A DNA stretch of 41,937 nucleotides from Candidatus Saccharimonadota bacterium (GTDB lineage: Bacteria > Patescibacteriota > Saccharimonadia > Saccharimonadales > Saccharimonadaceae), in NCBI GenBank assembly GCA_017613135.1, contig JAGAEN010000003.1, positions 1 through 41,937 on the forward strand, in the 5' to 3' direction. This document shows, one piece after another, positions 1 to 41,937 of this stretch; position 1 is the stretch's first letter, and every line of letters begins with the position of its first letter. A program made the position numbers and the translations under genes. Under the pieces are notes generated by a model. The model saw only the letters and a program-made list of their open reading frames with translations, did no database searches and was not told the origin of the DNA.

Positions 1-2
1 CA

Positions 3-1148
3 CTCGGCTCTATTTCTTCTTCACCTACTGCTGGCAAAATCAGCGTAGGCACAGATGCTACCGAAATCAATCTTATCGCACCAAACTACAAACGAGAAGG
101 TTATGGCTTTGCTGGTTGGAGTACAGATTTTACTACTACAAATGCTAGCACTATTTACGGTCCAAATGAAACTCTCACGGTACCTTCTACCACTCTCGCC
201 ACAAAAGGTATGATACTCTACCCAGTCTGGGTAGCATCTTCTGGCACACTTCAAGGTTGGACGGGCTGCTCTAGCTTAACTCCAGCAACCTATGATAGTA
301 CGACCGGTAAAGTCTCTGCTACCCTTTCCTCTATCACTGCCCTTACTGATTCCCGTGACGAAAATACCTATGCCGTAGCTAGACTTGCCGATGGTTATTG
401 CTGGATGATAGAAAACCTCCGCCTAGACGCTAATCATTCTACTGATAGTAGTTTAGCACAAGGCTATGATACAGGTTTTATTGGATTACCAGCTTCAGAA
501 GATGCTAACTTTGATACAAACGGTACCGCAAACAATCTATACAGTACTGGTAACTACCGTACGATGCCGCGCTACAATAATAACAATATTAAATTCGGCG
601 GGAAAAATGCTTCTGGCACAGATTTGATAGCCGGATATAATACAAACACCAATACGGCACAATGGTATAGCTATGGCAATTACTACTCTTGGCCAGCAGC
701 TAAAGCTACCATCACAAATTACGAATCATATTCAGCAACTGATGCAGTATCCACCTCAATTTGCCCAGCTGGGTGGATACTACCACTAGGCTACCAATCC
801 ACTGGTGCTTTAGATGATAATGAACAAAGCAGTACTTGGCGTGTACGTGGCTTCTCCTACCTAGACCGCATAATGGGTGGTACAGGACAAAATAGTAGCA
901 CTAATTCAGTTACCAATGCATCAAATAGCGCTAACTGGCGTGCTTTCCCGAACAACTTTGTTTACTCCGGGAGCTGGAGTGGTGCCCGGGCGAGCACTCG
1001 TAGCAGCAACGGCTACTATTGGTCGTCTTCTGCTGTCAATGGTGACAATTCCGACCTCTTGTACCTCTACAGTAGCTACGTCTACCCCGGGACGCTTAGC
1101 AACCGCAAGAGCAGCGGATTCACAGTCCGCTGCGTGGCTGGCTCTTGA
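3..1148 (+). CDS. Surface protein with InlB-like repeat and FISUMP domain, 3' part
   Basis: The frame is open to the left edge, so the start lies outside. The first ~75 residues resemble a Listeria-Bacteroides (InlB B) repeat (..YKREGYGFAGWSTD..LYPVW). A FISUMP-type domain follows: LTDSRDENTYAVARLADGYCWMIENLRL, then GWILPLGY, MGGTGQN and a Tyr/Ser/Asn-rich C-terminus ending VRCVAGS. FISUMP domains are associated with secreted proteins and have a C-type-lectin-like look, so a surface adhesin or ligand-binding role is inferred. The C-terminal segment 972-1124 matches in length and register the end of the gene at 41590-41937 but differs almost only at codon positions 1 and 2 (see findings). Stop is TGA. 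The N-terminus, signal peptide and anchor are not visible. Confidence 0.85.
   Translation, partial: LGSISSSPTAGKISVGTDATEINLIAPNYKREGYGFAGWSTDFTTTNASTIYGPNETLTVPSTTLATKGMILYPVWVASSGTLQGWTGCSSLTPATYDSTTGKVSATLSSITALTDSRDENTYAVARLADGYCWMIENLRLDANHSTDSSLAQGYDTGFIGLPASEDANFDTNGTANNLYSTGNYRTMPRYNNNNIKFGGKNASGTDLIAGYNTNTNTAQWYSYGNYYSWPAAKATITNYESYSATDAVSTSICPAGWILPLGYQSTGALDDNEQSSTWRVRGFSYLDRIMGGTGQNSSTNSVTNASNSANWRAFPNNFVYSGSWSGARASTRSSNGYYWSSSAVNGDNSDLLYLYSSYVYPGTLSNRKSSGFTVRCVAGS
972..1124 (+). repeat. Candidate DGR variable region (left copy)
   Basis: This 153-bp in-frame segment aligns without gaps to 41763-41611 on the minus strand. Invariant blocks (TGGAGTGGTGCCCGGGCG, TATTGGTCGTCTTCT, TACCCCGGGACG) alternate with codons that differ between copies mainly at positions 1 and 2 while keeping a third-position C or T. 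It is followed by GTCCGCTGCGT, shared by both copies, which could serve as an IMH-like end. It is more GC-rich than the surrounding gene. No reverse transcriptase or template repeat is visible in the window. Confidence 0.6.
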
Positions 1149-1165
1149 TTTTATTAAACAACTTG

Positions 1166-1174
1166 TGATAAAAT
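1166..1174 (+). promoter_or_regulatory. Extended -10 for the 1194 gene
   Basis: TGATAAAAT (TGn plus TAAAAT), followed about 13 nt later by a Shine-Dalgarno AAGGAGG directly before the ATG at 1194. No convincing -35 is seen. This is a leadered promoter, unlike many others here. Confidence 0.5.
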
Positions 1175-1193
1175 ATAAGCATAAAGGAGGTTT

Positions 1194-2126
1194 ATGCAAT
1201 TAATTGCGATATTATTAATCACCGTGTCAATCCTGACATTGTTATCTGGACTTGCAGTTTTCTTAGGCGCAAGCAAAGGCGACCGCGCGCGTTCGGCGTG
1301 GTTTTTCGCCGCCACTATTTTTGCCACCATCTGGACTGTGGCTATTTCCCTATTCTTAATCGCCACACCCGAGTGGAATGGCACTCTTACCCTCATTGTC
1401 GATATGACCTACATTAGCGCCATTTTCATCGATATTGCACTTCTTGGTTACATCAGTTGGCGCAAAAAATACGGCAAAATCGCCACGCTCATTTTCTTTA
1501 TTTTGGGGCTCATTTTTGCCGGTGTCTTCATCGCAAAACCAGAGTTACTTTATACCAATATCAATTTTTCCTCCACCGGCAATAGTCTCACCACTAACTT
1601 TGGTCCATTTTACTTTACCTACATCGCCTTTTTCTGCGCTCTCGTCCCCACTGTCATTCTTACTCTTCTTCACCAAATCTTCAAGTCCAAATCTACTCGT
1701 ATCCGTGGTGGTGACCTTACTCTTCTCATCGGCTTTGCTATTTCAGGTACTATGTCGCTCATCTTCAACCTAATCTTGCCACTCTGGACTTGGAATTTTA
1801 TTTGGCTAGGGCCATTTGCCATTAGCACCACCATTCTCGCTTTTTATTACACGATTTTAAGGTACCGCGTACTAAAACTTACCTCCCGCTGGCTCAAACT
1901 CTTATCTTACATCGTGCTAATTACTTCTGCCGCAGTACTTTATATGATTGTCTTTTATATTATTTTCATCGCAATGTTTAAAGGCTCTAGCCCTTCACTT
2001 GAAGTCATTATTCTAAACTTCATTATGGTACTATTCTTCTTGCTCCTGATGCCCGCGATGAACGAACTCACCGCCTTTGTTCGCTCGCTAATTACCGATC
2101 AAGAAACTGAGAAAGAAGAAAAATAA
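1194..2126 (+). CDS. Multi-pass membrane protein, histidine-kinase 7TM-sensor-like
   Basis: 310 residues dominated by about eight hydrophobic helices, with short loops and a charged C-terminal tail (TDQETEKEEK). The arrangement resembles the N-terminal 7TM region found in some membrane histidine kinases, but no HisKA or ATPase domain follows and the protein simply ends. AAGGAGG lies 3 nt before the ATG. The next gene starts 1 nt after the stop, so the two are probably co-transcribed. Function is unknown; sensor or structural membrane roles are guesses. Confidence 0.7.
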   Translation: MQLIAILLITVSILTLLSGLAVFLGASKGDRARSAWFFAATIFATIWTVAISLFLIATPEWNGTLTLIVDMTYISAIFIDIALLGYISWRKKYGKIATLIFFILGLIFAGVFIAKPELLYTNINFSSTGNSLTTNFGPFYFTYIAFFCALVPTVILTLLHQIFKSKSTRIRGGDLTLLIGFAISGTMSLIFNLILPLWTWNFIWLGPFAISTTILAFYYTILRYRVLKLTSRWLKLLSYIVLITSAAVLYMIVFYIIFIAMFKGSSPSLEVIILNFIMVLFFLLLMPAMNELTAFVRSLITDQETEKEEK

Positions 2127-2127
2127 A

Positions 2128-3093
2128 ATGGACAGTGAAAAACCAAAGACGCCAAAATCCAAGACCACGATGCTCTTGTCCATCAATGCCGCGGCTATTT
2201 TGGTGGCTGGCGTACTAATCTCAAGCGCCATCTTCTTTAACGGCGGGATGGACTTTCGAATGGTCGGCGAACGCTCCGATATAGTACAAGATAGTCTCGG
2301 CGAAATGGACTTGCTCGAATCAGTTTCCGACTCCGACGCCGAAATCCATACTATCGATGTCACAGGTAACGACGATTATATTTCTACTTCTAGTCACGAA
2401 TTCGATAGTTCTGCGGTCCCAGCCGACGAATTATGGAACGAAAGCTCCATCGTGATTTATGCTACACCAGATATTGATATTTGCGTGAGTGGCAGCCTCT
2501 CAGACCTCGGCGCAATGTACTGGCAGACCTCTAACCCTAATGTGATATCAGGTTTTTATGATTCGGCGCGCACCTGGTTAGGCTACAATAACGAAACTTG
2601 TCGCTATCCGGTAGTTAAGGGTGCTGGTACCACCACTATTACAGCTGGTACTTATGACGGAAAGCGAAAAGATTCTATCACCGTAACTGTAGTTGACCCA
2701 CCAATCGACCAATGGAAACACGAAGTCTTAACTCTAGTTAATAAAATTCGTACCAAGAATAAATTAAATCAACTTTCCTGGGGCATTACCTGCGAATCTG
2801 CCGCCGACGTCCGCGCCAACGAGTCTATTAAACTCTACGCTCACACCCGCCCAGATGGTAGTAGTTGGGATACCGTTTGCCCGGCGCCGAGTTCTGGCGG
2901 CGTAAGTGGTGAAAATCTCGCCATCGGTAACGCCGCCGTCTCTCCTGCGTCAGTGGTAGCGTTGTGGATGGGTTCCGAATCCCACCGCGCCAATATCTTA
3001 AACCCAGATTACACCGATATGGCAGTTGGGTTTGTCTATCAACCAGACACTCTTTATCGTACTTATTGGTCTCAATTCTTTAGTACGTATTGA
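2128..3093 (+). CDS. Membrane-anchored CAP/SCP-domain protein
   Basis: 321 residues. A basic cytoplasmic N-terminus precedes one membrane segment (about residues 15-38), so this looks like a type II anchored or signal-peptide protein. A central Ig-like stretch (..TTTITAGTYDGKRKDSITVTVV..) is followed from about residue 195 by a CAP domain of the bacterial YkwD type: NKIRTKNKLNQLSW, YAHTRPDGSSWDTV, GENLAIG, WMGSESHRANILNPDYTDMAVGF and YWSQFF. The conserved CAP His and Glu are present. CAP proteins are extracellular; their biochemical role in bacteria is poorly defined. It is translationally close to the upstream membrane gene and its 3' end overlaps the convergent gene at 3072 by 22 bp. Confidence 0.85.
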   Translation: MDSEKPKTPKSKTTMLLSINAAAILVAGVLISSAIFFNGGMDFRMVGERSDIVQDSLGEMDLLESVSDSDAEIHTIDVTGNDDYISTSSHEFDSSAVPADELWNESSIVIYATPDIDICVSGSLSDLGAMYWQTSNPNVISGFYDSARTWLGYNNETCRYPVVKGAGTTTITAGTYDGKRKDSITVTVVDPPIDQWKHEVLTLVNKIRTKNKLNQLSWGITCESAADVRANESIKLYAHTRPDGSSWDTVCPAPSSGGVSGENLAIGNAAVSPASVVALWMGSESHRANILNPDYTDMAVGFVYQPDTLYRTYWSQFFSTY

Positions 3094-4001
3094 TCATAAA
3101 ATGCCGCTTCTATATTTGTCCCAAATTGTCTTATTTGTTGATAAGATATTCCGCTCGTCATCACTACCGCGATAAAATGTCTTTCTTCTGTCACAAAATC
3201 AAGAATTGCTGCATCGTCATAAATCGTCCAATAAGAGCCGTTCCAGTTCCAGCCTACTTTATTATAGACATTGACCCGTTCCGATAATCCACTTGGCAAA
3301 CCTTGTCGCCAATTATAAGTCGTCACCGGCTGATTAAGAAACGAATCTTTCATTTGCGCGACTAAAATCTCGTCTGTGATATCTGGATGTTCGTAAAACT
3401 TTTTCATCATCAGCATTATTTCGGTGGGTGTCGCCATCAGACTCGATGCCGTCACAGTAGTAATTCCAAAATCTGTCTGCACAATAGCATTTAACTCTTC
3501 GTGACCAATTTTGTTCCACAAAGTCTCAGCGCACGGCGAATTAGACTCGCGAATTGCAAGGTCTAAGCACTTCAAAATCGTATTTCTGGTCCAGCCCGCA
3601 ATTTCTGACCCATCCCAAATACCATTTTGCACCCGACGATAGCCTTCATATACTACAAAAAGTTTATAGATTGAAGCAGTTTGAAATTTTGTATCTGCAT
3701 TATATGTGCCGGCTACTTTATCAAGGTCGAGATCATATATTATGACACCCTTATCCCCACCTACTGCATTCGCCCAATTATCAACAGTAGTTTGAAAATC
3801 AATTATTGCTGGTAGTTCTGGCTCTGGTTCGGATTCTTCTAGAGTTTCCTCTGCCGTAGTATCGTCTTCAGTTAAAGCATCTGGCGGATTGAGATAAGTT
3901 AAAACAGCAAATGTAAAAAAAGCCACTATTGCACTAAGCATCAGTAGTCCAGCTATTATTATAATTACGGCCGGACATTTGCTAGTCGATTTAGTAGCCA
4001 C
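3072..4001 (-). CDS. Membrane-anchored serine beta-lactamase/PBP-like hydrolase
   Basis: 309 residues: cytoplasmic tail, membrane helix at about 12-36, an acidic Glu/Pro linker (about 42-64), then a class A beta-lactamase-like fold (Beta-lactamase2). Motif 1 SxxK is SIYK at about 110-113, motif 2 appears as SNS near 153-155, and the third motif is KVG (about 248-250) instead of KTG or KSG. Extracellular serine hydrolase activity on peptidoglycan peptides or beta-lactams is inferred, and the altered third motif makes antibiotic hydrolysis uncertain. It overlaps the upstream CapA-like gene by 37 nt in the same direction, implying one transcript. Confidence 0.8.
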   Translation of the reverse strand: MATKSTSKCPAVIIIIAGLLMLSAIVAFFTFAVLTYLNPPDALTEDDTTAEETLEESEPEPELPAIIDFQTTVDNWANAVGGDKGVIIYDLDLDKVAGTYNADTKFQTASIYKLFVVYEGYRRVQNGIWDGSEIAGWTRNTILKCLDLAIRESNSPCAETLWNKIGHEELNAIVQTDFGITTVTASSLMATPTEIMLMMKKFYEHPDITDEILVAQMKDSFLNQPVTTYNWRQGLPSGLSERVNVYNKVGWNWNGSYWTIYDDAAILDFVTEERHFIAVVMTSGISYQQIRQFGTNIEAAFYDQYVLKN

Positions 4002-5443
4002 TTTGAAGTCTCCTCATCCATTAATCTTGTTTGCATTTCATTACCGTAAACTGTCGGCACGATATCAGTTTGCAAAATCTTATCTTTATAAATGTGATGC
4101 ACAAGGATCAAGCTCCTCGTCGTCCCTGGCCACCAAATCTGGTCAAAGAATAGATTCCCCAGCCCATAATATATTGCGCCATTACCATAGAGCTCAAAAG
4201 TTTGCGGCTGATGCGCCGAAGTCCCCACTACTACATCGGCACCCAGATCAATCAAATGCCTGAAAAACCCAATTTGGTCACCTGCCATCGAACCAGCATA
4301 GTCACAAGTTTGGTTTTCGTAAGTATAGTCATAGGCATTGCACTCATAGTATTGAATGTCCACAATTACTAAATCACCGCGCGACTTAGCCTCGCTAATT
4401 TGCGCCGCCGCCACGTCTTCATAGTATTGATTTGCACCAGGCGTGTTATCGTAAGTCGCCCCACCTGTCGATAAATTATAGGCTAGCATTGTAATGTTAT
4501 TGTTTTTCTGTTCAATTTCGAGTGGCACCGCCGCCTCGTCGGCAGTCTTTCCACCGCCTACCATTTTAATACCATTAGCTACGTAAGTGTCAATGGTTTC
4601 AAGCGCCGAAATATCGCCACAGTCTTGATTATGATTACCTGTGAGTTCCACTATGTCCAAACCGATTGCCGTAAGAGTATCGATAAAACGCCTATCCGAG
4701 CAAATATTTCGCGTCCCTGCATAACCACTAAAAGATGATTCATTAGAAGTGTGTGTCAGATCAAAAGACGATAAATAATTTTTAATCCCCTCAGCAAAAT
4801 AAGTCGCGTCACCCACTTGATATAACTTCGCATTCATCCCGCGAGACAGCGCTGTCACGCCAGTTTGCGCCAGAGTTAGCACTGTATCTTTCTCGGGAAA
4901 AGTCTTCTTCATCGCTTCAGCCACCAAAGGCTCAATTTCTTTTTCATATAGTTCTGAATCAAAGCTTATAATCCGAAACACCGCCCCGTTCTTAAAATCA
5001 TCCAGATAATATTCAGTATTAATTTTCATTAATCTCTGTGAAAACCCCAACTCCTCAATTGGAATTAACTTCCAAGGGCAATCAAGACAATTAGTAAATA
5101 GTTCATCCGCCGACTCTACCGTAATGTCCGTTTCCGTATTATAAAAATCTGTCACTGGCACATAAATATTGTATAAGAATTCATTATTCTTTAGTTCTGG
5201 CATCACTAATTCATTTCTTGCGGCAATAGTTATATCTTTATCAAGATCCAATTCTTCTGTAAAAATGTTTTTGAAAAAGGCAAATTCCTCATCGCTCAAA
5301 CTTTCATCAAGATATACCACACCCGGAATCCGAAAAAGGCCAGTTTTTGTAAAGAATTGCACCCCAATAAACACTACGGTAAAAATCAATACAAAAGAAA
5401 TGATACCAGTCATAAAGTTCTTTGCCATTCGGTGCTTAGCCAT
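3965..5443 (-). CDS. CapA-like (PGA_cap) metallophosphoesterase-fold protein
   Basis: 492 residues with an N-terminal membrane helix (about 14-34). Residues about 50-200 are an unassigned extracellular region. From about 225 a PGA_cap/CapA domain is recognisable: ELTGNHNQDCG (266-276), GTSAHQPQ (407-414) and GLGNLFFDQ (427-435). CapA proteins belong to the calcineurin-like phosphoesterase fold and are linked to poly-gamma-glutamate or capsule handling; the substrate here is unknown. The usual PHWGxEY-type motif is not evident. A leaderless promoter (TGCTATAAT, 6 nt before the ATG) fixes the start at 5443. The gene is divergent from the GH97 gene and overlaps the following beta-lactamase-like gene. 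Confidence 0.82.
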   Translation of the reverse strand: MAKHRMAKNFMTGIISFVLIFTVVFIGVQFFTKTGLFRIPGVVYLDESLSDEEFAFFKNIFTEELDLDKDITIAARNELVMPELKNNEFLYNIYVPVTDFYNTETDITVESADELFTNCLDCPWKLIPIEELGFSQRLMKINTEYYLDDFKNGAVFRIISFDSELYEKEIEPLVAEAMKKTFPEKDTVLTLAQTGVTALSRGMNAKLYQVGDATYFAEGIKNYLSSFDLTHTSNESSFSGYAGTRNICSDRRFIDTLTAIGLDIVELTGNHNQDCGDISALETIDTYVANGIKMVGGGKTADEAAVPLEIEQKNNNITMLAYNLSTGGATYDNTPGANQYYEDVAAAQISEAKSRGDLVIVDIQYYECNAYDYTYENQTCDYAGSMAGDQIGFFRHLIDLGADVVVGTSAHQPQTFELYGNGAIYYGLGNLFFDQIWWPGTTRSLILVHHIYKDKILQTDIVPTVYGNEMQTRLMDEETSKWLLNRLANVRP

Positions 5444-5449
5444 AGCATA

Positions 5450-5458
5450 ATTATAGCA
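5450..5458 (-). promoter_or_regulatory. Leaderless extended -10 for the CapA-like gene
   Basis: On the minus strand TGCTATAAT ends exactly 6 nt before the ATG at 5443, with no Shine-Dalgarno between. It is one of ten sites with identical geometry. Confidence 0.65.
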
Positions 5459-5462
5459 TATG

Positions 5463-5471
5463 TGTTACAAT
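5463..5471 (+). promoter_or_regulatory. Leaderless extended -10 for the GH97 gene
   Basis: TGTTACAAT ends exactly 6 nt before the ATG at 5478. This favours 5478 over the upstream ATG at 5460, which lies before the -10 and would be upstream of the transcript start. Confidence 0.6.
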
Positions 5472-5477
5472 TTATTT

Positions 5478-7460
5478 ATGTTTAAGTGGGCCAACTTATT
5501 TAATTTCAAAAAACAGGATTTCGAAAAAACCATAGTTTCGCCGAACGAGCGAAATAGTTGTGTGGTCTTTTTGAAAAATGGCCAAGTTTTTTACAGGGTA
5601 TTTCGCGACAACAAAATTATTATCGACCAATCTGAGCTCGGCTTCAAACTTTGCGGTGAAAATCCACTTGGTGTTAATCTCAAGCTCATTCGTTCCACTA
5701 TGAAACGTCACGAAGAAACCATCGAGCTTCCCTGGGGCGAAGATCGCTTTATCAAGAATAATTACAACGAAATGGCTTTTTATCTCACCGAACCAAAAGA
5801 TGATAAACGAATCTTTACTCTGCGCTTTCGGGTGTTTGACGATGCTGTGGCTTTCCGTTATGAAATCCCACCCCAACCCAAATTTCAACGCCTAAGTGTC
5901 GCTGAAGAGCTCACCGAGTTTAATATTAATCTCAATTCAACTACTTGGAAAATCCCCGCTTATCAACCAGATCGCTACGAATATAATTACGAAAAATGCT
6001 CCGTGTTTGACCTAAAGCGTCCTGCACACACACCACTCACCATTAAAACTCCCAGAGGGTGTTATCTATCACTTCACGAAGCCGCTCTTTACAACTACGG
6101 CTCTATGACCATCAAACTAAACGCCAAAAATAAGCTTTCAACTGACATTACACCGTTATCCGATGGTACCAAGGCCCACCTAAATCTTCCCTTTGAAACT
6201 CCCTGGCGCCTCGTAATGATTGCCGATTCCGCCATCGAACTCACCACTAATCGTGTGATGTATTGTCTAAACGACCCACCACGCCAAGATTTTTCCTGGG
6301 TCAAGACTTTAAAGTTCATCGGCATCTGGTGGGCGATGTATGTCGGCGAATGGACCTGGGCGCCCGGTGAGCGTCACGGTGCTACCACCGTTCATGCCAA
6401 AGAATACATCAACGCCGCGGTGCGTCTCGGCATCGCCGGTCTCTTAATTGAAGGTTGGAACGATGGCTGGGAAGGTGATTGGCTCGAAAATGGCATCAAC
6501 AATAGCTTTACCAAATCCACACCTGACTTTAATCTCGAAGAAGTTGCCAGTTTCGCCAGAAGTTGCAACATCGAACTAGTCGGCCACCACGAAACTGTCG
6601 GCTTCATCGATAACTACGAAAAACAATTAGAAACCGCCTACAATTATTATGCCGCGAATGGTATTCATTACATCAAGACCGGCTACGCCGGCAGCCAAAT
6701 TCTAATTAATGGTCGCAGAGAATATCACCATTCCCAACTCGGCGTGATGCATTATCAGAAAACCGTCGAGCTAGCCGCGAAAAAACACATCTGCCTTGAT
6801 ATTCACGAACCAATCAAAGGCACCGGCATCGAGCGCACCTGGCCTAATCTCTTGTCGCGCGAAGGCGCCCGTGGCCAGGAATACGAAGGCGGCGCTATCA
6901 CCCCATCACACACCTGCTTCCTACCGTATACTAGATTGCTTGCCGGCGGGATGGACTACACCAATGGCATTTTTGATATTAAAAATAGCGTTAAACATAT
7001 CAATACTACACTCACTCGCCAAATTGCCTATTTTGTCACCATTTATTCCGGTATGGCAATGGCTGCTGACCGCCCGTATATTTACGAAGAGCGTCATATG
7101 GATGTCTTTCAATTCATTCGTGATGTGCCAACCAATTTCGAACGCACTATTCCTCTCGCCGGTGAAATTGGCGAATATTACGTAGTAGCCCGTAAAGCCA
7201 GAGATAGTGGAGAGTGGTATGTCGGTGGCGTCACCGACGAAACCCCACGACGATTTAATCTCAATCTAGATTTTCTGGATAATGGCGTCTATCTTGCCGA
7301 AATATATACCGATTCTGATGATGCACATTACCGTGACAATCCTTTCGGTCACGTTATCTCTAAAAAACACGTCGGTCGCAACGAAGCGCTCGACATTTAT
7401 ATGGCGCCCGGTGGCGGATTTGCTATTCGACTCGTGCCGTCACAATCAAACGGTGCGTAG
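5478..7460 (+). CDS. Glycoside hydrolase family 97 (SusB-like alpha-glucosidase)
   Basis: 660 residues from the promoter-supported ATG (MFKWANLF). An N-terminal beta-sandwich is followed by a GH97 barrel: IEGWNDGWEGDW (about 320-333), GHHETVG (about 370), IKTGYAG, DIHEPIKGTG (about 440), RTWPNLLSREGARGQEYEGG (from about 453), and a C-terminal beta domain. GH97 includes inverting alpha-glucosidases and retaining alpha-galactosidases. The Glu in HEPIKGTG and the lack of a nucleophile Asp in KTGYAG look more like the inverting SusB type, an inference from memory of the family. No signal peptide is seen, so it probably acts in the cytoplasm, unlike periplasmic SusB. The 3' end overlaps the convergent sortase gene by 38 bp. 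Confidence 0.9.
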   Translation: MFKWANLFNFKKQDFEKTIVSPNERNSCVVFLKNGQVFYRVFRDNKIIIDQSELGFKLCGENPLGVNLKLIRSTMKRHEETIELPWGEDRFIKNNYNEMAFYLTEPKDDKRIFTLRFRVFDDAVAFRYEIPPQPKFQRLSVAEELTEFNINLNSTTWKIPAYQPDRYEYNYEKCSVFDLKRPAHTPLTIKTPRGCYLSLHEAALYNYGSMTIKLNAKNKLSTDITPLSDGTKAHLNLPFETPWRLVMIADSAIELTTNRVMYCLNDPPRQDFSWVKTLKFIGIWWAMYVGEWTWAPGERHGATTVHAKEYINAAVRLGIAGLLIEGWNDGWEGDWLENGINNSFTKSTPDFNLEEVASFARSCNIELVGHHETVGFIDNYEKQLETAYNYYAANGIHYIKTGYAGSQILINGRREYHHSQLGVMHYQKTVELAAKKHICLDIHEPIKGTGIERTWPNLLSREGARGQEYEGGAITPSHTCFLPYTRLLAGGMDYTNGIFDIKNSVKHINTTLTRQIAYFVTIYSGMAMAADRPYIYEERHMDVFQFIRDVPTNFERTIPLAGEIGEYYVVARKARDSGEWYVGGVTDETPRRFNLNLDFLDNGVYLAEIYTDSDDAHYRDNPFGHVISKKHVGRNEALDIYMAPGGGFAIRLVPSQSNGA

Positions 7461-7914
7461 CATCATTATTATCAAGTGGCTCACCAGCGCAAGTCATCAG
7501 AATCAAAGTGTCCTCGTCTTCTGCAGCCAAAATCTCTCGCATTGAAATCATACTTTTTTCCTGGGTAATCATACTTTCAACTTTATAAATCATACTTTTA
7601 TAAATTATCTCGTCGCCGATATGAAGATTTCTTAATTCAGAAAACACCGTCCCAGCGTGACCAATAAGCAGAGTCTTATTTTTGGCCCGCGTAAAACTCC
7701 CCACGATCGTATCAGGTGTCTTTAGTTCCCCGTGCTCTAGTTTTAACTCCGTCACATCGGAAGTCAAATTTACCAGAGGTATTTCTAGCCTAGTCGCCAC
7801 CACATAATCCGATGCCCCCGCCGGTAACAGTCCAATTGCAAGATAAATCAAAAATCCCACCACATATAATGGCAGAATTATTTTCCTAAAATCAAAGGAT
7901 TTCTTTAGTTCCAC
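7423..7914 (-). CDS. Sortase
   Basis: 163 residues from GTG 7914; an ATG at 7930-7932 would add six. An N-terminal membrane helix precedes the sortase barrel. LLIGHAG supplies the catalytic His, LILMTCAGEP the Cys (TLxTC-like) and HRLIVTA the Arg. The enzyme would sit outside the membrane and attach LPxTG-like tails of surface proteins; the protein at 33864-37151 carries a candidate tail. The ATG overlaps the -10 (TATAATG), so the transcript should start after it. AGGAG then lies 4 nt before GTG 7914, which decides the start. Three tandem AGTATGATT units encode repeated Ser-Met-Ile. Confidence 0.85.
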   Translation of the reverse strand: MELKKSFDFRKIILPLYVVGFLIYLAIGLLPAGASDYVVATRLEIPLVNLTSDVTELKLEHGELKTPDTIVGSFTRAKNKTLLIGHAGTVFSELRNLHIGDEIIYKSMIYKVESMITQEKSMISMREILAAEDEDTLILMTCAGEPLDNNDATHRLIVTARVE

Positions 7915-7990
7915 ACCACTCCTTTTTTTCATTATAGCACAAGCGGAAAATTTGTGCTAAAAATCATACTTTTAAAATAAAAATCATACT
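7546..7990 (+). repeat. Five dispersed copies of AATCATACT
   Basis: The 9-mer AATCATACT (AGTATGATT on the gene strand) occurs at 7546-7554, 7567-7575, 7588-7596, 7962-7970 and 7982-7990, each preceded by T or A-rich sequence. Three are in the sortase coding region and two in the upstream gap and gene end. Function is unknown. Confidence 0.6.
7931..7939 (-). promoter_or_regulatory. Extended -10 overlapping the upstream sortase ATG
   Basis: Minus-strand TGCTATAAT whose last bases overlap an in-frame ATG. Transcription should begin about 7 nt downstream, near 7924, leaving AGGAG and GTG 7914 as the usable start. Confidence 0.5.
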
Positions 7991-8529
7991 CCCGGATTAA
8001 ACATTTTAAGTTTTTTCTCGTGATTTTTATAGTTTTTGTCGTGCGCACCCACTTCCGCCCAAAAAGCCTTTGAATGATCCATATGATTTAAATGTGCCAA
8101 CTCGTGCAAAATCACATAATCGCGCAACACTTCCGGCACCTTCATCAAACCAATATTTAAAGAAATCGTCCGGTTGGAAGAACACGACCCCCACCTTGTG
8201 TTGGCGTGAGTTAACCTACACTTGTCATAATGATACCCGTACAATTTGGCAAAGTATTCCAGGCGATACGGCAAATATTCCCGTGCCTTTTTCATCAATA
8301 ACTTTTTCTGGTAATCCCGCGCTCGTTGCTCCTTAGGGTTCTTTACTGGCAACTTCTCCCGAATCGCTTCCCTATTAGTATTCAAGAATCTCTTAGCCAA
8401 AAATTCCGAAGTATACTTCGGCACCGTCATCGCCAGTCGCCCCGAAGTCGACACCGTAAACTTCACCCCCCTTACCATGGAGTTTTTGCGGACTAAAACT
8501 TCGCCAAATTCATCGTCTTTTAGGAGCAT
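7984..8529 (-). CDS. YgjP-type (DUF45/WLM-like) zinc metallopeptidase
   Basis: 181 residues. The C-terminal part has TRWGSCSSNRTISLN followed by LHELAHLNHMDHSKAFW, that is HExxH plus a downstream His typical of the YgjP/DUF45 family. The N-terminal part begins with a VRKNSMVRGVKFTV beta-rich element, also usual for this family. No signal peptide is visible, so it is cytoplasmic. It overlaps the upstream kinase-like gene by 20 nt and is probably co-transcribed with it. The cellular substrate is not known for the family in general. Confidence 0.85.
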   Translation of the reverse strand: MLLKDDEFGEVLVRKNSMVRGVKFTVSTSGRLAMTVPKYTSEFLAKRFLNTNREAIREKLPVKNPKEQRARDYQKKLLMKKAREYLPYRLEYFAKLYGYHYDKCRLTHANTRWGSCSSNRTISLNIGLMKVPEVLRDYVILHELAHLNHMDHSKAFWAEVGAHDKNYKNHEKKLKMFNPGV

Positions 8530-9013
8530 CGGCTAGACCAGCCACCACGTGTTTAGTTTGTGTCTCAAAAGTATGCTTGCCCGATAAAATAATCGGAGCT
8601 TCTGCCTCAGATGGCGCTTCCATCTCGCCGACGGCTGCATCATAAAGGTTCTTCGCCTCAGACACTGACTTATATTTTGCTTTCATCCGTGCACGAATCG
8701 TCGCCACATCAGTCTGCACCCAAATCAATCTCGGCTCGTAATCTTCTTTATTAAGAATTTCTTTCATTTTAGCTCGCTCTTTTTCAGTATCAAGCAACCC
8801 CTCGAAAATAATTGTCTGTCTTGTTAACATTATTAATTCTAGAATAGTGTAGATCTCCTCGAGTGAGAAATCGTGCTTCTTCTTAATTTCGTCAAAATTA
8901 TAATATGCCAACCCAAATTTCTCGGCAAATTTCTTGGCAAAAGTAGATTTGCCACTACACGGCGCCCCGAATACCATTAACGCTCGTGATTTATTTTTCT
9001 TACCTTCCATCAT
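8510..9013 (-). CDS. P-loop AAA/kinase-like NTPase
   Basis: 167 residues. A Walker A GAPCSGKST lies near residues 16-24 (VFGAPCSGKSTFAKKF), followed by YYNFDEIKKKHD and IIFEGLLDTEKERAKM, as in zeta-toxin or gluconate-kinase-like small kinases that phosphorylate a small molecule or nucleic-acid end. A lid-like Arg-rich segment (TIRARMKAKYKS) is present. The exact substrate cannot be assigned. Two consecutive ATGs start the gene, and a TGATACAAT -10 ends 6 nt before the first, supporting a leaderless message. It overlaps the downstream YgjP-like gene. Confidence 0.75.
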   Translation of the reverse strand: MMEGKKNKSRALMVFGAPCSGKSTFAKKFAEKFGLAYYNFDEIKKKHDFSLEEIYTILELIMLTRQTIIFEGLLDTEKERAKMKEILNKEDYEPRLIWVQTDVATIRARMKAKYKSVSEAKNLYDAAVGEMEAPSEAEAPIILSGKHTFETQTKHVVAGLADAPKRR

Positions 9014-9019
9014 AAAACC

Positions 9020-9028
9020 ATTGTATCA
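9020..9028 (-). promoter_or_regulatory. Leaderless extended -10 for the P-loop kinase
   Basis: Minus-strand TGATACAAT, then GGTTTT, then ATGATG at 9013. The 6-nt spacing is the same as at nine other genes. Confidence 0.6.
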
Positions 9029-9049
9029 CAAATCATTAAAATAATGCAA

Positions 9050-10048
9050 CTAATTATTTACTCGGTGATGCGCTGTGAACGAATTAGCATCAAGTTTTTT
9101 AAACTCATAGCCGTTTAATAAGCCATATTGAATTATTCTCTCCACTGCCGCCACCGAAAAATCCTTCACATCGTGTTGTAAGACCACTGAGATGCCACCT
9201 TCTTTTAATGCGCCAACCACATTTTGATAAACCACGTCAGAAGAAGTAGTATTGCCGGCATCTCCAGAAGAAATATTCCAATCAAAATACGTAAAACCTT
9301 TTTCACCAACCAGATTGACTAATTTCGACATGATTCTAGTACCACCATCGTAGCGCGTGCTTACGGTATTTGAACTTCCGCCTGGGAATCGCATAAGATA
9401 TGAAGTATATCCAGTGAGATTTTTGACGCGCTCCTGTACGCGATACAAATCTTCAAAAAACACGTCTGTGCTCTGGTAAATGTAAGAATAATTATGCGAA
9501 GCGGTGTGAAGTCCAATCGCGTGGCCATCATTATACTCGCGCACAATCATCGCATCGTCACCGTAACCTGTTACGAAAAAAGTCGCCTTCACATTATACT
9601 TGGCTAAAATATCGAGAAGCTCTGCTGTGTACTGCCCTGGTCCATCATCAAAAGTCAGATAAATAGTGCCGTTATATTCCGGAATAATCTTAACAGTTCG
9701 AACTTTTTCAGAATGATTACCAGAATTATCCTGCGCAGTATAAGCAATCGTGTAAGTGCCGACTGCATTAGTATCGACATCACCAGTTCTAGTAAACTCC
9801 ACCTCATCGCAATCATCTACCACGCTCGCGCCTGCTTCCGTATACGACTCGCCGACTCGCATTACAATTATTTCTTCACCATTTAGTGTAATCTCCGGTG
9901 CTTCGGTATCACTGGTTCGACAAAAACTAGGCGGCACCGAATCTAATGCCGCATCTAAATTATGAATCAAAACATCCGTCGCAAACAAAACACCTTCAAA
10001 ACCAATAAGTATAAAGCCTAAACCAAATAATAGAACTTTTCTAATCAT
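9050..10048 (-). CDS. Membrane-anchored polysaccharide deacetylase with Ig-like domain
   Basis: 332 residues from ATG 10048; a longer reading frame upstream is tRNA sequence and is rejected. A signal or anchor helix (about 3-24) is followed by a DUF5011-like Ig domain (APEITLNG..VGTYTIAYTAQDNSGN, about 50-120) and a NodB domain: TFDDGP (132-137), HTASH as the metal-binding HxxxH, RFPGGSSN, and LQHD near the end. It would deacetylate an extracellular N-acetylated glycan such as peptidoglycan or a host polymer. The ATG sits 5 nt after the encoded CCA end of tRNA-Trp with no Shine-Dalgarno, so expression probably depends on read-through from the tRNA promoter and tRNA 3' processing. Confidence 0.88.
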   Translation of the reverse strand: MIRKVLLFGLGFILIGFEGVLFATDVLIHNLDAALDSVPPSFCRTSDTEAPEITLNGEEIIVMRVGESYTEAGASVVDDCDEVEFTRTGDVDTNAVGTYTIAYTAQDNSGNHSEKVRTVKIIPEYNGTIYLTFDDGPGQYTAELLDILAKYNVKATFFVTGYGDDAMIVREYNDGHAIGLHTASHNYSYIYQSTDVFFEDLYRVQERVKNLTGYTSYLMRFPGGSSNTVSTRYDGGTRIMSKLVNLVGEKGFTYFDWNISSGDAGNTTSSDVVYQNVVGALKEGGISVVLQHDVKDFSVAAVERIIQYGLLNGYEFKKLDANSFTAHHRVNN

Positions 10049-10053
10049 AATAC

Positions 10054-10129
10054 TGGCAGGGGCGGCAAGACTCGAACTCGCGACACCTGGTTTTGGAGAC
10101 CAGTGCTCTACCACCTGAGCTACACCCCT
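10054..10129 (-). tRNA. tRNA-Trp (anticodon CCA)
   Basis: Cloverleaf on the minus strand: acceptor AGGGGTG pairs with CGCCCCT, D arm GCTC/GAGC, anticodon stem CTGGT/ACCAG with loop CTCCAAA giving anticodon CCA, T loop TTCGAGT. Discriminator G and a genome-encoded CCA end at 10054. Confidence 0.95.
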
Positions 10130-10207
10130 TTGTAAACTTGTCAGTACCTTTTCTAAATAAGTTACTCACTAATTTTATCATAAAATTTACACAAAACATA
10201 GAATTTA

Positions 10208-10216
10208 TGCTAAAAT
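10208..10216 (+). promoter_or_regulatory. Near-leaderless extended -10 for the GT4 gene
   Basis: TGCTAAAAT ends 5 nt before the first ATG at 10222 and 8 nt before the second at 10225. No Shine-Dalgarno is present. Confidence 0.55.
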
Positions 10217-10221
10217 AAAAT

Positions 10222-11445
10222 ATGATGAAAATACTCATGCTTGGTTGGGAACTGCCACCCCACAACAGTGGGGGTCTTGGCGTGGCTTGTTTAAATATGG
10301 CACGTGCTCTTTCGCGTCAAGGCGCCGAGATTGATTTTGTAGTACCATATGAAGCCAAACATCCAGAAGTTAACTTTATGCATATACTTCCGGCCACTCA
10401 TCTCGATCCAATTTATCGCTACGGTAATGGCGCTTATGAAACAATGCATCTACTTGATAAAATCATTCCAACAGAAAACCACGAATTAATATCATTGCGT
10501 GACGTTCAGGAATCTTATTGTGAATTTGTTGACAAATATTTAAAGGAATATAAGCCAGAAGTAGTCCACGCTCACGACTGGCTGACTTACGAAGCCGGTA
10601 TTTTAGCCAAAAAAAATTACGGTATTCCACTTGTTGCACACGTCCACGCCACTGAGTTTGACCGAGCTGGTATGCACACTGGAAACCCCCTAATTCACGA
10701 AATTGAATATGAAGGTCTGATGCTGGCTGATAAAATCATTGCCGTGTCAGAATCTACCAAGCGAATTATTCACGAAAAGTATCATATCCCGCTTAATAAA
10801 ATCGATGTAATATACAATTCACTAGATGAAAACTACGAAAATTCCGATTACCATTTTAAAGACCAGACTTATGGTTTTTTGCTCAAACAAAAACAAGAAG
10901 GCTGCACTATTGTATCAACGGTCGGACGTTTTACAGTGCAAAAAGGACTACAGAATCTAATGCGTGCTGCAGCACTGGCTATTTCTAAAAACCCCAAACT
11001 AATTTTTGTCTTTGCCGGCGATGGCGAAGAAAGAAATGAATTGATTGAGCTTGCCGCCGACCTCGGCATATCTAAAAATGTAATATTTACCGGGTTTATT
11101 CGTGGCAAAAAGCTTCGTGACATTTATTCTATTTCTGATATATTCGTAATGAGTTCGGTATCCGAACCATTTGGCCTTACGGCACTAGAAGCCGCTCACC
11201 ATGGCGATGCATTAATTCTCACTAAGCAATCAGGCGTGTCAGAAGTAATTTGGTCGGCAATGACCTATGATTTCTGGGACACTCAAAAACTCGCCGACGA
11301 AATATTATCGATTGCTGAAAATCCTGCACTTAAAGAATCCTTGCAATCAAACATTAAAAACGAATACCATAAAATCTCGTGGAATGAGGTTGCCAAAAAA
11401 TGTTTGAAGGTTTATAATAAAATAGTAAAACATAAGGATTATTAA
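10222..11445 (+). CDS. GT4-family glycosyltransferase (glycogen/starch-synthase-like)
   Basis: 407 residues of GT-B fold. The N-terminus GWELPPHNSGGLG resembles the glucan-binding Gly-rich loop of glycogen-synthase-like enzymes. HAHDWLTYEAG and HVHATEFDRAG lie mid-N-domain, GRFTVQKGLQNL starts the C-domain, and SEPFGLTALEAAHHG (about 313 on) is the E-x7-E donor-sugar motif. Two base pairs separate it from the GH57 gene, a pairing often seen in alpha-glucan metabolism. An intracellular glucosyltransferase building an alpha-1,4-glucan is inferred; the donor nucleotide sugar cannot be told from sequence. No signal peptide. Confidence 0.85.
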   Translation: MMKILMLGWELPPHNSGGLGVACLNMARALSRQGAEIDFVVPYEAKHPEVNFMHILPATHLDPIYRYGNGAYETMHLLDKIIPTENHELISLRDVQESYCEFVDKYLKEYKPEVVHAHDWLTYEAGILAKKNYGIPLVAHVHATEFDRAGMHTGNPLIHEIEYEGLMLADKIIAVSESTKRIIHEKYHIPLNKIDVIYNSLDENYENSDYHFKDQTYGFLLKQKQEGCTIVSTVGRFTVQKGLQNLMRAAALAISKNPKLIFVFAGDGEERNELIELAADLGISKNVIFTGFIRGKKLRDIYSISDIFVMSSVSEPFGLTALEAAHHGDALILTKQSGVSEVIWSAMTYDFWDTQKLADEILSIAENPALKESLQSNIKNEYHKISWNEVAKKCLKVYNKIVKHKDY

Positions 11446-11447
11446 GG

Positions 11448-12641
11448 GTGCGCGCGATTTGTTTATATCTACACATTCATCAGCCACTCCGTTATCGAGA
11501 GTATTCAATTTTTGATGTCGGAAATGATTCCAACTATTACAATGATAATTTTTATGGTCGTCAAAGCAACGAACGCATCTTTAAGAAAGTCGCTAAGAAA
11601 AGCTACTACCCAATGCTTAGGCTTCTTCTTGATAATATGAAAAAATACCCCGAATTTAAAGTCTCGTTTAGCATCACCGGCACCTGGCTCGAACAAGCTG
11701 AAAAATGGGAGCCAGAATTAATCAAGCTCATTCGCGAGATGGTGAGTCTCGGTCAATGTGAGATAGTCGGAGAGACCTACTACCACTCGCTAGCTTATTT
11801 CTATAATCTCGACGAGTTTAATGACCAGGTCAAAATGCACGCCGAAGCCATCAAAAGGATTTTTGGCGTGAAGCCTAAAGTCTTTCGCAATACCGAGTTT
11901 GCCTACAATGATTCCCTCGCTCGCTGGGCCGAAGCTGAGGGCTATGAGGCAATTCTTGCCGAAGGCTGGGACAAAATACTCGACTGGCGTAGCCCTAATC
12001 ACGTCTATCGCCCTACCGGTTGCAAAAATCTAAAACTTCTTCTTAAAAATTACCGTTTATCCGATGATATCGCCTTCCGTTTTTCCAATCGTGGCTGGAG
12101 CGAATGGCCACTTACTGTACCCAAATACCAAAAATGGCTAGACGATGATTGTTTACGTGGCAATCTTATCAACCTCTTTATGGATTTTGAAACCTTTGGT
12201 GAACACCAATGGGAAGATACCGGTATATTTGATTTTATGAACACCCTAATTTCGTCCTGGTTATCCGAATATGAGAATAAATTTGTCACCGTCTCCGAAG
12301 CGGCAAACCTGGAGTACCCAGTTGCCGAAATATCGATGCCAGACACCGTAACCTGGGCCGACACCGAACGTGATTTGTCAGCCTGGCTCTCTAATTCGAT
12401 GCAGCGCTCTGCTATGGAACAAGTCTATGCTTTACGCGAGCAAATTCTAAACACTCACGACGACAAATTAATCTCCGACTGGCGCTATCTCACTACTTCC
12501 GACCATCCATATTCGATGTGCACCAAGTATTGGAATGATGGCGATGTCCACGCCTATTTTTCCGCCTATGCCTCGCCATACGAATCATTTATGTATTTTA
12601 TGAATGTTTTAAGAGACATTGAATATAGAATCAAAAAATAA
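11448..12641 (+). CDS. Glycoside hydrolase family 57 (alpha-amylase/glucanotransferase type)
   Basis: 397 residues. The GH57 motifs appear in order: HIHQPLR (8-14), VGETYYHS (about 107), FRNTEFAYND (about 145, with the nucleophile Glu), FMDFETFGEHQW (about 243, with the acid/base Asp), and a C-terminal helical region with DHPYSMCTKYWNDGD. The family hydrolyses or transfers alpha-1,4-glucan chains. The start is GTG, two bases after the GT4 stop, with AAGGA 9 nt upstream. Together with the GT4 partner it suggests synthesis and remodelling of an internal storage glucan; amylase versus 4-alpha-glucanotransferase cannot be separated here. A strong hairpin follows the stop. Confidence 0.9.
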   Translation: MRAICLYLHIHQPLRYREYSIFDVGNDSNYYNDNFYGRQSNERIFKKVAKKSYYPMLRLLLDNMKKYPEFKVSFSITGTWLEQAEKWEPELIKLIREMVSLGQCEIVGETYYHSLAYFYNLDEFNDQVKMHAEAIKRIFGVKPKVFRNTEFAYNDSLARWAEAEGYEAILAEGWDKILDWRSPNHVYRPTGCKNLKLLLKNYRLSDDIAFRFSNRGWSEWPLTVPKYQKWLDDDCLRGNLINLFMDFETFGEHQWEDTGIFDFMNTLISSWLSEYENKFVTVSEAANLEYPVAEISMPDTVTWADTERDLSAWLSNSMQRSAMEQVYALREQILNTHDDKLISDWRYLTTSDHPYSMCTKYWNDGDVHAYFSAYASPYESFMYFMNVLRDIEYRIKK

Positions 12642-12665
12642 TCCCCTTAAAGGGGATTATTTTAG
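12641..12665. terminator. Bidirectional intrinsic terminator between GH57 and rpmG
   Basis: Perfect inverted repeat AATCCCC-TTAA-GGGGATT with A/T runs on both sides, serving the convergent GH57 (+) and rpmG (-) genes. Confidence 0.8.
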
Positions 12666-12871
12666 CGTTTCTTTTCCTTGACTTCGTTTCGACCAAGATT
12701 TTTCTTAGTCTCTGTGAATACAACGTGTTTTCTCAGAACTGGATCATACTTCTTTAAAGATAATTTGTCAGGAGTATTCATCGTGTTCTTTTTGGTGTAG
12801 TAAGCACGAACACCCGATTCTTCCGAAACGAGGCCAACGAGTTTGCGTTTAGTATTATTCTTCTTTGCCAT
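12662..12871 (-). CDS. rpmG: 50S ribosomal protein L33
   Basis: 69 residues from ATG 12871 ([14 protein letters not shown]), with the L33 pattern [31 protein letters not shown]. An in-frame upstream ATG at 12910 would add 13 hydrophobic residues and is unlikely. It is somewhat longer than typical L33 (about 50-55) through a basic C-terminal tail. It has no zinc-ribbon cysteines, so it is the Cys-free form. A TGGTAGAAT -10-like element lies about 10 nt before the ATG. Confidence 0.92.
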
Positions 12872-12898
12872 AATTAAAACTATTCTACCACAGAATAT

Positions 12899-12928
12899 AA
12901 AAAATGGCAAGGCTTATTGCCTTGCCGT
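12899..12928 (-). terminator. Intrinsic terminator of the small zinc-protein gene
   Basis: Eight-base-pair perfect stem GGCAAGGC / GCCTTGCC with a 5-nt loop, followed on the minus strand by ATTTTTTAT. It lies 7 nt after the stop of the small CDS. Confidence 0.75.
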
Positions 12929-12934
12929 AGCAAA

Positions 12935-13114
12935 TCAGGGTAACTTTCCACTGCCTCCGCAGTAGATGCATTTTCGACGATAAACGTCATAGCCAGTACC
13001 ATCACAGTGGTAGCACTTTTTGGGCTTATAGCCCAGGCCACACTCCGCTACGTGTCTGTCACGCTCTTGTTCGGAAAGAAACGGCTTTCCACATCTCGGA
13101 CACGACCAAGTCAC
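12935..13114 (-). CDS. 59-residue double zinc-finger protein (GTG start)
   Basis: This small gene starts at GTG 13114 and ends TGA at 12935. The codon before GTG is TGA in frame, and AAAGGTGG lies about 8 nt upstream, so the start is well fixed. The first half is CPRCGKPF..HVAECG, a C2HC/C2H2-like finger. The second half is CYHCDGTGYDVYRRKCIYCGGSGK, two CxxCxGxG motifs as in the DnaJ zinc domain. An out-of-frame ATG just upstream gives only 19 codons. Its own terminator follows. It may be an RNA- or protein-binding zinc mini-protein; the function is unknown. Confidence 0.75.
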   Translation of the reverse strand: MTWSCPRCGKPFLSEQERDRHVAECGLGYKPKKCYHCDGTGYDVYRRKCIYCGGSGKLP

Positions 13115-13140
13115 TCATATCACCACCTTTCAAAAAGACT

Positions 13141-13162
13141 ATATATAATATATATTATATAT
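13141..13162. repeat. 22-bp perfect AT-only palindrome
   Basis: ATATATAATAT followed by its exact reverse complement, lying between the end of the UvrD gene and the small zinc-protein gene. It contains TATAAT on both strands, so it may supply the promoter of the downstream small gene or cruciform structure. No GC stem is present, so a terminator is unlikely. Confidence 0.5.
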
Positions 13163-13176
13163 CGTAAAGCATTATA

Positions 13177-16100
13177 TTATATAATAGGTTGTCTTGCAAG
13201 CAAAAGCTCAATGAATGCTCGCATATCTTTCATCGTATTACTCTTATCGGCTTCCACGAAAATTTCCGGCTCATCTAAAAACACAAGTGTAGTGACTAAA
13301 GCATAAACAGTCTTTAAGAGTCTAATAAATTCTGCGTCGTCTTTTTCGTTAAACTCATAAACCTTATCGTGTACTTCATCAAATTTGTCTTGCATCACAA
13401 ACAAAATATGTCCGTGCGTAACTTTATAATCACGATATTTCAAAGAATTATTGAGCAGAAACTTATAAAATTGTAGCTGCAACATATAATTATACAAGCT
13501 CGGCACCGAATCCCACTTCTCCGGATGATACGCCCCAGTCTTATAATCATAAATCTCGATAGTTTTATTAGTTTCATCTACTATAATATGGTCAATTTTC
13601 CCCGTGATAGGCACACCATCCACCACGATTTTTTCTGTATAAAAATTTACTTCCGCTAATCCCTGACGAATAATGCTACCAAATTGCTCTAAATCTAATC
13701 TCAAATTTTCTACGCCCTTTTCGCGTAAGATATTTTTATCCTCTTCACTCGCATCACATTTTTTCACTGCTTCAAGATAAAACTCAACTGCTTCTTCATC
13801 AGATGAACCAGTCTTGGTTACCTGTTCAAAAGTCAGATGCATTAAATTGCCTAGTGTGAGAGCCCAAGTATCTGGCCCACTCGGTGCACCCAGCACATAT
13901 CTCTCAAAGAAGGACTGAGGCCCACCATATATAATATCCACAAAATTGGTAAGAGCTGATGCCGACATCTTAAATCCAGACATCTTATCTTTGTAAAATG
14001 CTCTCATATCGGGAGAGTTAGCCACGTAAGCCGTCAGCCAGTTTCTGATGTTTTGTTCGCGCAATGAATAATCAATATATCCTTGCATTTCCACTACTTT
14101 TTTAGTAGGTAGAAATGGCGAAATGACGCTTTCTCTCCCTAATTCATCCTTTGATACGAATTCTTCAAAATACTCTAAGCGTTCCGGCGATTTATCATTA
14201 AAATCACGCAAGGAATTAGTGATATAAAGCGTACTTTTAGCCCGAGTCAGAGCTACATATAGAACCCGAATTTTCTCGCTATCAGTAATACCAGTATGAC
14301 GAATCTGGGTGAGATTTGCCGGCAAGGAAAGAAAAGTATTATTTCCTTTGCCTTTACCCCAAGCCGTGTGGTCTGCCGAAATAATAAATACGTATTCAAA
14401 CTCCAACCCCTTAGCTTTATGTGCAGTCAAAATTTGCACCGCCTCATCCGCCTCACGATAAGGGCTAGAACTAGTGATTGGCATTTCGGCTGCTTCATAA
14501 TCGTCAAGCATCTCCACCAGATCGTGAAGCCTTAAGGTCTTCTCGCCAAAGTGTTTTTGGAGCTTTCCTCTTAAAGTCGCTAAATTTTCATAAAACGAAA
14601 ACCTACCATATTCATCAAGATCTTGAATTTTCATTAATGTCGTAAAATATCCCAGCATCCCTATCAAAGTATCCGAAAATGATTTTTGCACCAAATTCGC
14701 GATATTTTCCGCCACCGCCTTAAATTTCGGCTCTTCATCTTCCATCAAACAATCAAAAATTGATTTTCGTTCCATCCTAGCTTTTGCTGCTAGTTTTAAA
14801 ACCTCTAGCATCGGCAAATCGAAGAAAGGATAAGACAGTATTTCCATTATTTGCACAGTTGGTTTTTTCTCGTTAGCAATTTCGTCTATAAATCTCGCGA
14901 GCACAAATAATTGGTGCATCCGTTCGTCTTCAAACAAATTATCCCGTTTCTCATAAGCAATCTTAATCTCACTATGGGCTTTTAAATATGGCAGAAGTGG
15001 CTCAAAATATTTCGATTTATAAGAAATTACAGCAATATCGTTCTGTTTTACGCCACTCTTAATTAATTCAGCAATTTTATCTGCCACAAATCCAAACTCC
15101 GCATCTGAGGAATTAAATTCATAGCGGTAAATCTGAGAATTCGCCGGCGTTTCTTTGTGTGCCAGAAGTTCCTTGTCACCAAATCGATCCAGAGCTTGCT
15201 CGATAATATGATGTGAAAAATCTAATATCTCTTGGGTGCTCCGATAGTTTTCTGTTAGCGCCATTACTTCAGCCGTGTAGTGCTTTTGAAAATCAGTTAA
15301 ATTCGAACTAAGTGCCCCCTGAAATTCGTAAATCGCTTGATCATCGTCTCCCACCGCCATAATCATTGGCTTTTCGTAGTCGGTAAGTTGTTTAACAATT
15401 TCAAACTGTGATGGGTTAGTATCCTGAAACTCGTCAAGCAGAATGTATTGATACCTCTCCTGTAAACTCATTCTAAACCCAGCATCATCGTGAAGCGCTT
15501 TTACCGCCTCATCAATCATATCATCAAAATCAAATAGCCCGTGTTCCCTTAAAAATTCTTCATACGATGCCATTAACCGAGAAAGCGACAATAATTTTTT
15601 ATTGGCAATTCTATCTTTCAAACGATAGTTCCCTGCGCCATCCTTTTCAGAATTGTCATTTCGCCATTTTGTGAGTGGCGCAACACTCTCTGCGTCTTCT
15701 GCGTTTATAATTGCTTGTTTTAGACTTCGTGAAAGTAGCGCAATCGAACGCTCAATATTTTTAAGTATCGGCTTATCATTTTCGTGGCCTTTTAATGTTT
15801 CAAAAACCGGCAAGTAAGCATTTTCAAGTGATTCTTTAAACTTCCGCGGAACAATTCTTAAAAGATATGGCGAAATAACATCAGAAAGCACCGCTGAATC
15901 CTCAATATTTTGCTTGGCAATCGTCCCTAAATCTTCCGCTGTGAGATTAGCCGCCTTAGCCTCTGAAATCACAGAAATAATATCTTTAATTTTATCGCCT
16001 CTTAAAATATCGTTTCCAGACAATTTTTCCTGCAAGAGCTTTACAATTTTATATTGCGTCACCTCGTCGATTGCCGCATCGAGCTGCCGGTCATAATTTT

Positions 16101-16395
16101 CGGCATAATTCTTATATTGTGCCAAAATTTCTTGTCCGAAAGCGTGATAAGTCCCGATATTTACTTTAAGACCTTCTTTTCCAACAATGCTCTTTAATCT
16201 TTCGCGCATATTTTTCGCGCCACTATCCGTAAAAGTCAAACACAAAATGTTTTCTGGGTTAGTGTCGGTATTTTTTAAAATATAGGCGACTTTTTCAGAT
16301 AATAATTGCGTCTTGCCCGTACCAGGACCAGCTAAAACCAAAAGCGGTCCGTCTAAATATTCGACTGCTCTCTTTTGTCCTGCATTCAAGCCCAT
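13177..16395 (-). CDS. UvrD/Rep-family helicase fused to a PD-(D/E)XK nuclease
   Basis: 1072 residues. Superfamily 1A helicase motifs: Walker A AGPGTGKT (22-29), LTFTDSGAKNMRERL (Ia), FDDMIDEAV, DEFQDTNPSQFE (II), GDDDQAIYEFQGA (III), LTENYRSTQEIL (IV), TAHKAKGLEFEYVFI (V) and VLYVALTRAKSTLYIT (VI). The C-terminus adds a PDDEXK_1 nuclease with GKIDHIIV..IEIYDYKTG and LQLQFYKFLL, as in AddAB-type subunits. It probably processes double-strand breaks or stalled forks. The start overlaps the gpsA stop by 10 nt, preceded by AGGAG, making it the last gene of the iscS-iscU-gpsA operon. Confidence 0.92.
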   Translation of the reverse strand: MGLNAGQKRAVEYLDGPLLVLAGPGTGKTQLLSEKVAYILKNTDTNPENILCLTFTDSGAKNMRERLKSIVGKEGLKVNIGTYHAFGQEILAQYKNYAENYDRQLDAAIDEVTQYKIVKLLQEKLSGNDILRGDKIKDIISVISEAKAANLTAEDLGTIAKQNIEDSAVLSDVISPYLLRIVPRKFKESLENAYLPVFETLKGHENDKPILKNIERSIALLSRSLKQAIINAEDAESVAPLTKWRNDNSEKDGAGNYRLKDRIANKKLLSLSRLMASYEEFLREHGLFDFDDMIDEAVKALHDDAGFRMSLQERYQYILLDEFQDTNPSQFEIVKQLTDYEKPMIMAVGDDDQAIYEFQGALSSNLTDFQKHYTAEVMALTENYRSTQEILDFSHHIIEQALDRFGDKELLAHKETPANSQIYRYEFNSSDAEFGFVADKIAELIKSGVKQNDIAVISYKSKYFEPLLPYLKAHSEIKIAYEKRDNLFEDERMHQLFVLARFIDEIANEKKPTVQIMEILSYPFFDLPMLEVLKLAAKARMERKSIFDCLMEDEEPKFKAVAENIANLVQKSFSDTLIGMLGYFTTLMKIQDLDEYGRFSFYENLATLRGKLQKHFGEKTLRLHDLVEMLDDYEAAEMPITSSSPYREADEAVQILTAHKAKGLEFEYVFIISADHTAWGKGKGNNTFLSLPANLTQIRHTGITDSEKIRVLYVALTRAKSTLYITNSLRDFNDKSPERLEYFEEFVSKDELGRESVISPFLPTKKVVEMQGYIDYSLREQNIRNWLTAYVANSPDMRAFYKDKMSGFKMSASALTNFVDIIYGGPQSFFERYVLGAPSGPDTWALTLGNLMHLTFEQVTKTGSSDEEAVEFYLEAVKKCDASEEDKNILREKGVENLRLDLEQFGSIIRQGLAEVNFYTEKIVVDGVPITGKIDHIIVDETNKTIEIYDYKTGAYHPEKWDSVPSLYNYMLQLQFYKFLLNNSLKYRDYKVTHGHILFVMQDKFDEVHDKVYEFNEKDDAEFIRLLKTVYALVTTLVFLDEPEIFVEADKSNTMKDMRAFIELLLARQPII

Positions 16396-17165
16396 TTTTC
16401 ACTCCTAGAAATCAAATCTGATAGATGTGGCAAATCATCAGGTAGAGCAATCTCACCACGCTTGATTTTTTTAAGCGCCGAAACACCTTCCACAGTTTTC
16501 TCAGGTTGATAATCTGGATTACCCCTTAGTAAATCACCATATTCATAATTTCGAGACGGGTAGCCACAAGTTAGTTTCAAATCTCCAATACCACAAGCTA
16601 AGTCTACCGTCCGTGAATCCGCCCCATTGTAGGCCAAAATACTTCTCATCTCATCTGCTACTTCAAAAATGAATTCTCGCCAAGCATCGGTTTCACGTTT
16701 TAAGCCTAGAATTCCAGCCAAAATAGCGTAAACATTCTTAAGGGCTCCGCACATCAAAACGCCCCGCTTATCGTCGGTAAAATCAAATGAAAGATAATCG
16801 GTAGAAAATAGTTTAATCACTCGGTCGTCAGTGGCAGTAAGTTTAGTTTTTTTGCCAGCCTTAATATCATCCGCAAAACCAGGGCCAGACAAGACCATAT
16901 AATCCTTAAAATTATCAAATGTATGGTCAGATAAAATCCCCTTCGTTGCCACAATCAAGGGTACATTTTTTGGTAAATATGGCAAAACATACGGTGTAGC
17001 CTTAGAAGGTACTGCGAGTAGAATATATTTTGCCCCCTTTAACACATCAGATAAGCTTTCCCGCTCAACCTTTGAATCATAATAATCAATATCATAGCCT
17101 TTATCTGCTAGTATTCCTCCTAGCGCTGTGCCGAAAGCTCCCGCTCCCATAATCGCAATTTTCAT
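16386..17165 (-). CDS. gpsA: NAD(P)-dependent glycerol-3-phosphate dehydrogenase, short form
   Basis: 259 residues. Rossmann GAGAFGTALGG (7-17), LSGPGFADDI, CGALKNVYAILAGI with the catalytic Lys, and GIGDLKLTC are all GpsA signatures. It is shorter than the usual ~330 residues, mainly from trimming in the N-domain loops and at the C-terminal end. The reaction is dihydroxyacetone phosphate to sn-glycerol-3-phosphate, the phospholipid backbone. It overlaps the iscU-like stop by 4 nt and the uvrD start by 10 nt. Confidence 0.9.
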   Translation of the reverse strand: MKIAIMGAGAFGTALGGILADKGYDIDYYDSKVERESLSDVLKGAKYILLAVPSKATPYVLPYLPKNVPLIVATKGILSDHTFDNFKDYMVLSGPGFADDIKAGKKTKLTATDDRVIKLFSTDYLSFDFTDDKRGVLMCGALKNVYAILAGILGLKRETDAWREFIFEVADEMRSILAYNGADSRTVDLACGIGDLKLTCGYPSRNYEYGDLLRGNPDYQPEKTVEGVSALKKIKRGEIALPDDLPHLSDLISRSEKWA

Positions 17166-17575
17166 TTTTTATTACTCCTATAATTATTAATTGCATCTCT
17201 CAGGGCATCGTGGCCCAGAATTGAACAATGAAATTTATGTTTCGGCAAATTTCCGAGATAGTTATCAATATCCTTCGCTGATATTTGTAGTGCTTCATCC
17301 AATGTTTTACCTTTAGCTAGTTCAGATAATGCCGATGTCGAAGCAATCGCCGAGGCACAACCATAAGTCTTCCAACGTAAATCAAAAATTTTGCCATCTT
17401 TTACTTTGATATACATCTTCATCTGGTCGCCACAAATCGGATTCCCGACTAAACCCACTGCATCATAATCAAATTTCGATTCGTCGCCCATTAAAAAATT
17501 TCGCGGGTTCAGAAAATGATCTTTTACCGTATCAGAATAAACCCAGTCACCCGTATCGCTTTTACCGTCACTCAT
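17162..17575 (-). CDS. iscU: IscU/SufU-type Fe-S cluster scaffold
   Basis: 137 residues. DTVKDHFLNPRN at the N-terminus and the three cluster cysteines in their contexts: NPICGDQ (C48), YGCASAIASTS (C73) and HKFHCSILG (C117). It receives sulfur from the adjacent cysteine desulfurase, whose gene overlaps by 8 nt, and assembles Fe-S clusters that NrdG in this window would need. IscU and SufU are not cleanly separable from sequence alone. Confidence 0.9.
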   Translation of the reverse strand: MSDGKSDTGDWVYSDTVKDHFLNPRNFLMGDESKFDYDAVGLVGNPICGDQMKMYIKVKDGKIFDLRWKTYGCASAIASTSALSELAKGKTLDEALQISAKDIDNYLGNLPKHKFHCSILGHDALRDAINNYRSNKK

Positions 17576-18638
17576 TCATACTCCTTATCTTAATTGTACT
17601 CATACCTTGTAAATTTGCAATAATCTGCGGCAGCACAGCCATCACTTTTTCCACATCTTCCATCGTATTTGAAAGGCCAAAAGAAAATCTAATCGACGAA
17701 TGCGCCACTTCTGCATCACCAGTTTTAGCCATCAAAACGTGAGAAGGCTTAATATCACCGGCCGCACAAGCCGAACCAGTAGATACAATTATACCTTCGG
17801 CATCAAGATATAATTGTATCGATTCACCTTCCGCCGCCTCAAAAGATGCATTTAGAATATTCGGCAATGATTTCTCCTTTTTAATATCAGTGTTTAGGCT
17901 GCTACCAGGTATCTCATCTAAAATCCGCTTCGCCAAAGTATCACGTAGCCCGCGCACTTTTTTATCATATATTTCCCAAGTAGCATTTTTCCTTGCATAT
18001 TCTAGCGCTGCCTTAAACCCAGAAATTCCTACCGTATTATAAGTCCCGCCTCGACGTTTCTTTTCTTGATTGCCACCAATAATCAGAGGCTTAAAAGGCA
18101 CGTCAGTCCGTACATAAAGCGCTCCTACGCCCACTGGTCCGCCAATTTTATGAGCCGAAAAAGTCGCGTAATCTAAACCGAGCTTTTTTACATCTATCGG
18201 CATTTTACCAAGCACCTGAGTTAAATCAGAATGCAGATATTCGCCATCTTTTTTCTTAGGCAATTTCAAGAATTCACCAGTTTCATTATTGGCAAGCATA
18301 TAAGAATATAGCTTAGGTCTATTATTGCCACTATAAATTTTAGCACTTTCTATTATCGAGTGATGTTCTAGTGGCGAAGTTTCGATTTCACAGCCTTCAA
18401 AAGTCCGAATTACTGTGTTATTCGCTTCCGACGCCGAAGCCGTAAAAATAATTTCTTCCGGCTTAGCATTTATTAATTCAACAAGGAGTTTACGGCAATC
18501 TTCTACCTCATTAAGCGCTAAATGCCCCGGCGTGTGAAGCGCCGAAGCATTAGCAAATAACTCTTTTTCCGCTCTATGCATAGCCACCACCACCTCGTCA
18601 AGAAGCGGTGACGTAGCTGCATAGTCAAGGTATACCAT
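17568..18638 (-). CDS. iscS: Cysteine desulfurase (class V aminotransferase fold)
   Basis: 356 residues. YLDYAATSP at the N-terminus, LANNETGE (114-121), PLP-binding SAHKIGGP (Lys 164) and the active-site loop STGSACAAG (Cys 291). It converts L-cysteine to alanine plus enzyme-bound persulfide and hands sulfur to the neighbouring IscU-like scaffold. The ATG shares a base with the preceding stop, so translation is coupled with the DUF916-like gene and with iscU. NifS-like naming would be equally fair. Confidence 0.92.
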   Translation of the reverse strand: MVYLDYAATSPLLDEVVVAMHRAEKELFANASALHTPGHLALNEVEDCRKLLVELINAKPEEIIFTASASEANNTVIRTFEGCEIETSPLEHHSIIESAKIYSGNNRPKLYSYMLANNETGEFLKLPKKKDGEYLHSDLTQVLGKMPIDVKKLGLDYATFSAHKIGGPVGVGALYVRTDVPFKPLIIGGNQEKKRRGGTYNTVGISGFKAALEYARKNATWEIYDKKVRGLRDTLAKRILDEIPGSSLNTDIKKEKSLPNILNASFEAAEGESIQLYLDAEGIIVSTGSACAAGDIKPSHVLMAKTGDAEVAHSSIRFSFGLSNTMEDVEKVMAVLPQIIANLQGMSTIKIRSMNE

Positions 18639-19492
18639 TAGAATACTTCTTTTTTGTGGCGATACTTTTTCACTGACTTCACAATTGAAAAGATAATCGC
18701 ACTAACCGTTAAGATAAATATTACCAAAAACCAAATCGGGCAAGCAATCACGATACGGTGATTAGTCGAAACTTCACCCATATAAGTAATCGTCTGCGTT
18801 ACATCGTAAATACCAAGCGGCGAAATTCCCTCAATATTGCGACCCATCGAGCGAGTCGTATCTGGCATAATTACTTCCTCAATAATACCGCTTTCACCCT
18901 CGGTCGGATAAATCGTCGCTGGCGAAAAGACACTTTTAACTTCCAGAGCAACTTTTGCGATTTCGTGTACATTACCTTCGTTTTTGAGCTCCGCACCTAT
19001 TTCAATTGGCATACTAGTCACAAAACCAGGGACAGTATTTTTGATAATCTCACCCTTGCGCTCGGTCTCGCCAGCAATCCCAGCATAAATTAGGCTTGCC
19101 ATCTCGAACACATTTTTAACGGCCAAACCTTCGCCACTAGCACTATTCTCAGCTGAACTCACCAGAATAGCTGCATACTGACCACCAGCCGGAGCGGTTT
19201 CAGGAACCTTAATAGTAAAATTAATCTTAACCGAATCGTTTGGCTTTACTTTACCAGTCGGATTTTCAATAGTAATCCACTTAGTGATTTGGGTGTGTTC
19301 AGTCGAGGTGGCTAAATCCGCATCATACCCTTCACCCACTACACCATAGGCCGAAATTTCTGTCTTATACGAAAAATCACCTTTTGCGCCATCAGGATTA
19401 ACCACCGTAATCGAACCTTTGTATGTTTCACCAGGTTTGAGCTCAATCATTTGGCTCATCGGAGTCACCGTGAACACATTTAAATCTTCCAT
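18638..19492 (-). CDS. DUF916-like surface protein with C-terminal membrane helix, no signal peptide
   Basis: 284 residues: two Ig-like beta domains (about 1-125 and 140-240; VTPMSQMIELKPGETYKGSITVVNP, KINFTIKVPETAPAGGQYAAILV), then a single helix (about 248-270) and the basic tail KSVKKYRHKKEVF. The design resembles DUF916/WxL-interacting proteins, which normally carry a signal peptide. Here an in-frame TAA lies 9 nt before the ATG, so no leader can be added. GGAGG precedes the ATG and TGTTATAAT lies upstream. Export would have to use the C-terminal helix. It heads the iscS-iscU-gpsA-uvrD operon. Confidence 0.7.
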   Translation of the reverse strand: MEDLNVFTVTPMSQMIELKPGETYKGSITVVNPDGAKGDFSYKTEISAYGVVGEGYDADLATSTEHTQITKWITIENPTGKVKPNDSVKINFTIKVPETAPAGGQYAAILVSSAENSASGEGLAVKNVFEMASLIYAGIAGETERKGEIIKNTVPGFVTSMPIEIGAELKNEGNVHEIAKVALEVKSVFSPATIYPTEGESGIIEEVIMPDTTRSMGRNIEGISPLGIYDVTQTITYMGEVSTNHRIVIACPIWFLVIFILTVSAIIFSIVKSVKKYRHKKEVF

Positions 19493-19520
19493 ATTCCTCC
19501 ATTACTTACTTGTTATCTAT

Positions 19521-19529
19521 ATTATAACA
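19521..19529 (-). promoter_or_regulatory. Extended -10 for the DUF916-like/iscSU/gpsA/uvrD operon
   Basis: Minus-strand TGTTATAAT, giving a leader of about 20 nt that carries GGAGG before ATG 19492. It lies just downstream of the nrdG stop, with no clear terminator between. Confidence 0.55.
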
Positions 19530-19535
19530 CGGGTA

Positions 19536-20096
19536 TTATTCAATTTTTAAAATTTTTCCAGTTCCATATTCTAGATGGAGTAACCTTTGATTCTTAGAAC
19601 CTCTATATCTCAGACTCAAATCTTTTAGCCCAATAATAAATGGCCCATCAATCATAGCATCCAATGATTTTAGAAACTCCCACTGCGGCCCACCGGCTTT
19701 TTTTATTTGTTCATAGGTAAATCCTGAAAATGACCAGACGTTCCAACTTAAGTTTTTGCGCACCCAGTCTGCAATTTCTTTACAAGCCTCTGGTTGGACA
19801 AATGGCTCACCCCCGCAAAAAGTCAAACCTGCTTGCCCCTTGAATTGGCTTAACCTTTCGCATATTTCTTTTGTACTAACGAGAAATCCTCCTTGATAGT
19901 CCCAGGTTTCTGGATTTTGGCATTCCTTACAATGATTAGGACAACCCTGAGTCCAGACCACCGCTCGAAGACCATCACCGTTCACGATGTTGTCGTGTTC
20001 CAGCGGCCCAGATAGCCGAATCATCCCCTTAGGTGGCTGCGGAGCAGAGTGCATCCGCTCGACAGCCATTTTGTCCCAATCAATTTTCTCTGGCAT
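19536..20096 (-). CDS. nrdG: Anaerobic ribonucleotide reductase activating enzyme
   Basis: 186 residues from ATG 20096, one base after the nrdD stop; a 15-residue longer frame would overlap nrdD and is not needed. The radical-SAM motif is CPNHCKEC (Cys 52, 56, 59), with TFCGGEPF as the SAM-binding GGE segment. It installs the glycyl radical in NrdD using a 4Fe-4S cluster and S-adenosylmethionine. It is co-transcribed with nrdD. Confidence 0.93.
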   Translation of the reverse strand: MPEKIDWDKMAVERMHSAPQPPKGMIRLSGPLEHDNIVNGDGLRAVVWTQGCPNHCKECQNPETWDYQGGFLVSTKEICERLSQFKGQAGLTFCGGEPFVQPEACKEIADWVRKNLSWNVWSFSGFTYEQIKKAGGPQWEFLKSLDAMIDGPFIIGLKDLSLRYRGSKNQRLLHLEYGTGKILKIE

Positions 20097-20097
20097 T

Positions 20098-22290
20098 TTA
20101 TTTACCCTTTGCACAGCTACAAACTTTTTCGAAAGGCACATCGCCTTCTAGACGTCCACAATGTGGGCATCTTTCGCCTTTAATAATGCCGGAGAAGCCA
20201 CAAACTGGGTCACGATCTACTGGGTGGTTTACGGAACCATAACCAATCCCGCAATCGTGCATCTTACGAATCACCGCCTCAAAAGCTGCAATGTTTTGTG
20301 ATGGGTCACCATCGAGTTCGATGTAAGTAATGTGCCCAGCGTTACAGAGATTATGATACGGCGCTTCAATTTCAATCTTCTCAAAGGCCGAAATTGGAAA
20401 GTATACTGGCACGTGGAACGAATTAGTGTAGAACTCGCGGTCAGTGACACCTGGAATCTTGCCAAATTCTTTGCGGTCAAGTTTAGTAAAGCGACCTGCG
20501 ATGCCTTCCGCTGGCGTTGCAAGAAGCGAGAAGTTTAATTTATACTTCTTACAATACTCATCACATTTTTCACGCATATGGGTAATAATATCAAGACCAA
20601 GCTCACGCGAATCTTCATCTTCACCGTGATGCTTACCGGTCATCGCAACGAGAGTTTCTGCAAGACCGATAAAACCAATCGAGAGCGTCCCGTGTTTAAT
20701 CACATCGCGTAAAGTGTCATTCCAACCGAGTTTTTCTGAGCCAAACCAGTTGCCTTGCCCCATCAAGAATGGGAAGTTACGTACGTGCTGGTTGGCCTGG
20801 AAATCAAATCTTTCCAGAAGCTCATCCTTCACTAAATCCATTTTCTCGTCTAATTCTTTATAGAATCCATCCCAATCTGCTTCTTTTCTTTCACCAAGGC
20901 AAATTCCGTGTTTAATACCAATCCTTACTAAGTTTACAGTAGTAAAGGATAAGTTACCACGACCGGTCACAATACCATCCGACTCAGGGAATACAGAAGC
21001 AAATACCCGAGTCCGACAACCCATCGTCGCAATTTCCGTACGATAATCGCCCTTCTTGTAGTATTTTAGATTGTATGGTGCATCGATAAAGCAGAAGTTC
21101 GGGAACAAACGCTTTGCCGACACTTGCATCGCTTTTTTAAACAGATCGTAGTTCGGATCATCCGGCTCGTAGTTAATCCCTGACTTCACTTTAAAAATCG
21201 AAATTGGAAAAATCGGCGTCTCACCTTTACCCAGACCATTTTCCGTGGCTTGGAGTAAGTCCATCGAGACCAACCGCCCCGCCGGAGTAGTATCAGTACC
21301 GAAATTAATCGAAGTAAATGGCACCTGTGCGCCAGCACGCGAATGCATAGTGTTTAGATTATGTACGAAACCTTCCATTGCCTGCAAAGTCTCACGCTCG
21401 ACGTCCTCATTTGACGCTTCGACCACTTCTTTTGGCCATTTAGCCTTTTCTAGCTTCTTGTCGTCGCCATATTCATAATCATCTTTGACTTCTAGCTCAA
21501 TCTTTTTCTTGGTGAATTTGTTATATTTAGCCAAATTTCGCTTCAAGGCCTTACGGAATGATTTATTCACACCTGGCGCCATCGCATAATCAAAATTCGG
21601 AATCGACTGACCACCGTGTTGCTCATTCTGATTAGCTTGAAGTAAAATCGCCGCTAGCGCCCCATACGAACTAATAGAATTCGGCGTACGAAGATGCCCG
21701 TGGCCAGTGTTAAAGCCTTTCTCAAATAAGACAAATGGATCAGATTGGCAGCAAGTCAAAGTCCCAGTTGCATAAAAATCAAGATCGTGAATATGAATAT
21801 CACCATTATCATGCGCTGCGGCAATATCTGGCCGAAGTAGAAGCGACTTAGCAAATACTTTGGAGCCTTCCGCGCCAAATTGTAACATCTTACCCATTGC
21901 CGAGTTCCCATCGACGTTGGCATTCGAACGCTTCACATCTGAATCTTCCGACGCATCAGCGTGCGAAATCGTCCGATAAATCATCATTAAATCTGACTTA
22001 GCGTCCCGAATTCTTGATCGCTCTTGGCGATATTGAATGTAGGCCCTTGCCGTCTTCTTGAATGAAGATTCCATCAAAACCTCTTCTACAATATCCTGAA
22101 TCTGCTCAACATTCGGCGTACGTGCCTTAATCTCTTTCTCTGCGCGCTGCAATACCTTCTCTGCCAAAGCCTTCGCTCTGTCATGCTTAAACTCTTCTGT
22201 AGCGAGTCCTGCCTTCGCAATCGCTTCCGTAATCTTCTCTGGGTCAAACTTTACGATTTTCCCATCTCTTTTAACTATTCGTTTGAACAT
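20098..22290 (-). CDS. nrdD: Anaerobic (class III) ribonucleoside-triphosphate reductase
   Basis: 730 residues from ATG 22290. The ORF could begin at 22308, but AAGGAGGT lies inside those extra codons, so the second ATG is the start. An ATP-cone allosteric domain (about 3-93) is followed by the catalytic barrel (TCCQSDPFVLFEKG, GGQSIPNFDYAMAPG, TSINFGTDTTPAGR). The C-terminus has the glycyl-radical site in VCGFSG (about 696-701) and zinc cysteines CPHC and CSC. It reduces NTPs to dNTPs without oxygen, indicating an anaerobic lifestyle. The upstream region has two NrdR-like boxes. Confidence 0.95.
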   Translation of the reverse strand: MFKRIVKRDGKIVKFDPEKITEAIAKAGLATEEFKHDRAKALAEKVLQRAEKEIKARTPNVEQIQDIVEEVLMESSFKKTARAYIQYRQERSRIRDAKSDLMMIYRTISHADASEDSDVKRSNANVDGNSAMGKMLQFGAEGSKVFAKSLLLRPDIAAAHDNGDIHIHDLDFYATGTLTCCQSDPFVLFEKGFNTGHGHLRTPNSISSYGALAAILLQANQNEQHGGQSIPNFDYAMAPGVNKSFRKALKRNLAKYNKFTKKKIELEVKDDYEYGDDKKLEKAKWPKEVVEASNEDVERETLQAMEGFVHNLNTMHSRAGAQVPFTSINFGTDTTPAGRLVSMDLLQATENGLGKGETPIFPISIFKVKSGINYEPDDPNYDLFKKAMQVSAKRLFPNFCFIDAPYNLKYYKKGDYRTEIATMGCRTRVFASVFPESDGIVTGRGNLSFTTVNLVRIGIKHGICLGERKEADWDGFYKELDEKMDLVKDELLERFDFQANQHVRNFPFLMGQGNWFGSEKLGWNDTLRDVIKHGTLSIGFIGLAETLVAMTGKHHGEDEDSRELGLDIITHMREKCDEYCKKYKLNFSLLATPAEGIAGRFTKLDRKEFGKIPGVTDREFYTNSFHVPVYFPISAFEKIEIEAPYHNLCNAGHITYIELDGDPSQNIAAFEAVIRKMHDCGIGYGSVNHPVDRDPVCGFSGIIKGERCPHCGRLEGDVPFEKVCSCAKGK

Positions 22291-22383
22291 GAAATATACC
22301 TCCTTCAATGTATTTCATTTTCATTTTTAATATAATCCATGACCTTTTTGTAGGCGAATACGGTGGTAATGCTTGTATGTATC

Positions 22384-22399
22384 ACCCTACATCTAGTGT
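22384..22399. promoter_or_regulatory. NrdR-box-like operator 1
   Basis: ACCCTACATCTAGTGT matches the remembered NrdR consensus ACACTATATATAGTGT at 13 of 16 positions. It lies just downstream of the nrdDG -10, over the expected transcription start. Confidence 0.55.
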
Positions 22400-22408
22400 C
22401 TTGTATCT

Positions 22409-22437
22409 ATCATACACCACTAAATCTAGTATTTCAA
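22409..22437 (-). promoter_or_regulatory. Sigma70-type promoter of nrdDG
   Basis: Minus strand TTGAAA (22437-22432), a 17-bp spacer, then TATGAT (22414-22409). The start would fall near 22402, giving a leader of about 110 nt to nrdD. Confidence 0.6.
22417..22432. promoter_or_regulatory. NrdR-box-like operator 2
   Basis: CCACTAAATCTAGTAT matches the NrdR consensus at 12 of 16 positions and shares ATCTAGT with box 1. It lies between the -35 and -10, with its centre 33 bp (about three helical turns) from box 1. Confidence 0.5.
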
Positions 22438-22483
22438 GCCTTTTATGCTAAAAATGTAAAAATTACAACAAAAAAAACTCTCG

Positions 22484-22495
22484 TGGTGGGGATTA
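22484..22495 (+). repeat. Left 12-bp direct repeat (att-like copy of the tRNA-Val 3' end)
   Basis: TGGTGGGGATTA, identical to 25065-25076, which is the CCA, discriminator and acceptor end of tRNA-Val read on the plus strand. The two copies bracket exactly the two accessory genes. Confidence 0.55.
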
Positions 22496-22562
22496 ATAAG
22501 CCAGGTTTTAACAGTATACAAAAATGGGAACAACCAGAGCTACTTGAATATTGTTAAAAATA

Positions 22563-22571
22563 TGGGATAAT
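22563..22571 (+). promoter_or_regulatory. Leaderless extended -10 for the zinc-finger/nuclease gene
   Basis: TGGGATAAT, then ATTTAT, then ATG 22578. The 6-nt spacing puts the start at 22578 rather than at the upstream ATG 22551. Confidence 0.6.
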
Positions 22572-22577
22572 ATTTAT

Positions 22578-24320
22578 ATGAGAAAAGGAACTATCAGTTT
22601 AAAAGAGTGGTGCATTGATAACGATAGGCTCGATATTCTTTCTAGTTTTGATGAAAAGAAAAATGGATTTTCTGCAGCCGAAATAGGCAGAGCAATGTCT
22701 AAAAAAGTCTGGTGGACATGCCAAAAATCGGCAAAACATAGCTACTTATGCAGTACAGCGAACAGAACAAAGGGGCGCAGCTGTCCATATTGTGCAGGTA
22801 AAAAAATCTTAGTAGGCGACAATGACCTATTTACCACTAACCCGGAATTAAAGGCAGACTGGTTCTATGAGAAAAACCAGACAGAAGGCTTATATCCAGA
22901 AAAATGCACATCGGGTACACATAAAAGTGCGTGGTGGAAATGTAGTAATTGCGGCTATGAATGGAAGGCAATAATTTTTAATCGTTCAAGGGGGCATGGC
23001 TGCCCGTCATGTTCTCATTCTCCAGAGACAGTGCATAAAAGTAGAGATATTGCTACTAGCACTCCGTGGTTGTTGAAAGAATGGGATTACGAACGAAATG
23101 CCCTTAACCCGAGCGAAGTCCTTATTTCTTCAGACAAAAAAGTATCCTGGATATGTAGTAAATGTGACTATCACTGGACAGCAACTCCAGCAAATAGATT
23201 CCATCAAAAATCTGGATGTCCGAAATGTGCTGGCTCAGTCGTTGATGTCGGCGTAACTGATCTTGCTACCGTTAATCCAGAAGTAGCCAAAATGTGGGAT
23301 TATGAAAAAAATACATTACGCCCAGACCAGGTAACTTCCAAGACTCATCAAAGAGCGTATTTTATTTGCCCAAAAGGACATAGGTTTAAAGCAAGTATCG
23401 CGAATATTTCTAGAGGGGAAGGATGTCCAATATGTGGAAGAGAGCGAAAAGTATCGATGCCAGAGTATGCATTATTTTATTATCTGAACAAGCTATTCCC
23501 AGACGTGGAACAGACGTGCAGGCTTGAACACATGGAGAATAAAGAGCTCGATATATTCATTCCTTCAATCAAGCTAGCGATAGAATATGATGGTTCATGG
23601 TTCCACTCCGATATTGAGCGTGACATAAAAAAATACGAACTATGCAAAAAGAACGGGATAAGACTAATTAATATACGCGAAGAGAAATGCCCAGAACTCC
23701 CAGACTACATGGAAACAATCGTTAGGAATGATAACACTAACGAATCGTTAAGTGGGGTTATAAGGACTCTTATCAAACAAATTAGCCTAGAATACGGCGT
23801 TAATTCTGATATCGTAGTGGATGTCGATAAAGATCAAAGTGAAATACTTAGTATGTATATCACTCATGAAAAAGATAATAGCCTTGCGGCCCATTTTCCG
23901 GAAATAGCAGCCGAATGGGATTACGAAAAGAATGATGGGATTAACCCTAAAATGTTTACCCCGGGTTCAAATAGGTGTGTTTTCTGGAAATGTAGCAACT
24001 GCGGACATGGATGGAAAGCTGGTATCAACAATAGGACCGGGGGGACTGGATGCCCAAAATGCTCTAGAAAAGCGGGAAGCACGAAGAAAGCATCGAATAG
24101 CCCAGATAGATTATTAAAGAATAATGCGCTGATAAAAGAATACGACTTCACAAAAAATAACTACGACTTGGACACACTGAGAATTGGCAGCCATAAAATT
24201 GCATGGTGGAAATGCGGTAACTGTGGGTGCGAATGGCAAGCTGATATTCACGTCAGAGCACGGGGCGGGCGCAAATGCCCTAACTGCAAAGCGAAACACG
24301 ATGTCGATACTATCAAATAA
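22578..24320 (+). CDS. Six-repeat treble-clef zinc-finger protein with inserted Vsr-like nuclease domain
   Basis: 580 residues from the promoter-supported ATG. Six repeats of the DUF4379/treble-clef type follow the scheme (W)xCxxCxxxW..nR..G..CPxC, preceded by an EWDYEKN-like element: four before and two after a central domain. The first copy is degenerate (WTCQKSAKHSY). The central domain (about residues 295-385) has PEYALFYYLNKLF, KELDIFIPSIKLAIEYDG, WFHSDIERDIKKYELCKKNG and IRLINIREE, matching the Asp plus ExD pattern of Vsr/DUF559-like PD-(D/E)XK nucleases. Sequence-specific DNA binding and cutting is inferred. AGA and ATA codons are frequent, unlike the CGC/CGT-rich neighbours, suggesting transfer. 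It overlaps the next gene by 20 nt. Confidence 0.78.
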   Translation: MRKGTISLKEWCIDNDRLDILSSFDEKKNGFSAAEIGRAMSKKVWWTCQKSAKHSYLCSTANRTKGRSCPYCAGKKILVGDNDLFTTNPELKADWFYEKNQTEGLYPEKCTSGTHKSAWWKCSNCGYEWKAIIFNRSRGHGCPSCSHSPETVHKSRDIATSTPWLLKEWDYERNALNPSEVLISSDKKVSWICSKCDYHWTATPANRFHQKSGCPKCAGSVVDVGVTDLATVNPEVAKMWDYEKNTLRPDQVTSKTHQRAYFICPKGHRFKASIANISRGEGCPICGRERKVSMPEYALFYYLNKLFPDVEQTCRLEHMENKELDIFIPSIKLAIEYDGSWFHSDIERDIKKYELCKKNGIRLINIREEKCPELPDYMETIVRNDNTNESLSGVIRTLIKQISLEYGVNSDIVVDVDKDQSEILSMYITHEKDNSLAAHFPEIAAEWDYEKNDGINPKMFTPGSNRCVFWKCSNCGHGWKAGINNRTGGTGCPKCSRKAGSTKKASNSPDRLLKNNALIKEYDFTKNNYDLDTLRIGSHKIAWWKCGNCGCEWQADIHVRARGGRKCPNCKAKHDVDTIK

Positions 24321-24894
24321 AGATTTAGATCTCGAGCTACTTTATGATGAGCTCTTAATGAGACGTGAGGCGCCGTGGAATAACGGAAGAATAAACGACC
24401 GCCTTTCGTTCCCAGAATTAAACAAGCTATTTAAATTAATAAACTCAGGTACAGAAAAAGAGTCGTTCTTTTATCAGGGAAATCTATTTCGTATACATCA
24501 GGGATACTCCATGCTATACGACGATATAGATATGAGCAGAGAGGTGCTGTGTGGGTCGATCTATGATGATGGCAGTTGTTATGTTTTGCCAATTACGAAA
24601 TATGATGAGAAACTTGTAGCATACAGTTTGAGCCCTGATTTTGCGAGAGATATTTATTACAAAGTGCGCGGGGATGAAACGGCCGTTATTATTCATGCCA
24701 ATACAAAGGATAAATATGGCATTTATGGCAACGAACTCATAAGGGTGTTGGGCGGGCAAATGGATAAATTTTATGAAGAATACGAGGTTCTGTTCCCGCT
24801 GTCAAAAAAATATGTGGTTAAAGAATATAAAACAACACCAAATAGATTCAGGTACTACAAACGTGCTGAGAGAAAACTGGCGCCCCATACATAA
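24301..24894 (+). CDS. Hypothetical protein partnered with the zinc-finger nuclease
   Basis: 197 residues from ATG 24301, chosen because it overlaps the nuclease stop by 20 nt; an upstream in-frame ATG at 24184 would run deep into the previous gene. I recognise no domain. It is soluble and mixed charge, with LLMRREAPWNNGRINDRLSF near the N-terminus, an acidic central part and a basic Arg/Lys-rich C-terminus (TPNRFRYYKRAERKL). There is no signal peptide or membrane helix. AT-rich, AGA-containing codon use matches its upstream partner. The overlap implies coupled translation and a joint function. Confidence 0.65.
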   Translation: MSILSNKDLDLELLYDELLMRREAPWNNGRINDRLSFPELNKLFKLINSGTEKESFFYQGNLFRIHQGYSMLYDDIDMSREVLCGSIYDDGSCYVLPITKYDEKLVAYSLSPDFARDIYYKVRGDETAVIIHANTKDKYGIYGNELIRVLGGQMDKFYEEYEVLFPLSKKYVVKEYKTTPNRFRYYKRAERKLAPHT

Positions 24895-25064
24895 AGACCT
24901 AACCAAACTGTTGGGGATTTAACGGATGAAATTATAGAGGTAAATTACGATTTTTGGCATATTTTTGTCGCAAAAATGGCATAAAAATAGCCCTCTATTT
25001 TTGCGAGGGATTTAACAGACACTAATAGATTACGAAATAGTTGAAGACTATTTTATAACCCGTT
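24895..25064. other. Intergenic tail of the island with repeats and hairpins
   Basis: No gene is seen. GGGATTTAAC occurs twice (24914-24923 and 25007-25016). ATTTTTG-TCG-CAAAAAT (24961-24977) forms a 7-bp hairpin and CCCTC/GAGGG (24991-25009) a 5-bp one; the latter could be a weak terminator. GGGGATT-like words also occur in the tRNA-Val ends, suggesting layered remnants of insertions. Confidence 0.45.
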
Positions 25065-25076
25065 TGGTGGGGATTA
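25065..25076 (+). repeat. Right 12-bp direct repeat (tRNA-Val 3' end)
   Basis: TGGTGGGGATTA inside the tRNA 3' end, identical to 22484-22495. It is positioned and oriented as expected for integration at a tRNA 3' end. Confidence 0.55.
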
Positions 25077-25141
25077 CAGGGCTTGAACCTGTGACCTTAC
25101 GAATGTGAATCGTACGCTCTAGCCAACTGAGCTAAATCCCC
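25065..25141 (-). tRNA. tRNA-Val (anticodon CAC)
   Basis: Minus-strand cloverleaf: acceptor GGGGATT/AATCCCC, D arm GCTC/GAGC, anticodon stem TACGA/TCGTA with loop TTCACAT giving anticodon CAC, T arm ACAGG/CCTGT with TTCAAGC. Discriminator A and an encoded CCA. Confidence 0.93.
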
Positions 25142-25155
25142 AGATTACGAAAGTA

Positions 25156-25171
25156 TGTTATAATTATAACA
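25156..25171. promoter_or_regulatory. Palindromic divergent promoter for prfA and tRNA-Val
   Basis: TGTTATAATTATAACA is a perfect 16-bp palindrome holding an extended -10 on each strand. On plus it ends 6 nt before the prfA ATG; on minus it lies about 21 nt before the tRNA-Val 5' end. Confidence 0.65.
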
Positions 25172-26208
25172 TGGATATCGAAAAATATAAAGACGAACTT
25201 CAAGAATTAGAAAACTTTTTGGCCTCGCCAGATGCTTTTTCTCATCCTGATTTTGCTAGTAAAAGTAAGCGTGTGGCCCTTCTTCATCAAATAATCGATT
25301 TAGACCGTCAAATTACTCAATCTGAAACAAATCTAAAAGAAGCCGAGGCCCTTATCGATGACCCAGAGCTTGGCGAAATTGCAAAAGAAGATGTTAAATC
25401 CTTGAAAGCGTCTCTCGAAAAAAACAAAGCCGAACTCGAAGAATTGCTCATTCCTCGTGACCCCACCGATGATAAACCAGCTATTCTAGAAATCCGTGCT
25501 GGCGCCGGCGGCGACGAAGCTTCCCTATTTGCCGGTGAGCTTTACCGCCTTTATACCAAATATGCTGAAAACCATAATCTAAAAGTCGAGCTCATTAGCC
25601 AAAACGAAAACGAAGCCGGCGGCATGAAGGAAGTCATATTCAAAATTAGTGGTGATAATGCATACGGACAATTAAAATTTGAAGGTGGCGTCCATCGCGT
25701 CCAACGTGTCCCCGTCACTGAATCTCAAGGCCGCATTCACACCTCAACCGCTACCGTAGCAGTTCTTCCCGAGGCTTCCGAGCAAGATTTAGTAATTAGC
25801 CCCGAAGATTTACGTATCGACATTTACCGTTCTGGTGGGCATGGTGGTCAGGGAGTCAATACCACTGATTCCGCCGTCCGCATCACACATCTTCCCACCG
25901 GCCTCGTCGTCGCCATGCAAGACGAACGCTCTCAACAACAAAACCGTATTAAAGCTATGAACATTCTCCGCTCCCGACTTCTCGAACGTAAAAAGGAAGA
26001 AGAATTAAAATCCGCCTCTGAGGCCAGAAAATCCCTCATCGGCACCGGCGACAGAAGCGAAAAAATCCGCACCTACAACTTTCCCCAAGACCGTGTCACC
26101 GATCACCGCATCCACTACTCCCGCTCCAACATCTCTGCTGTTATGGACGGCGACATCGACGACATCATTCACGAGCTAGTAAAGCATGAAAGAGAACTCA
26201 AAGACTAA
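25171..26208 (+). CDS. prfA: Peptide chain release factor 1
   Basis: 345 residues. [19 protein letters not shown] contains the RF1 codon-recognition PxT motif (PVT), [16 protein letters not shown] contains the GGQ peptidyl-hydrolysis motif, and [20 protein letters not shown] is the family's C-terminal block. It releases peptides at UAA and UAG. Its glutamine in GGQ is the substrate of the methyltransferase encoded by the overlapping next gene. It has a leaderless promoter, so initiation is at ATG 25171. Confidence 0.96.
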
Positions 26209-26848
26209 AGATTTTTACGGCCGCGATTTTATCGTGACGAAAGACGTTTTAATACCCCGCCCAGAGACAGAACAGCTAATTGATATGGCGCTTGACTTGT
26301 CCGGCAAGCCCTATCTTCCTGGCGTCAAACCGAACAAACGAGTTTTACCAGAAAACCCAGTAATTCTCGATGTCGGCACCGGCTCTGGCTGCATCGCCAT
26401 CACCCTAGCTTTAGAATTAAAAGAAGCCAAAGTCTACGCTACGGACATCTCAGGGCCAGCTCTTAAAATCGCACAAAAAAACGCGCAAAACCTTCACGCA
26501 TCTATAATTACCATTATATCATATCTACTCGAAAAAGTCAAGGATAGCACCCTTCCCACCCCAGATATAATCGTTGCCAATCTCCCCTATGTCGACGAAG
26601 CCTGGCCTTGGCTAGATAAAAAAGCTCTGGAAAAAGAACCTTCTATTGCTCTCTACGCAAAAGACCACGGACTAGCTCTTATCAAGGAACTAATCGCCGA
26701 AGCCTCTACCATCAAGACACCATATTTAATTCTCGAAGCTGACCCCTGCCAACATAAAAGTATTGAACACTATGCCAAGAATAATAAATATATCCTGCAG
26801 AAAACCACAGGATACATCCTTTATTTTAAAAATAAAGACGCTATTTAG
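26186..26848 (+). CDS. prmC: Release factor glutamine methyltransferase, N-terminally reduced
   Basis: 220 residues, shorter than the usual ~280. [23 protein letters not shown], normally about residues 70-100, is here near residue 10, so the N-terminal helical substrate-binding domain is missing. SAM site [19 protein letters not shown] and catalytic motif VANLPYV (NxPY) are intact. It would methylate the GGQ Gln of RF1. The ATG lies 23 nt inside the prfA end. The 3' end overlaps the convergent HtrA gene by 8 nt. Confidence 0.9.
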
Positions 26849-28082
26849 CGGAATACGCTCCAAGTGTCACATTTACCGCCATCTCATTACCATCACGAAG
26901 AACTGTAAGTTGTACTGTATCGCCAGGTTGATATTCACCAATGAGAGAAGATAACGAGCCGGCTTTACCAATTTTAATACCATTTACCGCCGTAATGATA
27001 TCTTTATCTTTGAGCCCTGCCTTATCCGCCGGACTTTCTTTTACAATAGCAGAATATTTCGCTGAATTATAAAGATATACACCAGCGTTTACTGGCAAAT
27101 TATATTCTTTAGCGATATCAGGGGTTATTTCCACCGAATACACTCCAATATAAGCTCTCTCAGCTTTACCTTTTTCAATCAATTGCTTCAGCATACCCTT
27201 GACCGAGGAAATCGGAATTGCAAAACCCATATTTTCTGCCGAAACACCAGTTGCCGTATTAATACCGATCACTTCACCCGCTGCATTAATTAAAGGCCCC
27301 CCGGAATTACCAGAGTTAATCGCCGCATCAGTCTGAATCATATCCGAAAGTTGCTCACTCATCGATCCGGTGCTATCTGTCGCCGTAAGCGACCGGCCCG
27401 TCCCCGAGATAATTCCTGAGGTTACAGTATTTTGATACATCCCCAAAGCATTACCAATCGCAATCACCTGTTGCCCGACCGTAATCGTCTTTGAATTCCC
27501 AAGCGTCGCTGGCTTCAGATTTGAAACCCCATCAATTTTAAGAAATGCCACGTCATTTAGCGGGTCTGTAGCTACGAGGTCCACATCTTCAAAAGTCGTC
27601 CCGTCAAAGAGCACCACGTTTATTTTCGTCGCTCCATCAATCACGTGCTTATTAGTTAAAATATAGCCATCCTCAGTCACGACAATCCCCGTCCCTGCCG
27701 CCGAAGAATCATAGCTCATTCCAAAATAACCTGTCGTTTTAATCGAAGTCACAATCGAAACGACACTTTCCGATACCTTACTCACAATGTCCGCCACTGA
27801 ACCCTCGACGAAATTCGCCGAATTACCATCTGCACCGTCACCCAAAATCGTTAGCGGTGTCGAAGATTTATTATAACTTAAAATGCTAAAAACCGTACTC
27901 GTACCAGCCAAAATCAAAGCCAGAAACGCCAAAATGATTGCTAGCCAATTTCCACTCTTTTTCGCCTTAGTCACAGTATCCTTTTTTGGCTCATCTTTAA
28001 CTTCACTTACAATTTCTTCAGCCAAAGCCTTCTCCTTTTTAAATTTTTCTTCCTCAAAATTTTTACCCATTTCTTTTTCCAT
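26841..28082 (-). CDS. HtrA/DegP-type membrane-anchored serine protease
   Basis: 413 residues: a charged cytoplasmic N-terminus, one membrane helix (about 46-68), a trypsin-like domain with His 146 (LTNKHVIDG), Asp 177 (PLNDVAFLKI) and Ser 260 (NSGNSGGPL), then a single PDZ domain (about 320-405; YNSAKYSAIVKESPADKAGLKDKDII). It provides quality control of exported proteins outside the membrane. AAGGAGG precedes the ATG. It follows the membrane-protein gene at 28091 by 8 nt and is probably co-transcribed with it. Confidence 0.93.
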   Translation of the reverse strand: MEKEMGKNFEEEKFKKEKALAEEIVSEVKDEPKKDTVTKAKKSGNWLAIILAFLALILAGTSTVFSILSYNKSSTPLTILGDGADGNSANFVEGSVADIVSKVSESVVSIVTSIKTTGYFGMSYDSSAAGTGIVVTEDGYILTNKHVIDGATKINVVLFDGTTFEDVDLVATDPLNDVAFLKIDGVSNLKPATLGNSKTITVGQQVIAIGNALGMYQNTVTSGIISGTGRSLTATDSTGSMSEQLSDMIQTDAAINSGNSGGPLINAAGEVIGINTATGVSAENMGFAIPISSVKGMLKQLIEKGKAERAYIGVYSVEITPDIAKEYNLPVNAGVYLYNSAKYSAIVKESPADKAGLKDKDIITAVNGIKIGKAGSLSSLIGEYQPGDTVQLTVLRDGNEMAVNVTLGAYSAK

Positions 28083-28090
28083 TTTCCTCC

Positions 28091-28873
28091 TTAGATATTA
28101 AATATTGGATTACTAAACCATATTACAATAATGCCCACCAGTATCACACCAAAAAGCACCGGTCCAATAATGTGGCGGAATCGAAAATCATCTTGATAAC
28201 GAATTATCGCTTGTCGCGCATAATTATAAATAAACGCAAAAATTGTAAGTATTATCGCTACCTGTGGAATCCGAATGCCTGACGCCCCAAAAGTATAAAC
28301 AATTGCCCAAGACTGGCACAGCCAAGCAATTTCCGCAAAAATCAGCCCACAAACTAGAGTTGTCATAGTAAAATCCCTATTACTCGTTTGCGAGAGCACG
28401 TGCCGACTCGCTGCATAGCCCACTAGAAACGCCAAAAATATCGTAAACACTGGGCTCTGCCCTGCAGTTACAAAAGTCGTAGCCGAAATGCCAAGAAACA
28501 CCGCAATCAAAGATTGCGCCAAAGTCGCGTTTTCGCTAGATAGTGGTTTAATAATTACTAACCAAATTACATAAAACGACATCAGCACAAAATCTACCGG
28601 TAAAAGTGTATTCCCGGCATAATAAGAAAGTAACACCACGCTCATCCCGACAATCAAATCCACCAAATTTGATTTTAAATTTAGCCATAAATAGCGCCTT
28701 CTTACCGCAAAAATCCGCCATTTCGACACTAATACAAGCAAAAATCCGAACAGCGGACTACTGCTAAACACCGTAACAAGCACCGCCCCAATCCCAAGTA
28801 AAATATTCAGGAAAATATGTACCGCACCGCTTGCAATATTCCTCGATTTCCTTGCTAAAATATAATCTGCCAT
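28091..28873 (-). CDS. Polytopic membrane protein of unknown function
   Basis: 260 residues with about eight hydrophobic segments and short basic loops (SKWRIFAVRRRYLW, YQDDFRFRHIIG). No catalytic motif is recognised. Its -10 (TGCTATAAT) ends 8 nt before the ATG, so the leader is at most 1-2 nt. Operon with the HtrA-type protease suggests an envelope role, but this is only context. Confidence 0.7.
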   Translation of the reverse strand: MADYILARKSRNIASGAVHIFLNILLGIGAVLVTVFSSSPLFGFLLVLVSKWRIFAVRRRYLWLNLKSNLVDLIVGMSVVLLSYYAGNTLLPVDFVLMSFYVIWLVIIKPLSSENATLAQSLIAVFLGISATTFVTAGQSPVFTIFLAFLVGYAASRHVLSQTSNRDFTMTTLVCGLIFAEIAWLCQSWAIVYTFGASGIRIPQVAIILTIFAFIYNYARQAIIRYQDDFRFRHIIGPVLFGVILVGIIVIWFSNPIFNI

Positions 28874-28948
28874 ATGCCTATATTATAGCAGATTTCTGAA
28901 AAGAAACTTAAAAAACGAAAGCGTTTCAACGCCTTAAATTCAAAAAGG

Positions 28949-28957
28949 TGATATAAT
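28949..28957 (+). promoter_or_regulatory. Leaderless extended -10 for lepB
   Basis: TGATATAAT, then AATAAA, then ATG 28964. The 6-nt spacing is identical to the other leaderless sites. Confidence 0.65.
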
Positions 28958-28963
28958 AATAAA

Positions 28964-29632
28964 ATGCAACCAACATTTTTTCAAAAACATCCACTCCTAA
29001 AAGATATCTTAAGTCTGGTTGGTTTTGTGGCAGCCATCATTATTGGCACCCTACTTTTAAACACCTATGTTTATCGCTCTTACAACGTTGTCGGCGCCAG
29101 TATGGAAAACACCTTACACAATGACGACCGCGTAGTCGTCAATCGCGCCATCGTTTCCTGGGATCATTTTCTCGGCAAAGAATATATCCCTGAACGTGGA
29201 CAAATTATAGTATTTGTTAATGAAGACGAAGAAGCCGTCAAGGCCTACAAAGAGCAAGGCGTCAAGAATCCTATGACCTGCACCGTCCCATCCGGAGTTA
29301 ATGATCAATACATCATTAAGCGCGTCATCGCCTTTCCTGGTGAACGCGTGGTAGTCGAGCGAGGTAAGATGACAATCTATAACGACGAGCATCCCGATGG
29401 TTTTGTCTATGATGACGAGTGGCGTAAATCCGCAGACGACGGCCCCAAACAGTATACTTCTGGCGAAGTTGATATGGTAGTACCAGAAGGTGAGTTATTC
29501 GTATCTGGCGATAACCGCGAAGGCTCCCATTCTTGGGACTCAAGAAATGGCCTTGGCACTATTCCATTTTGTCGTATCGTCGGCCCAGTCGTAATGAGAT
29601 TATTCCCCTTTGATAAAATTCGCGGGTTTTAA
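28964..29632 (+). CDS. lepB: Signal peptidase I
   Basis: 222 residues with an N-terminal membrane helix (about 14-36). The Ser/Lys dyad is VVGASMENTL (Ser 46) and YIIKRVIAFPGE (Lys 119); SGDNREGSHSWDSRNGLGTIP is box E. It cleaves signal peptides of the secreted proteins in this window. The last four bases overlap the convergent rmuC gene. Confidence 0.95.
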   Translation: MQPTFFQKHPLLKDILSLVGFVAAIIIGTLLLNTYVYRSYNVVGASMENTLHNDDRVVVNRAIVSWDHFLGKEYIPERGQIIVFVNEDEEAVKAYKEQGVKNPMTCTVPSGVNDQYIIKRVIAFPGERVVVERGKMTIYNDEHPDGFVYDDEWRKSADDGPKQYTSGEVDMVVPEGELFVSGDNREGSHSWDSRNGLGTIPFCRIVGPVVMRLFPFDKIRGF

Positions 29633-30750
29633 TTAATTTCACCGATCAGCTTGATAGATTCAGACTCTGGCAATTCCTCTACGTCTTTTAGTTTTCTCTC
29701 AATTTGCCTTGAAGTAGTTTTAGCATCGTCGATTTTATTGGCTGATTCTTGGAGCTTCTTTTGTACTCCTTCTAGCAGATCACCAAACTTCCCAAATTGC
29801 GTCTTCACTGCTCCGAGTGTCTGCCACACATCCGCCGAACGCTTCTCGATGGCAAGTGTCCGAAAACCCATCACTAGACCATTAAGCATTACCGGCAACG
29901 TCGAAGGTGAGGCAATGGTAATCTTATATTTCTTACGTACCTCATCAGAAAGCCCCGGAATCCGGATAATCTCCGCATATAGTGACTCCGTCGGTACAAA
30001 CATCACCCCAAACTCCGTCGTCACCGGCGGCTCCAAGTATTTCGTAGAAATCTTCTTCGCTTGTTCTTTCACATCGGTCGCCAAAGCTTTTTGGTAAGTC
30101 GCAATCTCTGTTTTATTACCACTATCATACGCTGCGATTAGTCTAGAATAATTTTCCACCGGGAATTTCGAATCAATCGGGAGATAAACATTATCTTCCT
30201 TCCCTGGCATCTTAACCGCAAATTCCACCCGGTCGCTCGAACCTGGCTTTGTCGCAATATTTTCCTCGTATTGTGATTTGTTTAACATATCTGCAATAAT
30301 CGCACCGAGCTGAACTTCTCCATAAATCCCACGCGTTTTCACACCTTCCATCACTTTCTTAAGATCACCCACTCCAGTCGCCAAATTTTTCATTTCACCA
30401 AGGCCTTGATAAACCTGCGTTAGCTGTGTCGAAATCGATTTAAAACTCTCATTAAACCTTTTCTCGACCGAAGCCTTCAGCTTCTCATCCACCGTCTCGC
30501 GCATTTCTTCTAATTTTTTTTCATTGCCAGTCTGGAGTCTTTCCAGATTCTCAGCAATTTCCTTACGGTTTTCACGAAAATTCCGGTCAATTGCAGGATT
30601 TATCTCTTTAACCTGCCCCTCCATCCGAATCAACCGCTCCTCCATCGACTTAAAATCCGCCGAGCCTTCCGCCCCCTTAGGTTTCTTAAACAAAACCACC
30701 AACAATAAAACTATTATTATTACCCCTATAATCATTAACGCTATATCCAT
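29629..30750 (-). CDS. rmuC: RmuC-family DNA recombination protein
   Basis: 373 residues: an N-terminal membrane helix (about 3-20), a coiled-coil (about 25-125, rich in Glu/Lys) and the RmuC domain (about 135-345) with GIYGEVQLGAIIADML, PIDSKFPVENYSRL, EFGVMFVPTESLYAEI and SPSTLPVMLNGLVMGFRTLAIEK. RmuC proteins have a nuclease-like fold and limit recombination at inverted repeats; the exact reaction is unproven. TGCTATAAT ends 6 nt before the ATG (leaderless). Confidence 0.92.
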   Translation of the reverse strand: MDIALMIIGVIIIVLLLVVLFKKPKGAEGSADFKSMEERLIRMEGQVKEINPAIDRNFRENRKEIAENLERLQTGNEKKLEEMRETVDEKLKASVEKRFNESFKSISTQLTQVYQGLGEMKNLATGVGDLKKVMEGVKTRGIYGEVQLGAIIADMLNKSQYEENIATKPGSSDRVEFAVKMPGKEDNVYLPIDSKFPVENYSRLIAAYDSGNKTEIATYQKALATDVKEQAKKISTKYLEPPVTTEFGVMFVPTESLYAEIIRIPGLSDEVRKKYKITIASPSTLPVMLNGLVMGFRTLAIEKRSADVWQTLGAVKTQFGKFGDLLEGVQKKLQESANKIDDAKTTSRQIERKLKDVEELPESESIKLIGEIN

Positions 30751-30756
30751 AAAAAA

Positions 30757-30765
30757 ATTATAGCA
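30757..30765 (-). promoter_or_regulatory. Leaderless extended -10 for rmuC
   Basis: Minus-strand TGCTATAAT, then TTTTTT, then ATG 30750. Just upstream, on the other strand, TGCTATAAT at 30782-30790 serves tRNA-Thr. Confidence 0.6.
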
Positions 30766-30781
30766 TATCCTACCGAAAATA

Positions 30782-30790
30782 TGCTATAAT
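30782..30790 (+). promoter_or_regulatory. Extended -10 of tRNA-Thr(TGT)
   Basis: TGCTATAAT ends 9 nt before the mature tRNA 5' end at 30800, implying a very short leader. Confidence 0.6.
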
Positions 30791-30799
30791 AAACCTATT

Positions 30800-30875
30800 G
30801 CCGACTTAGCTCAGCTGGTAGAGCAACGGTTTTGTAAACCGTAGGTCGTCGGTTCAAACCCGACAGTCGGCTCCA
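30800..30875 (+). tRNA. tRNA-Thr (anticodon TGT)
   Basis: GCCGACT/AGTCGGC acceptor, GCTC/GAGC D arm, ACGGT/ACCGT anticodon stem with loop TTTGTAA giving TGT, T arm GTCGG/CCGAC. Discriminator T and an encoded CCA. Confidence 0.95.
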
Positions 30876-30885
30876 CGAGAAAAAA

Positions 30886-30961
30886 GCAAGCAAAAATGCT
30901 TGCATCTTTGATGGCTTTTCCGAGTGGAGTAGACTGTACGAAGTACAGTCGGCTCCATTTT
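30886..30961 (+). terminator. Two hairpins downstream of tRNA-Thr, the second copying its 3' end
   Basis: The first hairpin is GCAAGC-AAAAAT-GCTTGC (30886-30903), followed by ATCTTT. The second (30925-30957) has TGGAG/CTCCA and GACTGTAC/GTACAGTC stems around a GAA loop and is followed by TTTT. Its 3' arm ends in ACAGTCGGCTCCA, identical to the last 13 nt of tRNA-Thr. Either could terminate the tRNA transcript. Confidence 0.6.
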
Positions 30962-31505
30962 AGTAATTTTGTGCTTTTATTTCAAAATACGCTTGCGGGT
31001 GATTACATACTGGACAAATCTCCGGCGCATCTTTACCAATTACGATATGTCCACAGTTTCGGCACACCCAAATTGTATCGCCGTCGCGTGAAAAAACTTT
31101 TTTATCTTTCACATTAGAAAGCAATTTACGATATCTTTCTTCGTGCGACTTTTCAATCGCTGCTACACCTTCAAATTTTTCAGCTAATTCAGTAAAGCCT
31201 TCCTCGCGCGCCGTCTTTGCAAAATCTTCATACATATCCGTCCATTCATAATTCTCGCCATCAGCGGCCGCTTCCAGATTTACTTCCGTTGGCTCCACCT
31301 CGCCACCGTGAAGTTCCTTATACCACATCTTAGCGTGCTCTTTTTCATTCAGCGCCGTCTCCGCAAAAATTGCTGCAATTTGCTCATAACCATCTTTTTT
31401 CGCCTTCGACGCAAAATAATCATATTTATTGCGCGCCTCTGACTCACCAGCAAACGCCTTCTTTAAATTTTCTTCAGTCTTAGTCCCATCATATTTAGTT
31501 TTCAT
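30960..31505 (-). CDS. Rubrerythrin
   Basis: 181 residues from ATG 31505; the ATG at 31520 precedes a GGAGG that must be the ribosome site. A ferritin-like diiron domain has [29 protein letters not shown] and [12 protein letters not shown], followed by a rubredoxin-like domain with CRNCG and CPVC. It reduces peroxide using electrons from a reductase or rubredoxin and protects anaerobes. It lies 24 nt after the SDR gene, probably in the same transcript. Confidence 0.94.
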
Positions 31506-31529
31506 TTTTCCTCCTTTCAAATAAAAATA

Positions 31530-32291
31530 TTAAATTGCCGTATAGCCACCATCTACCGGCATAATTAAACCAGTCACATACGAGGCTTCTTTCGACGCCA
31601 AGAACACCACTGCCGCATCCAATTCGCCTGGCTTACCGTAGCGCTCCATCGGCACGTGAGTCTTAGCAAACTCTTGAAACCTAGGCGTATCAAGCACTGC
31701 CTTAGTAAGCTCTGTCTCAAAATATCCCGGGCAAATCGCGTTACAAGTAATACCAGAAGTCGCAAGCTCCGCTGCCACGGCCCGCGTGAAATTCACCACC
31801 GCACCCTTACTTGCGTGATACGCCACCGTATGAATTTCGGTGTTCCCCACCAACCCATACATTGACGCAATATTAATAATCCGCCCATAATGGTTCTTCT
31901 TCATAATACTTGCAAACGCTCTCGTCATCTTAAACACCGAAGTCTCATCCGTTGCAATAGTAAAGTCCCACTCTTCATCTGTCATCTCAAGCACGCCTTT
32001 ATCCTTAGACGAGCCGGCACAATTTAGCAAAATATCAACCTTCTTAAAATGTTTCTCCGTCTCCGCCGCCACATTATTGATGTCATCAGTCGAAGTCACA
32101 TCGCATTTAATTGCAAGCACTTCCTTAGCGCCCGCTTCAATCAATTTCGGCTTAAACTCCTCGAGCCTCTCGATCCTTCTTGCCAAAATCACTAAAGATG
32201 CCCCTTGCCTAGCCAACGCCAAAGCCATTTGCTGCCCTAGCCCCGATGAAGCACCAGACACTACTGCTACGCATCCCTTAAGTTCAAACAT
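31530..32291 (-). CDS. Short-chain dehydrogenase/reductase
   Basis: 253 residues of classical SDR. The cofactor motif is GASSGLGQ (13-20), NCAGSS follows, catalytic Ser sits in INIASMYG, and YHASK is the YxxxK pair; CNAICPGYFET follows. The C-terminal VDGGYTAI is typical. It is closest in style to gluconate 5-dehydrogenase or 3-oxoacyl-ACP reductase-like enzymes; the substrate is unassigned. AAAGGAG precedes the ATG, and TGCTATAAT gives a ~15-nt leader. Confidence 0.88.
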   Translation of the reverse strand: MFELKGCVAVVSGASSGLGQQMALALARQGASLVILARRIERLEEFKPKLIEAGAKEVLAIKCDVTSTDDINNVAAETEKHFKKVDILLNCAGSSKDKGVLEMTDEEWDFTIATDETSVFKMTRAFASIMKKNHYGRIINIASMYGLVGNTEIHTVAYHASKGAVVNFTRAVAAELATSGITCNAICPGYFETELTKAVLDTPRFQEFAKTHVPMERYGKPGELDAAVVFLASKEASYVTGLIMPVDGGYTAI

Positions 32292-32312
32292 ATTATCTCC
32301 TTTCTTCTTCTA

Positions 32313-32321
32313 ATTATAGCA
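32313..32321 (-). promoter_or_regulatory. Extended -10 for the SDR/rubrerythrin operon
   Basis: Minus-strand TGCTATAAT, 21 nt before ATG 32291 with AAAGGAG in between. It is divergent from the CDF promoter 8 bp away. Confidence 0.55.
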
Positions 32322-32328
32322 ATAAATA

Positions 32329-32337
32329 TGCTAAAAT
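32329..32337 (+). promoter_or_regulatory. Leaderless extended -10 for the CDF gene
   Basis: TGCTAAAAT, then AAAACT, then ATG 32344; 6-nt spacing and no Shine-Dalgarno. Confidence 0.6.
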
Positions 32338-32343
32338 AAAACT

Positions 32344-33006
32344 ATGGAAAAATCTCGTAGCAAAACCATTATAAATGCTGGCTATCTGTTTATTTTGATC
32401 AACTTCTTACTGGCTGTTTTTAATCTACTGGTCGGATTTTTGTCAAACTCACTCGCTATAGCTTCTGACGCCATTCATAGCCTGACCGATTCTGTCTCCG
32501 GTTTTCTTATCATTATCAGTGAAAAATTAGCCAACCACAAAAAACTCAAAAACCACCGTGTCAAAATAGAGCGCATAACCACTATCGTCATCGCACTTAT
32601 CATCATTGCCGTTGGCGTCGAAATCATCATCGCCTCAATCAAAAACATCATTACGCCAGAAGAAGTCGACTATTCCATCCCAACCATCATCGTAGTCATT
32701 GCCTCTGTCGCGACCAAATATCTACTCGCCAGATACTTAAAGAACACCGGCAAAGCCATCAAATCAAATGTACTAATTGCCTCCAGCGCCGAAACCTTAA
32801 ATGACACCTGGATTTCCGTCGCCGTCTTAGTTTCCGCCTTAATCTACGTAATATTTAAAGTCGACATTAGCTCCTACATCAGCCTAGCCATTTCTCTTGT
32901 CATTGTCAAAGTTGGTCTAGAATTCATCTTCCCGCACTTAACCCACCATCACCACCATCATCTTGAACAAAACCCTGACCACGACCATTGCGGCAAAAAT
33001 AATTAA
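32344..33006 (+). CDS. Cation diffusion facilitator, short form
   Basis: 220 residues with about six membrane helices. The helix-2 metal site is SDAIHSLTDS (Asp..Asp). The helix-5 equivalent is AETLNDTW, where Glu replaces the His expected in zinc-type HxxxD, so the metal may not be zinc. The usual cytoplasmic C-terminal domain (~80-100 residues) is absent, replaced by a His-rich tail (HHHHHH..DHDHC) that could bind metal. It exports divalent cations in exchange for protons. It is followed 11 nt later by tRNA-Thr(GGT) on the opposite strand. Confidence 0.87.
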   Translation: MEKSRSKTIINAGYLFILINFLLAVFNLLVGFLSNSLAIASDAIHSLTDSVSGFLIIISEKLANHKKLKNHRVKIERITTIVIALIIIAVGVEIIIASIKNIITPEEVDYSIPTIIVVIASVATKYLLARYLKNTGKAIKSNVLIASSAETLNDTWISVAVLVSALIYVIFKVDISSYISLAISLVIVKVGLEFIFPHLTHHHHHHLEQNPDHDHCGKNN

Positions 33007-33017
33007 AATCACAAAAA

Positions 33018-33093
33018 TGGAGCCGCGAACCGGGTTTGAACCGGTGACCTCATCCTTACCATGGATGCGCTCTACCAACTGAGCTATCGCGGC
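33018..33093 (-). tRNA. tRNA-Thr (anticodon GGT)
   Basis: Minus-strand GCCGCGA/TCGCGGC acceptor, GCTC/GAGC D arm, CATCC/GGATG anticodon stem with loop ATGGTAA giving GGT, T arm ACCGG/CCGGT. Discriminator T and encoded CCA. Confidence 0.95.
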
Positions 33094-33122
33094 ACCTACG
33101 ACTATTATATCACACTTCTTTA

Positions 33123-33809
33123 TTATTCTTCCGGATTTTCGCCATCTTTTATTATCCGCACAATATCTTTACCATCCTTAATAGTTCCTCTAATGTTATC
33201 TCTTGTCAAAGCCGAAATCACCTCAATAATTCCAGCCACCGTAGTAATCACGCCCATTATAATATATCCAGGTATATCAATTGAATCCGACACAATAATA
33301 AAATACGGCCCGATAATCAGTTCGAGTACCATCAATACCAACATAAATTTCCAACGGAAATCCTTATTCTCGCGATTCTTGTAAGCATTAATCGCACCAA
33401 GCACACCATTTAGTGTCGTAAACCCACCCGCCATCAAATTCAAAATCTTATTTGTAAAGCCTTCGTTAGATAATAAAAACACTCCAAGACCCGCTACTAG
33501 CATATAAAGCAAAGTCTCCGCAAACTGCGAAAGCAACACTTTTCTCCCGGCGATTTTTTCTTCACGGCTATCATCAAAAATTCTATCAAAATTTGCCTTC
33601 ATATAGCCAAACCGATACACCGCCCAAAGTGACAGAATAGTCCCAAGCGAAGTAATCAGTATAGGCAAAGATTTCGTATCATTTCCTTTACCATTTAACG
33701 CCGCAATAAACATCATCACACCCGCAAATAGCATCATAATCGACGAAGCGATTTTGTTTTTTAAGAATATTTTATATGCACTAAATCCGCGCTTGACTAA
33801 CTTATTCAT
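33123..33809 (-). CDS. Membrane protein of HdeD/DUF308-like appearance
   Basis: 228 residues with about six hydrophobic helices in paired units (MMLFAGVMMFIAAL, LNLMAGGFTTLNGVLGAINAY, GYIIMGVITTVAGIIEVISAL), an arrangement seen in HdeD/DUF308 proteins, plus a soluble basic C-terminal tail. The assignment is by appearance only. TGCTAAAAT ends 6 nt before the ATG and starts just after the terminator of the upstream gene. Confidence 0.65.
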   Translation of the reverse strand: MNKLVKRGFSAYKIFLKNKIASSIMMLFAGVMMFIAALNGKGNDTKSLPILITSLGTILSLWAVYRFGYMKANFDRIFDDSREEKIAGRKVLLSQFAETLLYMLVAGLGVFLLSNEGFTNKILNLMAGGFTTLNGVLGAINAYKNRENKDFRWKFMLVLMVLELIIGPYFIIVSDSIDIPGYIIMGVITTVAGIIEVISALTRDNIRGTIKDGKDIVRIIKDGENPEE

Positions 33810-33815
33810 AATACC

Positions 33816-33824
33816 ATTTTAGCA
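33816..33824 (-). promoter_or_regulatory. Leaderless extended -10 for the 33123-33809 gene
   Basis: Minus-strand TGCTAAAAT, then GGTATT, then ATG 33809. It is only 4 bp from the preceding terminator stem. Confidence 0.6.
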
Positions 33825-33853
33825 CAAAAATAGCACCCGTATAGGGTGCTATT
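33825..33853 (-). terminator. Intrinsic terminator of the giant YDG/MBG-repeat gene
   Basis: Ten-base-pair perfect stem AATAGCACCC / GGGTGCTATT with a 5-nt loop, followed on the minus strand by TTTTT. Confidence 0.8.
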
Positions 33854-33863
33854 AATTATGAGA

Positions 33864-36800
33864 TTATTTATTTCGCTTAATTGCTACATAGGCAAAACTA
33901 ATCAACGGGCAAATCACTACAGCTACAAGTCCAGTTGCTACCGCACCGCCAGTTACACCAGTAAACACACCAGTGTCAGCCGCAGCCGGCTCATTATGAG
34001 ACGGATTAATATTCACAAATTTAGTCTTTGCTACGCCGCCGTTATTAAATAGCACTGAAACTTTATGTTCACCTAAACCTAACGAATCAACATATTCCTT
34101 CTTCAAACTAATAATCGTACTACCACTCCTAGAATCATAATCTGCGTCGTCAACTAATTCGCTGTCTACATACACACTGCCGCCAGTCTCAAACAAATCA
34201 TATTCTGCGTTAATTTCAAATTCGACTGCGCCATCCTCACCAATGATATGTTCCTGACCATCGCCTTTTGCCACATCATACTGTTCTGTATACCCAAGTA
34301 CCGGCACAGAAACATCAATCGTAGTGTAATTCGTCGCGTCACCATTCTTAGTATAAGTAGCTGGATAATTATTCATACCAGCAGTAATCAGGGCGGTTGG
34401 GTCAGTCCAAGCAAAGCCTTCTGATAGCGTACCGAGATCAGCTAAGGTCTTACCCACCTCAGCCGAAAGACTAGAAGTCATTTCACTCGGTTCACTAGAA
34501 GCAGCTTTATTAATCGTAAATGTACCACTAGTTACTGGGATATTATAATTCGTACCTTCCTTCGAACCAACCGTAAAGGTATGGTCGCCAGCATTAATAA
34601 ATGCTTCATGATCACCAACCATATAGTCATCAGTTGTAAAGGTCATCGAAGAACCATTAACTGTACCAGTTACTGTAATAACAGGCTCAAGTGCCCCACC
34701 AGTATAAGTTTGTGCCGGAGCAGTAGCAACCACATCAGTAATTACAGCAGGATTAATGGAGAATGCGAGCGCCGGAAGTGAAGCGGTATAATTACCGGTA
34801 CCGGTAATCGTCGCTGTAGCTGGACCAGCATTTACGTTGTTGTCATAACTTATCGTATAGTCAGTGTTAAATACTAAAGTAGTCTCTTTCGAACTGTTGC
34901 CATCGAGATCTACTGTCACGGTCACACTTGGTTCCTTAGCCTCGCCGGTGTAAGAAAACTCAGTCGCACTTAGTACGGCAGTAGCATTATCAGCACCAAG
35001 TGTAAACGGTGAAATTACTGCACTGCCGGTAGTCTCTGCTACCTTTAAGCCGCCAGCGAATTGATAATATAGATAAGCGTCATCATCAAGCGTAATCTGG
35101 ACATATACATCAGTGTAACTTCCAGCATTAGCGCTTGTGAAGTGTGCTGCTGAGATACTAAACCCATCATCAACTAGCAAATCATCGTCCGAAAGCACAG
35201 CATTAGTCACAGTTGCATTAGTGGTGCCATCGTAAACTTTATTTACCACTGTCACGCTTGAAATTAAAATCGTCTTTTTCACAACTACCAAGTGGTAACT
35301 TGCCGAACCTTCAGCGTAAGTAGCAGTCTCTGCCGCAGTAGCTGTAATGTCAGCCTCACCCACACCCTGAATCGTCACAGCACCAGAAGCAGGATCAACA
35401 GCCGCTACTGCAGTATTAGAAGAAACATACGAAATCGCACCATCACCATCGCTTGTGGCAGAATAAGTAAAGTTCACATCTCCATAAGTCTTATTTATTG
35501 TGGTGCCAGTCACGTCGCCAATCGTCACCGTTTGCGGAAGCTTTGCTACCACATTGATATCCTTCATAGCCATACCCGTATAATTATTTCGGCCATTAGC
35601 TACAACGTGTACTGTGTGCCCTACGACACCATCATTACCTGAGATTTCAAGAATATAGTCACAATCAGGGTCCCCATCATCTGCACATCTTACCAAAGTC
35701 GTACCATCTACGCTCAAACTAATTTCGTTTGGAGCCAAAATGTGATCCTCAACAATCGAGCTAGGCGCCGTCATATTCCCTGTGTTAAAACCCCGTGGCT
35801 CAATATTGAATTCAAGCATGATTGGATCAGCACCAGCAGTAAAGTTACCCTTACCAGTTACTGAAATAGTAGCAGCACCAACCCTATCGTTATTATGATA
35901 CTCTAGCTCATAATCAGTTCCCGGGACCAAAGTAGAAAGACCACCATGTATGTTTGCAGTAACAATTACTTCTGGCTCTACGCCACCAGGAGCAAAACTC
36001 TTCGTGCTACCACCTACAATAGACATATGTTCTCTATCCAAGGTGTAAGGTGAAATAGTCTTAGTCGTATTATAATTTGAAGCATTCAAAACATAGTGAT
36101 TAGCTGCCGAACCAGCCAAATTTACGCTAACATGCACATCTTTATTCTCACCCGCGTTTTCATCGTCGAAACTAGCCGTTGCGGTATATTCTTCATTAGA
36201 AAGCGCCCTATCTTCAAAAGTCACTCCAGTCACTATAGCAGTTGACGTACCGTCATAGGTTTTGTCAGCAATCGTCGCACCTGTAATATCAAGCGGTCGC
36301 TTCAACACATGTACAGTATAGCAAGACCTTGTCGCTGCATAATCTTCCGTCTCGGCTACCCAAGCACAAATTTCAACATCACCAGGTTCACCCACGCCAA
36401 CTGTATCGCTATCGGGAATTGTATGCGCAACAGTACCAGAACCATCATCGTCTGGATGATATTCGGAAATCGCCCCGTCACCAGTTGTCACAGACTTAGT
36501 AATCGTAAAATCAGCATCTCCATAATGCTTAGTGATTTCAGTAATTGGATTATTCTCGCTATCGCGGAATGTCACCACTTGATTTGGCTTCACTGCCGGA
36601 GTATCAGTCCTCGTCACATGAATCGTTGCATTCATAGTCGGCAAATGCTCACCATCAAATCCAGAAGTCCCACCGACCATCAAAGCGTTAGAAATAGAAA
36701 CAGTATAATCGCCAGCCGGAGTGTCCTTATCGACACTGTAAACGGCAATCATCACTGGGTCACTTGGACCAGCTTCGCTACCGACAAAACTCGAATCCGT

Positions 36801-37151
36801 ATACATTAATCTCTTAAAACCATCAGACGAAAAATCCGCAACGGTCGTCTGGCCAGAACCACCAGCAGCAGTCAAACTTTGTAAAACTATGTAACCATTT
36901 CCATCATTAGTTTCATTGATAGAAAAATCACCTTGTCTAGTATAAAAAGTACCGCCGCCAATGGTTCTGAGATACATATAAGCAGTTGCACCCGTAATTC
37001 CATCAAGAGGAACACTCACGCTATCGTAAAAGTAATCACTTGCCGTCGCAAAAACGTTCATAAAAGTAAAGCATACCAGCAAAAGTGATATCAACCCCAC
37101 TATAAGTTTATTTGTTTTTTTATTATTTGGCTTTTTTCTAACTCTTTTCAT
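33864..37151 (-). CDS. Large secreted repeat protein (YDG/MBG/Ig-like) with sortase-like tail
   Basis: 1095 residues. A basic N-terminus and hydrophobic helix (about 16-36) form a signal peptide. Two YDG domains (ADKTYDGTSTAIVTGV; VNKVYDGTTNATVTNA) alternate with MBG-like units (FSYTGEAKEPSVTV..YDNNVNAGPATATITGTGNYT) and Ig-like TYGD segments. The C-terminus has AAADTG, a hydrophobic helix and the basic end KRNK, the layout of a sortase signal although LPxTG itself is absent. It is probably displayed on the cell surface by the sortase at 7423-7914; the ligand is unknown. AGGAG precedes the ATG, with TGCTATAAT upstream. Confidence 0.85.
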   Translation of the reverse strand: MKRVRKKPNNKKTNKLIVGLISLLLVCFTFMNVFATASDYFYDSVSVPLDGITGATAYMYLRTIGGGTFYTRQGDFSINETNDGNGYIVLQSLTAAGGSGQTTVADFSSDGFKRLMYTDSSFVGSEAGPSDPVMIAVYSVDKDTPAGDYTVSISNALMVGGTSGFDGEHLPTMNATIHVTRTDTPAVKPNQVVTFRDSENNPITEITKHYGDADFTITKSVTTGDGAISEYHPDDDGSGTVAHTIPDSDTVGVGEPGDVEICAWVAETEDYAATRSCYTVHVLKRPLDITGATIADKTYDGTSTAIVTGVTFEDRALSNEEYTATASFDDENAGENKDVHVSVNLAGSAANHYVLNASNYNTTKTISPYTLDREHMSIVGGSTKSFAPGGVEPEVIVTANIHGGLSTLVPGTDYELEYHNNDRVGAATISVTGKGNFTAGADPIMLEFNIEPRGFNTGNMTAPSSIVEDHILAPNEISLSVDGTTLVRCADDGDPDCDYILEISGNDGVVGHTVHVVANGRNNYTGMAMKDINVVAKLPQTVTIGDVTGTTINKTYGDVNFTYSATSDGDGAISYVSSNTAVAAVDPASGAVTIQGVGEADITATAAETATYAEGSASYHLVVVKKTILISSVTVVNKVYDGTTNATVTNAVLSDDDLLVDDGFSISAAHFTSANAGSYTDVYVQITLDDDAYLYYQFAGGLKVAETTGSAVISPFTLGADNATAVLSATEFSYTGEAKEPSVTVTVDLDGNSSKETTLVFNTDYTISYDNNVNAGPATATITGTGNYTASLPALAFSINPAVITDVVATAPAQTYTGGALEPVITVTGTVNGSSMTFTTDDYMVGDHEAFINAGDHTFTVGSKEGTNYNIPVTSGTFTINKAASSEPSEMTSSLSAEVGKTLADLGTLSEGFAWTDPTALITAGMNNYPATYTKNGDATNYTTIDVSVPVLGYTEQYDVAKGDGQEHIIGEDGAVEFEINAEYDLFETGGSVYVDSELVDDADYDSRSGSTIISLKKEYVDSLGLGEHKVSVLFNNGGVAKTKFVNINPSHNEPAAADTGVFTGVTGGAVATGLVAVVICPLISFAYVAIKRNK

Positions 37152-37175
37152 ACTGCTCCTATTGATGTTATGTTT

Positions 37176-37184
37176 ATTATAGCA
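37176..37184 (-). promoter_or_regulatory. Extended -10 for the YDG/MBG-repeat gene
   Basis: Minus-strand TGCTATAAT, giving a leader of about 18 nt with AGGAG. Confidence 0.55.
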
Positions 37185-37212
37185 TTACTTTTAAAAACCG
37201 TAAACATAATAA

Positions 37213-40200
37213 CTACCACGAAATTTCCTGATAAGCCGGCGAACTAGGGCTTAGGAGTGATCTATAAATCACATTCGCATCAAGTAAATCGACGACGCTA
37301 TCACCATTCAAATCAGCCAAAATCATTTCAATTGGAGTCAATGCACGGTATGCAGGTGAGCTAGGATTAAGAAGCGAACGATATATTACATTTGAATCAA
37401 GTAAATCAATCGTACCGTCACCACCAGTCAGATTCCCTTTCAAGGCTACTATCGCCTGGTCACAATCCCCAATACTGTAATGGTTGGTCCGCTGTTCACC
37501 AGCCGTAGTCACATCCCATTCATACAATTTGACCCATTCACCATTCCTAAGGCCGACCACCACTACTGGCATCTCCGAAATCACCGTCAATGTCCCGCCC
37601 TCCACTATTACATTTACATTATCAGGTGTCCTAATATCTACTAGTATTTCACCATGTGGTTCGTCTGGCTGCGACACATCAGTAATCGTACCGTCATTGT
37701 TAACCTGGAAACCATCGTCACGAAATACTTCATCATCATTCACATATTCAATATTCACGTTATGTCCTGTATAGCTACCATTTCCAGAACCTCCATGCCA
37801 ATCTGGTTCATCAACATCACTATCGGACACCATAAACCCTACTTCCACATTATTCACCCCATCAAAGGCTTCGTTATTGTAATCTAGATTATATGTATAT
37901 CCAGCGTTTAATTGCGCCCCAGTCACCATCGTGAAACCATCTAAATTAGATAAGTCCACGGGCTCAGGATTTCTGTAACCATATTCATCCTCTTCCCCAA
38001 ATCTATAACCATCATAACCTACCCATAATTTGTAATTCGTTCCATCATCAAAACCATCACCAGTCAAAGTAGCCTGTACGTCAGTGTTAATTGCCACACG
38101 ATATGACGACCAGCCCGTTTGCATGAATGAGTCGCTATCCGCACTAAATCTAAATGACTCAATTTTTGGTTCCTCAGTAAATATATAATTATCGTGTATT
38201 ACCTTAACCAAGCCATCACCGACTTCTAATACTAATGTATACATCACGCCGTCCGAATCATTGTTTGGCGCAACTAAATTCACAGAATATCCATCGCGAT
38301 TTAATTCTGCACCGGTCAAAGTACCTTCGTCGACAACTGTCCCTGCCGGAGCAGACCACCACTCCTCGTCAGTATCACCATTATAATAAAGCGTATAATT
38401 ATAAGTCACACTATCATCAAAACCATTGCCAAGGTAGTGCAAAACCGGGCTCTTACTTACATCAAATGACGATCTTCTGACAGTCGCCCCGCTGCTCGTC
38501 ACAAACATCGAACCACCAATACCACCGCCTGCGCCCATCGCAACGACATCTCCACCATCATAGGTCAAGATTGAGCTTACCCAACCTTCATATAAATAAT
38601 ACATAGTTCCACCTTGACGAAGTCCATCAATTTCCAAACTAAAATCATACATTTTTTCATACCCAGAGCTACCTTCGTCCGGATCAAATTCTGGCAATGT
38701 TAAGGTCAAACCGTCAACCAAGATAGCTACCCCCGAATTTAATTCTGCCCCCGTCACCGTAAATGTGCGGCTATAAATTACTTCACCATTTTCTTTAGTT
38801 TTTGCGACTATATCATATGTTTGACTATTATTATATCGTTCACCCCTAACCTCTAGTTGTAAAGGATGGGTCGCATCATGTCGGGCCGGATCAATCACGT
38901 CGCCATCAATCCTTGTGCCATCCGAATAGAACATCGAAGCATCAAAGCGTGGAATATTATTATCTTCGTAAACCACTAGATAAAAGACGTCACTGCTAGT
39001 CTGCGGCTCTGCATATTGTTGATAAACAAAACGTTGCTGATTGTAACCATGGAAATCTGCACCTACCGTATTAATCGAAATACTAAGTGTAAATGGAGAG
39101 TATTCTTGTAAGCCAAAAATCGCCGGAATCAAAAGCGGCACACCTTGTAATTCCAAGTCCTCACCAGCCACAACAAGTGGCTCATCAGAATACAAATAGC
39201 CACCACCATTCCCGCTTATGCTATATGTTATATAATAATTCATATTAGCCGTCGCCCTAGTTGTATGAAGCATCACTTCTAGACCTTGTGCATCATTTAC
39301 CGTAAAAGTATACTCTCGCCGCCATCCGGAATTATTCACATTAGCAACTAGCTGTTGGCCACCTTGATTAATTCCATCAATAATTATGTCACCGAGCGGA
39401 GCAAAATTTGCATCTACCACCCTAAAATAAAGGTCAACTTGATCGTTCTCTCTATCATATAAGGAAATATATGCACTAGCATGTTCAGCAGTTAAATCCA
39501 AAGCTATTTCACGCGTGTCAGTCACCTCGGTAGCTTCTGCTTTAAACTGATAATAATCCGAGTGACCTACGTTAACCGAATAATTATTCCCGATTAGTAA
39601 ATTCTTTAATTTGTAAGTCACCGTTATAGGAGCATTATAATTTGGAATTTGGTATTCATTATTGGTGAGTGCGAGTTCTACGTTATTTTGTTTAACTGAA
39701 ATAATGTCAATGTTTTGACTCCCGATGGCCGTTGGTCGAACTATGATGTTTTTCTGGACACCAGAACCTTGCTCTCTACCGACACTTGGGCTAATATAGT
39801 ATTGCCCCGAAAGATAATAAGTGTCATCAAAAGCAATCTGGGGCCTAAGCTCCTCATATATTACTGTCCCATTGTCTGCAGGAGACAAATTCTGCCTACC
39901 ATCCATCCACCAGTTGCTCGTCGGATAGTAATAATATGTATCGCCCTGTGTTATACCATCCACTCTGATGCCAACTCGCACGGGCTCCGTATTATTAGAA
40001 ACTCTAAAATAATATCCGCCCTCGCCATCATCAATTGGTACCAAATCCGTACCATTCTGAAATGCCGACACCACGGTCATACTGAGCCCGTCGTAAGACG
40101 TAGTCCAGTACTCCTGATCGCCCGGAAATGCTACGGCCAGTTTTGTACCCAGAAATCCTATTGTAGCAAAAAATACCGCTACAAAGGCAAGCAAAAAACT

Positions 40201-40251
40201 GCTAAAATCTATTCGTTTTTGTTTGATTTTAAAATCACACCTTTTTTTCAT
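37213..40251 (-). CDS. Large secreted protein with C-terminal dockerin
   Basis: 1012 residues. The signal peptide has a basic stretch then a hydrophobic core (about 17-40) ending near AVAFPGD. A long beta-rich region holds repeated units ending in a TGAELN.. or TGAQLN.. phrase (at least three seen). The last ~80 residues contain two dockerin-like Ca-binding repeats, GDGTIDLLDSNVIYRSLLNP and LNGDSVVDLLDANVIYRSLL. Dockerins bind cohesins in multiprotein surface assemblies; no cohesin is seen here. No membrane or sortase tail is present, so retention may depend on the dockerin. Tyr/Asp/Asn-rich composition fits an extracellular adhesin or glycan binder, which is inference. AAGGAG precedes the ATG. 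Confidence 0.83.
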   Translation of the reverse strand: MKKRCDFKIKQKRIDFSSFLLAFVAVFFATIGFLGTKLAVAFPGDQEYWTTSYDGLSMTVVSAFQNGTDLVPIDDGEGGYYFRVSNNTEPVRVGIRVDGITQGDTYYYYPTSNWWMDGRQNLSPADNGTVIYEELRPQIAFDDTYYLSGQYYISPSVGREQGSGVQKNIIVRPTAIGSQNIDIISVKQNNVELALTNNEYQIPNYNAPITVTYKLKNLLIGNNYSVNVGHSDYYQFKAEATEVTDTREIALDLTAEHASAYISLYDRENDQVDLYFRVVDANFAPLGDIIIDGINQGGQQLVANVNNSGWRREYTFTVNDAQGLEVMLHTTRATANMNYYITYSISGNGGGYLYSDEPLVVAGEDLELQGVPLLIPAIFGLQEYSPFTLSISINTVGADFHGYNQQRFVYQQYAEPQTSSDVFYLVVYEDNNIPRFDASMFYSDGTRIDGDVIDPARHDATHPLQLEVRGERYNNSQTYDIVAKTKENGEVIYSRTFTVTGAELNSGVAILVDGLTLTLPEFDPDEGSSGYEKMYDFSLEIDGLRQGGTMYYLYEGWVSSILTYDGGDVVAMGAGGGIGGSMFVTSSGATVRRSSFDVSKSPVLHYLGNGFDDSVTYNYTLYYNGDTDEEWWSAPAGTVVDEGTLTGAELNRDGYSVNLVAPNNDSDGVMYTLVLEVGDGLVKVIHDNYIFTEEPKIESFRFSADSDSFMQTGWSSYRVAINTDVQATLTGDGFDDGTNYKLWVGYDGYRFGEEDEYGYRNPEPVDLSNLDGFTMVTGAQLNAGYTYNLDYNNEAFDGVNNVEVGFMVSDSDVDEPDWHGGSGNGSYTGHNVNIEYVNDDEVFRDDGFQVNNDGTITDVSQPDEPHGEILVDIRTPDNVNVIVEGGTLTVISEMPVVVVGLRNGEWVKLYEWDVTTAGEQRTNHYSIGDCDQAIVALKGNLTGGDGTIDLLDSNVIYRSLLNPSSPAYRALTPIEMILADLNGDSVVDLLDANVIYRSLLSPSSPAYQEISW

Positions 40252-40277
40252 AGTGAACTTACACTCCTTATGCTTTC

Positions 40278-40283
40278 ATTATA
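40278..40283 (-). promoter_or_regulatory. -10 for the dockerin protein gene
   Basis: Minus-strand TATAAT about 26 nt upstream of ATG 40251, with AAGGAG in the leader. Confidence 0.5.
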
Positions 40284-40315
40284 CACAGCAGAATTATATT
40301 TGTAAACATTTTTAT

Positions 40316-40338
40316 TAAAAAGCCCCCACACGGGGGGC
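40316..40338 (-). terminator. Intrinsic terminator after the 85-residue gene
   Basis: GCCCCC/GGGGGC stem with a short loop, followed on the minus strand by TTTTTAATAAAA. Confidence 0.75.
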
Positions 40339-40351
40339 AAGGGGAAAAATT

Positions 40352-40609
40352 CTAGCGTACCTTTACGGCACGCGCCATAATGATTTTAGATGCAGCAAGC
40401 ATCTCATTATCGGTCTTGATGAGTCCTGCCGGAATTCCGGCCGCTATCAGCATTTTCCGCAGTTCATTCTTCTCCTCTTCATGAGTAAACTCAGGTTCGG
40501 TCGCAAAACGCGAAAACAGTTTCGAAGCACCGACGCCTCTCACAAAACGCTGATAAAACTCTTCCTTTTTCAGTCCATTAATAAAGTTCAATAATTCCGT
40601 ATATTTCAT
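40352..40609 (-). CDS. 85-residue hypothetical protein
   Basis: Small, soluble, helix-rich and charged (EFYQRFVRGVGASKLFSRF, HEEEKNELRKMLIAAG, and a basic end RAVKVR). No family recognised. The only ribosome-site candidate is a run of eight G on the gene strand (40622-40615), 5 nt before the ATG. A strong terminator follows. It lies 68 nt after the 271-residue gene in the same direction, possibly on the same transcript. Confidence 0.6.
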   Translation of the reverse strand: MKYTELLNFINGLKKEEFYQRFVRGVGASKLFSRFATEPEFTHEEEKNELRKMLIAAGIPAGLIKTDNEMLAASKIIMARAVKVR

Positions 40610-40677
40610 ATTGTCCCCCCCCTAAACACAAAAATACGAGTTACATAACCTTATTATAGCACATATTGATAAAAATG

Positions 40678-41493
40678 TCAATAGTATTTACTATTTCTTT
40701 CCTGTTCCTTCTCCATCTCGTCGATTTCGTAAGCAAATGCAATAGCATAATACTCTTCCACGACATCTCGGTCGTATCGCATACGTGTAGCCATAGCCGG
40801 AGTTTGATTTTTGTTTTCACTTGTCCAAAAATCACGTGGCGTAAATCGTCGAGTTTTGTATTTAGAAGAAAGTGCATTAAGACCATTTAAATGCTTTATC
40901 ACGTTATTATGAGACCTCTCCCGCGCTTTATTATAATAATCTGCATCCTCCTTTTGCCAACCACCATTTCTCATGTCTACATATTTATAAGCTAAATGTT
41001 CGAGCACTGAACGACGAAAGCCCCTGGCATATTCTAAGTCCTTATCCTTGTCCGGCTCATTAGATTCTCGAATGGCCTTTAAAAGCGCGTCGCTTCGCTT
41101 ATCATAGTATTCTCCAGCCTGGGCTTCGATAGTCTGATAAAGTTCCTCTTCCTTAAAATAAGCGACAATCGGCTCCTCAAGCTCTGCGGCTTTTACCATC
41201 GTGTCACCAGTATTCTGTCTATTAGCCTGGTGCACTTTCTCTTCCATATTTTGCCACATATCACGATAATCGTCCTCCCAACGCTCAAATTCCTTTTGAG
41301 GCACGTGCTTTTCACCATTGTCGTTGGAGCGCTTGAGACGCATAGCAAAATCAACCTGAATATCACAAACTTCTTTAGCAAAACGTTTCGCCATCGATTC
41401 TGGACTCGTACGTAAAGGCTCAGCCTCACTTCTTAAACTATCCCACACACTAGAATTAGTATTAGAATTAGTTATTAATTTTTCACCAGTCAT
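40678..41493 (-). CDS. 271-residue hypothetical protein
   Basis: Soluble, strongly charged, mostly helical (Glu/Lys/Arg-rich, e.g. EFERWEDDYRDMWQNMEEKV, DEMEKEQERNSKYY). No signal peptide, membrane helix or recognisable catalytic motif. TGATAATAT ends 6 nt before the ATG, so the message may be leaderless. It sits directly downstream of the second FISUMP gene on the same strand with a ~100-nt gap. Confidence 0.65.
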   Translation of the reverse strand: MTGEKLITNSNTNSSVWDSLRSEAEPLRTSPESMAKRFAKEVCDIQVDFAMRLKRSNDNGEKHVPQKEFERWEDDYRDMWQNMEEKVHQANRQNTGDTMVKAAELEEPIVAYFKEEELYQTIEAQAGEYYDKRSDALLKAIRESNEPDKDKDLEYARGFRRSVLEHLAYKYVDMRNGGWQKEDADYYNKARERSHNNVIKHLNGLNALSSKYKTRRFTPRDFWTSENKNQTPAMATRMRYDRDVVEEYYAIAFAYEIDEMEKEQERNSKYY

Positions 41494-41499
41494 AAATAT

Positions 41500-41508
41500 A
41501 TATTATCA
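41500..41508 (-). promoter_or_regulatory. Leaderless extended -10 for the 271-residue protein
   Basis: Minus-strand TGATAATAT, then ATATTT, then ATG 41493; 6-nt spacing. Confidence 0.5.
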
Positions 41509-41589
41509 TATTAACTTGTCATCACAAAACTTGACAATTCAATTAAAAAACATTATTACCCGGGGTTTAAGAAGACGGTAATTAGATAA

Positions 41590-41937
41590 CTACTGAGATA
41601 CGCAGCGGACCGAGAATCCGGAGTACTTGTCGCGGTTATCCGTCCCGGGGTAGACCCAGCTACTGAAGAGGTACAGGCGGTAGGCGTTGCTGCTACTGTT
41701 CGCAGAAGACGACCAATAGAAGCCGATGCTGTTACGATCGTACGCCCGGGCACCACTCCAGTACCCGGAGTAAACAAAGTTATTTGGGAATGAACGCCAC
41801 TTAACAGACTGAGTAGAGCCTGCGGTGCTAGACTGGTTTTGACCAGTACCACCCATCACTCGGTCTAGGTAGGAGAAGCCACCTACACGCCAAGTACTGC
41901 TGGCTTCTTGGTTGTCTAGTTCTCCAGTAGATGTATA
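41590..41937 (-). CDS. FISUMP-domain protein, 3' end
   Basis: The frame is open to the right edge; 115 residues are visible, ending VRCVSQ and TAG. It matches the left FISUMP gene: STWRVGGFSYLDRVMGGTGQN, PNNFVYSGYWSGARA, FYWSSSA, YLFSSWVYPGT and SGFSVRCV. Same role inferred (surface ligand-binding domain). Its last 50 codons are the second copy of the candidate variable region. N-terminal domains and the signal peptide lie outside the window. Confidence 0.85.
   Translation of the reverse strand, partial: YTSTGELDNQEASSTWRVGGFSYLDRVMGGTGQNQSSTAGSTQSVKWRSFPNNFVYSGYWSGARAYDRNSIGFYWSSSANSSSNAYRLYLFSSWVYPGTDNRDKYSGFSVRCVSQ
41611..41763 (-). repeat. Candidate DGR variable region (right copy)
   Basis: 153-bp gap-free counterpart of 972-1124. 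Most differing codons end in C or T in both copies and change at positions 1 and 2. The end is marked by GTCCGCTGCGT. A 6-bp inverted repeat TTGTCA/TGACAA lies downstream at 41516-41537. Confidence 0.6.

Follow-up and report, generated by a model that had tools for sequence, protein, structure and literature searches.

Variable repeats at the 3' ends of FISUMP genes in a Nanosyncoccus-type Saccharibacterium and their probable diversification by a retroelement

Two FISUMP genes and their 3' variable repeats

The window, meaning the whole stretch of DNA analyzed (41,937 nucleotides), is the entire contig C2 of a 19-contig, 728,709-base genome that is 96.7% complete. A gene for a FISUMP-domain protein runs off each of its ends. 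Target gene 1 (positions 3 to 1148, plus strand) lost its 5' end at the contig start; its open frame encodes 381 readable amino acids and matches the FISUMP model TIGR02145 above the cut-off, with a weak match to a Listeria-Bacteroides repeat preceding the FISUMP domain. Target gene 2 (positions 41590 to 41937, minus strand) lost its 5' end at the contig end and retains an open frame of 115 readable amino acids, whose match to PF09603 (E = 7e-5) falls under the cut-off because the gene is truncated. Directly downstream of target gene 2 lies a 271-amino-acid open reading frame (ORF) without a Pfam match (positions 40678 to 41493, minus strand). Elsewhere in the window, a beta-lactamase-family (PF13354) protein (positions 3072 to 4001, minus strand) adjoins a PGA_cap protein and a GH97 glycosidase (positions 3965 to 7460).

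Positions 972 to 1124 (plus strand) align without a gap to the reverse complement of positions 41611 to 41763 over 51 codons, 25 of which differ by a total of 38 bases, split 15/18/5 over codon positions 1, 2, and 3. This recount reproduces exactly the figures of the preliminary description, from which the presence of a diversity-generating retroelement (DGR) had been proposed. If an even spread is assumed, the probability of five or fewer third-position differences is 0.004, and the codon-position bias taken alone is only moderately strong evidence. The accompanying claim that the intervening codons are identical even at synonymous sites holds for the remaining codons, but four of the 25 codon differences are silent (GCT/GCG, AAT/AAC, TTG/CTG, and AGC/TCC). 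Alignment with the nine other copies in the genome and with ten foreign templates extends the variable repeats slightly beyond these segments, to positions 957 to 1133 (plus strand) in target 1 and 41602 to 41778 (minus strand) in target 2. When the columns of this 177-nucleotide block are sorted by the templates of sister species, the pair differs at 26 of 47 template-A columns, nine of 115 non-A columns, and three of 15 mixed columns. The pair therefore carries A-targeted divergence with a small amount of ordinary divergence superimposed.

Hypervariation among ten paralogous 3' ends

A similarity search within the genome returned ten closely similar FISUMP 3' ends, those of the window included, and their comparison bears out the preliminary proposal that randomization occurs at template adenines. 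At least three different bases are present at 34 of the 47 columns in which foreign templates have A, versus seven of the 115 non-A columns (P = 1.4e-17). Between pairs of paralogues, the A columns differ by 36 to 68%, regardless of the divergence at other sites, which ranges from 1% to 24%. The extreme case is the pair C7/C12, with differences at 21 of 47 A columns and one of 115 others.

At 22 codons, which in target 1 span positions 972 to 1115 (plus strand), the ten copies show at least four different amino acids. Almost every one of these codons has C or T as its third base, so that stop codons are avoided, and no stop codon occurs inside the variable-repeat block of any of the ten copies. 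Such NNC/NNT codons have the form expected of the product of AAC and AAT template codons. Full-length paralogues start with a stretch judged by eye to resemble a signal peptide, and the FISUMP proteins are therefore probably secreted. C-type-lectin-like chains head the structural matches of a FISUMP model (pLDDT 78), but with Z scores of only 4 to 6.9, and a Foldseek search gave zero significant matches; this modest evidence is consistent with a C-type-lectin-like fold of the target domain, which is probable.

Reverse transcriptase-template cassettes in congeners

Matches to RVT_1 are present in 43 of 100 related genomes, mostly of the same genus, which includes “Ca. Nanosyncoccus alces,” and ruminant-gut Saccharibacteria are the source of most reverse transcriptase (RT) loci. 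The retroelement was found in most sequenced species of the genus. Many congener RTs carry the DGR motif IGxxxSQ, and a profile of these RTs has as its best solved relative 8ub7_A (E = 5e-43), the entry title of which names a DGR ribonucleoprotein reverse transcriptase. The RT matches of two congeners (L028 in G007 and L030 in G037) have YCDD or FMDD and no IGxxxSQ and are apparently of a different RT type.

A template was predicted by setting the variable sites of the ten copies to A and was searched for in 174 genomes of the genus. Many of its best matches adjoin DGR-type RTs with IGxxxSQ and YxDD, i.e., the genus has real templates next to real RTs, and these match the A-concentrated pattern of the genome studied here. 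In ten cassettes examined, the template is 32 to 41% A and lies mostly outside long ORFs, and 205 of the 207 mismatches between template and best nearby variable repeat face template adenines. When 80 RT loci were scanned, 58 had a template/variable-repeat pair; the scan demanded that at least 80% of mismatches lie at adenines, whereas the ten-cassette count had no such requirement and is the cleaner test. FISUMP as the target of a DGR, at first only surmised, is directly visible in these cassettes.

The cassettes share an unusual arrangement. In 57 of the 58 loci the template is convergent with the RT, being located beyond its 3' end on the other strand; 44 of these 57 have the target on the same strand as the RT and 13 on that of the template. 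Across the genus, genomes with variable-repeat-like matches tend to have a DGR RT as well (odds ratio, 5.8; P = 1.5e-7), and no RT was detected in 31 of 107 congeners with such matches. Recently rewritten repeats are present in at least two such RT-less congeners, G026 and G190, and one pair in G026 differs at 20 A columns versus two others.

An accessory protein upstream of the RT

A conserved ORF, mostly of 250 to 400 amino acids, lies directly upstream of the RT in 77 of the 80 loci (e.g., L126, positions 2948 to 3970). The model of one member (pLDDT 91, pTM 0.66) has an N-terminal HTH, an alpha/beta middle, and a C-terminal helical bundle, and Pfam HTH_3 matched eight of 45 members. In structural comparison, the C-terminal bundle came closest to S23-family proteins and to Avd, among them Avd as part of the DGR ribonucleoprotein (Z scores of 16.3 to 12.9). 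The top match is 2GSC, an S23-type protein whose kinship with Avd has been described (PMC10053308). Comparison by sequence with solved structures gave nothing relevant and no match to Avd, and Foldseek alone gave no significant match. Since unrelated four-helix bundles also match at Z scores of 13 and below, the assignment is based on fold and gene position, which suggest an apparently Avd-like C-terminal part of a larger accessory protein.

The middle part was also compared with MutS domain I, which is known from the DGR accessory protein MSL, and one weak match (E = 0.06) was found, just upstream of one RT (G009). MutS domain I scored above the curated cut-off in none of 60 congeners, versus 11 of 14 control genomes, and MutS mismatch repair may be absent from the genus.

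Absence of the cassette from the draft genome and alternative explanations

The 19-contig draft itself yielded no RT, either with PF00078 (RVT_1) or with a profile built from ten congener RTs. A similarity search for a template with the FISUMP 3' end returned only copies of the target genes, and a dedicated profile of the congener accessory protein did not find its gene. The RT and template anticipated in the preliminary description thus exist in sister species, where the adjacent template matches the predicted one, but neither was found in this draft. Their absence from a closed genome had been named as evidence against a DGR; this genome is not closed, so that the argument does not apply, although both are nonetheless missing from the draft. 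Many contig ends, when read, lie within members of the FISUMP family or genes that have parts in common with it, indicating that the assembly broke in these repeats. Among relatives, the distance from the RT locus to a contig end is no more than 4 kb in 45 of 78 cases, versus 24 expected, and the absence of RT and template from a draft is therefore weak evidence. An assembly gap is the simplest and likely reading of the missing cassette, and we infer that the strain does possess an RT-template cassette which fell into such gaps.

The same absence would also be explained if a past DGR had made the variants and the lineage had since lost RT and template, leaving the variable repeats as frozen paralogues. 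That the assembly is 96.7% complete and that 31 congeners bear variable repeats without a detected RT both fit such a loss, but some pairs of repeats differ nearly only at A columns (C7/C12 and the pair in G026), and rewriting was therefore recent relative to ordinary divergence. Together with the excess of relatives' cassettes near contig ends, this makes the loss of the retroelement rather unlikely. Recent rewriting in several congeners with no detected RT would be accommodated if the RT and template were extragenomic, e.g., on a mobile or shared cassette, and action in trans among loci of one genome has been reported for Thiohalocapsa (PMC10907252). Nevertheless, RT relatives in viral contigs are at most 42% identical, the variable-repeat framework of this genome is absent from viral contigs, and assembly gaps suffice, so that supply from outside the genome has very little probability. 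A phage origin was rejected on the same two viral-contig observations.

Ordinary positive selection with gene conversion among FISUMP paralogues would need no retroelement, and it could draw on paralogues that are numerous and alike and on some divergence outside the A columns. The variation, however, tracks the adenines of templates of other species; gene conversion is not expected to leave saturated A columns next to synonymous sites that hardly differ, nor does it predict that 205 of 207 mismatches in RT-adjacent cassettes face adenines. This explanation is strongly disfavored, to the point of being negligible.

Proposed mechanism and significance

It is thus very probable that the window segments are FISUMP 3' variable repeats written by a DGR of the kind found in sister species, with at least ten targets in this Nanosyncoccus-type Saccharibacterium. 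A template repeat with abundant AAC/AAT codons would be transcribed, and a DGR-type RT would copy the template RNA with misincorporation at template adenines. The mutated cDNA would then replace the 3' end of the target gene, randomizing approximately 22 residues in a domain of probable C-type-lectin-like fold while stops are avoided. The FISUMP proteins would bind partners outside the cell, and the position of the randomized residues at the end of a lectin-like domain suggests that these partners change, be they the host cell, phages, or mucus glycans. A bolder hypothesis, which has only a slim chance of being correct, is that a distinct DGR lineage of the genus, in which the template is convergent and the Avd-like fold is joined to HTH and alpha/beta parts, rewrites secreted lectin-like proteins encoded at dispersed sites, and that RT and template moving between cells keep the repeats fresh in genomes that, as this one would, have no cassette of their own.

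Saccharibacteria are ultra-small bacteria and are generally thought to live on the surfaces of other cells. To our knowledge, little is known of how they recognize hosts or escape phages, and a diversified FISUMP set makes both testable. With approximately 22 randomized residues apiece, about ten lectin-like proteins that are probably secreted would give this genome of only 0.7 Mb a large and fast-changing set of surface binders. The inverted template separates transcription of the RT from that of the template, and the accessory protein, with its apparent Avd fusion, is of a new form that can be compared with that of BPP-1.

Comparison with known systems

FISUMP targets of DGRs (PMC4159848), DGRs in the Candidate Phyla Radiation (CPR) (PMC8144416), inverted DGRs (PMC3521204), and action in trans within a genome (PMC10907252) are already known. 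In the freely accessible literature, nothing on Nanosyncoccus DGRs was found, and titles and abstracts contained no mention of a lineage in which the template generally lies opposite both RT and target, or of an HTH-Avd fusion. The Nanosyncoccus-type DGR is of a known kind, but the convergent template and apparent Avd fusion of the congener cassettes are variant features for which a higher class may be deserved.

The DGR of Bordetella phage BPP-1 (bRT, Avd, TR, and VR; PDB 8ub7 and 4dwl; PMC12875486) shares with that of the congeners a DGR-type RT, adenine-specific mutagenesis with a preference for AAC, a C-terminal variable repeat, and apparently an Avd-like fold in an adjacent accessory gene. 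Unlike in BPP-1, the congener template follows the 3' end of the RT and is on the other strand, the apparently Avd-like bundle is the C-terminal portion of a bigger protein, and the targets are many, cellular, and dispersed. Opposite strands for RT and template also characterize the inverted DGRs of DiGReF group 4 (Shewanella, Vibrio, and Photobacterium; PMC3521204), but there the target and its variable repeat share the strand of the template, an arrangement seen in only 13 of 57 loci here, as opposed to 44 with the target on the RT strand. The clade 2 DGRs of the CPR (PMC8144416) are likewise cellular and from Patescibacteria; they are mostly aquatic and their targets usually lack recognizable domains, whereas gut Saccharibacteria and FISUMP proteins are involved here. 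In the Fib_succ_major (FISUMP) targets of human microbiomes (PMC4159848), the diversified part is, as here, the C-terminal FISUMP domain, but the published example combines it with an Mfa2 domain in a predicted lipoprotein, whereas the proteins of these Saccharibacteria have a weakly matching Listeria-Bacteroides-type repeat before the FISUMP domain.
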